Below are positions 1 to 64,000 of a stretch of 64,000 nucleotides of DNA, one piece after another. Source of the stretch: Echinicola strongylocentroti (GTDB lineage: Bacteria; Bacteroidota; Bacteroidia; Cytophagales; Cyclobacteriaceae); assembly GCF_003260975.1 (NCBI RefSeq), contig NZ_CP030041.1, forward strand, positions 3,271,001 through 3,335,000. Direction: 5' to 3'. The first letter of the stretch is position 1. The number at the start of each line of letters is the position of its first letter. Below the pieces are notes generated by a model. That model was not told the DNA's origin. It did no database searches and saw only the letters and a program-made list of their open reading frames with translations. The position numbers were made by a program, and so were the translations under genes.

Positions 1-166
1 GCGCATCGTTAGGTTGCTCCACAGGGACAGGAGACTCTTCAGGAGTGGTTTCGGCTGGCGCAGATGGCACAGGAGACGGTGCTTGGCTGACCTTCTTGGA
101 GCCCGCACAGGAAGCCATCATCAGCACCAAGGCGATGATACCGTAAAACCGCATCGTAATTTTCAT
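1..166 (-). CDS. Putative lipoprotein, N-terminal fragment
   Basis: Only the start of this gene is in the window; it runs off the left edge. From the ATG at 166 the reading begins MKITMRFYG followed by a hydrophobic stretch and the lipobox-like MMASCAGS, so the product is probably exported and lipidated on Cys. After the cysteine the visible part is rich in Pro, Ser, Thr and Glu, like a disordered linker. An internal ATG at 154 is an alternative start. It lies downstream of gldD on the same strand, 55 bases away, and may be cotranscribed. No function can be assigned. Confidence 0.5.
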   Translation of the reverse strand, partial: MKITMRFYGIIALVLMMASCAGSKKVSQAPSPVPSAPAETTPEESPVPVEQPNDA

Positions 167-221
167 GAATTAAATCGTCAAACTTTAGTGATATAGGCCA
201 TCAAGTCTCAAAAACCAGACC

Positions 222-800
222 TTAATTTTTAAACTCCAAGGTATTTATCAGGTGGGTCATGTCTTCTTTGATGTATTCGATTACAGGAGCCAAACTGTCG
301 TTTTTGACCGCAGTGTTAAAATACAATGCCCCTCGTAGAAAATTATCGGTAGAATCAGTCACAAAAAACTGAAACTGGGTAGGTACTTCACCGCTGAGTT
401 CGGCCACTACGCCGACATAGCCTTTCGGCGTCCGGGTTACAGCCTCGTCGATGCTATAGGCTTTGATTTGGTGTTTTGCGGTCAGCCTAAATGCATCATC
501 CAGAATGTCCCTGAGCCTGGCCTCATTTCCATTGATTGCTTTGTATGTCAGGTGGACTTTTGCCCCTAAGGAATGATAGGCCAAATTGATCCAATATTTT
601 TTATCCAAATTAAAAGTATCTGCTTCTACCTCAGTGTGAACAGAACGGTCAAACTGGTAAGGATAATTGTCCGGTAGCTTTACAAATCCCTTTTCGGGAA
701 GGTCAATCCGGTTATACCCCTTGGGCTTTGGCAAGTAGTCACCGTCTCCACAGGCTACCAATGCCAATAACACCATGCCGAAAATCACGCTGTTTCTCAT
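222..800 (-). CDS. gldD: Gliding motility lipoprotein GldD
   Basis: The 192-residue product has a signal peptide ending in a lipobox (LLALVAC, Cys17) and then the PKPKGYNRIDLP segment typical of GldD. GldD is an envelope lipoprotein required for gliding in Flavobacterium and is associated with the GldK/L/M/N type IX secretion machinery. Length matches the family. The usual neighbour gldE is not in the window upstream; the upstream side is occupied by a divergent gene. A TAnnTTTG-like box (TAACTTTG on the minus strand, 806-813) lies almost against the start codon, so a very short leader is possible. Confidence 0.85.
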   Translation of the reverse strand: MRNSVIFGMVLLALVACGDGDYLPKPKGYNRIDLPEKGFVKLPDNYPYQFDRSVHTEVEADTFNLDKKYWINLAYHSLGAKVHLTYKAINGNEARLRDILDDAFRLTAKHQIKAYSIDEAVTRTPKGYVGVVAELSGEVPTQFQFFVTDSTDNFLRGALYFNTAVKNDSLAPVIEYIKEDMTHLINTLEFKN

Positions 801-1000
801 GCTGTCAAAGTTAGGAAAATGATCTCAATCTCTCATTTTACGTGGGAGATATTGTCTATTCTCTTTATTTATTGATTAAATTAGGTGAATAAAACCCCAT
901 AATTGGCAGCATTGTAAGGTCACTCTTACTCATGGAAGATGATCTAGGAGAGGTGACTGTTGCCTACTGGCTATTGAGTACTAACCAAAACCCACATATT

Positions 1001-1525
1001 ATGATCAAAATTTTCAAACCCATCGTTTTATCACTTTGCTTGATGCTGAGCGCTTTTTATTCCAATGCCCAAACCAATCAAGAAGAGTTTTCCTCAAAGT
1101 GGAATACCATGAAAGGATATACGGTAGAGATTCTGGAAGCCATGCCCGATGACAAACTTGACTTCAAGCCTGTGGATGATGTCATGAGCTTTCGTGAAAT
1201 GGTCATGCACATCGCCGGCGCCAATATCATGATGGCCAATAACTTTCTCAAAAAAGGTGATGCAGGCGTGGACATGGAGAAAAAAGACATGAGCAAAGCG
1301 GAGCTTAAAGAAGCCGTGGAAAAGTCTTTTGACTTTGTCGCTGAGACGGTGGCATCCCTGACTGATGATGAGCTTGCCGAAGAAGTGGAGGTTTTTGGCG
1401 GAAATAAAATCACCCGCAGACAAGTAGAAAATCTTATTGACACCCATGGCATCCACCATAGAGGAAATTTGATCGTTTACCTTAGATTAAATGGCGTTGA
1501 GCCACCTGCTTTCCGGGCTTGGTAA
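1001..1525 (+). CDS. Exported DinB-family protein
   Basis: A four-helix DinB/YfiT-like protein of 174 residues with a Sec signal peptide ending SNAQ. The family's histidine triad is visible: one His in MVMHIAG and two in the C-terminal THGIHHRG. The reading frame is open from 932, but the first 23 codons encode no signal-like sequence, and ATG 1001 places a clean signal peptide at the N terminus, so that start is preferred. DinB-like proteins bind a divalent metal and some act as thiol-dependent transferases; exported versions like this one are common in Bacteroidota and have no established substrate. Monocistronic. Confidence 0.75.
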   Translation: MIKIFKPIVLSLCLMLSAFYSNAQTNQEEFSSKWNTMKGYTVEILEAMPDDKLDFKPVDDVMSFREMVMHIAGANIMMANNFLKKGDAGVDMEKKDMSKAELKEAVEKSFDFVAETVASLTDDELAEEVEVFGGNKITRRQVENLIDTHGIHHRGNLIVYLRLNGVEPPAFRAW

Positions 1526-1981
1526 TTGAGATTGTTTCTCAGGGATTGCCTAGTATTACTCGGATAGTTGAGGTGAACGATGCCTAATGCATAGACCGGC
1601 CAAAACAATCCATAAAGTGATTTTCTAAGTAATTCCTGAGAAACCTTTCCTTTGCCTCCAGTAGGCCACGTAGGTTATTGGACAAAGGCCACTGTTCTTC
1701 CGGCAGCTCTGTAGTGAAGACAAGGGCATTGAGCTATTGGCTCAATATAACCACCAACCGAAGTTTTTTTGTGCACGGTTTACGTTAACCCGATAAGGGG
1801 GACACAGGGCATATTAGGCTTATACTCCACTATGCTCTATCCCTCCACCTTAGTGGCCCGGCAATTAACTGGTAGTCGTACAGAAACAAGTGTTATTTTT
1901 CGTGTATTTATTACACTTTATATTTTTGTAATGGATCAATATTGATATCTTTACCCAAATTGATCAACCAAATACATCAAA
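1526..1981. other. Non-coding gap with repeat remnants and possible promoter
   Basis: No convincing gene in these 456 bases. An inverted repeat pairs GTTTCTCAGGGA (about 1534-1545) with TTCCTGAGAAAC (about 1633-1644). The segment 1583-1599 (CCTAATGCATAGACCGG) resembles the 3' end of the ACCCGG repeat family described for 46114-46299, and 1783-1819 contains its AACCCGATAAG and GGGACACAGGGCATATTAGG parts, so this is probably a decayed element. TATTTTTG at 1921-1928 is a possible -7 box for the glycosidase gene that follows, without a clear -33 TTG. Confidence 0.4.
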
Positions 1982-2986
1982 ATGAACCTCATTAAAATAG
2001 CCTTAGCAGTGGTTTTGGCCATTTCCTCCACTGAAAACATCATCGGACAAGAACTGCAATTTGATAACCCCATTGCTGAGCAACGAGCTGATCCATGGAT
2101 ATACAGAACAGATGATGGTACCTATTACCTTATCGCCACAGTTCCTGATTACGACCGCATCGTCCTTAGGAAGGCCAGCACCATCAACGGTCTAAAAACT
2201 GCCGAAGAAAAAACGCTATGGACCAAACACGATAAAGGTGTGATGGGGCACCATATCTGGGCTCCTGAGCTGCATAAAATAGATGGCAGGTGGTACATTT
2301 ACTTTGCTGCCGGAGAAGCAGAGAACATCTGGAACATCCGTATGTGGGCGCTGTCCACTGACGAAGAAGACCCTATGGAAGGAGACTGGAAAGAAGAAGG
2401 CCAGGTCAAAACAGCTATTGAATCCTTCTCATTGGATGCCACCACTTTTGAGCACCAAGGCAAGAGGTACATGATCTGGGCACAGAATGTCCGCGGTGGG
2501 GAGCATGGCACGGCCTTGGTCATGTCCGAAATGAAAGATGCCACTACCCTTACTGGCCCAGAAGTGATCCTGACAGAGCCAGAGTTTAGCTGGGAAAGGG
2601 TAAAATACAACGTCAATGAGGGGCCTGCGGTGATCAAAAATGACGGGAAAATTTTCGTCACCTACTCGGCCAGTGCCACAAATGATAATTACTGCGTAGG
2701 GCTATTATGGATCGATGAAGACGCTGAGCTGCTGAACGAATCAAATTGGAACAAGTCACCGGGGCCGGTATTCTACACCAATGAGGACGTCAAAAGATAC
2801 GGCCCTGGACATAATTCTTTCACCACTGCTGAAGACGGCGAGACACTGATAATGATTTACCACGCTCGTGATTACAGAGAAATCCAAGGCCATGAGCTGT
2901 CCGATCCAAACCGTGCCACCCGAGCAAGAGTCGTAAGGTGGACACCAAGTGGTTTCCCGGATTTCATGCAGAAGGTAGGGGATTAA
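1982..2986 (+). CDS. Glycoside hydrolase family 43 protein, secreted
   Basis: A 334-residue five-bladed beta-propeller glycosidase of GH43, probably an arabinofuranosidase or xylosidase that removes arabinose or xylose side chains from plant or algal polysaccharide. The three inverting-mechanism carboxylates can be placed: general base Asp37 in RADPWIY, pKa-modulating Asp152 in SLDATTF, and general acid Glu213 in NVNEGPA. The first 22 residues look like a signal peptide (IALAVVLAI ... IIGQ), so it is exported; there is no type IX sorting domain or lipobox. No SusC/SusD pair is adjacent, so it stands outside a standard polysaccharide utilisation locus. Its stop codon TAA (2984-2986) is one arm of a 3-bp duplication flanking a repeat element. 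Confidence 0.8.
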   Translation: MNLIKIALAVVLAISSTENIIGQELQFDNPIAEQRADPWIYRTDDGTYYLIATVPDYDRIVLRKASTINGLKTAEEKTLWTKHDKGVMGHHIWAPELHKIDGRWYIYFAAGEAENIWNIRMWALSTDEEDPMEGDWKEEGQVKTAIESFSLDATTFEHQGKRYMIWAQNVRGGEHGTALVMSEMKDATTLTGPEVILTEPEFSWERVKYNVNEGPAVIKNDGKIFVTYSASATNDNYCVGLLWIDEDAELLNESNWNKSPGPVFYTNEDVKRYGPGHNSFTTAEDGETLIMIYHARDYREIQGHELSDPNRATRARVVRWTPSGFPDFMQKVGD

Positions 2987-3071
2987 ACCCGGATTCTAAG
3001 AACTTGAGGAAGTAGCGTAGCTAGCTTATTTGCCAACCACATTAGGCACATTGGCCATGCATAAATCGGGT
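2987..3071 (+). repeat. Short MITE-like element with ACCCGG inverted ends, abutting a stop codon
   Basis: An 85-bp copy of the window's main intergenic repeat. Ends are ACCCGGATTCTAAG and CATGCATAAATCGGGT. It is flanked by the direct repeat TAA at 2984-2986 and 3072-3074; the left TAA is the stop codon of the GH43 gene. The interior (AGCTTATTTGCCAACCACATTAGGCACAT) matches a second set of copies at about 20800, 48890 and 53710. The rest of the gap to 3296 contains only the promoter of the next gene. Confidence 0.65.
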
Positions 3072-3231
3072 TAAATGAATGTGATCACTAAATTTAGTAG
3101 AGAGGTCTTTTGGATATTGGGCGATTGTTTTTGGTAAGCAGTTTTGGACACATTGAGCCAATATTTCCCCTTTCAATCATCCATATAAAAGCAGATATTT
3201 GAGGAATCGCTTTCCAGATTGGCAAAAGACT

Positions 3232-3262
3232 TTGCTAATCAGTGAATACTTATTTATATTTG
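3232..3262 (+). promoter_or_regulatory. Bacteroidota-type promoter of the pdhA gene
   Basis: TTG at 3232-3234, a 20-bp spacer, then TATATTTG at 3255-3262, a perfect match to the Bacteroidota -7 consensus TAnnTTTG. The coding start lies 34 bases downstream. Not experimentally shown. Confidence 0.55.
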
Positions 3263-3296
3263 AGCCCCGAAAAATGCGTATTTTATAACTATCGAT

Positions 3297-4319
3297 ATGG
3301 CGAAAAAAAGTTCGACAACCACTAAATCCAAAGTAAAATACTCCAAAGAGACCTATACCTTTTGGTATGAGAGCATGTTGCTCATGAGGAGGTTTGAAGA
3401 AAAAGCCGGCCAACTTTATGGTCAACAAAAAATCAGAGGTTTTTGTCACCTATACATAGGTCAGGAAGCTTGTGCTGCTGGAGCGATCACAGCGCTTGAA
3501 AAAGACGACAAGTGGATCACTGCTTACAGGGACCACGCCCATCCATTGGGACTGGGAACTGATCCAGGTGCCGTGATGGCCGAATTGTTCGGCAAAGCTA
3601 CCGGAACCACCAAAGGTAAAGGCGGATCCATGCACATCTTTGACAAGGAGCGTAACTTCATGGGAGGTCATGGCATCGTAGGAGCACAAGTACCTATGGG
3701 ACTTGGAATTGGTTTTGCCGAGAAGTACAAAGGCACCAAAAACCTTTGTATCTGCCATATGGGTGATGGTGCTGTGAGGCAGGGTGCCGTACATGAGTCC
3801 TTTAACCTGGCCATGCTCTACAAAGTGCCTGTCATCTTCGTTATCGAAAACAACGGCTATGCCATGGGTACATCGGTGAAGCGATCTTCCAATGTGGATG
3901 ACCTTTCCACACTCGGAGAATCTTACGATATGCCTTCTTTTGCAGTGGACGGCATGAATGTAGAAGAAGTGCATGAGGCAGTAGCCGAAGCCGCTGAAAG
4001 AGCCAGAAAAGGCGATGGACCTACTTTATTGGAAGTAAGAACCTACCGCTACAAAGGCCACTCCATGTCTGATCCCCAGAAGTACAGAACCCGTGAGGAG
4101 GTCGAGGAGTATAAAGCAAAAGATCCTATCGAGCAGGTGAAGAAGACTATCATGGATAATAGCATCCTGAGCGAAGACGAAATAAAGGAGATCGATGACA
4201 AAGTGAAAAAGCAAGTAGCTGATGCGGTGAAGTTTGCGGAAGAATCTCCATGGCCTGACGGACAAAAAGCATTTGAAGATGTCTATATGCAAGAGGATTA
4301 TCCTTTTGTCATGGAATAA
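3297..4319 (+). CDS. pdhA: Pyruvate dehydrogenase E1 component, alpha subunit
   Basis: 340 residues, the normal length for the alpha chain of a heterotetrameric 2-oxo-acid dehydrogenase E1. It carries the thiamine diphosphate motif GDGA (about 157-160) running to ENN (184-186), the RRFEEK start of the fold, and the phosphorylation-loop-like YRYKGHSMSDP region. With a beta subunit it decarboxylates pyruvate and loads the acetyl group onto lipoyl-E2, feeding acetyl-CoA to the TCA cycle. Neither the beta subunit nor E2/E3 genes are in the window, so the complex is encoded at split loci. It has its own promoter and a strong terminator, so it is monocistronic. A branched-chain substrate is less likely because of closer resemblance to PdhA. 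Confidence 0.88.
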   Translation: MAKKSSTTTKSKVKYSKETYTFWYESMLLMRRFEEKAGQLYGQQKIRGFCHLYIGQEACAAGAITALEKDDKWITAYRDHAHPLGLGTDPGAVMAELFGKATGTTKGKGGSMHIFDKERNFMGGHGIVGAQVPMGLGIGFAEKYKGTKNLCICHMGDGAVRQGAVHESFNLAMLYKVPVIFVIENNGYAMGTSVKRSSNVDDLSTLGESYDMPSFAVDGMNVEEVHEAVAEAAERARKGDGPTLLEVRTYRYKGHSMSDPQKYRTREEVEEYKAKDPIEQVKKTIMDNSILSEDEIKEIDDKVKKQVADAVKFAEESPWPDGQKAFEDVYMQEDYPFVME

Positions 4320-4341
4320 GGTATTCTGAAAAACATATAAT

Positions 4342-4386
4342 AAAAGCCAGCTGATCACGGTATCAACCATTAATCTGCTGGCTTTT
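4342..4386 (+). terminator. Rho-independent terminator after pdhA
   Basis: AAAAGCCAGC (4342-4351) can pair with GCTGGCTTTT (4377-4386), and the T-run continues to 4388. The 25-base loop is long, but stem and U-tract are clear. Confidence 0.7.
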
Positions 4387-4544
4387 TTTATGATTGCTTC
4401 CTTGGTCTTCCCAATAGACAAAAAAATTCCCGATTAAACAATCATCTGAGAATTTTAGAAGCTATGAAGAATCATTACACCCTATACAAAAAAGTAAAAA
4501 ACTATGGCCATTTGAAAATGTGCCTCCATAAAAAACAGTAGGTT

Positions 4545-4575
4545 TTGGGATTATATGAAACATAATCTATATTTG
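4545..4575 (+). promoter_or_regulatory. Bacteroidota-type promoter of the TPR gene
   Basis: TTG at 4545-4547, 20-bp spacer, TATATTTG at 4568-4575. The start codon is 19 bases further on. Same geometry as the pdhA promoter. Confidence 0.55.
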
Positions 4576-4594
4576 CGACTGAAATTTTAAAAGA

Positions 4595-5314
4595 ATGGCT
4601 AAGAAAGAAATAAAAAAAGGACAGCATAAGGAAGAGCATGATCACGATTTGCTCGAAAACCCAGAAGCTATTGCTGATTCGTTGGGGAAAGGTGAAGCTT
4701 TCTTGAAGAAAAACTCACGCATTGTGGGAGGAATCCTGATCGCAGGCATTCTGGTAATTGCAGGTATCCTTTACTTCCAGTTCAACACTGCCAATAAAGA
4801 CAAGCAAGCTCAAGCTGATATGTTCCAAGCAGTATATTACTACGAGCAAGACAGTCTGGACTATGCCCTTAATGGCGATGGAGTCAATGATGGCTTCCTG
4901 CAAATTTTGGACGAATACAACGGCACCAACTCTGCCAATCTTGCCCATTTTTATACAGGTTCTATCTATCTCACACAAGGAGAATTCCAGAAAGCGGTAG
5001 ACCACTTAGGGGACTTTTCTGCAGATGACTTCTTTGTACAGGCTAAGGCATACAGCCTTTTGGGGGATGCGCATATGGAGCTTGGCCAAACCAGCGAAGC
5101 CATCAGCGCTTATGAAAAAGCAGCCAATTATAAGGTGAATAAGTTCTTCACTCCGATGTACCTTAATAAACTAGCTGTGGCCTACGAATCCGCGGGACAG
5201 TTGGACAAGGCCATCAGTACATATGGCAAAATCGAAAAGAACTATCCAGAATCGTACGAGTTTACTTTAGCACGAAAGCACAAAGCATGCTTGGAGGGCC
5301 TTGCTTCTAAGTAA
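4595..5314 (+). CDS. Tetratricopeptide-repeat inner-membrane protein
   Basis: 239 residues: a charged, His-rich N-terminal cytoplasmic segment (about 1-40), one transmembrane helix (about 42-62, IVGGILIAGILVIAGILYF), then a periplasmic TPR region with repeats such as LAHFYTGSIYLTQGEFQKAVDHL, AYSLLGDAHMELGQTSEAISAYEKA and LNKLAVAYESAGQLDKAISTYGKI. The arrangement (single N-terminal helix, TPRs outside) resembles the YfgM/ancillary translocon type, and proteins of this kind commonly precede ribH in Bacteroidota. Likely a scaffold for protein-protein contacts in the envelope. It has its own promoter and terminator, so it is not obligatorily cotranscribed with ribH. Confidence 0.75.
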   Translation: MAKKEIKKGQHKEEHDHDLLENPEAIADSLGKGEAFLKKNSRIVGGILIAGILVIAGILYFQFNTANKDKQAQADMFQAVYYYEQDSLDYALNGDGVNDGFLQILDEYNGTNSANLAHFYTGSIYLTQGEFQKAVDHLGDFSADDFFVQAKAYSLLGDAHMELGQTSEAISAYEKAANYKVNKFFTPMYLNKLAVAYESAGQLDKAISTYGKIEKNYPESYEFTLARKHKACLEGLASK

Positions 5315-5337
5315 TGCTTTAGTCATATAACAGCATT

Positions 5338-5371
5338 AAAAAGAGTAAGGCCAAGAGGTCTTACTCTTTTT
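5338..5371 (+). terminator. Rho-independent terminator
   Basis: AAAAAGAGTAAG (5338-5349) pairs with CTTACTCTTTTT (5360-5371) across a short loop and ends in a T-run. It separates the TPR gene from ribH. Confidence 0.75.
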
Positions 5372-5413
5372 GTATTTATACCCATTTAGAAAATACCATA
5401 TAACAGATAAATC

Positions 5414-5890
5414 ATGGCAACATCACTGAAAAATCTTAGCCAGCACTCTGACACCAATATCGCCGATATCAGCAATAGAAAGTTTGGGATTGTGGTTTCC
5501 GAGTGGAACGAAGAGATCACCGAATCCCTCTATGAAGGAGCCGTGGAAACCTTGCTGATCCACGGAGCAAAAAAAGAAAATATCTTCCGCAAAAATGTTC
5601 CCGGATCGTTTGAACTTACCCTTGGTGCCCAGTGGGTGGCAGAGGTGAAGGAAATCGACGCGGTCATTTGTCTCGGATGTGTCATCCAAGGCGAAACCAA
5701 GCACTTTGACTTTATCTGTGATGCCGTGGCGCATGGTATCACCAATGTGGGCCTTAGGTACAATAAGCCTGTTATCTTCGGAGTACTCACCCCAAATAAC
5801 CAACAGCAGGCGCTGGATCGTGCTGGAGGCAAGCATGGCAACAAAGGTGATGAAGCGGCCATCACGGCCATCAAAATGCTGGGATTCTAA
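5414..5890 (+). CDS. ribH: 6,7-dimethyl-8-ribityllumazine synthase
   Basis: 158 residues, the usual length for lumazine synthase, which condenses 5-amino-6-ribitylamino-uracil with 3,4-dihydroxy-2-butanone 4-phosphate in the penultimate step of riboflavin synthesis. Visible hallmarks are VSEWNEEIT, GSFELT, CLGCVIQGETKHFDFI with the proton-transfer His, and the C-terminal DRAGGKHGNKGDEAA phosphate-binding region. No FMN riboswitch-like structure precedes it, and no other rib gene is in the window. It lies 42 bases upstream of the aspartokinase gene, possibly in one transcript. Confidence 0.93.
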   Translation: MATSLKNLSQHSDTNIADISNRKFGIVVSEWNEEITESLYEGAVETLLIHGAKKENIFRKNVPGSFELTLGAQWVAEVKEIDAVICLGCVIQGETKHFDFICDAVAHGITNVGLRYNKPVIFGVLTPNNQQQALDRAGGKHGNKGDEAAITAIKMLGF

Positions 5891-5932
5891 TCCGTAACAA
5901 AACAAACCATTAACATACATTCCACTTATCCC

Positions 5933-7252
5933 ATGAAAATCATGAAATTTGGGGGCACCTCTGTGGGCAAACCCGAAAGAATGCACCAGGTAAAAGACCT
6001 GATCACACGAGATAGCGAAAGAAAAATCATTGTACTTTCTGCGCTTTCTGGAACGACCAATGCCCTTGTAGGTATCGGCGATGCTCTTGCTGAGGGCAAA
6101 AAAGACTTGGCAAAGGAGCGCATCGATACATTGCATGCCCATTATCAGGAATTTTACAAAGAGCTGCTCGAATCAGAAGCAGGTCGCAAAAAGGCAGAAA
6201 AAATCATCAAAGAGCACTTTGAGTTTTTAAATATCATCCTCAAAATCTCTTTTAATGAAGCCATAAACAGAGACATCCTTGCGCAAGGGGAATTGCTGTC
6301 CACCAAGCTTTTCTACACGTTGCTAGAGGAAAAGGACATTCCAGCCATCTTCCTTCCTGCCTTGGAATACATGAGCATTGATGAAAATTCCGAGCCGGAA
6401 GTCGCCAAAATCAGCGATCGCCTTAAATCGATCCTCAAAAACTACGATAAGGACACACTCTTTGTCACCCAAGGATATATCTGCAAAAATCACCGCAACG
6501 AAGTGGATAACCTGAAGCGTGGCGGAAGTGATTATACTGCATCACTCATCGGTGCTGCGATCAAGGCCAGCGTGGTGGAAATCTGGACAGACATCGATGG
6601 CATGCACAATAACGACCCAAGAGTGGTGGACAAAACCCGTCCTATTGCCGAGATGTCATTTGATGAAGCCGCTGAGCTTGCCTATTTCGGAGCAAAAATC
6701 CTCCACCCTGCTTCTATCTGGCCTGCACAAACGTACAATATCCCTGTAAAACTCCTAAATACCATGCAGCCAGAAGCTCCCGGTACCACTATTACCGCTG
6801 AGGAAACAGGCAAAGGGGTAAAGGCCATCGCCGCCAAAGACGGTATCATCGCCATAAAAATAAAATCCAGCAGGATGTTATTGGCCTATGGGTTCTTAAG
6901 AAACATATTTGAGATTTTCGAAAAGTACAAAACGCCGATCGATATGATCACTACCTCTGAGGTGGCAGTATCGGTAACCATCGATGATGAAACTCACCTT
7001 AAGGAAATCATCATGGAGCTGGAAAAATTTGGCAGTACGGAAATCGACTATAACCAGACCATTGTCTGTGTAGCCGGTAATATGATCGCCGAAAACATTG
7101 GTATGATCAACGAAGTAGTTGCAGCATTACAGGACTTTCCTGTGAGGATGGTTTCCTATGGTGGTAGTCGAAACAACGTCTCTATTCTTGTAGGTTCCAA
7201 ATTCAAAAATGAAGCCCTCCAACGACTCAATGACGAGTTGTTTCAGTGGTAA
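5933..7252 (+). CDS. lysC: Aspartate kinase (monofunctional)
   Basis: 439 residues. The amino-acid kinase domain begins with KFGGTSVG and includes the KRGGSDYTA substrate loop and WTDIDG; the C-terminal part (about 300-439) holds two ACT-type regulatory domains. It phosphorylates aspartate to aspartyl-4-phosphate, the entry step for lysine, threonine, methionine and diaminopimelate. No homoserine dehydrogenase domain is fused. The length and layout match the E. coli LysC class; the symbol is a class-level assignment. ACT domains imply feedback by lysine or threonine, which cannot be told apart from the sequence alone. Confidence 0.9.
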   Translation: MKIMKFGGTSVGKPERMHQVKDLITRDSERKIIVLSALSGTTNALVGIGDALAEGKKDLAKERIDTLHAHYQEFYKELLESEAGRKKAEKIIKEHFEFLNIILKISFNEAINRDILAQGELLSTKLFYTLLEEKDIPAIFLPALEYMSIDENSEPEVAKISDRLKSILKNYDKDTLFVTQGYICKNHRNEVDNLKRGGSDYTASLIGAAIKASVVEIWTDIDGMHNNDPRVVDKTRPIAEMSFDEAAELAYFGAKILHPASIWPAQTYNIPVKLLNTMQPEAPGTTITAEETGKGVKAIAAKDGIIAIKIKSSRMLLAYGFLRNIFEIFEKYKTPIDMITTSEVAVSVTIDDETHLKEIIMELEKFGSTEIDYNQTIVCVAGNMIAENIGMINEVVAALQDFPVRMVSYGGSRNNVSILVGSKFKNEALQRLNDELFQW

Positions 7253-7295
7253 AATATTGATTTAGCTTATATATTCTGAACTCGATTATCAAAGT

Positions 7296-7432
7296 GATAT
7301 CAAGCCGTCCTTGTGAGTTTGTCTAAAGCCAAGCAGGCCTGTCTGCCGCTAGGTAGGGAAGCATGACGGAGCTATCTTCGTTTACAAAGGAAAGATGGCT
7401 TCATTCCGCCTTCGCAACGACGGTGTTGATAT
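7296..7432. repeat. Palindromic intergenic repeat ('CGTCATTGCGA' family)
   Basis: The ends are imperfect inverted repeats: GATATCAAGCCGTCCTTG and CAACGACGGTGTTGATAT. The interior has GCCGCTAGGTAGGGAAGCATGACGGAG and AAAGATGGCTTCATTCCGC, found again with small changes at 20941-21031 and (inverted) at about 35505-35585. No open reading frame. Probably a non-autonomous mobile repeat. Confidence 0.55.
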
Positions 7433-7467
7433 TAATTATAAATCGGGCTAAGATTGCTAGTTTGTAT

Positions 7468-7537
7468 CCTCATGGATTTCGCAGATGATCACTGGTACAG
7501 GACCTAAAATCAGTGAATACCTGTGCTATCCGTGAGG
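7468..7537. repeat. Short inverted-repeat element
   Basis: CCTCATGGATTTCGCAG at the left pairs imperfectly with CTGTGCTATCCGTGAGG at the right. It resembles the widespread Bacteroidota repeat with 'CGCAGAT...ATCCGTGAGG' ends; a related sequence lies near 42893-42962. Together with the element at 7296-7432 it fills the gap before the AlbA_2 gene. Confidence 0.4.
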
Positions 7538-7551
7538 TTTTTACGTTGATT

Positions 7552-8190
7552 CTAATTTCCTTTCAGCTTAAAAAGGTCCTCCTGCTCTTGGGGGATCACC
7601 TGCAGTACATTCGCAAGCACCAATCTCACGAGGGTCTTAGAAGCGATAAAACGTGGTAACCGCGCCACTTTTGAGTATTCCTTTAGAGTGATCGCTTCTC
7701 GCTCTCCAAGGGCTTGCATCAATTTGGTTTCCTTTTCACCATAATTGAAGATAATGTCCTTCTCTTTTTTGCCCCTCCTTAGTATTTCCCACACTTCCTT
7801 GCTCGCTTGGACTGTCCTGTCCTCCACTCTTACAAATGATCTTTTACGACCTTCTTCGTACAGGTAGTGAGGTCTTTTGGGACTTCTATAAAAATGGTAA
7901 ACCGCCACGCCTTTTTTTTCTGTTATGGGAAGGACCACATGCTCAAAATCCACCAGTGGGCGGATCATTTCCTTTATGGCTTTGTTTAGCACATAGACAT
8001 CTTCTTCCACATAGCGCTGGCCACTCACTGTCCCGTCGTCATCCACCCCCACAAGCAGATGGCCGCCTTCGGTATTGGCAAGGGCGATCACTTCACGAAC
8101 GATCTTTTCAGGGTGAGCAACCTTCTTCTTGAACTCGATGTGTAGGCCTTCACCTTGGCGGGCCAGCCTAGTGACCTCCTGAAGTGTCAT
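7552..8190 (-). CDS. AlbA_2 (Schlafen-like) domain protein with C-terminal winged helix
   Basis: 212 residues. The N-terminal part (about 1-130) is an AlbA_2/divergent AAA-4 domain: it contains IEFKKK, ALANTEGGHLLVGVDDDG and a basic SFVRVEDRTVQAS segment. The C-terminal part (about 150-205, ETKLMQALGEREAITLKEYSKVARLP) reads as a winged-helix DNA-binding domain. Proteins of this kind are thought to be transcriptional regulators or nucleic-acid-binding proteins; no enzymatic role is known. It is the last gene of a minus-strand run after uvrB and a small barrel protein (12-base spacing from the latter), so it may be made together with UvrB. Confidence 0.7.
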   Translation of the reverse strand: MTLQEVTRLARQGEGLHIEFKKKVAHPEKIVREVIALANTEGGHLLVGVDDDGTVSGQRYVEEDVYVLNKAIKEMIRPLVDFEHVVLPITEKKGVAVYHFYRSPKRPHYLYEEGRKRSFVRVEDRTVQASKEVWEILRRGKKEKDIIFNYGEKETKLMQALGEREAITLKEYSKVARLPRFIASKTLVRLVLANVLQVIPQEQEDLFKLKGN

Positions 8191-8202
8191 GTCTAGCTTG
8201 TT

Positions 8203-8640
8203 TTAGTTGATCAATATTCCAATGGCGGCCCTCAAACCTGCCACATTGGTCACGGCATAATAATCCACCATTCCCTCTAGCCGCACACGGTAAGAGAGGT
8301 TAACCGTATAGCCGGCCCCAATTGCTACATCACTGTCCTTACCGATCAAGCCTCTTACCCGTAGAAAAGCAGGTTCTAGCGGATAATACCTTCCCCCAAG
8401 TGTCACTTGATTGGGCCGGTTATAGTTAAATTCATATCCTCCGGAAAAGGAAATATTATACCAGTGAAAATAGTTGGCTTCGAGTCCTATCTGATAGCGT
8501 TTGATTACTCCTGGGGCATCTGTGCGTGCCAAATCCAATCCTCCAGAAACCAAATAACTGCCTTCGGCCTGCTGTGCCATCACTGCCTGTCCTCCCCACA
8601 GAAATAGTGGGAACGCAAGTAGCATTATCATTTTTTTCAT
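8203..8640 (-). CDS. Small outer-membrane beta-barrel-like protein, hypothetical
   Basis: 145 residues with a signal peptide ([24 protein letters not shown]) and then alternating aromatic/polar strands ([62 protein letters not shown]) expected of an eight-strand outer-membrane barrel. The start at 8640 is chosen because it begins the signal peptide and overlaps the uvrB stop codon as ATGA (8637-8640), suggesting translational coupling. No named family was recognised. Confidence 0.6.
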
Positions 8641-10676
8641 CCATCCATTCGTTTGAGCTCTTCCAGTCGTTTTTTGAGTCCCTGCCACTCATCGCGTAAG
8701 CGCGCCGCTTCCATAAAGTTAAGTTCCTTGGCGGCTTTATCCATTTGCTTTTGTGTTTGGGGGATCAGCTTTTCGAGCTTGTCCTTGCTCAAATATTGTA
8801 CCACGGGATCTGCCGCATAGGCATTTTCTTCCGTAAAGTGATCATCATAGAATTTGGCATTTTTCTTACTGTCTGCCACCTTGGTTTGCCCCATGATTCT
8901 GTCCTTGGACTTGATGACGGTAGTAGGTGTGATGCCATGTTCTTCGTTATAAGCCATTTGGATGCCTCTCCTCCTTTTGGTCTCGTCCATGGCACGCTGC
9001 ATAGACGCCGTCACCCGATCAGCATACATGATCACCCGGCCATTTTCATTCCGCGCTGCACGGCCAATGGTCTGCACCAAACTACGTTCATTTCGAAGGA
9101 AGCCTTCCTTGTCAGCATCCAAAATAGCCACCAAAGACACTTCTGGCAAATCCAAGCCTTCCCGCAGCAGGTTTACCCCCACCAGCACATCGAAAACCCC
9201 AAGACGCAGCTCACGCAAAATCTCTACTCGGTCCAGGGACTTTACTTCGGAGTGGATATAGCGGGACTTGATCCCTGCTCTTTCCAAGAATTTATTGAGC
9301 TCTTCGGCCATTCGTTTGGTAAGGGTGGTCACCAAGATACGATCACCTTTTTTGATCGTCTGGTCGATTTCTTCCAATAAGTCATCTATCTGATCTCCAC
9401 TAGGCCGCACCTCAATCAGCGGATCCAGTAGGCCTGTAGGGCGGATGATCTGTTCGACCACCACACCATCGGTCTGGTTCAGTTCATAATCCGCAGGAGT
9501 GGCACTTACATAGATGACCTGATTGGTCAGGGATTCGAATTCATCAAACTTCAGTGGGCGGTTATCCAAGGCCGAAGGCAGTCGAAAGCCGTATTCCACG
9601 AGGTTTACTTTTCTGGAACGGTCACCTCCCCACATGGCACGTACCTGGGGCACTGTCACGTGACTCTCATCGATCACCAACATATAATCATCCGGAAAGT
9701 AATCCAACAGGCAGAAAGGCCGTGCCCCTGCAGACCTACGGTCAAAATACCGGGAATAGTTCTCCACTCCCGAGCAATAGCCCAATTCCCTGATCATCTC
9801 CAAGTCAAATTCCGTTCGCTCCCTGAGCCTGCTGGCTTCTTCCAGCCGCATGTCTTTTTCGAAAAAAGAAATCTGGCTCATCAGGTCATCCTGAATCTCT
9901 TTAATGGCCACATCTATGGTTTCCTTGCCCGTCACAAAAAGATTGGCCGGGAAAATGGTGATCTGCTTTTCACTGCTGATCCGCTTTCCCGTCTCGGGAT
10001 CAACACGCTGGATGCCCTCGATTTCGTCGCCCCAGAAATAAATCCGATAGGCGAAGTCCGCATAGGCCACAAAGATGTCTACAGTGTCTCCCTTTACCCG
10101 GAAAGTACCATGCTTAAACTCCGCATTGGCACGGCTGTATAGGATGTCCACCAACTGAAACAATAGCTGGTTTCGGGGAATGCGCTGGCCCTCTTCTAGG
10201 TTCACCACATTCTTCCCGAATTCCTCTGGATTACCGATACCATAAATACAAGAAACCGAAGCCACCACAATTACATCCCTTCTACCGCTCAGCAAAGCCG
10301 AAGTGGCACTCAATCGGAGCTTTTCGATTTCCTCATTGATGGACAGGTCTTTTTCGATGTACACACCACTGGTAGGAATAAATGCCTCTGGCTGATAGTA
10401 ATCGTAGTAGGAGATGAAATACTCCACGGCATTGTCCGGAAAAAACTGCTTAAATTCCCCGTACAGCTGTGCTGCCAAGGTTTTGTTATGGCAAAGCACC
10501 AAAGTTGGCCGCTGCACCTCTTGGATAACATTGGCCACGGTGAAGGTCTTCCCCGAACCCGTAACTCCAAGCAGTACCTGCGAGGGCTCTCCACTGGAGA
10601 TTCCTTCGGAAAGGTTTTTGATTGCGTTTGGCTGGTCGCCGGTAGGGCTATAATCTGAGATGATCTTAAAATCCAT
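8637..10676 (-). CDS. uvrB: Excinuclease ABC subunit B
   Basis: 679 residues, full length for UvrB, the damage-verifying helicase of nucleotide excision repair. Visible are the Walker [11 protein letters not shown] (about 39-48), the beta-hairpin region [10 protein letters not shown], the DESHVT helicase motif II, the SATP and TIGRAARN helicase motifs and the C-terminal UVR domain (LRDEWQGL) that recruits UvrC. Its partner uvrA lies at 22997-25836 and is frameshifted in this sequence. uvrB overlaps the next gene by four bases and is preceded 52 bases upstream by the Lnb-like gene on the same strand. Confidence 0.96.
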
Positions 10677-10728
10677 AGTATTTCTTCAGTATCCTTACAC
10701 TAACGTTTTGGGACGGGCAAAAAGTTTT

Positions 10729-11913
10729 TCAGTCCTTGACTATCCGCTTTTGGGCTTTGAACTTTTCCAAATTATAATACAGGAAATTGCTCCGCAAGAT
10801 CACCACCAATATCAGCGGAAGGACACTTGGGTGGAACGATTGCCAGCCCAAAATCCAGAACACCACCGCCGCATCGGCCATGATCAGCGCAAACAACAAA
10901 TACTTTTTGACCCACTGGGCTGGATGCTTCATCCCCAGCCCATACACCAATAGTCCATGAAGGGGAAAAGCCCACAGCAAATTCCAATTGTACTTAGTGG
11001 CCGTATGCTCCGTAAAAAACCAGAGCAATACCACCACAATCCCCACCACCGACAATATCCCAAAGAAAGTCTGGTCAAAGCCAATGAAGAGCTTTTTCTT
11101 TCTAAACCCTATAAAAGTGAGGACCATGAAAAGAATCGCTATCCCCCAAAACAAAAAGTAAGGATTAAAGAAGCTAGGCGCAACAGCTACGGGTGGCAGG
11201 TCCAAAATCGTCCTCTGGCTTTTTACCAGTGGTCTGGTAGGACCATCCCCCACGATCTCCGCTCTGCCAAATGCCGCTTCCATATAATCCGGCAAATACT
11301 GCTTTTCACGTTCACTGGCCTCCACATCGATCACACTGCCCAAGGCCAGGTCAATTCCTAGGTCGCCCCAAGGAAGTGGATACACATATTCATCTATCAA
11401 GTCCCGAAAGGTTACTTCCTCTTCTCCTACAGGGTCGTTCCACTCCAATTGCTTGCCCAGTACAGTCTCCAGCATATCGCGAATCCGCGTGGCACAATTG
11501 TCATAAAAAAAATCATAGCGGTAATAACGGTTGTCCGGCTGGTAATTGACCTGTAGAAATTCCACCATTTTGGCAGTCTGCTGCTCGTTGAGGTCGAGCA
11601 CTTGCTCACGCACCGCCTGCCCCAGATAGTTATAGTGACCAATAAACCGATCATAAGGACTTACTGACAGCCAATAGTCCAATTTACCCCTGGCAAATTT
11701 CATATAGAAACTAGGGTTGAAGTCAAAGGTTCCATAATTATACACCAAGTCCCTGCCCGTTTCCATATCGGTAACCCGCACGGCGCTATGACCAAAGACA
11801 CTGTAAAGTTCTCCGCCTGGTTCACAGGTCAACAGGCTCACCCTATAATTTTTTGCATATAATTGGCTAAAGCCCAATAGGATAATGGTAAAAAGTAAGA
11901 CGGATTTCTTCAT
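10729..11913 (-). CDS. Lnb/DUF4105 domain membrane protein (putative lipoprotein N-acyltransferase)
   Basis: 394 residues: signal peptide (to about 20), a periplasmic DUF4105 domain (about 25-170) and a C-terminal membrane region of about four helices (from 245). The domain carries FGHSAVRV with His42 and YDNCATRIRDM with Cys140, the His/Cys pair expected of an NlpC/P60-like thiol acyltransferase. DUF4105 proteins of Bacteroidota have been linked to N-acylation of lipoproteins (Lnb), filling the role of Lnt. The assignment rests on domain recognition; substrate and activity are inferred. Divergent from the T9SS cargo gene with only about 20 bases between start codons. Confidence 0.7.
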   Translation of the reverse strand: MKKSVLLFTIILLGFSQLYAKNYRVSLLTCEPGGELYSVFGHSAVRVTDMETGRDLVYNYGTFDFNPSFYMKFARGKLDYWLSVSPYDRFIGHYNYLGQAVREQVLDLNEQQTAKMVEFLQVNYQPDNRYYRYDFFYDNCATRIRDMLETVLGKQLEWNDPVGEEEVTFRDLIDEYVYPLPWGDLGIDLALGSVIDVEASEREKQYLPDYMEAAFGRAEIVGDGPTRPLVKSQRTILDLPPVAVAPSFFNPYFLFWGIAILFMVLTFIGFRKKKLFIGFDQTFFGILSVVGIVVVLLWFFTEHTATKYNWNLLWAFPLHGLLVYGLGMKHPAQWVKKYLLFALIMADAAVVFWILGWQSFHPSVLPLILVVILRSNFLYYNLEKFKAQKRIVKD

Positions 11914-11933
11914 TGTCAGACTTATATTTAAGG

Positions 11934-14264
11934 ATGATGTTGTTCAATTTTTTACAACCTGATGACTACACAATATTGGCCAATCAGGCAGGTTTAAATC
12001 CAAAACGAATTTACAAGATATTATTCGTAATTTTCATTGTATCTGGTATATTCTCCACCCCTGTGCATGGTCAAGAAGTCGGTGCTTATCGGACGACTGC
12101 AAGCGGGGATTTTGACCAAGTGGCCATTTGGGAAGTCTATGATGGCAGCAGCTGGGGAACTGCCGGTCGGCCTCCCGAAAATACCAATGACGTTTACGTG
12201 GATTTTGGTCACGAGGTCACCCTCAGCCAAAATGAAAATGTCAAATCACTCTACTTGAATGCAGAAGCGGAGACAGGCGAAAAACTGAATATAAACGGTT
12301 TTGAGCTATCACTCTATGGTAGTCTGAATGCTTTTTCTGGAGCTGCGCCAGGCTCACCCTCGGGAACTTGGAACAATATCGACTGGATCGGCAACAGTGA
12401 AGAGAGCAAACTGGTATTCAGGGGAGGTTCGAGAATCGCTGTGCCGGACGGAGCGTGGAGTGCTTTTTCTGTAAGGAGCCGATATACCGTAGTTTTCGCC
12501 CCCGACCCAGGAGCTGCCCTTACGGTTCAGGAAGCTATCAAGGCCAGTAAGATTGTGATCGCCTCGGGAAGAGTCGTCCAAGAAGCACTAGGAGGAACCT
12601 GCTCCACCTTTTCATTTAATAATGACCCCGCCGTGCCGGGAGCTTATGGTAGCCTTATCATCGAGGCCAATGCCAGCTTGGAGAGCTACTGCAATGAGGG
12701 AATTGTCCAGCGGTCTGCTTCCGTACCAGCCCAAGAAGTCACGATACAGGACGGTGGGACATTGGTACTACATGGCTCAAATCCAGAAATCAATGCGGCC
12801 ACTATCAATCTGATGGGGGAGGTTCGTTATGCTGGTGCTTCAGGAGCACAGGAATTTATCACTAGCACTATGACTGGCGCACAGCAACCAGTAAACTACC
12901 ATGAGGTCACTTTTGAAGGCAACGCAGAAAAAATACTTCCGTCTACACTCATTCTCACCGGAGACATGACCAATACCGGCACAGGAAACATCAAAGCGAA
13001 CACGACATCACTTTCCATAGAAGGACAAGCAGACCAAGAAATCGCCGGTATGGCACTACTCATTAAGGACCTCGAAGTGGACAAGCCAACGGGAAAGGCC
13101 TCCTTTGACAATGACCTTACTATTTTGGATGACTTCATGATGACGGCAGGGGAATTGGATTTTGGTGGAAATGAAATGACCATCAATGTATCCGGATCCG
13201 GGCAGTATCAGTATCTGGCAGGTCAGTGGCATGATCTCCAAGCCCTTCATTACCGCAGCACCCCTCATCCCCTAAACGCCACTAATGCCAGTTTTCCTTT
13301 TGTGGACAAGTATGAAGGAGGGACACGATTACTTCAGCTTGAAGGAAGCAATTTACCCGGTGGCGAAACCCTTTCCATAAATTACACCCAGCTTCCCGGT
13401 GTGGACCATGATGCGGATTTCTTTGACAATGATGGGGCTTGGATACTGTACCAATTGTATAGCTATTTCAGCTTTTCGGGATTTACAGCGGGAAACAGTG
13501 ATATCAATATTCGTATCTCTGCCGATGATCTGGTGGTAGATGATGTGGATGATCTGAGAATAGTCGCTGACCATGAGCCTGCTCCTGGCAGCCATCAAAG
13601 TGGCCTAGACGAAAACGGCATCTTCTGGGCAAGAAGAACCGTAATGCGCAATGAAATAAACAACAATAAGTTCACCATCGGGAGCAATCGTGTGGCCACG
13701 GTCTTGCCCATCGCTTGGTTAAGCTACCAAGGGCAAGCCAGTGGTAACAACAACGTCCTCAAATGGGAGGTAACCACAGACAATCAGGTGAAAGGTTTTA
13801 CGATCTATCGCTCTGCCGATAATGTGGATAACTTTATTCCCATCGGCACGATCATGGCTAAAGGCACCACTGAGCAGGATTTTACCTATCAATTTACGGA
13901 CGAAAATCCACCTTATTATGGATATTGCTATTACAAAATAGCCAGTTTGTCACGTGGAGGCAAAGAGGATTTTACACCGGTCTTCCAAGTGCGAAGAAAC
14001 CCAGCAGCCACCGAACAGGCCATCATTTATCCCAACCCGCACACAGCGGGCAACATCCACTTCGTGATCCCTGACAAAACTGACCGTCGCCTTCATTGGG
14101 AGATACTGAATGCGCAAGGAATGGTGGTGTTTTCACTTGATGGCAGCAGGGAACAGACGCTCCAGCGAGTCAAAGAAAAATTAGCCACCCTTCAAAGGGG
14201 AATTTACATCATTCGTATCCTCGGCGATCGGGAAAACCATACCCTCCGATGGATCAAAAAATGA
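11934..14264 (+). CDS. T9SS type A sorting domain-containing secreted protein
   Basis: About 776 residues. After a hydrophobic signal segment (ILFVIFIVSGIFSTPVHGQ) comes a long beta-rich region with repeated DGGTLVLHG/NATTINLMGEVRYAG-like strands, as in beta-helix surface proteins. The last 80 residues form a type A type IX secretion sorting domain: IIYPNPHTAGNIHF, an ILNAQGMVVFSL strand, LQRGIYIIRI and a basic end. The product is expected to cross the outer membrane via T9SS and be attached to the surface or released. The frame is open from a TTG at 11913, but ATG 11934 (AAGG just before it) is more plausible. No catalytic domain was recognised; a structural or adhesive role is possible. Confidence 0.75.
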   Translation: MMLFNFLQPDDYTILANQAGLNPKRIYKILFVIFIVSGIFSTPVHGQEVGAYRTTASGDFDQVAIWEVYDGSSWGTAGRPPENTNDVYVDFGHEVTLSQNENVKSLYLNAEAETGEKLNINGFELSLYGSLNAFSGAAPGSPSGTWNNIDWIGNSEESKLVFRGGSRIAVPDGAWSAFSVRSRYTVVFAPDPGAALTVQEAIKASKIVIASGRVVQEALGGTCSTFSFNNDPAVPGAYGSLIIEANASLESYCNEGIVQRSASVPAQEVTIQDGGTLVLHGSNPEINAATINLMGEVRYAGASGAQEFITSTMTGAQQPVNYHEVTFEGNAEKILPSTLILTGDMTNTGTGNIKANTTSLSIEGQADQEIAGMALLIKDLEVDKPTGKASFDNDLTILDDFMMTAGELDFGGNEMTINVSGSGQYQYLAGQWHDLQALHYRSTPHPLNATNASFPFVDKYEGGTRLLQLEGSNLPGGETLSINYTQLPGVDHDADFFDNDGAWILYQLYSYFSFSGFTAGNSDINIRISADDLVVDDVDDLRIVADHEPAPGSHQSGLDENGIFWARRTVMRNEINNNKFTIGSNRVATVLPIAWLSYQGQASGNNNVLKWEVTTDNQVKGFTIYRSADNVDNFIPIGTIMAKGTTEQDFTYQFTDENPPYYGYCYYKIASLSRGGKEDFTPVFQVRRNPAATEQAIIYPNPHTAGNIHFVIPDKTDRRLHWEILNAQGMVVFSLDGSREQTLQRVKEKLATLQRGIYIIRILGDRENHTLRWIKK

Positions 14265-14380
14265 CCCGAAATATTTCGTTCGAAAATCTGTCGGACTTTC
14301 CTTTATGCTGGGCGTCAAATTGCTACGTATCATTTTTTACGTTATATTCCTAGACGAATTTTAATGTAAACCCAAATCGT

Positions 14381-15520
14381 ATGAATTTTACCCTGACTGA
14401 AGAACACTTAGCGGTGCAAGCTGCCGCCAAGGATTTTGCCAAAACGGAACTCCTTTCCGGTGTAATAGACCGTGACACCAACGCCACCTTTCCCCATGAA
14501 CAGGTCAAGAAAATGGGAGAACTGGGGTTTTTGGGCATGATGGTCGCTCCTGAATACAATGGAGGAGGGATGGACACCCTTTCGTACGTGCTAGCCTTGG
14601 AAGAAATCTCCAAAATCGACGCTTCCGCCGCCGTGGCCATGTCTGTCAATAATTCATTGGTCTGCTGGGGACTGGAAAAGTATGGCACTGAGCTCCAAAA
14701 GGAAAAATACCTTAAACCTCTGGCAGCAGGGGAGATCTTGGGGGCGTTCTGTCTATCAGAGCCTGAGGCCGGGTCCGATGCCACTTCCCAAAAGACCTCT
14801 GCCGAAAAGAAGGGGGACCATTACATCCTGAACGGCACCAAAAACTGGATCACCAATGGCGGCACCGCCAGCGTGTACTTGGTCATGGCGCAGACCAATC
14901 CATCGCTAAGGCACAAAGGCATCTCCACCTTCATCGTGGAAAAGGACATGGAAGGATTTCAGGTAGGCAAGAAAGAGGATAAGCTGGGAATCCGAGGCTC
15001 CGACACCCATTCACTGATGTTTAACGACGTAAAAGTACCTGTCGAAAATAGAATTGGTGAGGATGGCTTTGGCTTCACCTATGCCATGCACAGCTTGGAC
15101 GGAGGACGAATAGGCATCGCCGCACAGGCATTGGGCATCGCCGCTGGAGCGTATGAACTGGCACTTGACTATTCCAAGGAACGGAAAGCATTTGGAAAAC
15201 CCATCAGTCAACACCAAGCCATCCAGTTTAAGCTGGCCGATATGGCCACTGAGATAGAGGCAGCAAGGCTACTGGTCTGGAAAGCTGCTTGGCTAAAAGA
15301 CCAAGGCAAGTCCTACGCCCAGGCCAGCGCCATGGCAAAATTATACGCTTCTAAGGTCGCTATGGACGTAACCATCGAGGCTGTACAAATTCATGGGGGC
15401 TATGGATTTGTCAAAGAATACCATGTAGAAAGGCTAATGAGGGACGCTAAAATCACCCAGATTTATGAAGGAACAAGCGAAATTCAAAAAATAGTTATAT
15501 CCCGTAATCTATTAAGATAA
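14381..15520 (+). CDS. Acyl-CoA dehydrogenase
   Basis: 379 residues, standard for an FAD-dependent acyl-CoA dehydrogenase introducing the alpha-beta double bond in fatty-acid or branched-chain acyl-CoA breakdown. Signatures: CLSEPEAGSDA (acyl-CoA/FAD binding), NGTKNWITNG, QALGIAAGAYELALDYSKERKAFGKPI, and the catalytic Glu in QIYEGTSEIQ near the C terminus, the position used by short/medium-chain enzymes. Closest in look to butyryl-CoA dehydrogenases. No etfAB or other beta-oxidation gene is adjacent; the next gene, an AraC regulator, lies 139 bases downstream. Confidence 0.9.
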   Translation: MNFTLTEEHLAVQAAAKDFAKTELLSGVIDRDTNATFPHEQVKKMGELGFLGMMVAPEYNGGGMDTLSYVLALEEISKIDASAAVAMSVNNSLVCWGLEKYGTELQKEKYLKPLAAGEILGAFCLSEPEAGSDATSQKTSAEKKGDHYILNGTKNWITNGGTASVYLVMAQTNPSLRHKGISTFIVEKDMEGFQVGKKEDKLGIRGSDTHSLMFNDVKVPVENRIGEDGFGFTYAMHSLDGGRIGIAAQALGIAAGAYELALDYSKERKAFGKPISQHQAIQFKLADMATEIEAARLLVWKAAWLKDQGKSYAQASAMAKLYASKVAMDVTIEAVQIHGGYGFVKEYHVERLMRDAKITQIYEGTSEIQKIVISRNLLR

Positions 15521-15659
15521 AAAATAAAAATCGAAAATCGACGTTGTAACCTACGAAATTTATACGTTAATTCGGTTCTTCTTGAATTTTTCGTTAAATT
15601 TATTATATTTTAATTAAAAAAGTCATACTTTTACAAGTATCAACATAATATTATCTGTC

Positions 15660-16589
15660 ATGGAATATTACAATAAAGTCATAGAATCCGTGGGCGTGCG
15701 GTATACGAGGGGAAACAACTACAAAGTAGAGCGACCTATTACCGTGACGGACTACCTAGAACCGGAAAACACCGTTATTTTATTGCATCAAGGTACATTG
15801 AAATACGGTGATGAACAAGAACTGGTCAATGAGGGAGAGATTCTGTTTGTCCCAGCAGGGAGGGCATGTAAAGTTTCCTTTGGTCAAGCCACCAAGAGAA
15901 ACGAAATGTCCAACAACAGCTTTTTGGAAAACAAAAAGAAACACCTACAATCCGTTAGTTTTAAAGACATCAAAACCATTGAAGAGGACTGTGTTACTTT
16001 AGTGACTTTCGAAGCAAAGGTTTTTGATGTGGTCAATTTCTTTAACTCACTGGGCATTCCTCCATTTATCATTCGCTTTAATGATCGTTTGGCTTCTATT
16101 ATTGAGGATGTGGTCAAAGAATCCGAGCAAAACATCCCCGGCAAGGAGCGTGTCATTAAGATCCACACCGAGTTATTGGTAGTGGAGCTGGTAAGGCATA
16201 TCTTGAAAAACCGTCTGTTTGTGGAAGAAATGTCCACCAATAGCACCTACTTCAAAGATCCGCGTTTGATCGATATGTTTAATTATATCAAGAAAAACAT
16301 CGGTGGAGATCTTTCCAATAAGGTGTTGGCCAAGGTAGCCAACGTTTCCGAGGATTATGTAGGCCAATACTTCAAGATGCTGACAGGCATCAATCCACAA
16401 GATTACATCGAATACCAGCGCATGGAAGCCGCTGTCGAACTACTCCGGACTACCAAGAAAAGCATTCGAGATATTGGCAAAGAGGTCGGCTACAAAGATA
16501 CCGCTTACTTCTGCCGAAGATTTAAAATGATGTATGGCTTGCCAGCAGGGAAGATGAGAAGAAGAGAATCACTAATTAACGTTCAGTGA
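15660..16589 (+). CDS. AraC family transcriptional regulator
   Basis: 309 residues with an N-terminal cupin-like sensing domain (about 15-100, LLHQGTLKYGDEQELVNEGEILFVPAG) and a C-terminal double helix-turn-helix AraC domain (about 205-300; LAKVANVSEDYVGQYFKMLTG and IRDIGKEVGYKDTAYFCRRFKMMYG). The effector and targets are unknown. The gene is preceded by an AT-rich, apparently non-coding 139 bases. Its last 18 bases overlap the 3' end of the convergent, frameshifted GGGP synthase gene. Confidence 0.85.
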   Translation: MEYYNKVIESVGVRYTRGNNYKVERPITVTDYLEPENTVILLHQGTLKYGDEQELVNEGEILFVPAGRACKVSFGQATKRNEMSNNSFLENKKKHLQSVSFKDIKTIEEDCVTLVTFEAKVFDVVNFFNSLGIPPFIIRFNDRLASIIEDVVKESEQNIPGKERVIKIHTELLVVELVRHILKNRLFVEEMSTNSTYFKDPRLIDMFNYIKKNIGGDLSNKVLAKVANVSEDYVGQYFKMLTGINPQDYIEYQRMEAAVELLRTTKKSIRDIGKEVGYKDTAYFCRRFKMMYGLPAGKMRRRESLINVQ

Positions 16590-17356
16590 TAAGTTATAAA
16601 CATTAGCTAAGTCCATCACCTCGGTCAATAGACCGGGGTTTTTTTCTGGCCCATTTCCAAGGACAATAAGATCCGCTCCCGCTTCCCAAGCATCTCTGGC
16701 CTTATCCACTGAGTCGATTCCTCCCCCTACTATCACGGGGCAGTCCACTTGCTGGCCAACGGCCTTGATCACCCCTTGCCCACAGGGCATGAAGCGCCAC
16801 TTCCTGCATCAAGGAAAAAGTATTGTAATCCCAAAAATTGACCGGCCATGGCCGTAGCTACCGCCAATGCCGGCTTATCATTGGGCAGCGGTATCGTCTG
16901 GCTAATATAACTGGCACTGGTAATCTGCCCGTCATTCACCAACATGTATCCTGTGGGAAGCACTTCCAAAGAAGACCTGCCCAATAAAGGAGCCGCCGTC
17001 ACTTGCTGACCAATAAGTAGCTCTGGGTTCCTTCCGGAAATCAAGGACAAAAAGAGGATGCCATCTGCTCGGTCGGTTACTTGGATGACATTACCTGGAA
17101 ATAGCACCACGGGGATCTTGCTACTGCCCTCCCTTATTTTCTGGATAATGGTATCCATGTTTTGCTCATTGATCAAGCTCCCTCCCAGAAAGAAAAAATC
17201 TATGCGGTGTTCATCAGCTATGGTCACCAGTTTCTCAAGCTTCCCTTCGCCATCATATTTTTCAGGGTCGATCAGCAAGGCCACCCCTTTTTTACCTGTC
17301 CGGTGAAGGTGCCTTAACTTATCGGCAATTAATGTATTATTTCTTCTTTGCATCAT
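16572..17356 (-). pseudogene. Geranylgeranylglyceryl/heptaprenylglyceryl phosphate synthase, frameshifted
   Basis: A TIM-barrel prenyltransferase of the PcrB/GGGPS family, which attaches a polyprenyl chain to sn-glycerol 1-phosphate. The first frame (17356 to about 16776) gives ALLIDPEKYDG, FFFLGGSL, LFPGN and YFFLDAGSGA, then runs into a stop; the family continues in the next frame with GVIKAVGQQVDCPVIVGGGIDSVDKARDAWEAGADLIVLGNG to 16572. One G appears to be missing in the run of four G (minus strand, 16772-16775): adding it joins ...PVGKG-VIKAV in frame. Everything else is intact, so a sequencing error is as likely as a real mutation. The start ATGATG overlaps the end of the upstream gene. 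Confidence 0.75.
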
Positions 17357-17702
17357 TGGCTTGCTTGGACAGCACATCGACTAATTTCGCCTGGCCCAGA
17401 GATAGCGCTACCATAAAGAGCCGCTTGCCCAAACTTCCCGCCAAGGAAGATTTCTTGGCCTTTGGCTGCTTCACATGGTCGGATGATGATGCGCTCTGCT
17501 CTCCTTTTTGCTTCTTGGCCTTATGTTTTTTCTTCTTGCCTCCCTTGAACAATTTCTTCGTTCCATATACCAGCATGCTACCAGCGACTACCGCTCCACC
17601 TACTTTTGCCCAAGACACAGACTCCTCTTTCAAGACAACTAATTGATGGTCCAGCTGCTTTTCAAGGTCTTCAGCTTGTTTTTTTAAATCTGATTTACTC
17701 AT
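17337..17702 (-). CDS. Small basic membrane-associated hypothetical protein
   Basis: About 121 residues: a coiled-coil N terminus (LKKQAEDLEKQLDHQLVVLKEE), one short hydrophobic segment (VGGAVVAGSMLVYGTKKLF) and a strongly Lys-rich C-terminal half. The GTG at 17711 and ATGs at 17708 and 17702 are possible starts; ATG 17702 begins MSKSDLKK. It overlaps the holin-like gene upstream by eight bases and the GGGP synthase gene downstream by about 20, so the three form a tight operon. The pattern (soluble coiled coil plus glycine-rich helix) is like YtxH/DUF883-type envelope stress proteins. No specific function known. Confidence 0.6.
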   Translation of the reverse strand: MSKSDLKKQAEDLEKQLDHQLVVLKEESVSWAKVGGAVVAGSMLVYGTKKLFKGGKKKKHKAKKQKGEQSASSSDHVKQPKAKKSSLAGSLGKRLFMVALSLGQAKLVDVLSKQANDAKKK

Positions 17703-18057
17703 TGTCATCACTGTTTTTTTTTCGAAAGAAGAGGAAAGTGTTCAGCACAAGGCCAATGTTCTTTTGGATTCCTTTGGAATCTTTAATGATATACAGAAAA
17801 ACAAGGAGCCCGACATATATCAAACCTACATACAAAAAGCCCAGGGAATTGGAATAAGTAAGCTCTGCAAAATAAAATGCTAAAGCGATACTGCCAAAAA
17901 GCAGGATCAATACGGAGACAATCACCATCATGGAAAGAATGGCTACCCTTGTAATGACGGCTGACAATTCGTCTTGCAGATCATTTTTGAGCATCTGGAT
18001 CTTTACTTCGATGAGCCTTTTTACTGTATTGATTATTTCAGAGAAGTTAAGCATCAT
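17695..18057 (-). CDS. Phage-holin-family-like (Phage_holin_3_6) inner-membrane protein
   Basis: 120 residues with an amphipathic N-terminal helix (IINTVKRLIEVKIQMLKNDLQDEL) and two transmembrane helices (about 38-65 and 75-95). This layout is that of the putative Actinobacteriophage holin III superfamily, which in Bacteroidota chromosomes is a housekeeping membrane protein and not a lysis gene. It is the first gene of the operon with the small basic protein and GGGP synthase. ATG at 18057 and 18054 are adjacent possible starts. No other phage genes are nearby. Confidence 0.65.
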   Translation of the reverse strand: MMLNFSEIINTVKRLIEVKIQMLKNDLQDELSAVITRVAILSMMVIVSVLILLFGSIALAFYFAELTYSNSLGFLYVGLIYVGLLVFLYIIKDSKGIQKNIGLVLNTFLFFRKKNSDDNE

Positions 18058-18133
18058 AGTTCGGTTATAATGAAAAATAATTTCTGTGCGTTAAATTCAA
18101 TACAATATACATCAAAAACCATGCTTTAAAAAT

Positions 18134-18727
18134 TTATACCGCCTCTCCTTCAGTGTAAAAATAATAGGAAATCACTGCTTCCAGGGCTTTTTTGATAGCT
18201 AAATTGATCGGGTATTGCTGACCTGCCAAATGAAAATCTATGCCGTACAACCGGGTGTAATAATCAGTACTTCCCGGCACCTCCAAGTCCTCACGAATGG
18301 CCGTGCTCACTGCCTCATATTGCTCCTTCCGGTGTTCTTTGATCAGCTTGCACGTAACCAATTCCTTTAGTCCCTCTCTGTTACGTCTGGCCGAGCTGCC
18401 AAAAAGGCGGCAGATCAGGCCACGTTGGGAGTAGTGGCTGCATAGTCCGGAGGTACCTTCAGCAGACAGATGGTTCAAGAGGATGCAAAAGCTGTCCTCT
18501 GTGGCCAGCTCAAGTTTATCAAGGGTGGCATCAGCATTTCCAGCATGATATAGTTCAAATGCCAAAGGCAAAAACTCAAGTGCCGTTGCGGGCACTTTTG
18601 GGTTGGCACAGCATTTCGAACAACCTTGAAGGCAATTCAACTGGCCTTGACTGATAAATTGACGTGTGGCTATCTCTAAGTCAGTGAAAAGTTCATTGAC
18701 AGCAAGGCATTTTTCTAACAGATCCAT
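18134..18727 (-). CDS. YkgJ-type cysteine cluster protein
   Basis: 197 residues. The N-terminal region has the CSKCCANPKVPAT motif (CxxCC), followed by further cysteines in CSHYSQRGLICRLFG, typical of the YkgJ/CxxCxxCC family of putative zinc- or iron-chelating proteins. The frame is open to 18877, but residues before MDLLEKCLAVNEL are not conserved in character and ATG 18727 gives the usual length. Function of the family is not established. Monocistronic. Confidence 0.7.
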   Translation of the reverse strand: MDLLEKCLAVNELFTDLEIATRQFISQGQLNCLQGCSKCCANPKVPATALEFLPLAFELYHAGNADATLDKLELATEDSFCILLNHLSAEGTSGLCSHYSQRGLICRLFGSSARRNREGLKELVTCKLIKEHRKEQYEAVSTAIREDLEVPGSTDYYTRLYGIDFHLAGQQYPINLAIKKALEAVISYYFYTEGEAV

Positions 18728-19036
18728 AGATGAACATAAAAGCGTACGAAAGTACATGAATGGCAGAGAATTTGCAACTATCGACACATCTAACGCATCA
18801 GGAACAGGGTGTTTTTTTCCACAAAAAGTATCCAAAACCCTCCAATAAGGACAGAAGGAACTAGCTGAACTCATCACGCTGTGAATGAGTTAATTATAAG
18901 TGATCAAGAAAATTGAAAGCAATGATAATGCGTCGGCCATTTTCTATTTATCATCAAAAAAGTTAAATTTAGTACATGAAAGTAACCACTTTTAGTAATA
19001 ATAAACGTATTGGATTTTTAAAATCATCAGAAGAAT

Positions 19037-19768
19037 ATGAGTGAAGAAGCAGAGAAAAACAACCTAGAAGAAGAAAGAATCAGAAAGGCTTTCAAAGAGA
19101 AAGACTGGAGTGAAATCAAAAGTGCCAACTCTTGGGTGATCTTCAAGGTAATGTCGGAGTTTGTAGAGGGCTTTGAGAAGCTGGCAAAGATTGGGCCCTG
19201 TGTTTCCATTTTTGGTTCGGCACGCACCCCGCAGGACAACAAATACTATAAAATCGCTGAAGAGATCGCTGCCAAGCTGGTTAGACATGGCTATGGTGTC
19301 ATCACTGGCGGCGGCCCGGGCATTATGGAAGCGGGTAACAAAGGCGCCCACGCCGAAAAAGGAAAATCTGTAGGGCTAAATATCCACCTGCCTTTCGAGC
19401 AATTCAACAATATGTACATCGATCAGGACAAATTGATCACGTTTGATTACTTCTTTGTCCGCAAGGTGATGTTTGTAAAATACGCCCAAGGATTTATCGT
19501 GTTGCCGGGTGGATTTGGCACCATGGACGAGTTATTTGAAGCGTTGACATTGGTACAGACCAAGAAGACAGGGAAATTTCCCATCATCCTCGTAGGAAAG
19601 GAATTTTGGGAAGGACTGATCGATTGGATAAAAACAATAATGCTCGAACGACATATCAACATCAGCCCAGAAGACATGGAGCTGTTCTCAGTAGTGGACA
19701 CTGCTACCGAAGCAGTCGAGGCGATTGATGAATTCTACAACAAATATTTACTGTCTCCAAATTTCTAG
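19037..19768 (+). CDS. LOG-family (TIGR00730) Rossmann-fold protein
   Basis: 243 residues. The LOG signature pair is present: GGGPGIMEAGNKGA and LPGGFGTMDELFEAL, preceded by SIFGSARTP. Members cleave cytokinin or AMP-type nucleoside monophosphates (5'-monophosphate phosphoribohydrolase) or act as nucleotide 5'-monophosphate nucleosidases; which of these applies cannot be read from sequence. The N-terminal 40 residues are a charged extension. The gene is followed after three bases by the lytic transglycosylase, so the two are probably cotranscribed. Confidence 0.85.
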   Translation: MSEEAEKNNLEEERIRKAFKEKDWSEIKSANSWVIFKVMSEFVEGFEKLAKIGPCVSIFGSARTPQDNKYYKIAEEIAAKLVRHGYGVITGGGPGIMEAGNKGAHAEKGKSVGLNIHLPFEQFNNMYIDQDKLITFDYFFVRKVMFVKYAQGFIVLPGGFGTMDELFEALTLVQTKKTGKFPIILVGKEFWEGLIDWIKTIMLERHINISPEDMELFSVVDTATEAVEAIDEFYNKYLLSPNF

Positions 19769-19771
19769 TCT

Positions 19772-20722
19772 GTGAAAAATACCCATGCATATATCCTGTA
19801 CGGTCTGGTGGCCGTACTTTTTATTTTAGTCCTATACTATCGCAATTCTCCCGAAGCCACTTCATCAGGACAACGAACCGGAAAACCCTATACGAGTCCC
19901 CTAACTTCCCGTGACAAGGGCGGAGAGACTTCACCAAGGGTAAAACTGCTTGACCTGCCAGAGAAGATGGAGTTTGCGGGGGAGCCTGTACCATTAGGAA
20001 AAATGGACATCAAGGAGCGGTTTGAACGAGAGATGTACGTGAACGCCTTCTGGGAGTCCAATATGCTGCTGATGATGAAGCGATCGGCAAAGTACCTTCC
20101 CACCATTGAAAAAATCCTGGCAGAGTATAACATTCCAGAGGATTTTAAATACGTCGCCCTGATCGAATCCGGACTGCAAAATGTCGTCTCTCCAGCAGGA
20201 GCACGTGGATTTTGGCAGTTTATGGAAGGCACCGCAAAGGACTTTGGACTGGAAGTCACCCGAGAAGTGGATGAACGGTACGATTTTGAAAAAGCCACTC
20301 ATGCTGCCTGCAAATACTTACAGCAATCCTACGCAAAATTCGGCAAATGGACCAGTGTAGCCGCCAGCTACAATATAGGGCAAACGGGGCTTAGGCGAAG
20401 AATGAATGATCAGCAACAGCCAGATTACTATGAATTGCTGCTCAATGAAGAAACAGGACGGTACATGTTCAGAATACTGGCGTTTAAAGAAATCTTCGAA
20501 CATCCTGAAAAGTACGGCTTTGTACTCGATGAAAAAGACTATTACCACATGCCCACACTGAAGACGCTCGTGATAAAAAGTTCTGTGAAAGACCTTGCCG
20601 AGTGGGCCATAAAAAACGGCACCAACTATAAGCAACTTAAGATCTACAATCCTTGGCTACGCACCCCGAAGCTGACCGTCAGACGTGACCGGGAATACAA
20701 AATCAAATTACCTGCTGACTGA
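19772..20722 (+). CDS. Lytic transglycosylase (SLT/MltD-like)
   Basis: 316 residues starting at GTG 19772, three bases after the LOG gene stop. An N-terminal signal anchor (YGLVAVLFILVLYY) is followed by the SLT domain (about 105-230) with catalytic Glu in ALIESGLQNVVSPAGARGFWQFM and the downstream AASYNIGQTGLRRRM. The C-terminal 60 residues (KTLVIKSSVKDLAEWAIKNGTNYKQLKIYNPWL) look like a single LysM-related domain. It cleaves peptidoglycan glycan strands to 1,6-anhydromuramic ends. Shorter than MltD, which has more LysM repeats. Confidence 0.82.
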   Translation: MKNTHAYILYGLVAVLFILVLYYRNSPEATSSGQRTGKPYTSPLTSRDKGGETSPRVKLLDLPEKMEFAGEPVPLGKMDIKERFEREMYVNAFWESNMLLMMKRSAKYLPTIEKILAEYNIPEDFKYVALIESGLQNVVSPAGARGFWQFMEGTAKDFGLEVTREVDERYDFEKATHAACKYLQQSYAKFGKWTSVAASYNIGQTGLRRRMNDQQQPDYYELLLNEETGRYMFRILAFKEIFEHPEKYGFVLDEKDYYHMPTLKTLVIKSSVKDLAEWAIKNGTNYKQLKIYNPWLRTPKLTVRRDREYKIKLPAD

Positions 20723-20793
20723 CAGCGGGCCACTATACCCACTAGAAAATCTATAGTTTTTGCCCAAAGCCTATGCTGCTGTAATCAGGGTAC

Positions 20794-20882
20794 CAGGATA
20801 TCGAAAAAAGTAAGGTAAAGTAGCTAACTTATTATGCAACCACATTAGGTACATAGGGCACAATAGGGGAGACCCCGTAAGC
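20794..20882 (+). repeat. Copy of the ACCCGG-family core repeat (ends decayed)
   Basis: Contains GGATATCGAAAAAAGTAAGG, AGCTAACTTATTA, CAACCACATTAGGTACATAG and GGCACAATAGGG, matching the interiors at 3000-3070, 48861-48965 and 53673-53960. No coding content. This copy gives the uninterrupted sequence at the site where the 53.7-kb copy has been invaded. Confidence 0.5.
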
Positions 20883-20940
20883 AATATCTCCTATTTAATG
20901 AGGTCTTTACACCAGCAGCTTATGCTGGCGGCTATGATTT

Positions 20941-21031
20941 GCCGCTAGGTAGAGAAGAATGACGAAGTAATCTCGGCTCTAAAGAAAAGATGGCTTCACT
21001 CCGCTGTCGCTGCGTTCCCAATGACGCAATG
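20941..21031. repeat. Palindromic intergenic repeat ('CGTCATTGCGA' family)
   Basis: GCCGCTAGGTAGAGAAGAATGACG, AAAGATGGCTTCACTCCGC and CCAATGACGC match the element at 7296-7432 almost base for base in order. With the previous repeat it accounts for most of the 403-base gap between the transglycosylase and AsmA-like genes; a small hairpin CCAGCA/TGCTGG lies at 20912-20927. Confidence 0.5.
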
Positions 21032-21125
21032 ATAGGGATTTTATTACCAAATTTAGGTTATCTCTAAGAGATCAAACTATACAGGCATTTTTTAGTTATA
21101 TTAACCATAATATTCAAAATGAATT

Positions 21126-22805
21126 ATGAAAAACAAAAAGTTGGTAATTTTTTTAGGGACTTTGGTGCTCTTGATCATTTTTGCGTTGGAGGGAGTTCCC
21201 TATTTGGTAAACGTTTATCTAAATGGCAATGCCGAAAGGATAGTCGGTGACTTGATCACAAGGACCAATGACTTTAGCGGTCACCGGGTAAAATTCGGCC
21301 ATATCAAGTTGGATTATGACTATCGGGGCACCTATCTGGAACTGGACTCCGTCGCCATATTCCCGGATGAAAACGTGGCCGACAAAAAAGTACAGATCAA
21401 CTTAGTAGCTGACAGGATTCTGTTATCAGGATTTATATGGAAAAGCCTATTACTGAACAACACCATCGTTCTGGACTCAGCTGAGTTGAGAGGTGTAAAT
21501 ATCCAGTCGCTATCCCAAGACCTTGATTCCCTCAAACAAAAGAAGCAAAAGGAAACTCAAAGAAAGAAAGGCAAGGATTACAAATCCATTCAGGTTGCCC
21601 ACATTGACATCAGTGACTTTGCCATAGAAAACAAGGATGTGGAGACCGACTCCGCAAGGTTAGAGCTAGATGGGTTAAACCTGGTGGCTACCAATTTCCA
21701 GCTGACCAACAAGGACCTCGCCCAGGCCGATGCACTTTTTTCCGTGGACGATATCGAGGGTAGCATAGCCCATGCCCAAGTCCACTTTAACGCCTACCGC
21801 AATGTCATTCATGCTCAGCAGATGAAGCTCAGCAAAGCAAAAAACAGCCTTAGCATAAAGCAGGTAAAGCTGGACAATAAATTGGACAAGTATGCTTATA
21901 CGCAGGATTTTGAAAAGGAAACGGATTGGATAGAACTGGTGCAAGGAAGCGTGGAGCTGGTCAATATGAATTATGATGCCTACTTCCGCAAAAGCCTGAT
22001 CGAGTCCGAAAAGTTATTGATCAAGGACATGGTCATAAATGTATTTCGGGACAAACGAAAGCCTGACGATACCCGAAAAAGACCCATGATGATAAACGAA
22101 ATCATCAAGAGCATCCCCAAAGACCTGCATGTAGACCTTATCCAATTGGACAATGGCTATGTGTCCTACGAAGAGCGTCCTGACAATGACGGGCCAAAAG
22201 CAGGAAAGATCTTTTTTGACCAGATCAATGCCAAAATCATGAACATCACCAATGTGCCCAAAATGCTTGAAATGCACAGCGAGCTCAACTTGAAAGCTAC
22301 TGCTAGGATAATGGGCAAGGGGAATGTCGACTTAAACGTCACCTATTTTCTACAAGACAGTACCGGAGGGTTTACCATGGATGGTACCGTTCGGGACTTG
22401 GAGCTCGCCGCAATCAACCCCATGCTCCGCCCAGCCACACAAGTGGCCGCACGAAGTGGCGTGATCGATGAAATGACCTTTGACATCAAGGGCAATGATA
22501 TCGATGGACATGGCCAACTGATCATGAAATACCATGATCTGGCCATTGATATTCGTGGAAAATCATACGGAAAAGGACAGAACATCCTACAAAAAATAGG
22601 TTCATTCCTTACCAATAAGCTCGTCATACGCTCTGAAAACCCTGACCAAAAAGGTGATTTGCACAAAGGGACCGTTTACTTCAAGCGAAACCAAAGCAAA
22701 TTTATTTTTAACTACTGGTGGAAGCTTGTGCTCAGTGGCATGCGCTCTACACTCACCGGAGAAGACGAGGATACGCTGCGAAAAAGGGGTGAAAAGGGTG
22801 ATTAG
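21126..22805 (+). CDS. AsmA/DUF748-like envelope protein
   Basis: 559 residues: one N-terminal transmembrane helix (LVIFLGTLVLLIIFALEGVPYLV) and a long beta-rich periplasmic part with repeated units such as LDSVAIFP, LDSAELRGVNI, LELDGLNLVATNFQL and GTVRDLELAAINPML, the style of AsmA, TamB and DUF748 proteins that bridge inner and outer membrane and are implicated in lipid transport. A Lys/Gln-rich stretch (KQKKQKETQRKKGK) sits near residue 140. The last 60 residues (KGTVYFKRNQSKFIFNYWWKLVLSGMRSTL) resemble the C-terminal part of DUF748 proteins. Monocistronic. Confidence 0.6.
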   Translation: MKNKKLVIFLGTLVLLIIFALEGVPYLVNVYLNGNAERIVGDLITRTNDFSGHRVKFGHIKLDYDYRGTYLELDSVAIFPDENVADKKVQINLVADRILLSGFIWKSLLLNNTIVLDSAELRGVNIQSLSQDLDSLKQKKQKETQRKKGKDYKSIQVAHIDISDFAIENKDVETDSARLELDGLNLVATNFQLTNKDLAQADALFSVDDIEGSIAHAQVHFNAYRNVIHAQQMKLSKAKNSLSIKQVKLDNKLDKYAYTQDFEKETDWIELVQGSVELVNMNYDAYFRKSLIESEKLLIKDMVINVFRDKRKPDDTRKRPMMINEIIKSIPKDLHVDLIQLDNGYVSYEERPDNDGPKAGKIFFDQINAKIMNITNVPKMLEMHSELNLKATARIMGKGNVDLNVTYFLQDSTGGFTMDGTVRDLELAAINPMLRPATQVAARSGVIDEMTFDIKGNDIDGHGQLIMKYHDLAIDIRGKSYGKGQNILQKIGSFLTNKLVIRSENPDQKGDLHKGTVYFKRNQSKFIFNYWWKLVLSGMRSTLTGEDEDTLRKRGEKGD

Positions 22806-22996
22806 CCCACCGATAAAGTGGCCCCAAAGACCTTTTCCAAAAGCGTCTTTCAGCCCACAATAGATAGGCTAATGTATATTTTTGGTTTAATCAAACTAAT
22901 CCATTTCAAAAACGGTTGTAGAAGACAGTAAGGGTATTCCGTGAATAATCCATATTTTTGTGAAATTGTAAACGTAATCAAAGGTCCGATCCCTTC

Positions 22997-25836
22997 ATGT
23001 CGAAAACAGTAGCAGTAGTAGAAGAAAAAATAGAGATATACGGTGCGCGAGAGCACAATCTCAAAAATATAGACTTATCGATCCCGAGAAATAAACTGGT
23101 GGTCATCACCGGCCTCAGTGGAAGCGGCAAGAGTTCGTTGGCATTTGACACCATCTATGCCGAAGGACAACGCCGTTATATGGAGAGTTTTTCTGCCTAT
23201 GCCAGGTCTTTCCTTGGTGGAATGGAGCGGCCTGATGTAGACAAGATCAACGGACTTTCCCCGGTCATTTCGATAGAACAAAAAACCACGAGCAAAAATC
23301 CCCGATCTACAGTAGGCACCGTTACGGAGATTTATGACTTTATGCGTTTGCTGTATGCCCGGTCCGGGGAAGCTTACAGTTACCTTTCGGGCAAAAAAAT
23401 GATCCGCCAAACAGAAGACCAGATCATTGACCAACTATTGACGCATTTTGCTGGAAAAAAACTTTATATCCTGGCACCAGTGGTAAAAGGCCGAAAAGGA
23501 CATTACAGAGAGCTCTTCGAGCAAATCCGAAAAATGGGTTTTTCAAAAGTCCGTGTAGATGGCGTGGTGATGGAAATGGTGCCCAAAATGCAAGTGGACC
23601 GCTATAAAATCCACGATATCGAAATCGTCGTGGACAGGATCTTTGCCGAAGAAGAAGACCGATACCGCATTACCCAATCCCTGAAAACAGCATTACAACA
23701 CGGAAAAGGGATCATCATGCTGCGTGATGAAGAGGGTGAGATCCATCACTTCTCAAAATACCTAATGGACCCTACCACTGGGCTCTCCTATGATGAACCA
23801 GCTCCCAATACATTTTCCTTTAACAGTCCCTATGGAGCTTGCCCGACCTGCAAAGGCATTGGCATCATCGAAGAGATCACTAAAGAAAACATCATTCCCG
23901 ACCCCAGTCTGAGCATCTCCAGGGGAGGGATTGTGCCCATTGGCGAGTATCGTGACATCTGGATATTTAAGAAAATAGATGCTATTCTAAAGCGTCACCA
24001 AGCCAGCCTTTCCACTCCTATCAAGGACTTAAAAGAAGAGGTCCTGGATGTACTCCTATATGGTGACAAAGCTGCCGTAGAAGTAGATTCGGTCAAGTAC
24101 CCTGGCACCAAATGGAGCACCACCTTTGAGGGTATCGTCAACTTCCTGCAAAAACAGCAGGAAGGGGGATCAGAAAAAATCCAAAAATGGGTCAGCGACT
24201 TCACCACCAACAGGGAATGCCCTGACTGTAATGGCTACCGACTGAAAAAAGAAGCCTTGCACTTTATGATTGCCGGTAAGCATATCGGTGAGCTTTCCAT
24301 GATGGACATTCAGCAGCTGGGCCATTGGTTTGACCAAATCGACGATAAGCTCACCGAAAAGCAAAAAATCATTGGCGAGGAAGTACTTAAGGAGATTCGA
24401 AAACGAATCGGCTTTCTCTTGGACATTGGGCTGGATTACTTATCCCTGAACAGGCCTCTTCGTACCCTTTCGGGGGAGAAGCCCAGCGTATCCGACTAGC
24501 TACGCAAATAGGCACACAGCTAGTGGGAGTGCTCTACATTTTGGACGAACCCAGTATCGGCCTTCACCAACGAGACAATGTCAAACTCATCAAAGCCCTC
24601 CAAGATCTTAGAGACTTGGGCAATTCCGTTCTCGTCGTGGAGCATGATAAAGACATGATGCTGGATGCGGACTTTGTAGTGGACATAGGCCCAGGAGCGG
24701 GACGACATGGAGGACATATCGTGGCCCAAGGTACTCCAAAAGAAATGCTAGCGCAAAATAGCCTTACGGCCAAATACCTGAACGGGATGGAAGAAATTGC
24801 CGTTCCCGACACCAGAAGAACAGGAAGTGGCAAGCTTCTGAAGCTCCACCAAGCGAGCGGCCACAACTTGAAAAATGTAGATTTGGAACTGCCTCTGGGA
24901 AGCATGATCTGCGTAACCGGTGTCTCCGGAAGTGGCAAAAGCTCCCTGATCCATGAAACATTATTCCCGCTGCTCAACCAGCATTTTTACCGATCCAGAA
25001 AGAGCCCATTACCCTATGGCAGTATAGAAGGGCTGGAGCACCTTGATAAGGTGATCGAAGTGGACCAGTCCCCCATCGGAAGGACGCCACGGTCAAATCC
25101 CGCGACCTACACCGGGGTATTTACCGATATCCGAGCCTTGTTCACAGAACTGCCCGAAGCAAAAATCCGTGGCTACAAGCCCGGCAGGTTCAGCTTTAAT
25201 GTCAAAGGTGGACGATGTGAAGATTGTGAAGGGGCGGGCATGAAGCTGATCGAAATGGACTTCCTACCGGATGTTCACATTCCTTGCGAAACCTGCAAAG
25301 GGAAGCGCTACAACAGGGAAACACTGGAAGTGAGATTTAAAGGAAAGTCCATCTCTGATGTGCTCGACATGACGGTAGAGCAAGCAGTGGAGTTTTTTGA
25401 AAACCAACCTAAAATCCTCCGGAAAATCAAAACCTTAAACGATGTAGGGCTAGGTTATATAACACTGGGGCAGCATGCCACTACCCTCTCCGGAGGCGAA
25501 GCCCAGCGTGTAAAACTCGCTACAGAGCTCTCCAAAAAAGACACAGGAAAAACCTTCTATATCCTTGATGAACCCACCACAGGATTGCACTTTAAGGATA
25601 TAGAACACCTGCTGGAGGTACTTAATAGGTTAGTGGACAAGGGCAACACCGTGCTCATCATCGAGCATAACCTGGATGTGATCAAAGTCGCCGATCATAT
25701 CATCGACTTAGGCCCAGAAGGAGGCAACAAGGGCGGTCAAATCCTAACACAAGGAACACCAGAAGCTGTCGCCCAGCATCCGTCCAGTTACACGGCCAAG
25801 TTCTTGCAGCTGGAGTTATCATCAAGTAATTCGTAG
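22997..25836 (+). pseudogene. uvrA: Excinuclease ABC subunit A, frameshifted
   Basis: UvrA, the damage-recognition ATPase of nucleotide excision repair, about 946 residues when joined. The first frame (22997-24499) has Walker A GLSGSGKSS, zinc-module cysteines CPTCKG and CPDCNG, and ends ...[16 protein letters not shown]. The second (24523-25836) resumes with [18 protein letters not shown] and contains the second Walker [26 protein letters not shown] and [12 protein letters not shown]. The ABC signature of the first half should read [21 protein letters not shown]; inserting one G in the five-G run at 24472-24476 restores it exactly. All other features are intact, so a base-call error is likely. 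Confidence 0.9.
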
Positions 25837-25896
25837 GTTGATCGCATTGCCCTCGTGACGCCATTGCTGCGACTCCCGTTCCCTCTCGTTCCCTTC

Positions 25897-25924
25897 CGTT
25901 CCCTGAGCGGAGCCGAAGGGAACG
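25897..25924. repeat. Hairpin repeat, CCCTGAGCGGAGCCGAAGGG type
   Basis: CGTTCCCT and AGGGAACG flank GAGCGGAGCCGA, giving a perfect outer stem. The same core, with one base changed (CCCTGAGCGTAGCCGAAGGG), occurs at 32465-32484. It may also serve as a terminator downstream of uvrA, though no T-run follows. Additional CGTTCCC/GGGAACG copies lie on either side (25878-25890 and 25943-25950). Confidence 0.5.
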
Positions 25925-26042
25925 ATGATCACAAGCACCGGAAGGGAACGGAGTGGATGGGGGGATACTACATTGGATAAGCCCTTTCAGCAAAGGCTGC
26001 TTCCATTAGTAAAAAATCACTCCCTACATTCTAAGACTTCCT

Positions 26043-26050
26043 TATATTTG
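26043..26050 (+). promoter_or_regulatory. Possible -7 box of the sensor kinase gene (leaderless)
   Basis: TATATTTG is a perfect match to TAnnTTTG and ends only seven bases before the ATG at 26058. If used, transcription would start at or near the start codon. No clear -33 TTG lies at the right distance. Confidence 0.35.
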
Positions 26051-26057
26051 AGGTAGA

Positions 26058-27110
26058 ATGGATAGGAGCAGATTATATTGGATATTTCAGATTTTTGGAT
26101 GGTCGGCATTTGCAGTGATCAACCTGTTTTTTGTCTCACTGATACGGGGCATTACCTCCGTACAGATAGGCGCATACCTGTCCTTGGGTGCTTTTTACTT
26201 TGTGTCCACTCATTACTTTCGACATATTATCAAAAGTCAAGTCTGGTTCAACTTCAACCTTTCCAAGCTGTTGATCAATGCATTTTTGGCCCTGTTGGTT
26301 TTGAGCTTCGCCAATGTCATCGCCACGGTATTGATCAACTGGATTTTTGGCATATTAAGGGCGCAGGAAGATTTGAAGCCCATTGTACTGTTGGTAAATA
26401 TGTTCATAAGCTTCCTTTATTATGCCCTGTGGGCAATGATGTACTTTCTTTATCATTTTCTCGAAAACTACAATACCACCCTAAAGTACCAAGCCAAGAT
26501 CAATGAAGTCAAGCTGAATCAACTAAGAAACCAGCTGAACCCGCATTTTATATTCAATGCGCTGAACAGCGTAAGGGCCTTGGTGGATGAAAACCCACCT
26601 AAATCCAAAGAGGCGATCACCCAGCTCAGCAATATCCTTCGTTACTCCCTGATCATGGACAAAAAACGCACAATAGACTTTAGTGACGAAATCAAAATCG
26701 TGCGGGACTATCTTGACCTGGAAAGCATCCGATTTGAAGAACGACTGGAGGTATCCTATGATATTGAAAAAAAAGCTTACCACTACAAAATCCCACCTAT
26801 GATGCTTCAGACCATTGTAGAAAACGCCATCAAGCATGGGATTTCTAACCTGATGCGTGGTGGCTTGATTCATATAAAATGTTCTGTTGGGCTGGCCGAC
26901 GACCTCTATATTTCAGTAAAAAACAGTGGACAGTTAAAAAATACCACAAACCGCAGAGAAAATGATGGCAGTGGCCATGGCATTTCCAATACTATCCAAC
27001 GATTAAAATTAATCTATGGCAGCAAAGCCTACTTCAAAATGAGGAATTTTGATAGTGAGTTTGTGGTCACAGAAATTAAAATTCCAAAACAAAGTACTAA
27101 ATTGGACTAA
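26058..27110 (+). CDS. LytS-type sensor histidine kinase
   Basis: 350 residues. Four transmembrane helices occupy about residues 10-30, 38-55, 72-98 and 107-133; a short linker leads to the His_kinase domain (PF06580) with the phosphoacceptor His163 in RNQLNPHFIFNALNSV and the N-box IVENAIKHG (Asn256) of the ATPase domain. There is no extracellular sensing domain, so the signal is probably sensed in or at the membrane. It precedes its cognate LytTR regulator by 18 bases, forming a two-component operon. Confidence 0.9.
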   Translation: MDRSRLYWIFQIFGWSAFAVINLFFVSLIRGITSVQIGAYLSLGAFYFVSTHYFRHIIKSQVWFNFNLSKLLINAFLALLVLSFANVIATVLINWIFGILRAQEDLKPIVLLVNMFISFLYYALWAMMYFLYHFLENYNTTLKYQAKINEVKLNQLRNQLNPHFIFNALNSVRALVDENPPKSKEAITQLSNILRYSLIMDKKRTIDFSDEIKIVRDYLDLESIRFEERLEVSYDIEKKAYHYKIPPMMLQTIVENAIKHGISNLMRGGLIHIKCSVGLADDLYISVKNSGQLKNTTNRRENDGSGHGISNTIQRLKLIYGSKAYFKMRNFDSEFVVTEIKIPKQSTKLD

Positions 27111-27128
27111 CCTTAAAAATTCTATAGC

Positions 27129-27872
27129 ATGCGCGCACTAGTAATCGATGACGAAAGACTGGCAAGGAAAGAGCTGATCAGCCTATTATCCGCAATTGAG
27201 GATGTGGAAGTAATAGGAGAAGCAGTCAATGTAGATGATGCAAAGGAAAAGATAAGCAACCTCCATCCCGAGGTGATATTTTTGGACATCCAGATGCCCG
27301 AAAAAACAGGCTTTGATCTTTTGTCTGAGATGGAAGCTGTACCAGACGTAATATTTACCACTGCTTATGACGAGTTTGCACTAAAGGCATTCGAAGTAAA
27401 TGCCCTCGACTATCTTCTGAAGCCCATAGAGCCTGCCAGATTGTCTGAAGCAATAGAGAAGCTGAAAAATAAGTTGAAAAATAATGCAGTTTCTACCAAA
27501 GATGAGGAAAAAATTACGATAGAAGGAGATAAAAAGCTATCTTTGGATGATCAGGTTTTTGTAAAAGACGGTGATCGCTGCTGGTTTGTCAAGTTGGAAC
27601 ATGTTCGCTTGTTTGAATCCGATGGCAACTATATCAAAGTGTATTTCGGCAATAATAAACCCATGATCCACAAATCGCTGAATGCATTGGACGAACGCTT
27701 GGATGAAAAGTCTTTTTTCAGGGCCAGCAGAAAACACATAATCAATCTAAGCTGGGTAGAGGGAATAGAGCCTTGGTTTAATGGCGGACTGGTAGTGACC
27801 CTAAAAGGTGGTGACCGTATTGAAGTAAGCCGTCGCCAAGCCGCCAGATTTAAGGACATGATGAGTTTATAA
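27129..27872 (+). CDS. LytTR family response regulator
   Basis: 247 residues: receiver domain (1-115) with DDE acidic pocket, phosphoacceptor Asp53 in VIFLDIQMP and Lys in LKPIEP; then a LytTR DNA-binding domain (about 145-245; FVKDGDRCWFVKLEHVRLFESDGNYIKVYF, FFRASRKHIINLSWV). Partner of the upstream LytS-type kinase. Target genes are unknown. Confidence 0.92.
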   Translation: MRALVIDDERLARKELISLLSAIEDVEVIGEAVNVDDAKEKISNLHPEVIFLDIQMPEKTGFDLLSEMEAVPDVIFTTAYDEFALKAFEVNALDYLLKPIEPARLSEAIEKLKNKLKNNAVSTKDEEKITIEGDKKLSLDDQVFVKDGDRCWFVKLEHVRLFESDGNYIKVYFGNNKPMIHKSLNALDERLDEKSFFRASRKHIINLSWVEGIEPWFNGGLVVTLKGGDRIEVSRRQAARFKDMMSL

Positions 27873-28026
27873 AGAAAAAACGTTGTTTTTTAGTTGCTTT
27901 TCTGGATTAATATTCTCATTTTCAGTTAAAAAAAGTATAAAAGTTTATTAAACTATTGAATTCATTTATAAAAAGTATTCATATAAACCGTAAACTTCAC
28001 CAAATATAGACCAACCACACGATAAT

Positions 28027-28779
28027 ATGAAAGAAGAAAGAATACTGGTTGTAGAGGACGATCCGGACATTGCTGAAAACATAGAGGAAATCCTCGAACT
28101 TTTAGGATATGTCAATATCGACATTGCCAATTCTGCTAATCAAGCTATTAAGGTGATCAAAAAATACCGGCCAGACTTGGTATTTATGGACATCAAGCTG
28201 AAAGGTGACAAGGACGGTATTGAGCTAGGGGAAATCATCCAGCAAATGGTGGATGCACCGATTGTTTACGTTACTTCTTATAGTGACCCCAGCATCATCG
28301 AGCGCGCCAAGCGTATTCACCCTGCTGGGTTTATCGTAAAGCCGTTTAATACCAATGATATTCATGCGATCGTTGAAATCGTCCTGTACAACAGACGGAC
28401 ACAAACGACGAGCTCAGAATCGCCAAAGCCTAGTGCCGAGAGCCCCTATTTGGTGGCGGATGCTGTCTATATCAAATCGGATAATGCTTATGAGCGCGTG
28501 GATTACGGTGACATCTATTACGTGGAGGCCAACGGAAACATGGTGTCCATTTTTACCAAAAACAAAACCTATACCATACGCAAGTCCATGAAAGAAATGG
28601 AGGAAAAACTTCCTTCCAATCTTTTCTTGCGTGTTCAAAAATCCTACATCGTCCAACTCGGGCAGATCGCAAGCTTCAGCACCAAAGAGATCAACCTCAA
28701 GGACGGTGCAGTTGTTCAGGTGGGCCGCCAGTATTACAACAGTTTCTTGGCCAAACTGAACACCATTACAGAGAGTTAA
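28027..28779 (+). CDS. LytTR family response regulator (second)
   Basis: 250 residues: receiver domain with VEDDPDIAENI and phosphoacceptor Asp55 in LVFMDIKLKGDKDGIELG, followed by a linker rich in Ser/Thr and a LytTR domain (about 145-248, VYIKSDNAYERVDYGDIYYVEANGN). The receiver is of the subclass with the GDKDGIEL loop and is not a close copy of the one in the upstream regulator. It is separated from it by 154 AT-rich bases and is probably transcribed on its own. No kinase lies next to it on the 3' side. Confidence 0.9.
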   Translation: MKEERILVVEDDPDIAENIEEILELLGYVNIDIANSANQAIKVIKKYRPDLVFMDIKLKGDKDGIELGEIIQQMVDAPIVYVTSYSDPSIIERAKRIHPAGFIVKPFNTNDIHAIVEIVLYNRRTQTTSSESPKPSAESPYLVADAVYIKSDNAYERVDYGDIYYVEANGNMVSIFTKNKTYTIRKSMKEMEEKLPSNLFLRVQKSYIVQLGQIASFSTKEINLKDGAVVQVGRQYYNSFLAKLNTITES

Positions 28780-28810
28780 GCAGCTTTAGTTAGTAAATCA
28801 TAGACCCAAA

Positions 28811-28837
28811 AAAAGCCTCCACTTGTGGAGGCTTTTT
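28811..28837 (+). terminator. Rho-independent terminator
   Basis: AAAAGCCTCCAC and GTGGAGGCTTTTT form a nearly perfect stem with a two-base apex and a T-run. It ends the second LytTR regulator and isolates the ATPase-PIN module that follows. Confidence 0.85.
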
Positions 28838-28876
28838 CGTTGGTAAAATCCCCTCTTAATTAAATAAAGATTTAAA

Positions 28877-28907
28877 TTGAAGCCGTCTTTTCGTTTTCTT
28901 ATATTTA
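28877..28907 (+). promoter_or_regulatory. Promoter of the ATPase-PIN module
   Basis: TTG at 28877-28879, 20-bp spacer, TATATTTA at 28900-28907 (one mismatch to TAnnTTTG). The ATPase start codon is 19 bases downstream, as in the TPR-gene promoter. Confidence 0.5.
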
Positions 28908-28926
28908 TGAATGAAATTAAGCACCA

Positions 28927-30228
28927 ATGATACAGTCCTTTAAAATTAAGAACTTTAAAAGCTATCGTGAAGCAGAACTGACACTTGCACCTTTGACTGT
29001 CATGATCGGTGCCAATGCCTCTGGAAAAAGTAATGCCATTGAAGCTGTACGTTTCTTAAGCTGGATAGCACAAGGACAAAAGCTTTCGAGTTTACAATTT
29101 GAGATTAACAAAAGTGATACGGCAATAAGAGGCAAAATTGGGGATTTAATACATAAAGGCTCTTCATTCTTTTCTATTGGCTGTACAGTTCGGGATAATA
29201 AAGAAGACAAAATATGGAATTTAGCTATTGATTTAGCTATTCGTGACAATAAAGAAATTCATATTTCCAAAGAATCAATAGAGAATCAAAAAAATGGTGA
29301 AGTTTTATACAAAAGTACAAAACCAACCGATGGACCTGCTACCGAGATTTCAGTAGCATATAATAATTTTGCAAGAGGAGGTAAAAAACCACAGGTGATC
29401 TGTTCAGACCAGCTGGGTATATTTACCCAACTTACACGAAAAGGGATATTTCCTACAAGCCATAAAACTTCACGTTTAAAGATTCCGCACGTTACTCAAT
29501 TAACAGAAGGGCTACTTAAATCTATACTGTTTTTAGACCCGTCTCCTCAGTCTATGCGCGAATACAGTTTTATTGATAGCAATGGACTTTTAGGAAATGG
29601 AAGTAATATTTCAGCTGTACTTTTTCAACTCATTGAAAACAATTCGGACAATAAGATTGCCTTACTGAGTTTTATTAAGAGTCTTCCGGAACAGGATATT
29701 TCTGATATAGGTTTTTTGAAAGGGCCTAGAGGAGAAGTTATGCTAACGTTGACAGAGACTTTTGGGGGGGATCGACGAGAAATTGATGCCGGTAACTTAT
29801 CAGACGGAACACTTCGAGTATTGGCTATCGGAGCAGCGTTATTATCTGCTCCAGAAAATGGAATGGTTATTATCGAAGAAATTGATAACGGAGTACATCC
29901 TAGCAGAGCTGAAGAGCTTTTAAGCAATATCAGTGAAACAGCTAAACGGAGGAATCTAACGATTTTGCTGAGCACTCATAATCCTGCATTAATGGATGCT
30001 GTTCCTTCAAGTGCAATACAGGATGTGGTCTTCTGCTATAGAGACAAAAAAGACGGAACATCTAAGCTTATCTCGCTTAAGGATGTTCCGGATTATCCTG
30101 AGCTTATCATTCAAGAAAGCTTAGGAGATTTGGTTACCAAAGAAACATTATCCCGATATGTAAAGAGCCAAGAAAATGCTGATGAAAAAGTCAAAAAAGC
30201 ACTCAATTGGCTGGAATCTATAAAATAA
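28927..30228 (+). CDS. AAA_21/OLD-like ATPase of a two-gene module
   Basis: 433 residues, an ABC-type (RecF/SMC-like) ATPase: the start MIQSFKIKNFKSYREAELTL is the classic first strand, Walker A is GANASGKSN (28-36), the signature is LSDGTLR (291-297), Walker B MVIIEEIDN (313-321) and the H-switch is STHNP (349-353). There is no TOPRIM or other nuclease domain in the chain, unlike OLD proteins. The next gene, six bases downstream, encodes a PIN-type nuclease, so ATPase and nuclease are probably partners. By eye the module is more A/T-rich than its neighbours and uses more AT-ending codons, which suggests horizontal acquisition (not computed). Related pairs act in phage defence; that role is an inference. 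Confidence 0.8.
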   Translation: MIQSFKIKNFKSYREAELTLAPLTVMIGANASGKSNAIEAVRFLSWIAQGQKLSSLQFEINKSDTAIRGKIGDLIHKGSSFFSIGCTVRDNKEDKIWNLAIDLAIRDNKEIHISKESIENQKNGEVLYKSTKPTDGPATEISVAYNNFARGGKKPQVICSDQLGIFTQLTRKGIFPTSHKTSRLKIPHVTQLTEGLLKSILFLDPSPQSMREYSFIDSNGLLGNGSNISAVLFQLIENNSDNKIALLSFIKSLPEQDISDIGFLKGPRGEVMLTLTETFGGDRREIDAGNLSDGTLRVLAIGAALLSAPENGMVIIEEIDNGVHPSRAEELLSNISETAKRRNLTILLSTHNPALMDAVPSSAIQDVVFCYRDKKDGTSKLISLKDVPDYPELIIQESLGDLVTKETLSRYVKSQENADEKVKKALNWLESIK

Positions 30229-30234
30229 TTTTTT

Positions 30235-30687
30235 ATGTCTAAACCCATTATTTGGCTTATTGATACTTCCATAATAACCAATATTCTTGATATTCCGGGA
30301 CGTAATCAAGATAGGTCGAATGTGAAAGGCGATTTTGAAGACCGGATCAGAAATAGAGATAGCTTTTTTTTGCCCTATGTTACTTTAGTAGAAACAGGAA
30401 ACTTTATAGCACAATTAAGTGGAAACCTAAAGAGGGATAAGTCTCTTGAATTTGCCAATCAGGTCAAATTAGCATTGAACAACCAAGCTCCTTGGAAGCC
30501 ATTAAGGTTTCCTGAAAAGGAGTCTTTACTCCTCAATATAGATAAGTTCCCAGATTATGCTTCAAGAGGAATAGGTTTTGGAGATTTTTCCATCATTCAA
30601 GATTGGGAGGAACAAAAAAATATCTTTAAAGCTTATTCAGTTAAAATATGGTCTCTGGATGAGGGACTGTGTGGATATGAATCATAG
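30235..30687 (+). CDS. PIN-domain nuclease of the ATPase-PIN module
   Basis: 150 residues. The PIN active site acidic set can be placed: Asp10 in WLIDTSI, Glu53 in LVETGNF, Asp117 in GFGDFSI, and Asp142 in SLDEGL near the C terminus. PIN domains are metal-dependent RNases; in toxin-antitoxin modules they cut tRNA, rRNA or mRNA. No small DNA-binding antitoxin precedes it; the upstream partner is a 433-residue ATPase, so this is not a VapBC pair. It may be the effector activated or restrained by the ATPase. The family was recognised from motifs only. Confidence 0.7.
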   Translation: MSKPIIWLIDTSIITNILDIPGRNQDRSNVKGDFEDRIRNRDSFFLPYVTLVETGNFIAQLSGNLKRDKSLEFANQVKLALNNQAPWKPLRFPEKESLLLNIDKFPDYASRGIGFGDFSIIQDWEEQKNIFKAYSVKIWSLDEGLCGYES

Positions 30688-30720
30688 AAGGGTAGAAAAA
30701 TGATTCATCTACCCTTCTAT
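30684..30720. other. Hairpin between convergent genes
   Basis: ATAGAAGGGTAGA and TCTACCCTTCTAT form a 13-bp perfect stem with an 11-base loop, overlapping the stop codon of the PIN gene. No T-run follows on either strand (A-run on the plus side), so it may stabilise 3' ends more than terminate. Confidence 0.5.
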
Positions 30721-30735
30721 AAAAAGCAAGAAAAT

Positions 30736-32103
30736 TTATAACAGCTCATTTGCCAAGTTGGCCAATTCAGACCGTTCTCCTTTTTCCAACTTGATATGCG
30801 CATAAAGAGGGTGGTCTTTGACGCGGTCGATCAGGTAGGAAAGCCCGTTACTTTGGCTGTCCAGATACGGGGTGTCGATCTGGTAAACATCACCCGTAAA
30901 GACTATTTTGGAATTTTCACCTGCTCGGCTGATGATCGTCTTGATTTCATGCGGGGTGAGGTTTTGGGCCTCGTCCACAATGAAGAATATATTGGACAAT
31001 GACCTTCCCCGAATGTAGGCCAATGGCTGGATAACCAGTTTTTCCTGATTGACCATTTCCGTGATCTTCTGGTATTCCTTGTCGGATTCCTTGAATTGGT
31101 TTTGGATAAACTTCAAGTTGTCCCAAAGCGGCTCCATATACGGGTTCAGCTTCGACTTGATGTCACCGGGCAGGTAACCGATGTCCTTATTGCTCAAGGG
31201 AACGATGGGTCTGGCCAAGAATATCTGCTTATAATCTCTCCTTTGCTCCAGAGCCCCAGCCAAAGCCAGCAAGGTCTTACCAGTACCGGCCACTCCCTGT
31301 ACTGATACCAACTTGATATTGGGATTGGTGATGGCATGTAGGGCAAAGGTTTGTTCTGCGTTCTTAGGCTTGATATTATAAGCTAATTTTTTGTCCACCC
31401 TTTCGATGGTGTTGTCTTCTCCATTATAGAAGGCCAAGACAGAGTTCTTATCACTTTTAAGAATATAAAACGTATTCGTTTTGCGCTTGCGGGTGCCAAG
31501 GACTTTTTTGGCCTCGACGGCGCGGTTTTCATATAGCTCATTGATCACGTCAGGATTGATCCCTTCGAGGACATCCTTGCCGGTGTTTTCCAACTCTGTG
31601 ATGTTTTTGATTTTCCCCGTCTCATAATCCTCCGCTTGGATATCAAGGGATTTTGCCTTCAGTCGCAGGTTGATGTCCTTGCTTACCAGAATGACCTTCC
31701 GGCCATTTTCACTGGTCTTGAGATCCAGGGCTGCATTGAGGATTTTATGGTCATTTTTCTCCTCACCAAAGATCGTATTGGCATTTACTTGCTCAGGCTC
31801 GCCATTACTGTCATTGGTGGTCATCATGACCTTAAAGTTGCCCTTGGTCTTTCCATTCAGTGGGGTCCATTTGTGGATCATCTTGTCCTTGGAAAGATTG
31901 TCAAGCAACCGAATAAACTCTCTCGCCTCGAAGTTTTTGGAATCATTGCCTTTCTTGAACTGGTCCAGCTCTTCCAGTACCGTGATCGGAATCACGACAT
32001 CGTGCTCGGCAAAGTTCATGATGGAATTGTGGGCATAAAGGATGACCGAAGTGTCCAAAACGAAGATCTTACGGTCACTGTCATTTTTTTTAGCTCTTGG
32101 CAT
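30736..32103 (-). CDS. PhoH family protein (PIN plus PhoH ATPase)
   Basis: 455 residues: N-terminal PIN domain (about 10-150; IFVLDTSVILYAHN, DHKILNAAL, VILVSKDINLR) fused to a PhoH-like P-loop ATPase (about 245-455) with Walker A GVAGTGKTLLALA and Walker B IFFIVDEAQNL. This is the PhoH2/YlaK-type architecture, a putative RNA helicase-nuclease. It is unrelated to the neighbouring small PIN gene beyond the shared fold. Monocistronic. Confidence 0.9.
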   Translation of the reverse strand: MPRAKKNDSDRKIFVLDTSVILYAHNSIMNFAEHDVVIPITVLEELDQFKKGNDSKNFEAREFIRLLDNLSKDKMIHKWTPLNGKTKGNFKVMMTTNDSNGEPEQVNANTIFGEEKNDHKILNAALDLKTSENGRKVILVSKDINLRLKAKSLDIQAEDYETGKIKNITELENTGKDVLEGINPDVINELYENRAVEAKKVLGTRKRKTNTFYILKSDKNSVLAFYNGEDNTIERVDKKLAYNIKPKNAEQTFALHAITNPNIKLVSVQGVAGTGKTLLALAGALEQRRDYKQIFLARPIVPLSNKDIGYLPGDIKSKLNPYMEPLWDNLKFIQNQFKESDKEYQKITEMVNQEKLVIQPLAYIRGRSLSNIFFIVDEAQNLTPHEIKTIISRAGENSKIVFTGDVYQIDTPYLDSQSNGLSYLIDRVKDHPLYAHIKLEKGERSELANLANELL

Positions 32104-32307
32104 AGGCGAAAAAGGTTAGTGATTTAAGTCAATAATAAGATAGCCATTTATCTATTGGATTGCCATATTTTTAAGTAAAATTGAGCAAGCCAGATAAGAA
32201 CGATTCTTTAAATCACTGGGGATCAAAGAGAATGATTTTTCAATAATTTTCACTGGTAAATATTACATATCTATCAATGAGTTGCTGCGCTAATGATTAA
32301 GCATTTC

Positions 32308-32395
32308 CGTCATCGTGAGGAGGGAAGCCAAAAGCGATCTCTTGTTTTGGAATACAGGATCGCTTCACCCCGCTACCACTGCGTTCGCTATGACG
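32308..32395. repeat. Palindromic intergenic repeat ('CGTCATTGCGA' family)
   Basis: Outer inverted ends CGTCATCGTGAGGAGGG and GCGTTCGCTATGACG; inner AAGCGATCTC/GGATCGCTT. Same family as 7296-7432 and 35461-35588. Confidence 0.55.
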
Positions 32396-32464
32396 TTATT
32401 TGCCCCTTTCGCTCCTGCCTGCCCCAAGTTCCTTACTCCCTGCGACCCCTATGTCTCCTGCGAC

Positions 32465-32484
32465 CCCTGAGCGTAGCCGAAGGG
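32465..32484. repeat. Second copy of the CCCTGAGCG-AGCCGAAGGG hairpin
   Basis: CCCTGAGCGTAGCCGAAGGG, one base different from the copy at 25901-25920. Located between two other repeats in the gap after phoH. Confidence 0.5.
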
Positions 32485-32488
32485 TAAT

Positions 32489-32668
32489 GCATATGAGAAC
32501 GAACTACGACTGGACTTAATCGGAGAAGCAATCAAACAAGCTCGTATGGAAAGAAAACTGACGCAAACTCAACCTGGAGAATTAATCGGAGTGAAAAAAG
32601 CACAGAAATCAAAAATCGAGAATAAATGGTGGACTGCAAAACAAGGCTTACGGAAACAGTCTAATTGA
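32489..32668 (+). pseudogene. Remnant of a HigA/XRE-type antitoxin gene
   Basis: One frame gives YENELRLDLIGEAIKQARME followed by RKLTQTQPGELIGVKKAQKS and KIEN, which follows the helix-turn-helix region of XRE/HigA antitoxins (where LGELIG and AQISKIEN are normal). There is no in-frame start codon upstream; the L-to-P and I-to-K changes hit the recognition helices; and the sequence loses family likeness before its stop at 32666-32668. No HigB toxin is found nearby. Read as a decayed toxin-antitoxin fragment in a repeat-rich gap. Confidence 0.55.
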
Positions 32669-32757
32669 GTCTGAGGTTCAATTCTGCATTGTGCTGGGGC
32701 GGAGACCTGGCACAACCCGAGAAAAGCAATGAATAAACAGCCTAGTATTCTCCCTTA

Positions 32758-33438
32758 CTATCTCTCCATGACTTGGAAGAGGTACGATACTGTAAACTCC
32801 AGGTTGGTTACTTCCATGTCAAAAATACGATCTAGGCTTTCTGGCCTGCCCAGTTCATAGGAAGCCCTTACTTCAGCGACAACGGTGCTTTTACCAAAGA
32901 CCTTGGAAATGCCGGCACCTGCTGTGAGGCCATACATGAATTTTTTTGGGTCATCTCCTGGCTGTCCATAGGTAGGCAAAATAGGCAAGTCCTCATTTTC
33001 GGACTCGAATTCCCTCCTTACGTCGGTAGCGTTTAGCAAGTACCCAAAATGCGGTCCCAGTTTTATATGAAACCTCCCGGATCTACCAAAATAGAAATTG
33101 GAAAGAAAAGGAATTTTCAGGTATTCAAATTCGGTTTGATTGGACAGGGTTTCGTCCTGGTCATATTCGATATATCCAGTGGTCAGGTATTGGATATCCA
33201 ACTCTACGCCTGCATGGTCTTTAAAATAATGTTCTATGGCAATGCCGTAAACGGGTTTGCTTTTGAGCCCTTGGACTTTTTGCTTAGGGATGGCGGCAGT
33301 GGGACGGTAAGATGTGCCGGAATAGGAAATTCCTCCCCGAATGCCAACGCTTAGCTGGGCATGGGCTACAGTGAAAATGCCTGTAAATAATAGACAAAGG
33401 AGGGTGAATTTACCTAAAGGTGTGATGCTGGGTTTCAA
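32758..33438 (-). CDS. PorT-like outer-membrane beta-barrel protein
   Basis: 226 residues with a signal peptide ending AHAQ and an outer-membrane beta-barrel of the OMP_b-brl_2/PorT type: LSVGIRGGISYSG, YGIAIEHYFKDHAGVELDIQYL, YLKIPFLSNFYFG, FHIKLGPHFGYLL, YGLTAGAGISKVFG, VVAEVRASYELG and a C-terminal strand ending YLFQVMER. Such proteins are abundant in Bacteroidota and mostly unassigned. Monocistronic. Confidence 0.75.
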   Translation of the reverse strand: MKPSITPLGKFTLLCLLFTGIFTVAHAQLSVGIRGGISYSGTSYRPTAAIPKQKVQGLKSKPVYGIAIEHYFKDHAGVELDIQYLTTGYIEYDQDETLSNQTEFEYLKIPFLSNFYFGRSGRFHIKLGPHFGYLLNATDVRREFESENEDLPILPTYGQPGDDPKKFMYGLTAGAGISKVFGKSTVVAEVRASYELGRPESLDRIFDMEVTNLEFTVSYLFQVMER

Positions 33439-33482
33439 GTTGATGTTATTAAAACTACTGGAAGGTGAAGTAAGTTAAAAAG

Positions 33483-33517
33483 AGAAAAAATAGTCCACCA
33501 AAGCAGACTATTTTTTC
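33483..33517. terminator. Bidirectional terminator
   Basis: GAAAAAATAGTC and GACTATTTTTTC form a stem with A-run and T-run on both sides. It overlaps the stop codon of the 67-residue gene (minus strand) and would act on it. Confidence 0.6.
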
Positions 33518-33711
33518 TTATCTTTTTTGATCTCGTCCAGATCGTCTCTGTCCTTGAGTTTTTTATCTTCGACATTTTGGTTCAGAAACTCATTGATCTT
33601 ATCAATGGAAAAAGAGCTGGAAATTTCCCCGAAGGAATCAATGTTCATTTTAAATCCGTCCAATTCAGGATTGACTTTCGGGGTTTCCTCTTTTTTGGTC
33701 TTTTTGGCCAT
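33508..33711 (-). CDS. Small charged hypothetical protein
   Basis: 67 residues, strongly charged (Lys, Asp, Glu), no transmembrane segment or signal: MAKKTKKEETPKVNPELDGF, then a central predicted helix IDKINEFLNQNV and a KD-rich tail. It lies 76 bases downstream of gltX on the same strand and ends in a terminator, so it may be the last gene of the gltX transcript. Not recognised. Codon usage looks normal and the frame begins with a clear ATG, so it is probably real. Confidence 0.5.
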   Translation of the reverse strand: MAKKTKKEETPKVNPELDGFKMNIDSFGEISSSFSIDKINEFLNQNVEDKKLKDRDDLDEIKKDKKK

Positions 33712-33787
33712 AACGCATCCTTTCTTTTTTTTAAGCCATTTTTGGTGTCAAAAGATCAATAGCTACGCAAATGGCAATGGCGTAAAA

Positions 33788-35329
33788 TTATTTTGCCTTG
33801 ACCTCTAATGTATCTAACGCAAAATCGATTCTTTTGATTAGTTCCTCTTTACCAATTATGGTAAAAATTTCCATTAAATCAGGGCCAGCACCTACACCAG
33901 TCACTGCCAGACGTACTGCCTGCATGACTTTGCCGAATTTGATTTCTTGGCTTTCGGCAGCAGATTCCAGCATGGATTTGGCCGTTTGAGGAGAAAACTC
34001 TCCTTCAAATTTCCCAAGTGTTTCTTTATATGCTGTCAGCACTGCCACAGCGTCTTCATTCCATTTTTTTGCTGCTACTTTTTCATCAAACTCCGTAGGG
34101 GCAATCAACATGAACCGTCCTTCTTTCCAAAGATCTGCGGGGAAAGTAGCCCGTTCTTTCATGATGGCTACAATTTGCTCTGCTTTGGCCTGGAGGATTT
34201 CGATGTTTTCCTTCTTAAGGTCCTCGATCAGGTACTGTGCCAGGTCATGGTTAGACTTGGCTTTGAGGTATTGTTCGTTAAACCACTTTGCCTTATTGAT
34301 ATCAAATTTCGTTCCCGATTTACCAATTCGCTCTACGGAGAAGGCATTGATCAGCTCTTCCATGCTGAAGATTTCTTGGTTGTCGCCAGGATTCCAGCCC
34401 AAGAAGGCCAAGAAGTTGACAAAAGCATCTGGAAAATAACCCGCCTGTCTAAATCCTTGTGAGAAGTCTCCTGTTCTCGGGTCGGTCCAGTCCATTGGGA
34501 AAATAGGGAAACCATTCTTGTCCGCATCTCTCTTGGAGAGTTTGCCATTCCCATCGGGTTTTAGCAGGAGCGGTAGGTGGGCAAACTGAGGCATGGTATC
34601 TTCCCAGCCCAAGTACCTGTACAATAATACGTGGATAGGCGCAGAAGGTAACCACTCCTCGCCACGAATTACATGCGTGATGCCCATCAGGTGGTCATCT
34701 ACGATATTGGCAAGGTGGTAAGTGGGCATGCCGTCGGATTTCATCAGCACCTTGTCGTCCAAGGTGTTCGAATGCACCATTACCCAACCACGGATCATGT
34801 CATTGAGGCGGATTTCTTCTTTTCTGGGTACCTTTAAGCGGATCACATAAGGATCACCGGATTCCAATCGACCCTTTACCTCATCCTCTGGAAGGGTCAG
34901 GGAATTTTTCATCTGAGTCCTGGTGATCGAATTGTATTGTGGAGACACCACCCTAGCTGCAGTAAGCCGCTCACGCATGGCGTCCAGCTCTTCGGCAGTA
35001 TCAAAAGCATAGTACGCATGGCCTTTTTCTACCAAATCCTCGGCATATTGCATATAATGCGGTTTTCGCTCTGATTGACGGTAAGGACCGTGGGGGCCAT
35101 CTACCCAAGGACTTTCGTCCGGAGTAATGCCTATCCACTCCAATGCTTCCTTGATGTATTCTTCAGCGCCTGGGACAAATCTCGTCTGGTCGGTGTCTTC
35201 TATCCTCAACAGGAATTTACCCTGGTTTTTCTTCGCAAAAAGATAGTTGTATAGGGCAGTGCGGACACCACCGATATGGAGGGCTCCTGTAGGGGATGGA
35301 GCAAAACGAACACGTACTTCTTTAGTCAT
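33788..35329 (-). CDS. gltX: Glutamate-tRNA ligase
   Basis: 513 residues from the ATG at 35329. Class I aminoacyl-tRNA synthetase: the HIGH-type motif is in FAPSPTGALHIGG at the N terminus and the KMSKS-type motif is KLSKRDADKNGFP. It charges tRNA-Glu (and in bacteria without GlnRS also tRNA-Gln). The frame is open to 35371 but the extra 14 residues are basic and unlike the family start, so MTKEVRVRFAPSP is preferred. A TATCTTTG box lies about 65 bases upstream. Confidence 0.95.
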   Translation of the reverse strand: MTKEVRVRFAPSPTGALHIGGVRTALYNYLFAKKNQGKFLLRIEDTDQTRFVPGAEEYIKEALEWIGITPDESPWVDGPHGPYRQSERKPHYMQYAEDLVEKGHAYYAFDTAEELDAMRERLTAARVVSPQYNSITRTQMKNSLTLPEDEVKGRLESGDPYVIRLKVPRKEEIRLNDMIRGWVMVHSNTLDDKVLMKSDGMPTYHLANIVDDHLMGITHVIRGEEWLPSAPIHVLLYRYLGWEDTMPQFAHLPLLLKPDGNGKLSKRDADKNGFPIFPMDWTDPRTGDFSQGFRQAGYFPDAFVNFLAFLGWNPGDNQEIFSMEELINAFSVERIGKSGTKFDINKAKWFNEQYLKAKSNHDLAQYLIEDLKKENIEILQAKAEQIVAIMKERATFPADLWKEGRFMLIAPTEFDEKVAAKKWNEDAVAVLTAYKETLGKFEGEFSPQTAKSMLESAAESQEIKFGKVMQAVRLAVTGVGAGPDLMEIFTIIGKEELIKRIDFALDTLEVKAK

Positions 35330-35394
35330 TGCTTTGATTTTCCTTTTTTTGTAAGGTGATTCAACCGACAATTTCCGGTCTCAAATTCAAAGAG

Positions 35395-35402
35395 CAAAGA
35401 TA
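35395..35402 (-). promoter_or_regulatory. -7 box of the gltX promoter
   Basis: Minus-strand TATCTTTG, a perfect TAnnTTTG, about 65 bases upstream of the gltX start codon. No obvious -33 TTG at the standard distance. Confidence 0.4.
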
Positions 35403-35460
35403 CAAAAAGATGGCAAAGGGTGGGTAAATTATGGCCAGTTTTCCAGAGCAAAAGCAGTTA

Positions 35461-35588
35461 ACCTGAGCTACGTCATAAAATCGACATCAATGCGTTCATT
35501 GCGAACACAACGGCAGCGGAGTGAAGCAATCTTTCCTTTTGAAGACGAGATTGCTTCGTCACACTTCTCTACCTTGCGGTCAGACAAG
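35461..35588. repeat. Palindromic intergenic repeat ('CGTCATTGCGA' family)
   Basis: Begins ACCTGAGCTACG, as in the mobile copy at 53723-53892. Contains CGTTCATTGCGAAC, GGCAGCGGAGTGAAGCAATC and CTTCGTCACACTTCTCTACC, the reverse complement of parts of 7296-7432. It takes up much of the 413-base space between gltX and the transporter operon; the rest (35589-35742) holds no gene I can support. Confidence 0.55.
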
Positions 35589-35742
35589 GGACACTGGACG
35601 GGTGCTACACTCACACCTCCAAACTAACGGTGCCTTTATATACCTATGCGCTTGTCAACTAAGTTAGCTGTTTTAGGCTGCTTTTTTGGATGTTTTGGAG
35701 TCTGGTTTAACGATTTTGCTGGCTCGAATTTACGATTATTAA

Positions 35743-36561
35743 TCAATGATTCAGAAAATTCATCAAATAGCCTCTGTAATCATAATACTCGTGATGCTCC
35801 AGCACGGCTTTACGTTCGCGGGGCCGCTCAAAGGGAATGATAAGTTCGTCTCCGATTTTGGCATAGGGGCCACTGGTCATCATGATTACCCGATCGGCCA
35901 GGAAGATGGATTCGTCCACATCATGGGTGATGGCCACGGCAGTAATTTTTTCCCGCTGCCAAATCTCCAGCAGGACATCCTGTAACTCGCCCCTTGTCAG
36001 GGAATCCAACATCCCGAATGGCTCATCCAGCAACAGCAGCTTTGGCTTCAGCGCGAAGGCTCTGGCTATCCCGACCCGCTGCTGCATGCCTTGGGAGAGG
36101 GAGTGTGCTTTCTTGTCAAAATCCCCACCTAGCCCAACTTTGTCCAAGTAATATTTACAAATATCAAGTCTCTCGGCCCTTTTGGCATGGGGAAATACCT
36201 GTTTGACACCGATCAGCACATTTTCCAATGCGGATAGCCAAGGCAAGAGGCTTGGCGATTGGAAGACTACTGCTCGGTCAGGCCCCGCTTCGATCACTGG
36301 TGTGCCGTCCACAATGATCCTCCCGCCAGAGATGTCATTGAGCCCTGCGATCATGGTGAGCAGCGTGGATTTACCACAGCCCGAATGACCAATGATGGAG
36401 ACAAATTCTCCCTTTTGGATGCTTAATTGCAGGTCATCCAGCACGACGTAGTCCCCCTTCGGAGTAGGGTACACCTTTTTGAGCTTGTCACAGACGAGCA
36501 TCTTTGGCTGGTCCTTCAGATGGGGAATGGACTGGTGTTTTCTTTCGAGTATAGCTTGCAT
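35743..36561 (-). CDS. ABC transporter ATP-binding protein (NrtD/CmpD-like)
   Basis: 272 residues. Walker [10 protein letters not shown]-loop FQSPSLLPW, signature LSQGMQQR (Gln replacing the first Gly of LSGGQ), Walker [13 protein letters not shown], and a normal H-loop ITHDVDES. It belongs to the nitrate/nitrite/cyanate or aliphatic sulfonate group of ABC ATPases. It is the last gene of the five-gene transport operon, 11 bases after the other ATPase gene, and the two probably form a heterodimer on the membrane protein. Confidence 0.85.
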
Positions 36562-36572
36562 GGTCAGGGGAT

Positions 36573-37457
36573 TTAGAAGTACTTGATTTTTTCACTCTTT
36601 CGTTTGATTCCAGGGAAGATCCTTCCAGGCATTACGGGTTGCAGGTCAGGGAGTATGTACCGTTGGTCGCCTGATTTTTTTCTGTTGGCTCCTACTTCGA
36701 TCAGGTATTCGATGATCTCATTTCTCAGCTTTTTGTAATACTCGTTTTGGTTGATGGCGGAGGGTTCCCGGGGTCGTTCGATGTCGATGGTAAATTCCGG
36801 ACCCAAAGTGGCTTTTGGCCCGGGAGTCAGCGGAATGATGCGATCGGCCATGAGGATGCCCTCATCCACATCGTTGGTGATAAGTACGGCTGTTTTTTTG
36901 TCTTGGCTCCAGATGCGGATGATTTCTTCCTGTAAACTTCCACGAGTGAGTGCGTCCAAGGCGCTGAGTGGTTCATCCATAAGCAATATTTCAGGATTCA
37001 TGGCCAATGCCCGCGCTACGGATACCCGTTGGCGCATTCCACCAGACAGCTCTTTGGGGAACTTGTCGATAGCAGGCGTGAGGTTTACCATGCCGATGTA
37101 TTTCTTGATATGGCTTTCCTTTTCCTTTGAGGACATTTTGGGAAAGACTTCATCCACGGCAAGTTTTATGTTATGATACACAGACAGCCAAGGGAGCAGG
37201 GAGTAGTTTTGGAAGATGACGCCGCGGTCGGGACCCGGTCCGGTGACGGGATGCCCATGAAGAAGCACTTCACCAGTGTCCGGAAACTGCAGGCCGTTCA
37301 GAAGATTGATCAAGGTGGTCTTTCCAGACCCCGAAAAGCCTACAATGGCCACAAATTCCCCTTCTTCGACACGCAGGTTGATATTAGACAGCACATCTAC
37401 TTGTGAAGCACCAGTGCCATAGGATTTTGATACATTTTTAAGTTCTATGATTGCCAT
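36573..37457 (-). CDS. ABC transporter ATP-binding protein (NrtC/CmpC-like), atypical H-loop
   Basis: 294 residues: Walker [10 protein letters not shown]-loop FQNYSLLPW, canonical signature LSGGMRQR, Walker [13 protein letters not shown]. The H-loop reads LITNDVDEG, with Asn where nearly all ABC ATPases have the catalytic His. There is a C-terminal extension of about 45 residues (from [13 protein letters not shown]) but no fused substrate-binding domain as in cyanobacterial NrtC. Starts four bases after the permease stop. Paired with the preceding ATPase it would give one normal and one degenerate ATP site. Confidence 0.85.
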
Positions 37458-37461
37458 AATG

Positions 37462-38553
37462 CTAAGCTTTTTGGAAGGTCATTAATTGCTGCACGGTAAG
37501 CATGATGCGGTCCAAGAGGAAGCCGATAATACCGATGATAAACATGGCCACGATGATCTTGGCATTGGAGTCGCTGGCACCGTTTTGGAATTCTTCCCAT
37601 ACAAAACTCCCCAGACCGGGGCTTTGTGCCAATAGCTCGATGGCGATCAGTACCATCCAAGCTACAGAAACCGTGATCCTTAGCCCCGTGAAAATCAAGG
37701 GGAATGAAGCGGGAAGGATGATTTTGAAGATTTTTTTGCCCACGCCTAGTTTTAGGACTTTGGCCACGTTGATATAATCTTTGTCCACCGAGGAGACGCC
37801 CAGGCTGGTATTGACCAAGGTGGCCCACATGGCACAGAGTCCTACACTAATGGCCGAGATGATGAAGGATTTGTCCATCTGTGGATCGGTGATCAGGGTT
37901 TTGACGACCATAAATACCAGCAACAGCCAGACGACAGGAGAAACTGGTTTAAGAATTTGGATTAGCCAATTGAAGGAATTACGCAGCACATCGCTTAGCC
38001 CGATGATGATCCCGATGGGCACGGCGATGACCAAGGACAGAAAAAATCCCGCAGCAACGGTCTTCAGACTGGTACCGATTTGGTCCACAAAGGACGGCCT
38101 TCCGGTATAGGTGATCGGATCCAGTCCCTGTTCTGCTCTGTCGGCATTCGTGTCGGCGACTTTTTCGCGAAACTCCCTTTTCTTATCGGTGATTTGCAAG
38201 TGATCCTTCCATAGGGAAATATAGGCGGCATATACCTGCTTTGGTGATGGAAGGGTGTTTGGCTGACAGCTGACATCTCCTGAAGCAATACATTCTGCCA
38301 TGGCTTCTGCGGCCTCATCACCCTGCTCAGTCCGGGCTTTCTCGATCCGGGCCGCCGCCTCTTTGTTAAAAAGGGCGGTGGCTCCAAGATGCCAAACGAG
38401 GACAAAGAACAAGATTGATAGCAAGGGAAGTAAGGCGCCCTTGATCAGTACAAGGCCATTTTTCTTGGGCTCTTCTCCCGCAAATAACCTTACCAGAGGC
38501 TCCAAAAAGCCTAAGCCTAGGGTGCGCATGGTGTGGATAGTTTTATCTTTCAT
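37462..38553 (-). CDS. ABC transporter permease (NrtB-like) with N-terminal extension
   Basis: 363 residues. The C-terminal 240 residues are a BPD_transp_1 permease with five or six helices and the EAA-type loop ([39 protein letters not shown]). Between the first helix (about 40-58) and this core lies a roughly 110-residue soluble, charged insert with two cysteines ([15 protein letters not shown]) and a [20 protein letters not shown] helix. Typical NrtB/SsuC permeases are about 260-280 residues, so the insert is unusual. Located between the binding protein and ATPase genes of the operon. Confidence 0.85.
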
Positions 38554-38574
38554 GGCTTTTTTGATTGTGTGATA

Positions 38575-39966
38575 TTAATCCTTATTTCCGATTTTAAAGC
38601 TGTTGATGTACGTGATCGGGTCTTTGCCGTCGTAGCTTGTCCCATCGATAAACTCATCCGTGGCAGGCTTGTACCCGTCTGTTGCTGGAATATCCTCCGC
38701 ATCCAAGTTGCCTTCTGCAACGAGCATATCGGCCGCTTTTTCCCAGATGTCTGGCCGGTAAATGTCCTTGATGGTTTCGTGGTACCACTCTTCCGGTTTG
38801 CTTTCAGGAATCTGTCCCCATCGGCGCATCTGAGTGAGAAACCAAATGCCATCTGAGTAAAATGGATAAGTGGCGTGGTAGCGAAAGAAGACATTAAAAT
38901 CAGGCATGGAGCGCTTATCACCCTTTTCGAATTCGAATGTGCCTGTCATGGAATTGGCGATGACTACGGAGTCTGCCCCCACGTACTCAGTCCTGGAGAG
39001 GATTCCAACGGCCTCTGGGCGATTACCGGGAGTATCCAGCCATTTTCCTGCGCGGATCAGTGCTTTGGTGACAGCGATGGCGGTATTGGGGTTTTCGTCC
39101 ACAAACTTTTTGGACATCACGAAGACCTTTTCGGGATTGTTTTTCCACACATCATAATTAGTGGTCACGGGTACACCGATGCCTTTGAAAACGGCCTGCT
39201 GGTTCCAAGGCTCACCTACACAATAGCCATAGATGGTGCCTGCTTCCAGCGTAGCGGGCATTTGCGGTGGAGGCGTCACGGAGAGCAGCACGTCGGCATC
39301 CACTTGGCCTTGGATATTGTCTGCTGTATAATAGCCTGGGTTGATTCCCGCCGCAGCCAGCCAATAGCGGATTTCATAGTTGTGCGTGGAAACGGGAAAG
39401 ACCATTCCCATTTTAAAAGCCCTTCCGCTGTTTTTGTATTGCTGGATCACTGGTGCCAAGGCATCAGCTTTGATAGGATGTTGGGGGCGTCCTTCGGCGT
39501 CTTTGGGAATGTTTGGCTTCATGTCTGCCCATACTTCATTGGAAACGGTGATGCCGTTCCCATTGAGGTCCATGGAAAAAGGCGTCACCAGTTCAGCCTG
39601 TCGGCCAAATCCTGCTCCTGCCGCGATAGGCTGCCCGGCAAGCATATGGGAGCCGTCCAGTTGACCGTCGATGACCCGATCGAGAACATTTTTCCAGTTG
39701 GACTGTGCTTCTATGGTTACGTATAGTCCTTCGTCTTCGAAGAAGCCCATTTCTTTGGCGATAGCCAGTGGAGCCATATCCGTCAGCTTAATAAACCCGA
39801 AGGTCAACTGTGGTTTTTCGATGGCAAGTTGGTTGCTATTGGAAGAGTTTTCTTCTGCTTTATCGGTGGATTCGGCGCTATTACCGCCTCCGCAGCTGGC
39901 CAGAGTGCCTGACAAAATGGGCACAAGAATACTGGCCACAATCCATTTTGATTGTAGAAATTTCAT
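38575..39966 (-). CDS. CmpA/NrtA family substrate-binding lipoprotein
   Basis: 463 residues. Signal peptide with lipobox ([11 protein letters not shown]), then a Ser/Asn/Glu-rich linker and a large two-lobed binding domain of the NrtA/CmpA type ([56 protein letters not shown]). This family binds nitrate, nitrite or bicarbonate. Given the next gene (porin) and an Fnr-type regulator, nitrate is the likely substrate, but bicarbonate cannot be excluded because no nitrate reductase gene is in the window. Operon gene two; the permease gene follows by 21 bases. Confidence 0.87.
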
Positions 39967-39991
39967 AATGTTGCTATTTTTTTAGGTTAAC

Positions 39992-41263
39992 TTATTTGGA
40001 TGAGGTGAAGAGTGTTGGTTTGAAGGTGATCATGGTCCAGGCCCAGTTTTGGATGTGGGTACGGTCACCACCACGGATGGACTCCATGGTGTCAGTGGCA
40101 AACATCTGGGAATAGCCGATATTCCAGGTGACAGCTTCGGCCAGCTTGATGCCATAGACCAAGTCAATTTCAGTGCCCATGGCCTTGGAGAGTTCTTCGC
40201 CTGTGCCATCATATTGGCTGGATCCGGTGAAGAATTGGTGTATATGTCCTTGGAGGCTACCTTTGCCGATCTTCCATTTCGTCTTGAGGTAGATATCATT
40301 AACGCCTACAGCGCCATTGGCCGAACCAACGAAGAAATAGTCCATAAAGCCGTTAAAGGCGTGGTTGGTTCCGAAGTCTGGGCTGAAAGCGGTGTTTTTC
40401 CCGTCTGTGAGGTTACCGTCACCGGAGATGTATTCTACACCGATGGTAAGGGGCGTGACGGCAGTAGGGATGGTGGCATTGACACCGGCAAGGAAGGCGC
40501 TGACATCATTGGTTCCTTGTTTTCCGGATTGGTAATAAAAGTCACCAGCGACGGCCACATTGCCAAGGTTTATATTAGGGATAAAACCAAAGGTTTGTTT
40601 ATTGGAAACGGTGCTGTCTGCATTTTGATAGCCGGCATTGTGTGCGAGTAGCGAAAACCCACCTGTGTCAAAGTCTTTGTGAAACCACGCATATTGCATG
40701 GTTTTGTAATTGCCGGATACGCTATAAAAATTGGCACCATCACCTTGGAGGAAACCAGGCTCGGGCACGTCGTCATCTTGGTTATAGGCAAGTCCTACGT
40801 GCAGTTGGGTGCTTTTTTCCTCACTTTCGTAGACGAACAAAAGCGCATCATGCCTTCTGCCTTGCTGTGCCCATTCCAGTCCACCAAGGAAGCGCTGGTT
40901 ATCATAAGAGAGGATCTGGCGGCCTACTTTTACCGAAAATTCAGGATTGAAGAAGTATTGGCCCCAAGCTTCACTGAGGAAAGTATTGCCGGGTTCTTCC
41001 TTGAAGACCTGGGTGGTCTCTCCCCAGATCCGTACATCTTGAAAAGCCAGTTTGAAAACAAAGTCGCTGTTGGTATAGTCCAAGTACAGCCTTGACCGCT
41101 GCTCTGTAAAGAAAGCGGGATCTTTGCTATCATCTGTGAGTGTCTTGAAGCCATTGCGAAATTCAGATCTGGGTCGTACCTCAGCAGAAATGCGGACTTG
41201 TGCAAATGTCTTGGAGATCAAGAGTCCACACATCAATGCGGTTAGGAGATAAATCTTTTTCAT
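39992..41263 (-). CDS. Alginate-export-family outer-membrane porin-like protein
   Basis: 423 residues: signal peptide (ALMCGLLISKTFAQ) and an Alginate_exp-type outer-membrane barrel with many amphipathic strands (VRISAEVRPRSEFRNGF, RLYLDYTNSDFVFKLAFQDVRIWG, FSVKVGRQILSYDNQRFLGGLEWAQQGR). It is the first gene of the transport operon, 25 bases before the binding-protein gene, and probably lets nitrate or a similar anion through the outer membrane. The family name reflects homology and not alginate secretion. Confidence 0.8.
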   Translation of the reverse strand: MKKIYLLTALMCGLLISKTFAQVRISAEVRPRSEFRNGFKTLTDDSKDPAFFTEQRSRLYLDYTNSDFVFKLAFQDVRIWGETTQVFKEEPGNTFLSEAWGQYFFNPEFSVKVGRQILSYDNQRFLGGLEWAQQGRRHDALLFVYESEEKSTQLHVGLAYNQDDDVPEPGFLQGDGANFYSVSGNYKTMQYAWFHKDFDTGGFSLLAHNAGYQNADSTVSNKQTFGFIPNINLGNVAVAGDFYYQSGKQGTNDVSAFLAGVNATIPTAVTPLTIGVEYISGDGNLTDGKNTAFSPDFGTNHAFNGFMDYFFVGSANGAVGVNDIYLKTKWKIGKGSLQGHIHQFFTGSSQYDGTGEELSKAMGTEIDLVYGIKLAEAVTWNIGYSQMFATDTMESIRGGDRTHIQNWAWTMITFKPTLFTSSK

Positions 41264-41311
41264 TGGATTGTTTTGTGGTGGTATATTATAAATAAGTATT
41301 ATTACGTATTA

Positions 41312-41327
41312 CTTATGCAAACATAAG
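41312..41327. promoter_or_regulatory. Crp/Fnr-type operator upstream of the transporter operon
   Basis: CTTATG-CAAA-CATAAG is a perfect inverted repeat with 4-bp spacing, the geometry of Crp/Fnr sites (Fnr: TTGAT-N4-ATCAA). It is enclosed by ACGTA on both sides (41304-41308 and 41330-41334). It starts 48 bases upstream of the porin start codon, where an activator would bind, and about 120 bases from the 3' end of the Fnr-type gene. Likely bound by that regulator; this is inference. Confidence 0.5.
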
Positions 41328-41383
41328 CTACGTATGACAGAGGTTCTATGCGTTAATGCAGTAGAGCGCCCCTTTTTTACCAT

Positions 41384-41407
41384 AAAAAAACCTGCGTTTT
41401 GGCAGGT
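41384..41407 (-). terminator. Rho-independent terminator of the Fnr-type gene
   Basis: On the minus strand ACCTGC pairs with GCAGGT across a CAAAAC loop, followed by seven Ts. It lies about 40 bases after the stop codon of the regulator gene. Confidence 0.7.
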
Positions 41408-41446
41408 ATTCATTCAAAAAAGCATCAGGAACAATAATAAAGCGAT

Positions 41447-42160
41447 TTAGCTATCAATAAAATAATTGTGCTCGGAAATCTCTTTTCTAAGTAATTCTAC
41501 GTTTTTTATGCCCAAATTTTTTCCTGATGCCTGAATTAGTCCTTCTTTTTTTAGTGAAGAAATAATGCGAATAACCTGTTCATCGGTGGTTCCTGCGAAA
41601 TCAGCAATCTCCTTTCTGGATAATTTCACATCAAAAAAGCCATCTTTTTGGCCAAACTTTCTATTAATATACAAAAAAGCATCGATAACTTTCTCACGAA
41701 CAGTCATTTGAGCAAATTTTTTCACTTTAGTTTCACTTCTGCTAAGCTCATCGGCATAAAAAGTCATCAGATCATAGGTCAAGGAAGGCAGTTGCTGGAG
41801 CATGGCTTTCATGGTGTCAGTAGAAAAATTGCAAAGCGTGGAATCCTCCAAGGCGGTGGCAGAGATGTGATAGGCTTGTCCTGCTCCGAATCCACGGTGA
41901 CCGATAATGTCACCATCCTTGGTCAGCCGGACAATTTGCTCTTTGCCATTAAGGCCTGTTTTGGCCACTTTCACCTTCCCTTGGTTGATAAAATACAGCC
42001 CATGGATCGGCGCTCCTTCTATGATAAAATTTTGTCCTTTCTTACAAACAAGGGTGTTTTTTTGACATAGGAATTCAGCCATTTCTTGGAGATGACAGTT
42101 TTTCTTGATGATACAAGAAGTATTGGTACAGGTGAAGCAATTTGCTGTGTTCGTTTCCAT
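41447..42160 (-). CDS. Crp/Fnr-type regulator with N-terminal cysteine cluster
   Basis: 237 residues: cyclic-nucleotide-binding-like beta-roll (about 35-150) and C-terminal Crp winged helix (about 165-230; VKLSRKEIADFAGTTDEQVIRIISSLKKEGLI). The N terminus has Cys8, Cys11, Cys16 and Cys22 (CFTCTNTSCIIKKNC), like the [4Fe-4S] ligands of Fnr, and more Cys at 32 and 39. Oxygen or nitric oxide sensing is likely. It is adjacent to and on the same strand as the nitrate-type transporter operon, with its own terminator, and probably controls that operon through the palindrome at 41312-41327. Confidence 0.85.
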   Translation of the reverse strand: METNTANCFTCTNTSCIIKKNCHLQEMAEFLCQKNTLVCKKGQNFIIEGAPIHGLYFINQGKVKVAKTGLNGKEQIVRLTKDGDIIGHRGFGAGQAYHISATALEDSTLCNFSTDTMKAMLQQLPSLTYDLMTFYADELSRSETKVKKFAQMTVREKVIDAFLYINRKFGQKDGFFDVKLSRKEIADFAGTTDEQVIRIISSLKKEGLIQASGKNLGIKNVELLRKEISEHNYFIDS

Positions 42161-42363
42161 ACTTATAAACTATTATACGTAAATATACTTAAAAATAGCA
42201 ACATAAATTAAGTAGTGGTTAAAAAGTTGGAAAAGCAGGGATTTTGATTTGTTCGCTTCATAAAAATGTACAAATTTTGTGTTCGGACTAAGCTACTTTG
42301 TTGGAAATAATTCGCTATATTCTACCAAAATAGGTCTGTAAATGGCAAAATAATCACCTGAAA

Positions 42364-42846
42364 ATGAAAGCGTACGAGATCAATATTCGACAAGCTAAGA
42401 TGGATGATATGATGAAGGTGCAGCACCTTTATGTAGAAACCATCCAAAGCTCCTGTAAAAATGACTATTCAGAGGAGCAAATAGCTGCTTGGATTTCTTC
42501 AGTAATCAATGAGGAACGGTGGAGACAAGCACTAGCCAGTGAATACTTCCTAGTGGCCGAAGATGAAACTAAAATTGTGGGTTTTGGTGCGCTAAAGGAT
42601 GATAACTATATTGATTTCATGTATGTTCAGCACGAATATCAGCGAATTGGCCTAGCTGAACGGCTGCTAAAAGCATTAGAAAACAAGGCAAAGGAAAACG
42701 ATGCTGAGCTAATTATAGCCGATGCCAGCAAAACAGCCGTGCCCTTTTTTGAAAAAATGGGCTTCCATATGGTGCAAGAAAACACCAAAGTGGTCAATGG
42801 ATTGGAACTCACCAATTATCGGGTAGAAAAGGGCTTTCTTAAATAA
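42364..42846 (+). CDS. GNAT family N-acetyltransferase
   Basis: 160 residues. GNAT fold: INIRQAKMDDMMKVQHLYVETI at the start, VGFGALKDDNYIDFMYVQHEYQRIGLAERLLKALENKA with the acetyl-CoA pyrophosphate loop (QRIGLA), and AVPFFEKMGFHMVQENTKVVNG at the end. It acetylates an unknown amine substrate. Starts at ATG 42364; isolated, with about 200 bases of promoter region and no operon partner. Confidence 0.8.
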   Translation: MKAYEINIRQAKMDDMMKVQHLYVETIQSSCKNDYSEEQIAAWISSVINEERWRQALASEYFLVAEDETKIVGFGALKDDNYIDFMYVQHEYQRIGLAERLLKALENKAKENDAELIIADASKTAVPFFEKMGFHMVQENTKVVNGLELTNYRVEKGFLK

Positions 42847-43002
42847 AAATTTTTGAATATACGCTTTCTTGTCAGTAGATTTTATTTCTCACGGGATGCG
42901 CAGAACACCCAGCATGAAAAACGCCTTTTCTGAGATCTCCGTGGTTTCTGTGAGGATCTGTTTCAGTGGTCACTGGCATCATTGCGGATACACAATTTCT
43001 CC

Positions 43003-43018
43003 AATGCATAAACCGGGT
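43003..43018 (+). repeat. Half copy of the ACCCGG family (3' end only)
   Basis: AATGCATAAACCGGGT matches the 3' end of the repeat at 59318-59334, immediately upstream of the Crp-type gene. No matching 5' end was found; the preceding 42893-42962 contains a different inverted-repeat remnant (CACGGGATGCGCAGA...CTCCGTGG). Confidence 0.45.
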
Positions 43019-43026
43019 TTATCCAA

Positions 43027-43608
43027 ATGGAACAAATAAGACATTTTTTTGAAGCACAAGTACCGTTAAGTGATGCAGATTGGAATATATTCCGTGAGCG
43101 GCTTACGTCCAGGGTTTTTACAGCCAAGTCCTGTGTACTTTCCCTTGGTCAAGTGGAAAACCACCTGTCCTTCATTGAAAGAGGTATGGTTAGGTATTTT
43201 GTGCCTGGTGATGAGCACGAGATGACATTTGGTTTTTCTTTTGAAGGAGAATTTATGAGTGCTTACGATTCGTTCTTGACCAAGATGCCGAGTGGTTATT
43301 CGATCGAAACTTTAGGGGAAACAAAACTTTGGAGGATTAGTTATGAAGGGTTGCAGGAGGTATATAGGCTTTCTGATGCTGGCGAAAGAATAGGCAGATG
43401 TGCAGCAGAGGGATTATTTTTGAAAAAGGCAAAGCGGGAATTGGCCTTACTGCAACAGACTGCCGAAGAGCGATACCTTGATCTGTTTGTTGACCGACCT
43501 GAACTGTTCCAACAAATTCCCCTAAAATACTTGGCCAGCTATATAGGCGTCACTCCACAGGCATTGAGCAGGATCAGAAAGCGCATTGTCCAGCGTAGAG
43601 TACTTTGA
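43027..43608 (+). CDS. Crp/Fnr family transcriptional regulator
   Basis: 193 residues, with an N-terminal cyclic-nucleotide-binding-like beta-roll (about 25-110; VLSLGQVENHLSFIERGMVRYF, FGFSFEGEFMSAYDSFLTKMPS) and a short C-terminal winged helix (about 150-190; IPLKYLASYIGVTPQALSRIRKRI). The cNMP pocket residues are not conserved, as is common in Bacteroidota regulators of this type. No effector can be named. No cysteine cluster at the N terminus. Confidence 0.8.
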   Translation: MEQIRHFFEAQVPLSDADWNIFRERLTSRVFTAKSCVLSLGQVENHLSFIERGMVRYFVPGDEHEMTFGFSFEGEFMSAYDSFLTKMPSGYSIETLGETKLWRISYEGLQEVYRLSDAGERIGRCAAEGLFLKKAKRELALLQQTAEERYLDLFVDRPELFQQIPLKYLASYIGVTPQALSRIRKRIVQRRVL

Positions 43609-43614
43609 CGCTAA

Positions 43615-43688
43615 TCCCAAGATATCGGAAAAATAGTGTAAAATAGCTGACTTATTGGACCATCACATGATGGGCACATAAACCGGGA
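43615..43688 (+). repeat. Short ACCCGG-family relative, abutting the DPP IV stop codon
   Basis: TCCCAAGATATCGG at the left and CACATAAACCGGGA at the right, interior TAGCTGACTTATTGG. Right flank is TTA at 43689-43691, the stop codon of the DPP IV gene (read on the minus strand); left flank is TAA. The right end position therefore matches the stop-codon position seen in the GH43 and TonB-receptor copies. Confidence 0.45.
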
Positions 43689-45941
43689 TTATTTATTGGT
43701 GGGCACGTGTTCCATCAGGTAATTGGTCAATAAGGTATAAAGGTGCTTTCTGGTATTCATGCCTTCATAGATGCCGTGGGATCGGTTGGGATATGCCATC
43801 ATGTCAAATTGTTTATTGTGACGAATCAGTTCATCCACCAACAGTTCTTGGCTTTGATAATGGACATTATCGTCATTGGTGCCATGGACGAGCAGGAGGT
43901 TGCCTTTTAGGTTTTTGGCATGTGAAATCGGAGACCCTTCGATAAAATCGGCTACATTTTCCTGAGGAAGCCCCATATAGCGCTCTTGGTAGATATTGTC
44001 ATATATCAGCTGTAAGGAAACTCCCGCTACAGCCATACCCGTGTGATAGATATCAGGGTACTTGAAAAGCAGGTTTTGGGTCATGGAGCCACCACCGCTC
44101 CATCCCCAGACAGCTACCCTGTCTTGATCCACAAAAGGAAATTGCTTGAATACCTCTTTGGCGGCCAAGGCTTGGTCTCGGGCATTGATCCTACCGACCT
44201 GGCGGTAGATGCTTTTTCGCCATTCGCTTCCCTTGAGACATGGCGTACCGCGGTTATCCATGTCGATGATGATATAGCCTTTTTGGGCAAGCATGATATT
44301 CCACAACCCCACAAAGTTGTCAGTGGCCACTGCGCCCCAGGGTTCACCATAGACATGAAAAAGTACCGGGTATCGCTTGCTTGGGTCAAAATCCACTGGT
44401 TTGATCATTCGGCCGTCGATAGGGACACCTTCTTCCGTATCTACTTGGAAGAACAGTATTTCGGGCAACTTCAAATCGGCCAATTGCTGTTTATACCTGT
44501 TGTTTTCTACCAAAGACCGGAGGGTTTTATGATTGGGTAGACTTACGAGGTTATAAGTGCTGGGCGCTAGCGCTTCGTCATGTTGCTGAATGGCATACTG
44601 ACCATTGGGTGAGCAGTTATAAATATTGATACCATTATTGGCTCCTTCGGGTGTAATCCGCTGTATTTCCCCATTTCCGTTTAGGCTGGCGCTGTAAAGG
44701 TAGCGCTGTGCGGTGTTTGTGGGAGAGGCGTGGAAGTAGATGCTGCTATCCGTGACACCAGCAATCGAGGCAACGTCAAATTCAGTAGGGGTCAGTAGGG
44801 TTTTATCACCCGATGCGATGGACACTTTATATGCATGTCGCCAACCATCACTTTCGGCAAGACGTAGAAAGGCGGTATTGTTGTCTACCAGTTTTAGGTC
44901 GTTTTCTTCCCAACCACCTGCAGATACATCTGGATAGTAAATGTCTACCCATGTTTCTTCCGTTTCTTTATATACGGCTTTTATCGTCTCTGTTCTGATG
45001 TTGTAGGTCCAGACGGTGAGCTGGTTTTGATGACGGTTTAGCTGTTGGATGAGCAGTGTTTCGCTATTTACCCATTGCATTCCCGGAAGGTAATGCTGTA
45101 CACTGGATCCGGGCAGGGGTACCCAATGGATTTTGTTATTATTTAGGTCACTCACACCGATCTTTACAGAAGAAGGATCTTGCCCTACTTTAGGATATTG
45201 CAGGGGAAGAGGTTTGGAATAAATGGAGTCGATATTATCAATCATATAAAAAGTACCCACTCCAGAGATGTCAAAATTCCAGAAGGCCAAATGCTCCCCG
45301 GAGGGGCTCCATCGGAAACCGTCCCTTGCACCAAATTCCTCTTCATAAGCCCAGTCGAAGGTACCATTTATGCTATTCTCATTGTTGCGGTCTGTAAGTT
45401 GCTGTATCTCTCCAGTGACAATATCCTCCACAAATAAATTAAAATCATGCACATAGGCCACTTTGCTATTGTCTTCGGAGAACTTGGCAAACATCAAGGA
45501 GGAAGAAGGAAAGCTGCTGCCAAGCTGCGATAGCTCATTGGTTTTTAAATCCAATACCCAGTAATCTCCTTTTGTGTTGGCTCGCCAGACCCTAGAGCTA
45601 TTGGTGAAGATAAGGAGCTTGGTCCTGTCTGGAGAAAATAAAAAACGCTCCACACCGATACTGGCTGTTTTGCCGGCAGGTACCAGCTGCTCTCCAGTGA
45701 CCAAAAGGCTTTTTGCTCCCGAGTCCGTTTGATATTTGGCTATTACAGGCTTTCCATCTTGTGTATTTTCTACCACTGCATAGGCATGGCCATTTTCTAC
45801 CCATTCGTAGCTACTCATTCCTTCTTGACTAAATTCCCCGGAATAGATCCGGTCGATGTCAAGGGTAGCATTTTGCGCAAAACTCACTTGACCAAACAGG
45901 AAGATTGCACAACAATAGGTGATATAGGTTAACTTTTTCAT
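43689..45941 (-). CDS. Dipeptidyl peptidase IV (S9 family)
   Basis: 750 residues from the ATG at 45941, which begins a clean signal peptide (MKKLTYITYCCAIFLFGQVSFAQ); the frame is open 22 codons further without support. An N-terminal beta-propeller (DPPIV_N, about 90-450) is followed by the S9 alpha/beta-hydrolase domain with nucleophile Ser in WGWSGGGSM, catalytic Asp in HGTNDDNV and His in NRSHGI. Removes X-Pro dipeptides from peptide N termini in the periplasm or on the surface. The nucleophile elbow is GWSGGG where mammalian enzymes have GWSYGG. Monocistronic. Confidence 0.9.
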   Translation of the reverse strand: MKKLTYITYCCAIFLFGQVSFAQNATLDIDRIYSGEFSQEGMSSYEWVENGHAYAVVENTQDGKPVIAKYQTDSGAKSLLVTGEQLVPAGKTASIGVERFLFSPDRTKLLIFTNSSRVWRANTKGDYWVLDLKTNELSQLGSSFPSSSLMFAKFSEDNSKVAYVHDFNLFVEDIVTGEIQQLTDRNNENSINGTFDWAYEEEFGARDGFRWSPSGEHLAFWNFDISGVGTFYMIDNIDSIYSKPLPLQYPKVGQDPSSVKIGVSDLNNNKIHWVPLPGSSVQHYLPGMQWVNSETLLIQQLNRHQNQLTVWTYNIRTETIKAVYKETEETWVDIYYPDVSAGGWEENDLKLVDNNTAFLRLAESDGWRHAYKVSIASGDKTLLTPTEFDVASIAGVTDSSIYFHASPTNTAQRYLYSASLNGNGEIQRITPEGANNGINIYNCSPNGQYAIQQHDEALAPSTYNLVSLPNHKTLRSLVENNRYKQQLADLKLPEILFFQVDTEEGVPIDGRMIKPVDFDPSKRYPVLFHVYGEPWGAVATDNFVGLWNIMLAQKGYIIIDMDNRGTPCLKGSEWRKSIYRQVGRINARDQALAAKEVFKQFPFVDQDRVAVWGWSGGGSMTQNLLFKYPDIYHTGMAVAGVSLQLIYDNIYQERYMGLPQENVADFIEGSPISHAKNLKGNLLLVHGTNDDNVHYQSQELLVDELIRHNKQFDMMAYPNRSHGIYEGMNTRKHLYTLLTNYLMEHVPTNK

Positions 45942-46113
45942 AATAGTATTTTCGTTCATTAACCTGAAACTCAACCCAAGTTCAGTGCTAAAAATAATCA
46001 TTATCACATAAGTTCTCCTTTGATTGCTGGCTTGAATCTCTTTTGGTCAATGCTGTGTTAGGAATGGTTAATATTGTAGAAAAATTGGATTGGAAGCCAC
46101 TGGTCTTGTTTTA

Positions 46114-46299
46114 ACCCGGATTATGTGTTAGGAATCGTAGTGAGAGCTGAAATTGCAAGAAAATCAGTTAGTTTGGAGGCATTAGCGTACCACCGCTACG
46201 GTTATGCCGAAAACTAAAGTGAAACGGCTGATTTTGAAGCAGTTTAAGGTAGCAACACCTGTGCGCCGTGGCGTAGATAGGCTAATGCATATTCCGGGT
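46114..46299 (+). repeat. MITE-like element, copy A (186 bp)
   Basis: Ends ACCCGGATTATGTGTTAGG and CTAATGCATATTCCGGGT, an imperfect terminal inverted repeat of about 18 bp (ACCCGGAWTATGCRTTAG). Flanked by the direct triplet TTA at 46111-46113 and 46300-46302; the right triplet is the stop codon of the TonB receptor gene on the minus strand. It is 186 bp and differs from copy B (48620-48805) at only four positions, in the same orientation. No coding capacity. Confidence 0.8.
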
Positions 46300-48558
46300 T
46301 TAATACAGCATTTTCACTTTCACACCACCATAGAAATTGCGATCGGCAGCGGGTTGGTAGTAGCGCCCACCGAAGGCGTTGAGATCATTCCCGAGACTGT
46401 ATCGCTGGTCCAGTAGGTTATCGGTACCTCCATAAATTTCCATTTGCCAAGTGCTGCCGAAATTTTTTCGCCAGCCTAGACGTGCATTCATCAGGTGATA
46501 GGGATCTTGGTAGATGGCATTGTCATCTGTAAGTGGGATTTCGTCTACCCATTGATAAGTAAGGTTTAAGTATAATCCTGTTCTGGAAGTGAGGTCTAAG
46601 CGGTTGACGAGATTATTTTGAGGTACTCCGGTCAGTGCATTTCCCGAGAAGTCTTCCCCGTCATTTATATAGTCCTTAAATCTAAAATGATGGAAGGAAT
46701 AAGCATGGCCCATTTTCAGTTGCTGGATCCATCCTGCTGGGTTGCTTAGGAGGATATAGTCGAGCTGTGCTTCAAGTCCTTTTTGGTCTGTTGCGCCGGC
46801 ATTACGGAAGAGGACGACCCCTTGCGGATTGGTGTAGGTAGTGATGGTCTCATCCAATTTGAAAAAGAAGGCACTGGCGTCCAATTGTACATTTCCGTTC
46901 AGGAATTCTGCTCTATAACCGACTTCGTAGTTCGTTCCTTTTTCGGCTTCCAAGTCGAGGTTGATGCTGCCTTCATTGGTGCGTACCTCGTCGATGGTAG
47001 GAGGAGAAAAACCAGAGCTGATACTACCATAAACGGACGAATAATCTGTGAGCTGGGCCGAAAGCCCAATCCTCGGAACGATTACAGGATCAAAATTCCG
47101 CTCGGCAGCATAAGGATCTCCAGCACTGGCATCTACCGTCCTGTTGATATCATAACGGGAAAAGTTCTCGCTGAGGCCCAAGGTCATCAATAAGTCATTT
47201 GTCCAGTTGATTTCGATCTGCTGAAACAGGAATCCTTGTGTGGTGATCAGGTCATCCGCAAAACGAATGGTGTCGGCCCTTCCTTCTCTATTGCCAAAGT
47301 TCTGAGCGCTGGTATTGGCAAACTGGTATTCACCACCAAAGAGTAATCTCACGGGAAACTTCCCCCATCGGTCATTTAGCTGGAATTTGGTCCTGGCACC
47401 GTATCCATACTGGGTTTCCCTTTTATAATCCAAATTGAAAGGGTTTTCAAAATCAGTTGTTTGGAGGTATACAGCGGTGTGGTTGCTCCATTTTTTGTTA
47501 AACCTGTAGTCATGAACCAGTGTACCATAGAGGCTTTCTTGGTTTATAGAGGCATTTTGCTCAGCAGATCCAGGACGTGCTTGACGTGGATTTGCGTTCA
47601 TTTGTTCTTCAGTCAGTCCTCCAGGGATTTCGTAAAACAAGTCCGAATAAAGGAGTTGGGTAGTGATGCGTTGTTTGTCAGAAGGCTCAAATCTTCCTTG
47701 GAGTTGGAATACCCCTCTATCCAAAGCACTGTGATCACGATAGCCGTCCGATTGTTGTTTGACATAGCTAGCAGAAAGGCTGCCATTTTCTATCATTTGA
47801 TCCACAGCCACCCGGTACTTGAGCAAGCCGTAGCTGCCTCCTGATACCGATGTCTCGGCTTTGTTTTGGTTGATTTTTCCCGGGGTGAAGGAGATGACAC
47901 CGCCATTACCTGCGCCGTAAATACTTCCTGCGGGACCTTTGATGATTTCGGCACCCTCGATATTAGAAAGGTCCAATATATTGAGTGCAGTCGTGCCATC
48001 AGGAGCGGTAAAGGGAATGCCATCCCAGTAGATTTTGACATTACGAACGCCGAAGGGAGCCCTAAGCGAACTCCCCCTGATGGATACTCTATAGCTTCCT
48101 GGGGCTCGCTCCTCAAAGCGGATGCCCGACTTGGTGTTGAAGGCATTGACAATAGAAGTCTCGTTGAAACGGTAGAGGGCTTCTTGGTCTATCTTACTGA
48201 CGGCGGCGGCCTGTTCCATTAAGTACCTTTCGGACTCAAAAGAAGAGATGACCACTTCAGAAAGCTGATTGGCTTTTTTGGTAAGGCGAATGTCAGTAGG
48301 GGTATTGGGAGCGATGGTTTTTCTTGTGGCCTCATAAGCAATGTGTGTAAACAAGGCCTTGGTATGAGCAGATAGCTCCAAAGATACCTGTCCATTATCA
48401 TCAGTAAGGTACCTGTCGCCATTATCCATTGTGATGACTACTGAGGGGATCGCCTCTCCGCTTTCATCATCGATAACAGTAAGGGAGGTTTGCGCCATTG
48501 CCACTGGAGCCAGGCCGAGGAGCAAAATAAATGTCAGGCTGTAAAGTGAAAGTTTCAT
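46300..48558 (-). CDS. TonB-dependent outer-membrane receptor
   Basis: 752 residues: signal peptide (VAMAQ), a CarboxypepD_reg-like beta-sandwich (about 22-95, SLTVIDDESGEAIPSVVITMDNG), a plug domain (about 115-215; FNTKSGIRFEERAPGSYRVSIRGSSLR, IYWDGIPFTAPDG) and a 22-strand barrel ending in the aromatic tail VKVKMLY. It imports a TonB-driven substrate, probably a ferric siderophore or similar chelate (FecA/FhuA-like plug) and not a SusC partner, as no SusD gene is next to it. The gene is bracketed by two near-identical 186-bp repeats; the substrate is unknown. Confidence 0.9.
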   Translation of the reverse strand: MKLSLYSLTFILLLGLAPVAMAQTSLTVIDDESGEAIPSVVITMDNGDRYLTDDNGQVSLELSAHTKALFTHIAYEATRKTIAPNTPTDIRLTKKANQLSEVVISSFESERYLMEQAAAVSKIDQEALYRFNETSIVNAFNTKSGIRFEERAPGSYRVSIRGSSLRAPFGVRNVKIYWDGIPFTAPDGTTALNILDLSNIEGAEIIKGPAGSIYGAGNGGVISFTPGKINQNKAETSVSGGSYGLLKYRVAVDQMIENGSLSASYVKQQSDGYRDHSALDRGVFQLQGRFEPSDKQRITTQLLYSDLFYEIPGGLTEEQMNANPRQARPGSAEQNASINQESLYGTLVHDYRFNKKWSNHTAVYLQTTDFENPFNLDYKRETQYGYGARTKFQLNDRWGKFPVRLLFGGEYQFANTSAQNFGNREGRADTIRFADDLITTQGFLFQQIEINWTNDLLMTLGLSENFSRYDINRTVDASAGDPYAAERNFDPVIVPRIGLSAQLTDYSSVYGSISSGFSPPTIDEVRTNEGSINLDLEAEKGTNYEVGYRAEFLNGNVQLDASAFFFKLDETITTYTNPQGVVLFRNAGATDQKGLEAQLDYILLSNPAGWIQQLKMGHAYSFHHFRFKDYINDGEDFSGNALTGVPQNNLVNRLDLTSRTGLYLNLTYQWVDEIPLTDDNAIYQDPYHLMNARLGWRKNFGSTWQMEIYGGTDNLLDQRYSLGNDLNAFGGRYYQPAADRNFYGGVKVKMLY

Positions 48559-48619
48559 AGATTAAAATTAACGAGATTCTCAGGAAATGAAATAAGGATA
48601 ATTGATCTATTTATGTTTA

Positions 48620-48805
48620 ACCCGGATTATGCGTTAGGAATCGTAGTGAGAGCTGAAATTGCAAGAAAATCAGTTAGTTTGGAGGCATTAGCGTAGCACC
48701 GCTACGGTTATGCCGAAAACTAAAGTGAAACGGCTGATTTTGAAGCAGTTTCAGGTCGCAACACCTGTGCGCCGTGGCGTAGATAGGCTAATGCATATTC
48801 CGGGT
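48620..48805 (+). repeat. MITE-like element, copy B (186 bp)
   Basis: Same as copy A, with four base differences. Flanked by TTA at 48617-48619 and 48806-48808. It lies 61 bases upstream of the TonB receptor start codon, between its likely promoter and the next region, and could influence transcription. Confidence 0.8.
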
Positions 48806-48860
48806 TTAAGTGATTAGAACCTTTTTATGGATAATTACACCAACGGTCATAGGGATGTTA

Positions 48861-48965
48861 AACCCAAATTCCCAGATATCGAAAAAATTTACGAAAAACA
48901 GCTAACGTGTCAGACAGCCACATTAGACACATAGGACACAATAGGAAAAATTCCGTAATCAATTT
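48861..48965 (+). repeat. Core repeat of the ACCCGG family
   Basis: AACCCAAATT at the left, then GATATCGAAAAAATTTACG, CAGCCACATTAGACACATAG and GACACAATAGG, matching 20794-20882 and 53899-53960. The remaining 160 bases up to 49125 hold no gene I can support. Confidence 0.45.
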
Positions 48966-49125
48966 AGCCGAGGCAAGGCCTTGGAGAAGGTAAATAAGGT
49001 ATTACCCAATGAGCTGGACGGAGTGAGTGTTTCATCGTAAATGGAATCCGTATGCTGCGAGCCTAGCTGATGGACATATCATTTCACTTAAGGGCTAATT
49101 CTCCAATATTCCAGCATAGGAACCT

Positions 49126-50235
49126 TCACACTTTAATGATAATGTTCTTCTTCCACAAAATATAGGCAGGGACAAAGAGAATTATCATCATCAATATAGC
49201 GCCACCTAGGGAAGCATTTTTTGGTGTTAACCAACCGTTAAAGAGGACTTCTTGGAGAAAGAACTTCAAGGTGACAGCTTCTCCAGCAAGATTGACCTTG
49301 ATAAGGCCGAAGAGTTTGGCAATGATCCCGGATAGGAAAAATACGGTGATCGCATTCATGCCATAAATAACAAACGGCAAGGACCATTTTTTCCAGCCTT
49401 TGACATCCAAGATCCAGTAGCATGCAGCCAGGACCAAGAAAGCCCATCCAGCAGTATAAAGGACAAAGGAGCTTGTCCAAAGTGCCTTGTTCATTGGAAA
49501 GGCCATTGACCATACCCCACCACCGAGGAGTAATCCTATTCCGACAAGGCTCCACTTGGTCAATCGGTCCTTATGGGAGGTGTATCCGGTAAGGATTTTG
49601 CCACAAGCCACGCCAAGAAGGCAGGTAACGATGGCAGGTAGTGTGGAAAACAACCCTTCAGGATCCCAGGTTTTAGTTTGTGACCACATGTGTCCCGCGA
49701 GTAATTGTTGGTCAATCCATGCCGCTAGATTAGTGCCTGGATCCAAATTGGCAGGCCCAATCCCTGGGACAGGAATCAGCGTCATGCACAACCAATATCC
49801 CATTAAGATGCTACCGGCAGAAATCACCAATGCCCTTCGGGACAGATACAGGTACATCACGGTGCTGATGAAATATACTATACCGATTCGCTGCAACACA
49901 CCTGGAAAGCGAAGGTTGGCAAGATCAAAATAGGGAAAGGCAGTTAATAGCAATCCAAGGCCAATTAGCTTCAGTGACCTGATAAGGGACTTTTTCATCA
50001 ATTCTCTCTTTGGCCTTCCTTTCCGCACCTGTCCTCCCAAGGAAAGCTCGATAGCCACTCCGACGATAAACAGGAAAAAGGGAAAAATCAAATCCGTGGG
50101 TGTGCAGCCATGCCATTTGGCATGTAGCAATGGTGCATATACGTGTGACCATGAGCCGGGATTGTTTACCAAGATCATGGCAAATATGGTAATGCCTCGG
50201 AATACATCTAGAGAAAGGATACGTTGATTGGGCAT
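49126..50235 (-). CDS. HGSNAT/NagX-like (DUF5009) membrane acyltransferase
   Basis: 369 residues with about ten transmembrane helices. The N terminus RILSLDVFRGITIFAMILVNNPG and the loop HAKWHGCTPTDLIFPFFLFIVGVAIELS are hallmarks of the heparan-alpha-glucosaminide N-acetyltransferase/NagX group, whose catalytic His (in AKWHG) transfers an acetyl group from cytoplasmic acetyl-CoA across the membrane to amino sugars. The substrate here is unknown; the family is often linked to chitin or glycan use. It lies 67 bases after an M28 peptidase gene on the same strand. Confidence 0.8.
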   Translation of the reverse strand: MPNQRILSLDVFRGITIFAMILVNNPGSWSHVYAPLLHAKWHGCTPTDLIFPFFLFIVGVAIELSLGGQVRKGRPKRELMKKSLIRSLKLIGLGLLLTAFPYFDLANLRFPGVLQRIGIVYFISTVMYLYLSRRALVISAGSILMGYWLCMTLIPVPGIGPANLDPGTNLAAWIDQQLLAGHMWSQTKTWDPEGLFSTLPAIVTCLLGVACGKILTGYTSHKDRLTKWSLVGIGLLLGGGVWSMAFPMNKALWTSSFVLYTAGWAFLVLAACYWILDVKGWKKWSLPFVIYGMNAITVFFLSGIIAKLFGLIKVNLAGEAVTLKFFLQEVLFNGWLTPKNASLGGAILMMIILFVPAYILWKKNIIIKV

Positions 50236-50302
50236 AAAAAAACGATTAGTGGTTAACCAATCGTCAATATATTAATTTAAGATTTATTAATTATTAAAAA
50301 TT

Positions 50303-51211
50303 TTAATTAATCTCTAGTTCCAGTTCAATGAGACAATCCAAGATGAGCTGTACCACATCGTAGTAAAAGTCCTGATTGACTTTATCAAAAGTGTCTGTGT
50401 CCTGATGGTAGTCGGGATGGTCTTCCACACCAAAATATAGAAAAGGAATACCTTTGGCATGAAAGGGGGCATGGTCCGAGGCTTTGGTCCAGTCATCATG
50501 ACCAGAACCTGGGATATCATGGCCAAATTTAAGCGAGACATCAGTGCCTTTTGCCACTTCTTCCAAAGTAGGTTTTAGCGTGGGGTAGTGATAAGTTCCC
50601 GAGACATAGATTTCGTTCTTATCACTTCTGCTGATCATATCCATATTGACATTGAGAATGATCTGCTCTGTAGGAAAGGGAAAATCCCTGACAAGGGCTT
50701 TGGCTCCCTGAAGCCCCATCTCTTCTGCATCCAAAGCAGCAAAGATCATGGAATGTTGTGGGGGATTTTCGGAAAAATAGGCAGCCAAGGTCAATAACGC
50801 AGCAGTCCCTGATGCATTATCATCGGCACCATTATAGATTTTGCCTTCCCTTACGCCCAAATGGTCATAATGGGCAGTGACAACGATGATTTTTTCCGTT
50901 TCTGTACCAGGAATGAACCCAACGATATTGGCAGCATTTTCTATTTTCTTTTCTTTGCCAAAACTAAAATACTGGGTAAATTCATCATATTGGCTGGTCA
51001 TGCCGAGTGCTTTAAAGCGGCTTCTGATCAGTTCGCGGGCTTTCATGCTGCCTTCCGACAGGGGCGCTCTGCCTTGAAGTGCGTCTGAGGCGAGAAACTG
51101 AAAATCCTCCATCAACTGTGAGCGGTCTACTTGCTGGCCAGAAACACATAACGGGCTGAGGATAAAGAACATTAAAACGATGATTTTTGGCATTCTCATG
51201 GGATTCTGCAT
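50303..51211 (-). CDS. M28 family metallopeptidase, exported
   Basis: 302 residues. The signal peptide starts at M1 (51211) or at the in-frame ATGs at 51199 and 51193; it ends SGQQ. The Zn2+ co-catalytic ligands appear in order: His in VVTAHYDHLG, Asp in YNGADDNASG, Glu-Glu in DAEEMG, Asp in NVNMDMI and His near the end (SDHAPF, DHPDYH region). This is the aminopeptidase fold of Aeromonas/Streptomyces enzymes and glutaminyl cyclases. It probably releases N-terminal amino acids outside the cytoplasm. Possible operon with the NagX-like gene. Confidence 0.88.
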   Translation of the reverse strand: MQNPMRMPKIIVLMFFILSPLCVSGQQVDRSQLMEDFQFLASDALQGRAPLSEGSMKARELIRSRFKALGMTSQYDEFTQYFSFGKEKKIENAANIVGFIPGTETEKIIVVTAHYDHLGVREGKIYNGADDNASGTAALLTLAAYFSENPPQHSMIFAALDAEEMGLQGAKALVRDFPFPTEQIILNVNMDMISRSDKNEIYVSGTYHYPTLKPTLEEVAKGTDVSLKFGHDIPGSGHDDWTKASDHAPFHAKGIPFLYFGVEDHPDYHQDTDTFDKVNQDFYYDVVQLILDCLIELELEIN

Positions 51212-51339
51212 TAGAAGGGGTAAAGTATATCGGCGAAAATACTAATTTAGTCTTTTGGTAAGGTCAATTGCGGCCACCAAAGGTTTTTATAAACTTACAT
51301 CTGTTGACAAATATGCTCAAAAAATCAAGGATTCGTTTC

Positions 51340-52395
51340 ATGAAACCCGTCATTTTGAAGGGGTTTTACGTGAAAGTGCTTCCGTTACTATTTTTATCTG
51401 TAATGATGTCAATTCAAATTTTCTGCCAAACTCAGCTACCGGAGCACTTTTTGGATGGAAAAGCCGTCATACTTATTTCCAATGCTCCCGATGCCCGTCC
51501 TATCATGCAGTGGAAGGCCATCGCACGGGAAGTTCACCCCGCATTGGTCGAAGCAGGAGGAGATCCCGTGGCATATTATGAGTTGGAAGAATTGATCCTT
51601 TCCGAGGAAATCCAGCGTGCTTACGCCACTATTTTCAGCCAGCGTTTGATAAGAAACATCCTTATCCTTACGCGTAAGAGCAATGGTGACTTTTACATAA
51701 ATATCCTGGAATATTCAGGCAATGAAAGTATCGTTTCGGCAGGTTCTTCATGGACAATGGAAGCTAATGACATCCAAATTCTCAAAGAGCGGGTGGTGGC
51801 CGCTGGAAAAGGAATGCGCAGTAAAAACCTGATGGCATTGGACGTCCCCACATTTTTACCTCCACTGGTGGGCGGAGCTGAAGGTGCCAGCACGGCTCCA
51901 GCCAATAATAACGCCATATCTGGGCGATTTGTGGCCGAGAACCCATTGAACTTGGATATCTTTAAGCTAGGCATCCCCCTGTCTGGAGCTAGTGGGGAAA
52001 ATGCCTTGCTGACACGGTATCGCTACGACCTCTATGGAAAATCCAACGACGAAGTGCTTGCTGCCCAAAAAGCAGAAAAGGCCAATTTGGAACGGATTTT
52101 TGATCAGTATTACGAGCATCAAACGGTTTTTCTTACGGAAATCCGTTCGGACAAGCAATTGATAAGCGATCGTATCCAGTTTGTATTGACGCGTGTGGAG
52201 GGAAGAGAGGCCGACCTGATGGAAAGCATGGGCCTCGACCCAGCAAGTCTTGAAAATACTGACAGGATCGTGGTCAAATACTACATTAAGTTTTTGGTGA
52301 GAAATGAACTCTATATAGGTCCCAAGTGGGATGCAGATCCCAATGGTCAAACGGCCCTCATCAATTTCCTTAAAAACCTGAAAATCGAACCTTAG
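51340..52395 (+). CDS. Exported hypothetical protein, possible nuclease-like or adaptor domain
   Basis: 351 residues, not recognised. From ATG 51340 a signal peptide (VLPLLFLSVMMSIQIFCQ) is visible; the frame is open from 51268 with a basic lead that would make the signal unusually long. The mature part begins DGKAVILISNAPDARPIMQWKAIAREVHPALVEAGGDPVAYYELEEL, then RLIRNILILTRKSNGDFYINILEYSG, and ends in a segment PASLENTDRIVVKYYIKFLVRNELYIGPKWDADPNGQTALINFLKNL. No catalytic motif stands out. A Pro/Gly/Ala-rich linker lies near residue 175. Divergent from the M28 peptidase. Confidence 0.6.
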   Translation: MKPVILKGFYVKVLPLLFLSVMMSIQIFCQTQLPEHFLDGKAVILISNAPDARPIMQWKAIAREVHPALVEAGGDPVAYYELEELILSEEIQRAYATIFSQRLIRNILILTRKSNGDFYINILEYSGNESIVSAGSSWTMEANDIQILKERVVAAGKGMRSKNLMALDVPTFLPPLVGGAEGASTAPANNNAISGRFVAENPLNLDIFKLGIPLSGASGENALLTRYRYDLYGKSNDEVLAAQKAEKANLERIFDQYYEHQTVFLTEIRSDKQLISDRIQFVLTRVEGREADLMESMGLDPASLENTDRIVVKYYIKFLVRNELYIGPKWDADPNGQTALINFLKNLKIEP

Positions 52396-52480
52396 ACATA
52401 GCCAAGGGCCAAGGGAATAAAAATAGCACAGTGCCTGTAGACTGAGTTTGTCCGTAAAATCTAAGCGGTGGGCAGGATGA

Positions 52481-53011
52481 TTATTTGAAATACTGATTAA
52501 TGGCTTGAACGGCAGTGGTGATCCGTGTGTTCAAGTCTCCTGAGATTTTGACCACGGGCACGCCAATGGAGCGTGTTAATTGCTCGTACCAATCGTAAAA
52601 AAACTGCCTCATTTCAGGGTCTGGGTGCTCCCTTTGGGGGTCATCTTCCCAAGGTATATCGATGTCCGTAAGCAGGTAAAGGTCATATTCCCTATGTGCT
52701 ATCTGCTCCGTTATCCAAGAGGACGTTTTATGGTATTTGTACTCGGACCACACTTGGATGACATGCAAGTCAGTATCACAAAAAAGAAATTTCTCGGCCT
52801 CTTTTGCCTTGCTTTCCTCCAAGTGGAGTTGTCCTTTGGCAATCTCCAACAGGTCTTCATAGCGATATTCCCTATCAAGTTGCTCAATGTATTCACGTGC
52901 AAATTCTTCTATCCACGGTTCCTTAAAGTGAGCAGCAAGTGCTGAAGTGAGGGTGCTTTTGCCTGTTGATTCTGGTCCGATTATGACTATTTTTTTAAGC
53001 TGATCGGGCAT
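52481..53011 (-). CDS. NadR-type nicotinamide riboside kinase
   Basis: 176 residues: P-loop GPESTGKST at 12-20, then REYIEQLDREY, LFCDTDLHVIQVWSEYKY and LYLLTDIDIPWEDDPQREHPD, the set seen in the ribosylnicotinamide kinase domain of NadR. It phosphorylates nicotinamide riboside to NMN. The gene overlaps pnuC by 17 bases (52995-53011), so uptake and phosphorylation are coupled: PnuC carries NR in and the kinase traps it. No NMN adenylyltransferase domain is fused, unlike E. coli NadR. Confidence 0.87.
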   Translation of the reverse strand: MPDQLKKIVIIGPESTGKSTLTSALAAHFKEPWIEEFAREYIEQLDREYRYEDLLEIAKGQLHLEESKAKEAEKFLFCDTDLHVIQVWSEYKYHKTSSWITEQIAHREYDLYLLTDIDIPWEDDPQREHPDPEMRQFFYDWYEQLTRSIGVPVVKISGDLNTRITTAVQAINQYFK

Positions 53012-53615
53012 GTTTTTTTTCTGATTTTATCCAAGCTATCAAACCAAGAACAGCCAAAATAGTAAAAAACAGGAACTGGAAAGAGGTCAAAATTAGTCCT
53101 TTGTAAAAATACAACGGAACAGAAACCAAGTCGGTAATGATCCAAGCTATCCAGTTTTCCACTTTCTTTTTGGCCATTAGGTACATCCCCACAAAGGCGG
53201 AAGAGGTAGTAAACGAATCCCAATAGGGAACGTCACTATCTGTATAAGTGGACAGCACGAAGTATAAAACGCCATAAGTCGCTACAAGTAAGGCAATCGC
53301 ATAAATCCACCCTTTCCATTTTAGCCAAGTGACAGGAAGAATTGATTTGCCGGGTCTTGGATGTGTCCAGACATACCAGCCATAGATGGACATCGAAAAA
53401 AAGTAGGCATTAATGCCCATATCCGCATAGAGCTTTACCTCTAGGCAGATCCATACATAGATCAAGGTACTGATGATCCCAGTGGGATATACCAGGATAT
53501 TCTCCCTCATGGAGAAAAACACACTGGCGATACCAAACACTACCGCAAGAGCTTCCAGCCAGGTCATGTGCTGGAGACCTTCCATAAAGCCGTTGATGAT
53601 CCATTGACAATCCAT
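52995..53615 (-). CDS. pnuC: Nicotinamide riboside transporter PnuC
   Basis: About 206 residues with seven transmembrane helices. Family marks: WLEALAVVFGIASVFFSMRENILVYPTGIISTLIYVWI, YGWYVW, and WDSFTTSSAFVGMYLMAKKKVENWIAWIITDLVSVPLYFYKG. PnuC mediates facilitated diffusion of nicotinamide riboside across the inner membrane. The frame extends to 53633; ATG 53615 gives a conventional N terminus, with ATG 53585 as an alternative. First gene of the pair with the NadR-type kinase. Confidence 0.9.
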   Translation of the reverse strand: MDCQWIINGFMEGLQHMTWLEALAVVFGIASVFFSMRENILVYPTGIISTLIYVWICLEVKLYADMGINAYFFSMSIYGWYVWTHPRPGKSILPVTWLKWKGWIYAIALLVATYGVLYFVLSTYTDSDVPYWDSFTTSSAFVGMYLMAKKKVENWIAWIITDLVSVPLYFYKGLILTSFQFLFFTILAVLGLIAWIKSEKKHARSA

Positions 53616-53672
53616 GCCCCGAAATAACGGCAAAAAATGCTGAAAAGGAAGAATGGCAGTAGGAATGTTGTA

Positions 53673-53960
53673 ACCCGGATTCTAAGACGTTGAGAAAATA
53701 ACGTAAAGTGGCTAACTTATTAACCTCAGTTCGATTATAAAACCGTCACTGCGAGGCTTAGAGGGAGGTCTGAGCGGGTGGAAGCCGTGGCAGTCTCAGT
53801 ATTTCGGGATTGCCACACCCTTTTCCAACCCACATCCTCCAAAAAAGGGTTCGCAATGACGCTTTTTATACTAAAATTAAGTCGAGCTCAGGTTATTAGA
53901 CAGCCACATTAGACACATAGGGCACAATAGGGAAAATGCGGTAATTAATTTACCCGAGGC
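53673..53960 (+). repeat. ACCCGG-family element interrupted by another element
   Basis: Left part 53673-53722 (ACCCGGATTCTAAG ... GCTAACTTATTA) and right part 53899-53960 (GACAGCCACATTAG ... GGCACAATAGGG) join, after removal of the insertion, into the same sequence as the uninterrupted copies. The insertion is listed separately. The rest of the 600-base gap to guaB is repeat or terminator sequence. Confidence 0.65.
53723..53898. mobile_element. Inserted 'CGTCATTGCGA' palindromic element with 6-bp target duplication
   Basis: The element (53723-53892, 170 bp) has inverted ends ACCTCAGTTCGA and TCGAGCTCAGG, contains CCGTCACTGCGAGG and TTCGCAATGACG, and is flanked by TTATTA at 53717-53722 and 53893-53898. 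The left TTATTA belongs to the host repeat and the right one is the duplicate. No transposase gene is present, so it is non-autonomous. Confidence 0.7.
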
Positions 53961-54076
53961 ACGTCCTTGGGAATGTCTCCAAAAAAGATTTTCCTTAAGC
54001 AGATAGAAAGCCTAGTTAAACACTCCCATCTAGCCATACCAAATTCCACGATATAGAAGCCTTCCGGAGTTAGATG

Positions 54077-54134
54077 GAATATGCATTAGGCTATCTATTG
54101 CGGTCTATAATGATTCCTAATGAATAAACCGGGT
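54077..54134. repeat. Internally deleted ACCCGG-family copy
   Basis: GGAATATGCATTAGGCTATC at the left and GATTCCTAATGAATAAACCGGGT at the right, only about 58 bp in total, so most of the interior is missing. It lies just downstream of guaB's terminator. Confidence 0.5.
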
Positions 54135-54161
54135 TAAATTCAAAAAGGCTGTTGATAGGTT

Positions 54162-54193
54162 AAAAAAAAGGCCACCCAGTTTTGGGTAGCCTC
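54162..54193 (-). terminator. Rho-independent terminator of guaB
   Basis: On the minus strand GGCTACCC pairs with GGGTGGCC (one G-T) and is followed by eight Ts. It starts about 23 bases after the guaB stop codon. Confidence 0.8.
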
Positions 54194-54215
54194 TTTGCCA
54201 TAATATCTTATTTTG

Positions 54216-55715
<1,500 letters not shown>

Positions 55716-55727
55716 CTATTTGCCCGT

Positions 55728-55759
55728 CAAAGATACAAACAAATTTGAATGCCAATCAA
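55728..55759 (-). promoter_or_regulatory. Promoter of guaB
   Basis: Minus-strand TATCTTTG at 55728-55735, with TTG at 55753-55755 or 55757-55759 (17- or 21-bp spacer). The start codon lies about 34 bases downstream. Confidence 0.5.
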
Positions 55760-55953
55760 CGATTGTAAAAAAATAATTTAAAATTTATCGTAAATTTTAT
55801 CCATTAGTGGAAGATTCTTTGGAAATGTTATTTTGCGATGATGTTTCAAAAAGCCAAGGTGCAAAAGGATCATTGGCAAGTGGTATAAAATGCTTTCAGG
55901 AGATTGGTTGGAGCGGAAAAAAACTAATATGAATTACTTTTCACGCCTAAATA

Positions 55954-56859
55954 TTACCCTACTAAATAATACCATCCTATCAATGTCCCAAAAGAAATCG
56001 GGATACCAATTCCCACCAGCAAGGAAGCCAGCTTAGGGTTAAGGTTGTTGTTGATTGCGATGATGGAGCCAGTGATCATCGGAGCCATGGCCGTTTCCAT
56101 CACGCTGACTTTATAGAGGATATTATCGGGGCTCAAGACCAATCGGTAGGCAAAGAAAATCAATACTGGAATAACTAGCAGCTTATAGCCCAATCCGTAC
56201 CAAAGATGGATGGAAGAAAGGGTGGATGAATTGATCTTTACCTGCAGTCCCACACCTATAAGGGCAATGGGTGTGAGGGTAGCAGCAAAAGCTTCCAGTA
56301 TTTCCTGGGGCATGCCTGACAGCTGCACATGAAAGATGTTCATGCCTATCGCAATCAGGAAGAAGATGAATGGCGGAAAAGTAAGTATTTTTTTTGTGAC
56401 ATCCCGTTTACGTTTTTTGCCCTGTCCATAAATGGACGCTACGATGATGGCGATACTGCTGACGATAATAAAGGAACCCGCTTGATCCACCAAAAGGGCG
56501 ATTTTCAGCCCTTCTGATCCATAAAGTGCTTCAATGATGGGAAAGCCTATAAACGAGGTATTGGCCAGACCGGGGACGATGATGAGGCATCCTGTGGTGG
56601 CCTTGCTCCATCCTAATTTCTTGCCCAATGTACCAAACACCACCCATGATAGCCCAAAACTGATCCAAGCTGTCAGCACGGGAAGTAGCAAACCGAGGGA
56701 AAGTTGCGTCTCGGGAATATGGAGTAAGGCCAATGCTGGCAAAACGATGTAAATAAGATACGTATTGAGTGCTTTTGGTGCGTCATCAGGCATCTCCTTT
56801 ACCTTTTGCAATAAGACTCCAATGATCAGACAGAGAATGACAAGGACAAGGTTGGTCAT
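55954..56859 (-). CDS. AEC family transporter
   Basis: 301 residues with ten transmembrane helices in two five-helix halves, the auxin efflux carrier/AEC fold: VILCLIIGVLLQKV, IVLPALALLHIPE, GCLIIVPGLANTSFIGFPIIEALYG and VMETAMAPMITGSIIAINNNLNPKLASLLVGIGIPISF. Members export or take up malonate, malate or other small organic anions; the substrate cannot be told here. Monocistronic; a repeat element lies just upstream. Confidence 0.82.
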   Translation of the reverse strand: MTNLVLVILCLIIGVLLQKVKEMPDDAPKALNTYLIYIVLPALALLHIPETQLSLGLLLPVLTAWISFGLSWVVFGTLGKKLGWSKATTGCLIIVPGLANTSFIGFPIIEALYGSEGLKIALLVDQAGSFIIVSSIAIIVASIYGQGKKRKRDVTKKILTFPPFIFFLIAIGMNIFHVQLSGMPQEILEAFAATLTPIALIGVGLQVKINSSTLSSIHLWYGLGYKLLVIPVLIFFAYRLVLSPDNILYKVSVMETAMAPMITGSIIAINNNLNPKLASLLVGIGIPISFGTLIGWYYLVG

Positions 56860-56875
56860 AAAGTTAGGTGGTTGA

Positions 56876-57114
56876 ACCCAGAATATGCATTAGCCTATCT
56901 ACGCCACGACGCACTGGTATTGCGACCTGATCCGACTATAGGGCGGATGAAATCAGCCGCTTTGCTTTAGTTTTCGATTCTATCTGGCAGCTAGACAGGA
57001 TTACTGTAGCGGTGCTACACCTACACCTCCAAACCAGCTGATGTTATGGCAGCTTCGGCTCATCCAGATACCTGTCGGGAAAGGCTATAACGGTTCTTAA
57101 TGCATAAATCGGGT
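56876..57114 (-). repeat. MITE-like element, copy C (239 bp, opposite orientation)
   Basis: Ends ACCCAGAATATGCATTAGCC and CTTAATGCATAAATCGGGT; the end order (CCTATC first) is inverted relative to copies A and B. Interior has GGGCGGATGAAATCAGCCGC and a palindrome near ACCTGTCGGGAAAGG. Flanks TGA and TAA differ by one base, so a duplication is plausible but not perfect. It fills most of the gap between the AEC transporter and the next gene. Confidence 0.65.
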
Positions 57115-57194
57115 TAAATTAACAGTAATGTAATGTGTTGTTAATCAATATTTTAATTTTATATAGTTTCTTTATTGAAAGAAAATCTAATGCT

Positions 57195-57425
57195 ATGACA
57201 AAACTTGTACCTATTTTGATCGATAACAAGCGGATCGTCCAACTTTCACAGTTGACCATCGATCAGGCCAATGATCTGAGGAGTTTTTTGCCAGGATCCA
57301 GCATCAAGCAAATAACCTATCAAGGAATGGAACTAAAGGATTGCATCGATTTCGATACGTACGAATACTGGTGCCAAACCAATCACGTACAAAATGGCTC
57401 CCCTTCCACTATCTGGGATTTTTGA
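57195..57425 (+). CDS. Small hypothetical protein
   Basis: 76 residues from the ATG at 57195; the frame is open from 57135 but the added N terminus (LLINILILYSFFIERKSNA) would be an odd fragment. Sequence: TKLVPILIDNKRIVQLSQLT, then DQANDLRSFLPGSSIKQITYQGMELKDCIDFDTYEYW. It is acidic and soluble, with no recognised domain. Convergent with the gene at 57428-57802 with a two-base gap. Real but unassigned. Confidence 0.5.
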   Translation: MTKLVPILIDNKRIVQLSQLTIDQANDLRSFLPGSSIKQITYQGMELKDCIDFDTYEYWCQTNHVQNGSPSTIWDF

Positions 57426-57427
57426 GA

Positions 57428-57802
57428 TTAGCGTATTCCAAAGTTGTTTCTTTTCTCTTTAAAATAAGCTTCCAGTTGGGGGTAAACATTGCTTTTTACT
57501 TCTGGAATTCCGGAAAGTGTGAGGTTCATGTCTCCCTTACTGGCATGCCCCACCACTTCCAAGGTCTCTATCAGAAATATAAATTCCTGAAGGCTTAAGG
57601 GGGCACTGGACTTTTCGGGCTTTACCTTGAAGTCATTCCCATAAAAATCTACCACTTCATAATAGATCTTACCGTCTAGCGGAGCCGCATAAATGCTGAT
57701 TTCCTCCCCCCATTGGCTCTCGGGATAAGCCAGCTTGGCCAGAAGTGCAGATGGTCCTGTACCGTCAAAGTAACTTTCGGGCGCAAAATCAAAATCAATC
57801 AT
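57428..57802 (-). CDS. Conserved-looking hypothetical protein
   Basis: 124 residues, soluble and acidic, with no signal peptide: MIDFDFAPESYFDGTGPSAL, AKLAYPESQWGEEISIYAAPLDGKIYYEVVDFYGNDFKVKPEKS, SLQEFIFLIETLEVVG. It reads as a small alpha/beta protein. No family was recognised. Possibly cotranscribed with nothing: the cysteine desulfurase gene lies upstream on the same strand with a terminator between. Unknown. Confidence 0.5.
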   Translation of the reverse strand: MIDFDFAPESYFDGTGPSALLAKLAYPESQWGEEISIYAAPLDGKIYYEVVDFYGNDFKVKPEKSSAPLSLQEFIFLIETLEVVGHASKGDMNLTLSGIPEVKSNVYPQLEAYFKEKRNNFGIR

Positions 57803-57898
57803 GTTTCAAAAGTAATCGTTATGGGTGGGAAACCATTCATGGAAGAATGGAATATTTGATATTCATTCTTCTTTTAGGTGATTCCGTTTTACCTCAAC

Positions 57899-57923
57899 AA
57901 AAAAGCCGACCAATTGGCCGGCT
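57899..57923 (-). terminator. Rho-independent terminator of the cysteine desulfurase gene
   Basis: On the minus strand AGCCGGCCAATTGGTCGGCT folds into a hairpin and is followed by T6. It starts about 27 bases after the stop codon. Confidence 0.75.
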
Positions 57924-57949
57924 AATTTACTGTTTCACTCTTAACCTAT

Positions 57950-59092
57950 TTAGGCGGTTACGCCATATAGTTCTTTTAGTTTTTCTACTGTATAATCAAT
58001 TTCTTCGTGTGTATTAAAACGACTGAAAGAGAACCTGACGGCGTCCCTGTCAGATGGTGCATTAAGTGCTTGCAAAACATGTGAGCCGACAGTGGCTCCA
58101 CTACTACAGGCCGAACCTCCAGAGGCAGAAATACCGTGAAGGTCGAGATTGAACAACAGCATCCCACTGTTTTCTTCAGATGGGGGAAGACTGACATTCA
58201 GTACGGTATAGAGGCTTTTGTCAAGGTCTTCCGAAAGCCCATTAAACTGCACCCCAGGAATACCTTCTTTAAGTTGGTCGATAAATCTTTTCTTTAGACG
58301 TTGGACGTGTAGCTGGTGTTCTTCCATTTCTTCATAAGCCAGCTCCAATGCTTTGGCGATGCCTACGATGCCATAGACATTTTCAGTACCGCCCCTCATG
58401 CTCCTTTCTTGGGCTCCTCCATATATGAACGGACGGATCTTGTTTTTCTTGTTCAAATAGAGAAATCCTGATCCTTTAGGCCCATGGAATTTGTGCCCTC
58501 CCGCTACGATGGCATCAATGGGAAGTGATTTCAGGTCATGGACGTAATGGCCCATGGTCTGTATCGTGTCCGAATGGAAAAAGACATCGTGTTCCTTACA
58601 TAGCTGGCCAATGGTATTGATATCGTTGATATTTCCGATTTCGTTATTGGCATGCATAATGGAGACGAGTGAGTTGGGGTGTGTCTGGATCCACTCAGCA
58701 AGGTGCCCCATGTCAATCTGGCCTTTGCCATTAACTTGGGCATAATCCAGCTTGATATGTCCTCGTTTTTCACATTCTTGGAGTGTGTGGAGGACAGCAT
58801 GATGCTCCATCGGGGAGGTGAGCGCATTTTTGATACCGTATGTCTCTATGGCGCCTACCAAGGCTGTATTGTCTGCTTCTGTCCCTCCAGAAGTAAAGAA
58901 GATTTCTCCTGGGGAAGCGTTGAGCAATGCGGCGACCTTTTTCCGGGATCGCTCAATGGCCGTACGCACTTCTCTCCCATGGGAATGGACAGAAGAAGGG
59001 TTGCCATAGTGGCCCTTCATGTAAGGCAGCATCGCTTCCAGCACTTTGTCGTCCAAAGCGGTGGTGGCTGCATTATCTAAATAAACTTTCAT
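57950..59092 (-). CDS. Cysteine desulfurase (NifS/IscS-like)
   Basis: 380 residues, PLP-dependent class V aminotransferase fold: VYLDNAATTALD at the start, FTSGGTEADNTAL (PLP phosphate loop), the PLP Lys in AGGHKFHGPKGSGFLYL, and the persulfide Cys in SGGSACSSGA. It moves sulfur from cysteine for Fe-S cluster and thio-cofactor assembly. The SACSSGA loop and length fit group I (IscS/NifS). No iscU or suf gene is adjacent, so it may serve tRNA thiolation or another pathway. Confidence 0.93.
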   Translation of the reverse strand: MKVYLDNAATTALDDKVLEAMLPYMKGHYGNPSSVHSHGREVRTAIERSRKKVAALLNASPGEIFFTSGGTEADNTALVGAIETYGIKNALTSPMEHHAVLHTLQECEKRGHIKLDYAQVNGKGQIDMGHLAEWIQTHPNSLVSIMHANNEIGNINDINTIGQLCKEHDVFFHSDTIQTMGHYVHDLKSLPIDAIVAGGHKFHGPKGSGFLYLNKKNKIRPFIYGGAQERSMRGGTENVYGIVGIAKALELAYEEMEEHQLHVQRLKKRFIDQLKEGIPGVQFNGLSEDLDKSLYTVLNVSLPPSEENSGMLLFNLDLHGISASGGSACSSGATVGSHVLQALNAPSDRDAVRFSFSRFNTHEEIDYTVEKLKELYGVTA

Positions 59093-59140
59093 TTCTCTGT
59101 AATACTTGGGTACTGTTTTTTATTTCGGTTTATACCTTCA

Positions 59141-59334
59141 ACCCGGAATATGCATTAGCCTATCTATTGCGGTATGAACCTACTTCAAAATCAGTCGCTT
59201 CGCTGCTGTTTTCGATTTCACCATCCGCCGCGGCGGATGCCTCAATCTCCAAACAGCCTGATTTTCTTGTAGTTTCAAACCTTCCCGATAGCTATCGGGA
59301 CAGGCGATCACGATTCCTAATGCATAAACCGGGT
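59141..59334 (-). repeat. MITE-like element, copy D (194 bp, opposite orientation)
   Basis: Ends ACCCGGAATATGCATTAGCC and CTAATGCATAAACCGGGT. Flanked by TCA at 59138-59140 and 59335-59337. It contains two perfect palindromes, CATCCGCCGCGGCGGATG (59222-59239) and CCCGATAGCTATCGGG (59284-59299). It lies between the cysteine desulfurase start and the glmM end. Confidence 0.75.
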
Positions 59335-59362
59335 TCAAAGTCCAGGTGTAGGCCAGACCGTA

Positions 59363-59386
59363 TACCACCAAAGTACTTTGGTGGTA
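59363..59386. other. 24-bp perfect palindrome downstream of glmM
   Basis: TACCACCAAAGT followed by its exact reverse complement ACTTTGGTGGTA. It lies 30 bases after the glmM stop codon on the minus strand, with no T-run on either side, so it could be a hairpin without a U-tract or a site for a dimeric protein. Confidence 0.5.
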
Positions 59387-59416
59387 ACCTATGTTGAATA
59401 ACTGGAAATAGTTATT

Positions 59417-60808
59417 TTACTTATTTGCGGATATAACCTCCTTGATGTCGAGGATCAGCTTGTTGGCCAAGTGCTCAGCAGTGGCTTGGGTCTCCGACTC
59501 AGAATAGATCCTAATGATGGGCTCTGTGTTGGACTTTCGTAGGTGAACCCACTCTTTGTCAAATTCTATTTTGATCCCATCTATATCATTGATGGGCTGT
59601 TTGCTATACTTACGGCTTATCTCATCCAAGATTGCATCAACATCAATATCAGGAGTGAGCTCAATTTTGTTTTTGGAAATATAGTAATTTGGGTAGCTGG
59701 CCCTTAGGCGGCTGGCTGTTTTGCCAAATTTGGCCAAGTGGGTCAGAAAGAGTCCTATGCCCACCAGCGCATCCCTGCCATAATGTGACTCGGGATAGAT
59801 GACACCGCCATTGCCTTCGCCGCCGATGACGGCGTTGGTTTCTTTCATTTTGTTGACCACATTTACCTCCCCTACCGCTGCGGCATTGTAGGTGCCTTGG
59901 TGCTTTTCCGTAACGTCCCTGAGGGCTCTTGTGGAGCTGAGGTTGGAGACGGTATTGCCAGCAGTCTGCGACAGGACATAGTCCGCCACTGCCACCAATG
60001 TATACTCCTCCCCGAAGGTAGATCCGTCTTCTGTAAGGAATGCCAATCGATCCACATCTGGATCTACGACTATGCCCAGATCAAACTTCCCATTTTTAAG
60101 TTTGCTAGAAATATCCCTTAGGTTTTCAGGTAACGGTTCTGGATTATGGGGGAAATGACCATTTGGCTCACAATACATTTCTTCCACCTGATTGACACCA
60201 AGGGCTTTCAGGAGTTTGGGCAGTGCGATTCCTCCGGTGGAGTTGACACAATCAATGACCACACTGAAGTTACGGGATGCGATAGCGTCCTTGTCTACAA
60301 GGGAAAGGCCAAGTACATGGTCAATATGCCTGTCGATATAGTCATGCACCAAAGTATATTCACCCAGCTGTTTTACCCCCGCAAAGTCGAAGTCCTCTTT
60401 TTCGGCCTTTTCCAACACCTCTTTTCCATCTTGGTCCGAGATAAACTCACCTTTGTCATTGAGGAGTTTCAAGGCATTCCACTGGATGGGATTATGACTG
60501 GCGGTGAGGATGATGCCTCCTCCCGCTTTTTCGAGCGGTACGGCAAATTCCACCGTAGGAGTAGTGCTCAGCCCCAAATCGATCACATGGATGCCCAGCC
60601 CTTGAAGTGTAGCCGTAACCAGTCGGGATACCATGTCTCCAGAGATGCGCGCATCTCTGCCGATAATGATCCTGGGGTTGTTGGTTTTTTCTAAGATCCA
60701 CGCTCCGTAAGCTGAGGTAAATTTTACAATGTCAACAGGAGTCAGTCCTTCTCCTGTCCTTCCTCCGATAGTTCCACGAATACCGGAAATAGACTTAATT
60801 AATGCCAC
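59417..60808 (-). CDS. glmM: Phosphoglucosamine mutase
   Basis: 463 residues of the alpha-D-phosphohexomutase fold: SISGIRGTIGG at the start, the phosphoserine loop GIILTASHNPIQWNALKLL with catalytic Ser in TASHNP, the metal-binding DPDVDRLAF, GEGNGGVIYPESHYGRDAL, and the C-terminal sugar-phosphate loop RKSNTEPIIRIYSE. It converts glucosamine 6-phosphate to glucosamine 1-phosphate for UDP-GlcNAc and peptidoglycan. Bacteroidota enzymes of this shape are usually annotated glmM; a broader phosphoglucomutase/phosphomannomutase role cannot be excluded. Confidence 0.85.
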   Translation of the reverse strand: MALIKSISGIRGTIGGRTGEGLTPVDIVKFTSAYGAWILEKTNNPRIIIGRDARISGDMVSRLVTATLQGLGIHVIDLGLSTTPTVEFAVPLEKAGGGIILTASHNPIQWNALKLLNDKGEFISDQDGKEVLEKAEKEDFDFAGVKQLGEYTLVHDYIDRHIDHVLGLSLVDKDAIASRNFSVVIDCVNSTGGIALPKLLKALGVNQVEEMYCEPNGHFPHNPEPLPENLRDISSKLKNGKFDLGIVVDPDVDRLAFLTEDGSTFGEEYTLVAVADYVLSQTAGNTVSNLSSTRALRDVTEKHQGTYNAAAVGEVNVVNKMKETNAVIGGEGNGGVIYPESHYGRDALVGIGLFLTHLAKFGKTASRLRASYPNYYISKNKIELTPDIDVDAILDEISRKYSKQPINDIDGIKIEFDKEWVHLRKSNTEPIIRIYSESETQATAEHLANKLILDIKEVISANK

Positions 60809-60881
60809 TTTGATAGCGTTTAGTTAAACTATAAGAAAAAAACCCGTCTGCCTCGGCTAACAGGAGTTTATGTCATGGTGA

Positions 60882-61115
60882 TTATTTGAATTTTGCCATT
60901 ACCTTGTTGACTTCCGAATCGGGGTTGCCACATGATTCACTTTCGTCCATGGTTTTTCCACAGTAGCTACAAGTGCCGCCGCCGTCTTTGTTCAGGTAAG
61001 GGTTTTGTGATGCGCATGTTCCTTTAAACTGCCCGTTTTTGAGGAAAATAAGCCTCACGGACATTAAAATGAAAAACAATGCGAGAAATCCCAAAGTCAA
61101 ATATAGAGTTGCCAT
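60882..61115 (-). CDS. Small NqrM-like membrane protein with four cysteines
   Basis: 77 residues: one N-terminal transmembrane helix (LYLTLGFLALFFILMSVRLIFL), then FKGTCASQNPYLNKDGGGTCSYCGKTMDESESCGN. The arrangement helix-KGTC-CxxC-C resembles NqrM (DUF539), which inserts iron into Na+-translocating NADH:quinone reductase, and the four Cys would suit a metal or Fe-S site. The likeness is by eye; no nqr gene is in the window. The frame begins at 61121, but MATLYLTLGF at 61115 is more typical. Convergent distance to glmM is 73 bases on the same strand. Confidence 0.5.
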   Translation of the reverse strand: MATLYLTLGFLALFFILMSVRLIFLKNGQFKGTCASQNPYLNKDGGGTCSYCGKTMDESESCGNPDSEVNKVMAKFK

Positions 61116-61188
61116 ATCCAATTAATTTGCTCAAATTTACGTAATACTTTGAAAACGTCCACACAATCCAAATAGTTTCCCAAATCAT

Positions 61189-61989
61189 ATGTCCAAAATC
61201 TCCTCCCGAAAACAACAACTAGAAGCTTTTGATCGGCTGTTGACCATTATGGATGAGCTGAGGGAGCAATGTCCTTGGGATCGTAAGCAGACCATCGAAA
61301 GCTTACGCCATCTGACCATAGAAGAGACTTTTGAGCTTTCAGATGCCATTCTTGACGGTGATTTGGAAGAAGTAAAAAAAGAACTTGGGGACATTTTGCT
61401 GCACATCGTGTTTTATGCAAAAATAGGTTCAGAAAAGGAAGTTTTTGATATCAGCACGGTCATCGATAGTCTCTGCGAAAAACTGATCCGCCGCCATCCC
61501 CACATTTATGGAGATACCGAGGCAAAGGACGACGAAGCCGTCAAACAAAACTGGGAAAAGATCAAGCTGCAAGAAAAAGGCAACAAAAGTGTCCTTGGGG
61601 GAGTGCCAAGGTCTTTACCGGCATTGATCAAAGCCATGCGAATCCAGGAGAAAGCCCGTGGTGTAGGGTTTGACTGGGAAGAGAAAGATCAGGTCTGGGA
61701 AAAAGTGGAGGAAGAAATGCAGGAATTCAAAGCGGAATTTGATGTGACAGGATCAGGTCCCATCGACGCAGAAAATGCTAGTGGGGAATTTGGAGACCTG
61801 TTGTTTTCATTGATCAATTATGCCAGGTTTATGGAGATCAATCCAGAAGAGGCGTTGGAAAAGACCAACAGGAAATTCATGTACAGGTTCCAGTATTTGG
61901 AAGAAGCAGCCAAAAAAGCGGGTAAGAAATTGGCAGATATGAGCCTTGCTGAGATGGATGTTTACTGGAATGAAGCTAAAAATCAATAA
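61189..61989 (+). CDS. mazG: Nucleoside triphosphate pyrophosphohydrolase MazG
   Basis: 266 residues with two tandem MazG domains. The first has ECPWDRKQT-like CPWDRKQTIESLRHLTIEETFELSDAI and KKELGDILLHIVFYA (the EExxE and ExxD metal ligands); the second has VEEEMQEFKAEF and EFGDLLFSLINYARF. It hydrolyses dNTPs and NTPs to monophosphates, clearing non-canonical nucleotides and affecting ppGpp in E. coli. Length matches the E. coli protein. Divergent from the NqrM-like gene. Confidence 0.93.
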   Translation: MSKISSRKQQLEAFDRLLTIMDELREQCPWDRKQTIESLRHLTIEETFELSDAILDGDLEEVKKELGDILLHIVFYAKIGSEKEVFDISTVIDSLCEKLIRRHPHIYGDTEAKDDEAVKQNWEKIKLQEKGNKSVLGGVPRSLPALIKAMRIQEKARGVGFDWEEKDQVWEKVEEEMQEFKAEFDVTGSGPIDAENASGEFGDLLFSLINYARFMEINPEEALEKTNRKFMYRFQYLEEAAKKAGKKLADMSLAEMDVYWNEAKNQ

Positions 61990-62119
61990 ATTATCCAATT
62001 TATCATCCATTCTTTAAGCTTGGGTGACAATAAATATTTACTTTTGGATTGGATTAACCGCAACAAGCCAAATAACCTTAAATGTCTCCGAATAAATTGA
62101 TTATCAACTTCGTTCCGTT

Positions 62120-63895
62120 TTGGCAAAAGATATCATAACCCGATTTTTAATCTGGCGGCTTAAGCATATAAGTACTAAGAACTTTGTTCTGATTCTTAGT
62201 GGTGTCATTGGCATCCTTACGGGACTGGCTTCCGTAGTGCTCAAAGTTTCTGTCCATTCCATTCAGCATTGGCTTATTGAAGGGTTTCAGATAGAGTACG
62301 CCAACTTCTTTTTTATACTTTACCCATTGATCGGTATTTTCCTCACTTATGTCGTGGGCAAATACGTCGTCAACGATTATGGTGGCCATGGCATACCCGA
62401 GATTCTCTATAATATATCCAAAAAGAAAAGCTTGATCCCACGGGTCAAGATGTACAGCCGAGTAGTAACCTCCTGCCTTACCGTAGGAATGGGGGGATCT
62501 GTGGGGCTGGAGGCTCCCATCGTGGTGACAGGCTCAGCGATCGGATCCAACTCCGGCTTGCTGATGCACTTGAATGCCAAAAAAAGAAACATCCTAATTG
62601 GCTGTGGTGCTGCTGGTGGTATTTCTGCGATTTTTGGCTCGCCAATAGGTGGGGTAATCTTTGCCATAGAAGTCATCCTGATGGAAGTAAATACCGCATC
62701 GTTTATTCCTCTGCTGATCGCTTCAGTATTGGGATCGTTGACCACGATGGTGCTTATTGGCAATGACCCCATATTTTCCTTTGATCTTTCTGGAGAATTT
62801 ATCGCTGCCCACACACCCTACTATTTGGTCCTTGGGGTGATTACCGGTTTGGTGTCGGTTTATTTTATCAAGTCTGTACTGAAGACCGAAAACCTATTGG
62901 AGAGGCAATCCAACCCTTGGCTGAAAATCCTCATAGGAGGTGCCGCCTTGGGCTTGATCATTTTCTTTTTTCCTCCGATATATGGTGAAGGCTATAGCAC
63001 CTTGAATTCTCTCATTTTGGGAGACCCTGCTGTATTGCTAAACCGAAGCCCCTTTTTCTCTGAGATCAATAATACCTACTTTATTCTGTTTTACCTCCTC
63101 CTGATTATTTTTGCCAAGCCTATTGCGGCGGCATTGACCATTGGGAGTGGTGGGAGTGGTGGGATATTTGCGCCATCCCTCTATGTGGGGGGGATCACAG
63201 GCTTCCTTTTTGCTTTTGCCAATAATTTTTTCGGAATCTATATTCCTATTCCAGTGGCCCATTTTACCTTGGTAGCCATGTGTGGAGTGATGAGTGGCGT
63301 GCAACATGCACCACTTTCAGCCATATTCTTGATTGCTGAGGTTACTGGCGGCTATGAGCTTTTTGTCCCATTGATGTTGGTATCGGCGATTTCACTGGCT
63401 ACAACCAACTATTTCGACAAGAACTCCCTTTATAAAAACCAATTGCTGGAGCAAGGAAAGCATATTCCTGAAACCAAGGATGAGGAAGTGCTTGGCTTGA
63501 TAGACATACGTAGGATCATGGAAAAGGACTTGCTGCCCATTCACCCAGATGCATTGCTGAAGGACCTATGTGGGTTAGTAAAGCTCTCCAACAGAAATAT
63601 TTTTCCAGTAGTCGATGAAAAAGGCGAACTGAATGGAATTATCACGCTAGATGATATACGTGACATCATGTTTGACCGTGAGAAGCAGAGTGAAGTCCAG
63701 ATCCGGGAACTGATGCACAGTCCACCGGATACCATCCAGCCATCAGAAAGCATGCGGGAAGTGATGGACAAGTTTGAGCTTTCTGGAGCTTGGAATCTGC
63801 CAGTGGTAGATAATGGTAGGTACTTGGGCTTTATAAGCAAATCCCGTATTTTCAATGCCTACCGAACCAGACTTATCAGGCAGCAGAGGGAGTAG
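62120..63895 (+). CDS. ClC-type chloride channel/antiporter with C-terminal CBS pair
   Basis: 591 residues. ClC core (about 20-430): the selectivity-filter motifs MGGSVGLEAPIV (glutamate gate in GLEAP), GSGGSGGIFAPSLYVGG and MCGVMSGVQHAPLSAIFLIAEVTGGYEL. The C terminus (about 460-590) holds two CBS domains (DLLPIHPDALLKDLCG, IFPVVDEKGELNGIITLDDIRD, LPVVDNGRYLGFISKSRI), which usually bind adenine nucleotides. The start is TTG at 62120, since no ATG lies before the first helix. A weak promoter (TACTTTTG at 62039-62046) precedes it. Confidence 0.88.
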   Translation: MAKDIITRFLIWRLKHISTKNFVLILSGVIGILTGLASVVLKVSVHSIQHWLIEGFQIEYANFFFILYPLIGIFLTYVVGKYVVNDYGGHGIPEILYNISKKKSLIPRVKMYSRVVTSCLTVGMGGSVGLEAPIVVTGSAIGSNSGLLMHLNAKKRNILIGCGAAGGISAIFGSPIGGVIFAIEVILMEVNTASFIPLLIASVLGSLTTMVLIGNDPIFSFDLSGEFIAAHTPYYLVLGVITGLVSVYFIKSVLKTENLLERQSNPWLKILIGGAALGLIIFFFPPIYGEGYSTLNSLILGDPAVLLNRSPFFSEINNTYFILFYLLLIIFAKPIAAALTIGSGGSGGIFAPSLYVGGITGFLFAFANNFFGIYIPIPVAHFTLVAMCGVMSGVQHAPLSAIFLIAEVTGGYELFVPLMLVSAISLATTNYFDKNSLYKNQLLEQGKHIPETKDEEVLGLIDIRRIMEKDLLPIHPDALLKDLCGLVKLSNRNIFPVVDEKGELNGIITLDDIRDIMFDREKQSEVQIRELMHSPPDTIQPSESMREVMDKFELSGAWNLPVVDNGRYLGFISKSRIFNAYRTRLIRQQRE

Positions 63896-63921
63896 CTTAA
63901 AATTTTATTTTGTTTTATAGT

Positions 63922-63984
63922 TTATCCACGTTTACCCACATAGACCTAAATAGTAAAAAATTCATTTACAGCGTTTTATCCACA
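63922..63984 (+). other. Cluster of three DnaA-box-like 9-mers, possible oriC edge
   Basis: TTATCCACG (63922-63930), TTACCCACA (63932-63940) and the perfect DnaA box TTATCCACA (63976-63984), all on the same strand within 63 bases of AT-rich DNA after the ClC gene. Nothing else coding lies in 63896-64000. The window ends here, so the rest of the region is unseen. Confidence 0.45.
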
Positions 63985-64000
63985 AATCAGGATTGTTCTC

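Follow-up and report, generated by a model that had tools for sequence, protein, structure and literature searches.

The window analyzed here, a stretch of 64,000 nucleotides of the Echinicola strongylocentroti genome whose numbering is used throughout, carries a real and well-bounded module of two genes, encoding an ABC ATPase and a PIN protein, and this module belongs, as a free-standing copy, to the candidate system catalogued as PDC-M07. The pair probably acts as an anti-phage module in which the ATPase restrains the PIN protein, senses a phage product and frees the PIN protein to cut host RNA. The first-pass annotation of this DNA had taken the pair for a candidate undescribed defense system. 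That claim is ruled out by the listing of both proteins in PADLOC-DB, as PDC-M07A and PDC-M07B, and by the pairs of OLD-ABC ATPases with PIN proteins described in the accessible text of PMC12839542; the kind of system is already known, and no functional test of it was found in the literature searched.

Architecture and composition of the module

The first gene (28927 to 30228, forward strand) encodes a 433-aa ABC ATPase of the OLD/Rad50-SMC type, the proposed sensor and regulator, and is followed on the same strand, after a gap of six bases, by the gene for a VapC-like PIN protein of 150 aa (30235 to 30687, forward strand), the proposed ribonuclease effector, with the acidic residues D10, E53, D117 and D142. 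This confirms the first-pass description of an ATPase lacking a nuclease domain and, six bases further on, a PIN protein with all four acids. Its placing of the pair between a terminator and a hairpin also held, as both borders fold strongly. On the left, a terminator-like hairpin (28806 to 28843, forward strand) lies 3' of the upstream LytTR response-regulator gene, the fold of 28800 to 28850 reaching -20.3 kcal/mol (z -5.4, equaled by none of 200 shuffles); on the right, a hairpin with a 13-pair stem (30684 to 30720, forward strand) lies 3' of the PIN gene, the fold of 30684 to 30730 reaching -18.4 kcal/mol (z -7.9, again equaled by none of 200 shuffles). Both hairpins were missed by the terminator scan. 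By eye, hairpin-like repeats also occur 3' of the LytTR response-regulator gene in relatives, and an inverted repeat similar to the right-hand hairpin is found 3' of the PIN gene in G402, a genome of the same genus.

The first-pass annotation gave the pair its own promoter. Bacteroidota promoters follow the consensus TTG-N(19-21)-TAnnTTTG, and a candidate promoter close to it was found upstream of the ATPase gene (28877 to 28907, forward strand), with TTG at 28877 and TATATTTA at 28900, nearly identical in the G402 copy; sigma-70-type matches did not exceed chance in the promoter scan.

The impression that the pair is richer in A/T than its surroundings was borne out by a GC check, which gave 36.6% for the pair versus 44.8% for the window, a value below those of all 1,173 stretches of equal length in the window that lie clear of the pair (sampled every 50 bases). 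With the lowest GC in the window and a patchy presence in the genus (2 of 11 genomes), the module has probably been acquired, as the first-pass annotation had supposed. An Rfam search of 28000 to 32200 gave no match, no tRNA gene was found within the window, and no integrase or transposase was recognized among its ORFs.

Protein families, known systems and linkage of the two genes

The ATPase matches the PDC-M07A model PDLC04392 of PADLOC-DB 2.0 (2023) over residues 1 to 432 of 433 with an E value of 2.6e-186, while the next family, HEC-01A, is reached at 1e-34, with AbiLi and mad3 also among the next-best models. Models of AriA match it at 5.5e-30 and 6.1e-20, far under PDC-M07A, and the scores are 618 bits for PDC-M07A versus 103 bits for AriA. 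In Pfam the ATPase matches AAA_21/AAA_15; there is no TOPRIM family among its matches and no fused nuclease domain within the 433 aa, and its catalytic motifs are invariant. The predicted fold lies nearest to Rad50/SMC heads and to PtuA in a structure search, and AriA chains are absent from the 50 structural matches listed, which does not count against a resemblance to AriA. For the PIN protein, only PDC-M07B models match in PADLOC-DB (PDLC04395, E value 7.1e-51, residues 6 to 149 of 150), and the best structural neighbors of its predicted fold are VapC toxins, headed by VapC20, a cutter of the sarcin-ricin loop. Pfam and NCBIfam assigned no family to the window's PIN protein, the PIN profile had no match among PDB sequences at E values up to 1, and a PHROGs search returned nothing informative; among its aligned relatives, at E values up to 1, 12 of 29 touch PIN_12 and 10 of 29 touch PIN. 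A read-through model of the ATPase and the PIN protein yielded each domain, with no bearing on an interface between the two, and in the joint alignment that was folded the last 13 or so ATPase residues are misplaced in every printed row except the window's own.

OLD-ABC systems were reportedly surveyed by Krishnan et al. in 2020. Near BREX, such ATPases are paired with other nucleases, including PIN endoRNases, in 594 taxa, according to the accessible text of PMC12839542, which cites earlier surveys. The PDC candidates are attributed to Payne et al. (bioRxiv, 2024) in the accessible text of PMC12988326, which describes most PDCs as unvalidated; neither the name PDC-M07 nor an experimentally tested defense pair of ATPase and PIN protein was found in the literature searched. 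The window's pair matches both the M07A ATPase and the M07B models over nearly their full length, and its genes are adjacent on the same strand (an adjacency rule is assumed for the system); no difference from PDC-M07 was seen.

Several known systems resemble the pair in part. Like PARIS (AriA-AriB), the pair appears to combine an OLD-type ABC ATPase with a small separate nuclease, an arrangement reported near BREX (accessible text of PMC12839542), but the partner has a PIN fold in place of the TOPRIM nuclease AriB. It resembles Septu and retron-Eco7 PtuAB in the predicted PtuA-like fold of its ATPase, whereas PtuB is an HNH nuclease and the partner here is of the PIN fold; by eye, no reverse transcriptase was recognized among the ORFs beside the pair. 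OLD nucleases carry a fused TOPRIM domain, which the window's ATPase lacks. VapBC has the PIN fold and the four acids in common with the pair, but the adjacent partner is here a 433-aa ATPase and not a small antitoxin, and no VapB-like antitoxin was seen between the PIN gene and its neighbors, whether as an ORF of at least 80 aa or, by eye, as a shorter one. Membership of PARIS, of Septu, of the fused-TOPRIM OLD nucleases and of VapBC is in each case ruled out by the absence of the defining partner. DefensePredictor DS-5 is likewise a two-gene defense system that needs its PIN catalytic residues, and is set apart by its description in the accessible text of PMC13092281, where the partner is a DUF5830/AcrIF4-like protein and not an ATPase.

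Models of AbiL, HEC-01 and MADS3 stand for the next tier of similarity to the ATPase. Of the 17 next-tier ATPase loci (L018 to L034), 12 have a two-gene layout with a further gene downstream (within 150 bases, on the same strand), one of these being a probably spurious ORF. The partners scanned there were DUF4276 in 6 of 7, five of them above Pfam's cut-off, whereas the partner here is a PIN protein, which indicates that related ATPases go with different effectors.

Far from occurring mostly apart, the ATPase and PIN genes are nearly inseparable and move as a unit. Among 395 genomes of the window's phylum (Bacteroidota, G000 included), the PIN gene was found in 13, with the ATPase adjacent at all 13 places, and the same 13 genomes give the 13 best ATPase matches, down to a broken copy at 1.2e-55; the next ATPase genome (G248, 3.5e-47) has it in two pieces and without PIN. 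G407 is the genome that holds an Acetobacteraceae locus; in its phylum the PIN gene occurs at 16 places in 14 of 398 genomes (one of these places, L100, is the same locus as L003), and the ATPase lies within 85 bases at 15 of the 16, the lone PIN (L124) being truncated. Both proteins find the same eight plasmid records, the ATPase at 1e-50 and the PIN protein at 1e-5, and the genes are adjacent in every one. Three genome-contig loci have both genes, one of them (L002) with a broken PIN frame, and the PIN gene is adjacent to the ATPase at 5 of 6 viral-contig loci, the sixth being a weak match. ATPase pieces without PIN were found at two loci (L083, L084), and a search of 50,697 phage records with the ATPase at 1e-20 gave no match.

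Close relatives retain both active sites. A PIN match was found at 43 loci; with five broken or cut-off PINs set aside, 32 of the remaining 38 have all four acids intact. The acids on which the first-pass annotation laid weight are largely kept, while six loci are deficient. These comprise three with H for D142, one with Y for D10 (on a cyanobacterial plasmid), one that is truncated and one that lacks both E53 and D117. The three H-for-D142 proteins belong to viral-contig pairs (L087, L088 and L089), with ATPase identities of 34 to 36%, which perhaps form a separate branch. The PIN protein without E53 and D117 (L128, 7894 to 8364) has an intact ATPase as its neighbor, and its genome (G456) holds another pair whose PIN keeps all four acids.

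Genomic context, proposed mechanism and alternative explanations

In relatives, the pair is found inside defense operons of several kinds. It is embedded in BREX operons in the orders PglX-[pair]-Orf5-PglZ-BrxL (L079), BrxC-[pair]-PglX-Orf5-PglZ (L120) and BrxC-[pair]-PglXI (L130), and one island (L077) holds PglX, NsnA, NsnB, NsnC, the pair, one further gene, PtuA and PtuB. The order HsdM-HsdS-[pair]-HsdR was seen in three plasmid records from Vibrionaceae (two share the name pAQU1), where the ORFs at the junctions of the pair overlap by 4 to 7 bases except for one ATPase-PIN gap of 13 bases. At L075, a PDC-S02-type gene, an HNH enzyme and a type I restriction enzyme lie within about 9 kb downstream. 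The neighbor proteins at L075, L077, L079, L120 and L130 were picked by eye, and these loci serve as examples. The ATPases of L120 and of the Vibrio plasmid match the ATPase profile at 1e-168 and 1e-180, respectively, the latter with 51% identity, and by score both belong to the window's own branch. Nitrogenase-like genes (by eye) lie beside the pair in two genomes of the window's phylum, at L075 and L076, at L075 on the side opposite the restriction and defense genes.

The window's copy sits outside any BREX or restriction operon, with a LytTR response regulator on one side and PhoH on the other. Among the ten ORFs around it, Pfam matches include UvrA, His_kinase, LytTR, PhoH with PIN_4, and tRNA-synt_1c (glutamyl/glutaminyl-tRNA synthetase family); none of the ten looks like a defense gene, since in PADLOC only UvrA and the ABC-transporter ATPases gave hits, as cross-matches to mad3/mad8. 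Seven relatives with similar ATPases (L001, L003, L071 to L074 and L081) have equally ordinary neighborhoods, as judged from 39 of their 51 neighbor ORFs: the 25 listed of 34 families matched one ORF each, mostly through the kinase model PD-T4-6, and these matches are probably to a generic kinase. The defense role suggested by the first-pass annotation is probable, given that the two genes seldom occur apart, that close relatives keep the acids and that related pairs are embedded in operons for BREX and for type I restriction; the neighborhood of the window's copy counts against it. A plain stress or RNA-processing role, in which the pair would be a mere passenger in the defense operons elsewhere, would suit the window's neighbors (histidine kinase, LytTR regulators, PhoH, UvrA and the glutamyl/glutaminyl-tRNA synthetase family) but is highly improbable given the patchy presence, the low GC, the occurrence on both plasmids and viral contigs, and the places in several kinds of defense operon.

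The best reading of the pair is a probable abortive-infection module on the plan of PARIS or PtuAB, its effector being a PIN ribonuclease; complex formation, the trigger, the RNA target and abortive infection are what we infer. The proposed sequence of events is as follows: (i) the ABC ATPase would form a dimer or larger ring that keeps the PIN protein inactive; (ii) the ATPase would sense a phage product, which for embedded pairs might be one directed against the surrounding restriction or BREX machinery; (iii) ATP-driven opening would then activate or release the PIN nuclease; (iv) the PIN protein would cut host tRNA or rRNA, using metal held by its four acids; and (v) translation would halt, so that the phage would not multiply. 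There are precedents for these steps in the accessible text of the respective reports: AriA of PARIS sequesters AriB, a tRNase (PMC12409363), retron-Eco7 PtuAB depletes tRNA-Tyr, its toxicity needing the ATPase (PMC11555353), and defense by DS-3 and DS-5, both of which bear a PIN protein, depends on the catalytic residues (PMC13092281).

A possible, if on balance doubtful, extension of this scheme is that PDC-M07 is a PIN-armed counterpart of PARIS whose ATPase guards restriction and BREX systems, senses phage anti-restriction proteins and in response sets a VapC-type RNase to work on tRNA or rRNA; a single lineage of ATPases would have swapped DUF4276 and PIN effectors, and stand-alone copies, the window's among them, would be portable guards of restriction systems elsewhere in the genome.

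Two further explanations compete with an abortive-infection module. The toxin-antitoxin-like alternative already raised by the first-pass annotation is the weaker reading and, in our view, unlikely: the pair would be an addiction or plasmid-stability module in which the ATPase, as the antidote, keeps the PIN toxin in check the way VapB does VapC, and whose loss is harmful. The PIN fold is that of VapC toxins, pairs occur on plasmids, including conjugative ones and a mobilizable one of 9.1 kb, and the layout of two overlapping or nearly touching ORFs is like that of toxin-antitoxin operons. However, the pair is absent from 9 of 11 genus members, and at L072 the ATPase frame is broken beside an open PIN gene, although that PIN carries a deletion; PIN without ATPase is thus perhaps not lethal, which argues against a simple antidote role. 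A 433-aa ATPase with invariant catalytic motifs is also large for a mere antidote, and embedding in BREX and restriction operons points to defense, though both functions may coexist. The mobilizable plasmid (L095, from Acinetobacter), on which the pair makes up 2 of 11 annotated coding sequences, also has a gene for a RelE/ParE-type toxin.

PIN-like folds include DNA flap nucleases. A DNA-targeting complex, with the ATPase loading on invading DNA like Rad50/SMC heads and the PIN protein cutting DNA, would agree with this and with the predicted ATPase fold, which is closest to those heads and to PtuA, and Septu PtuAB is reported to target nicked phage DNA (accessible text of PMC11555353); this explanation is nevertheless quite improbable, since the best structural neighbors of the PIN protein are VapC toxins, with VapC20 on top, and VapC cuts tRNA (accessible text of PMC13092281).

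Bacterial immune systems that combine an ATPase with a nuclease form a growing class. The abortive-infection reading, if true, would mean that the same sensor chassis can accommodate a VapC-type RNase, which would tie abortive infection to the large family of PIN toxins. Because relatives are embedded in operons of BREX and of type I restriction, a guard role can be tested directly, and two short genes of 1.8 kb in all are easily moved into a laboratory strain.

Insertion site and history in the genus

The LytTR response-regulator and PhoH genes (identified by Pfam) are adjacent in all 11 genus genomes examined, and the pair occupies the gap between them in two, G000 and G402. Neither gene of the pair was found in this gap, about 66 to 1,037 bases long, in the other nine. 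Insertions are tolerated at this site: at L061 (6967 to 7997), L062 (7742 to 7997) and L066 (5366 to 5669), the same gap holds some 262 to 1,037 bases of other DNA, and no ORF longer than 103 aa was found inside the L061 gap.

The closest homologues, in an Echinicola soli record, are 88% (ATPase) and 79% (PIN) identical. A tree of five flanking genes groups G402 with G399 and then with G404, both of which are without the pair, and leaves G000 outside; this topology implies either two or more gains of the pair or a single gain followed by at least two losses. In the comparison with G402, dN/dS is 0.12 for the ATPase and 0.065 for the PIN gene, low values that place both genes under purifying selection. 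The dS values (ATPase 0.54, PIN 1.85, flanks 1.11 to 1.51) favor neither one gain with losses nor two gains, as their directions conflict. That dS lies under the flanks in the ATPase gene and over them in the PIN gene (28927 to 30684) may reflect an exchange within the pair, or noise.

The PhoH gene (30736 to 32103, opposite strand) has an N-terminal PIN_4 domain of its own (Pfam 5e-35); with PhoH present in all 11 genus genomes, its nearness to the acquired PIN gene is probably due to chance. Further upstream, uvrA (22997 to 25836) is split into two ORFs of 500 and 437 aa where G404 has a single ORF of 946 aa (L061, 948 to 3788), a frameshift in a housekeeping repair gene that is either real or a sequencing error.
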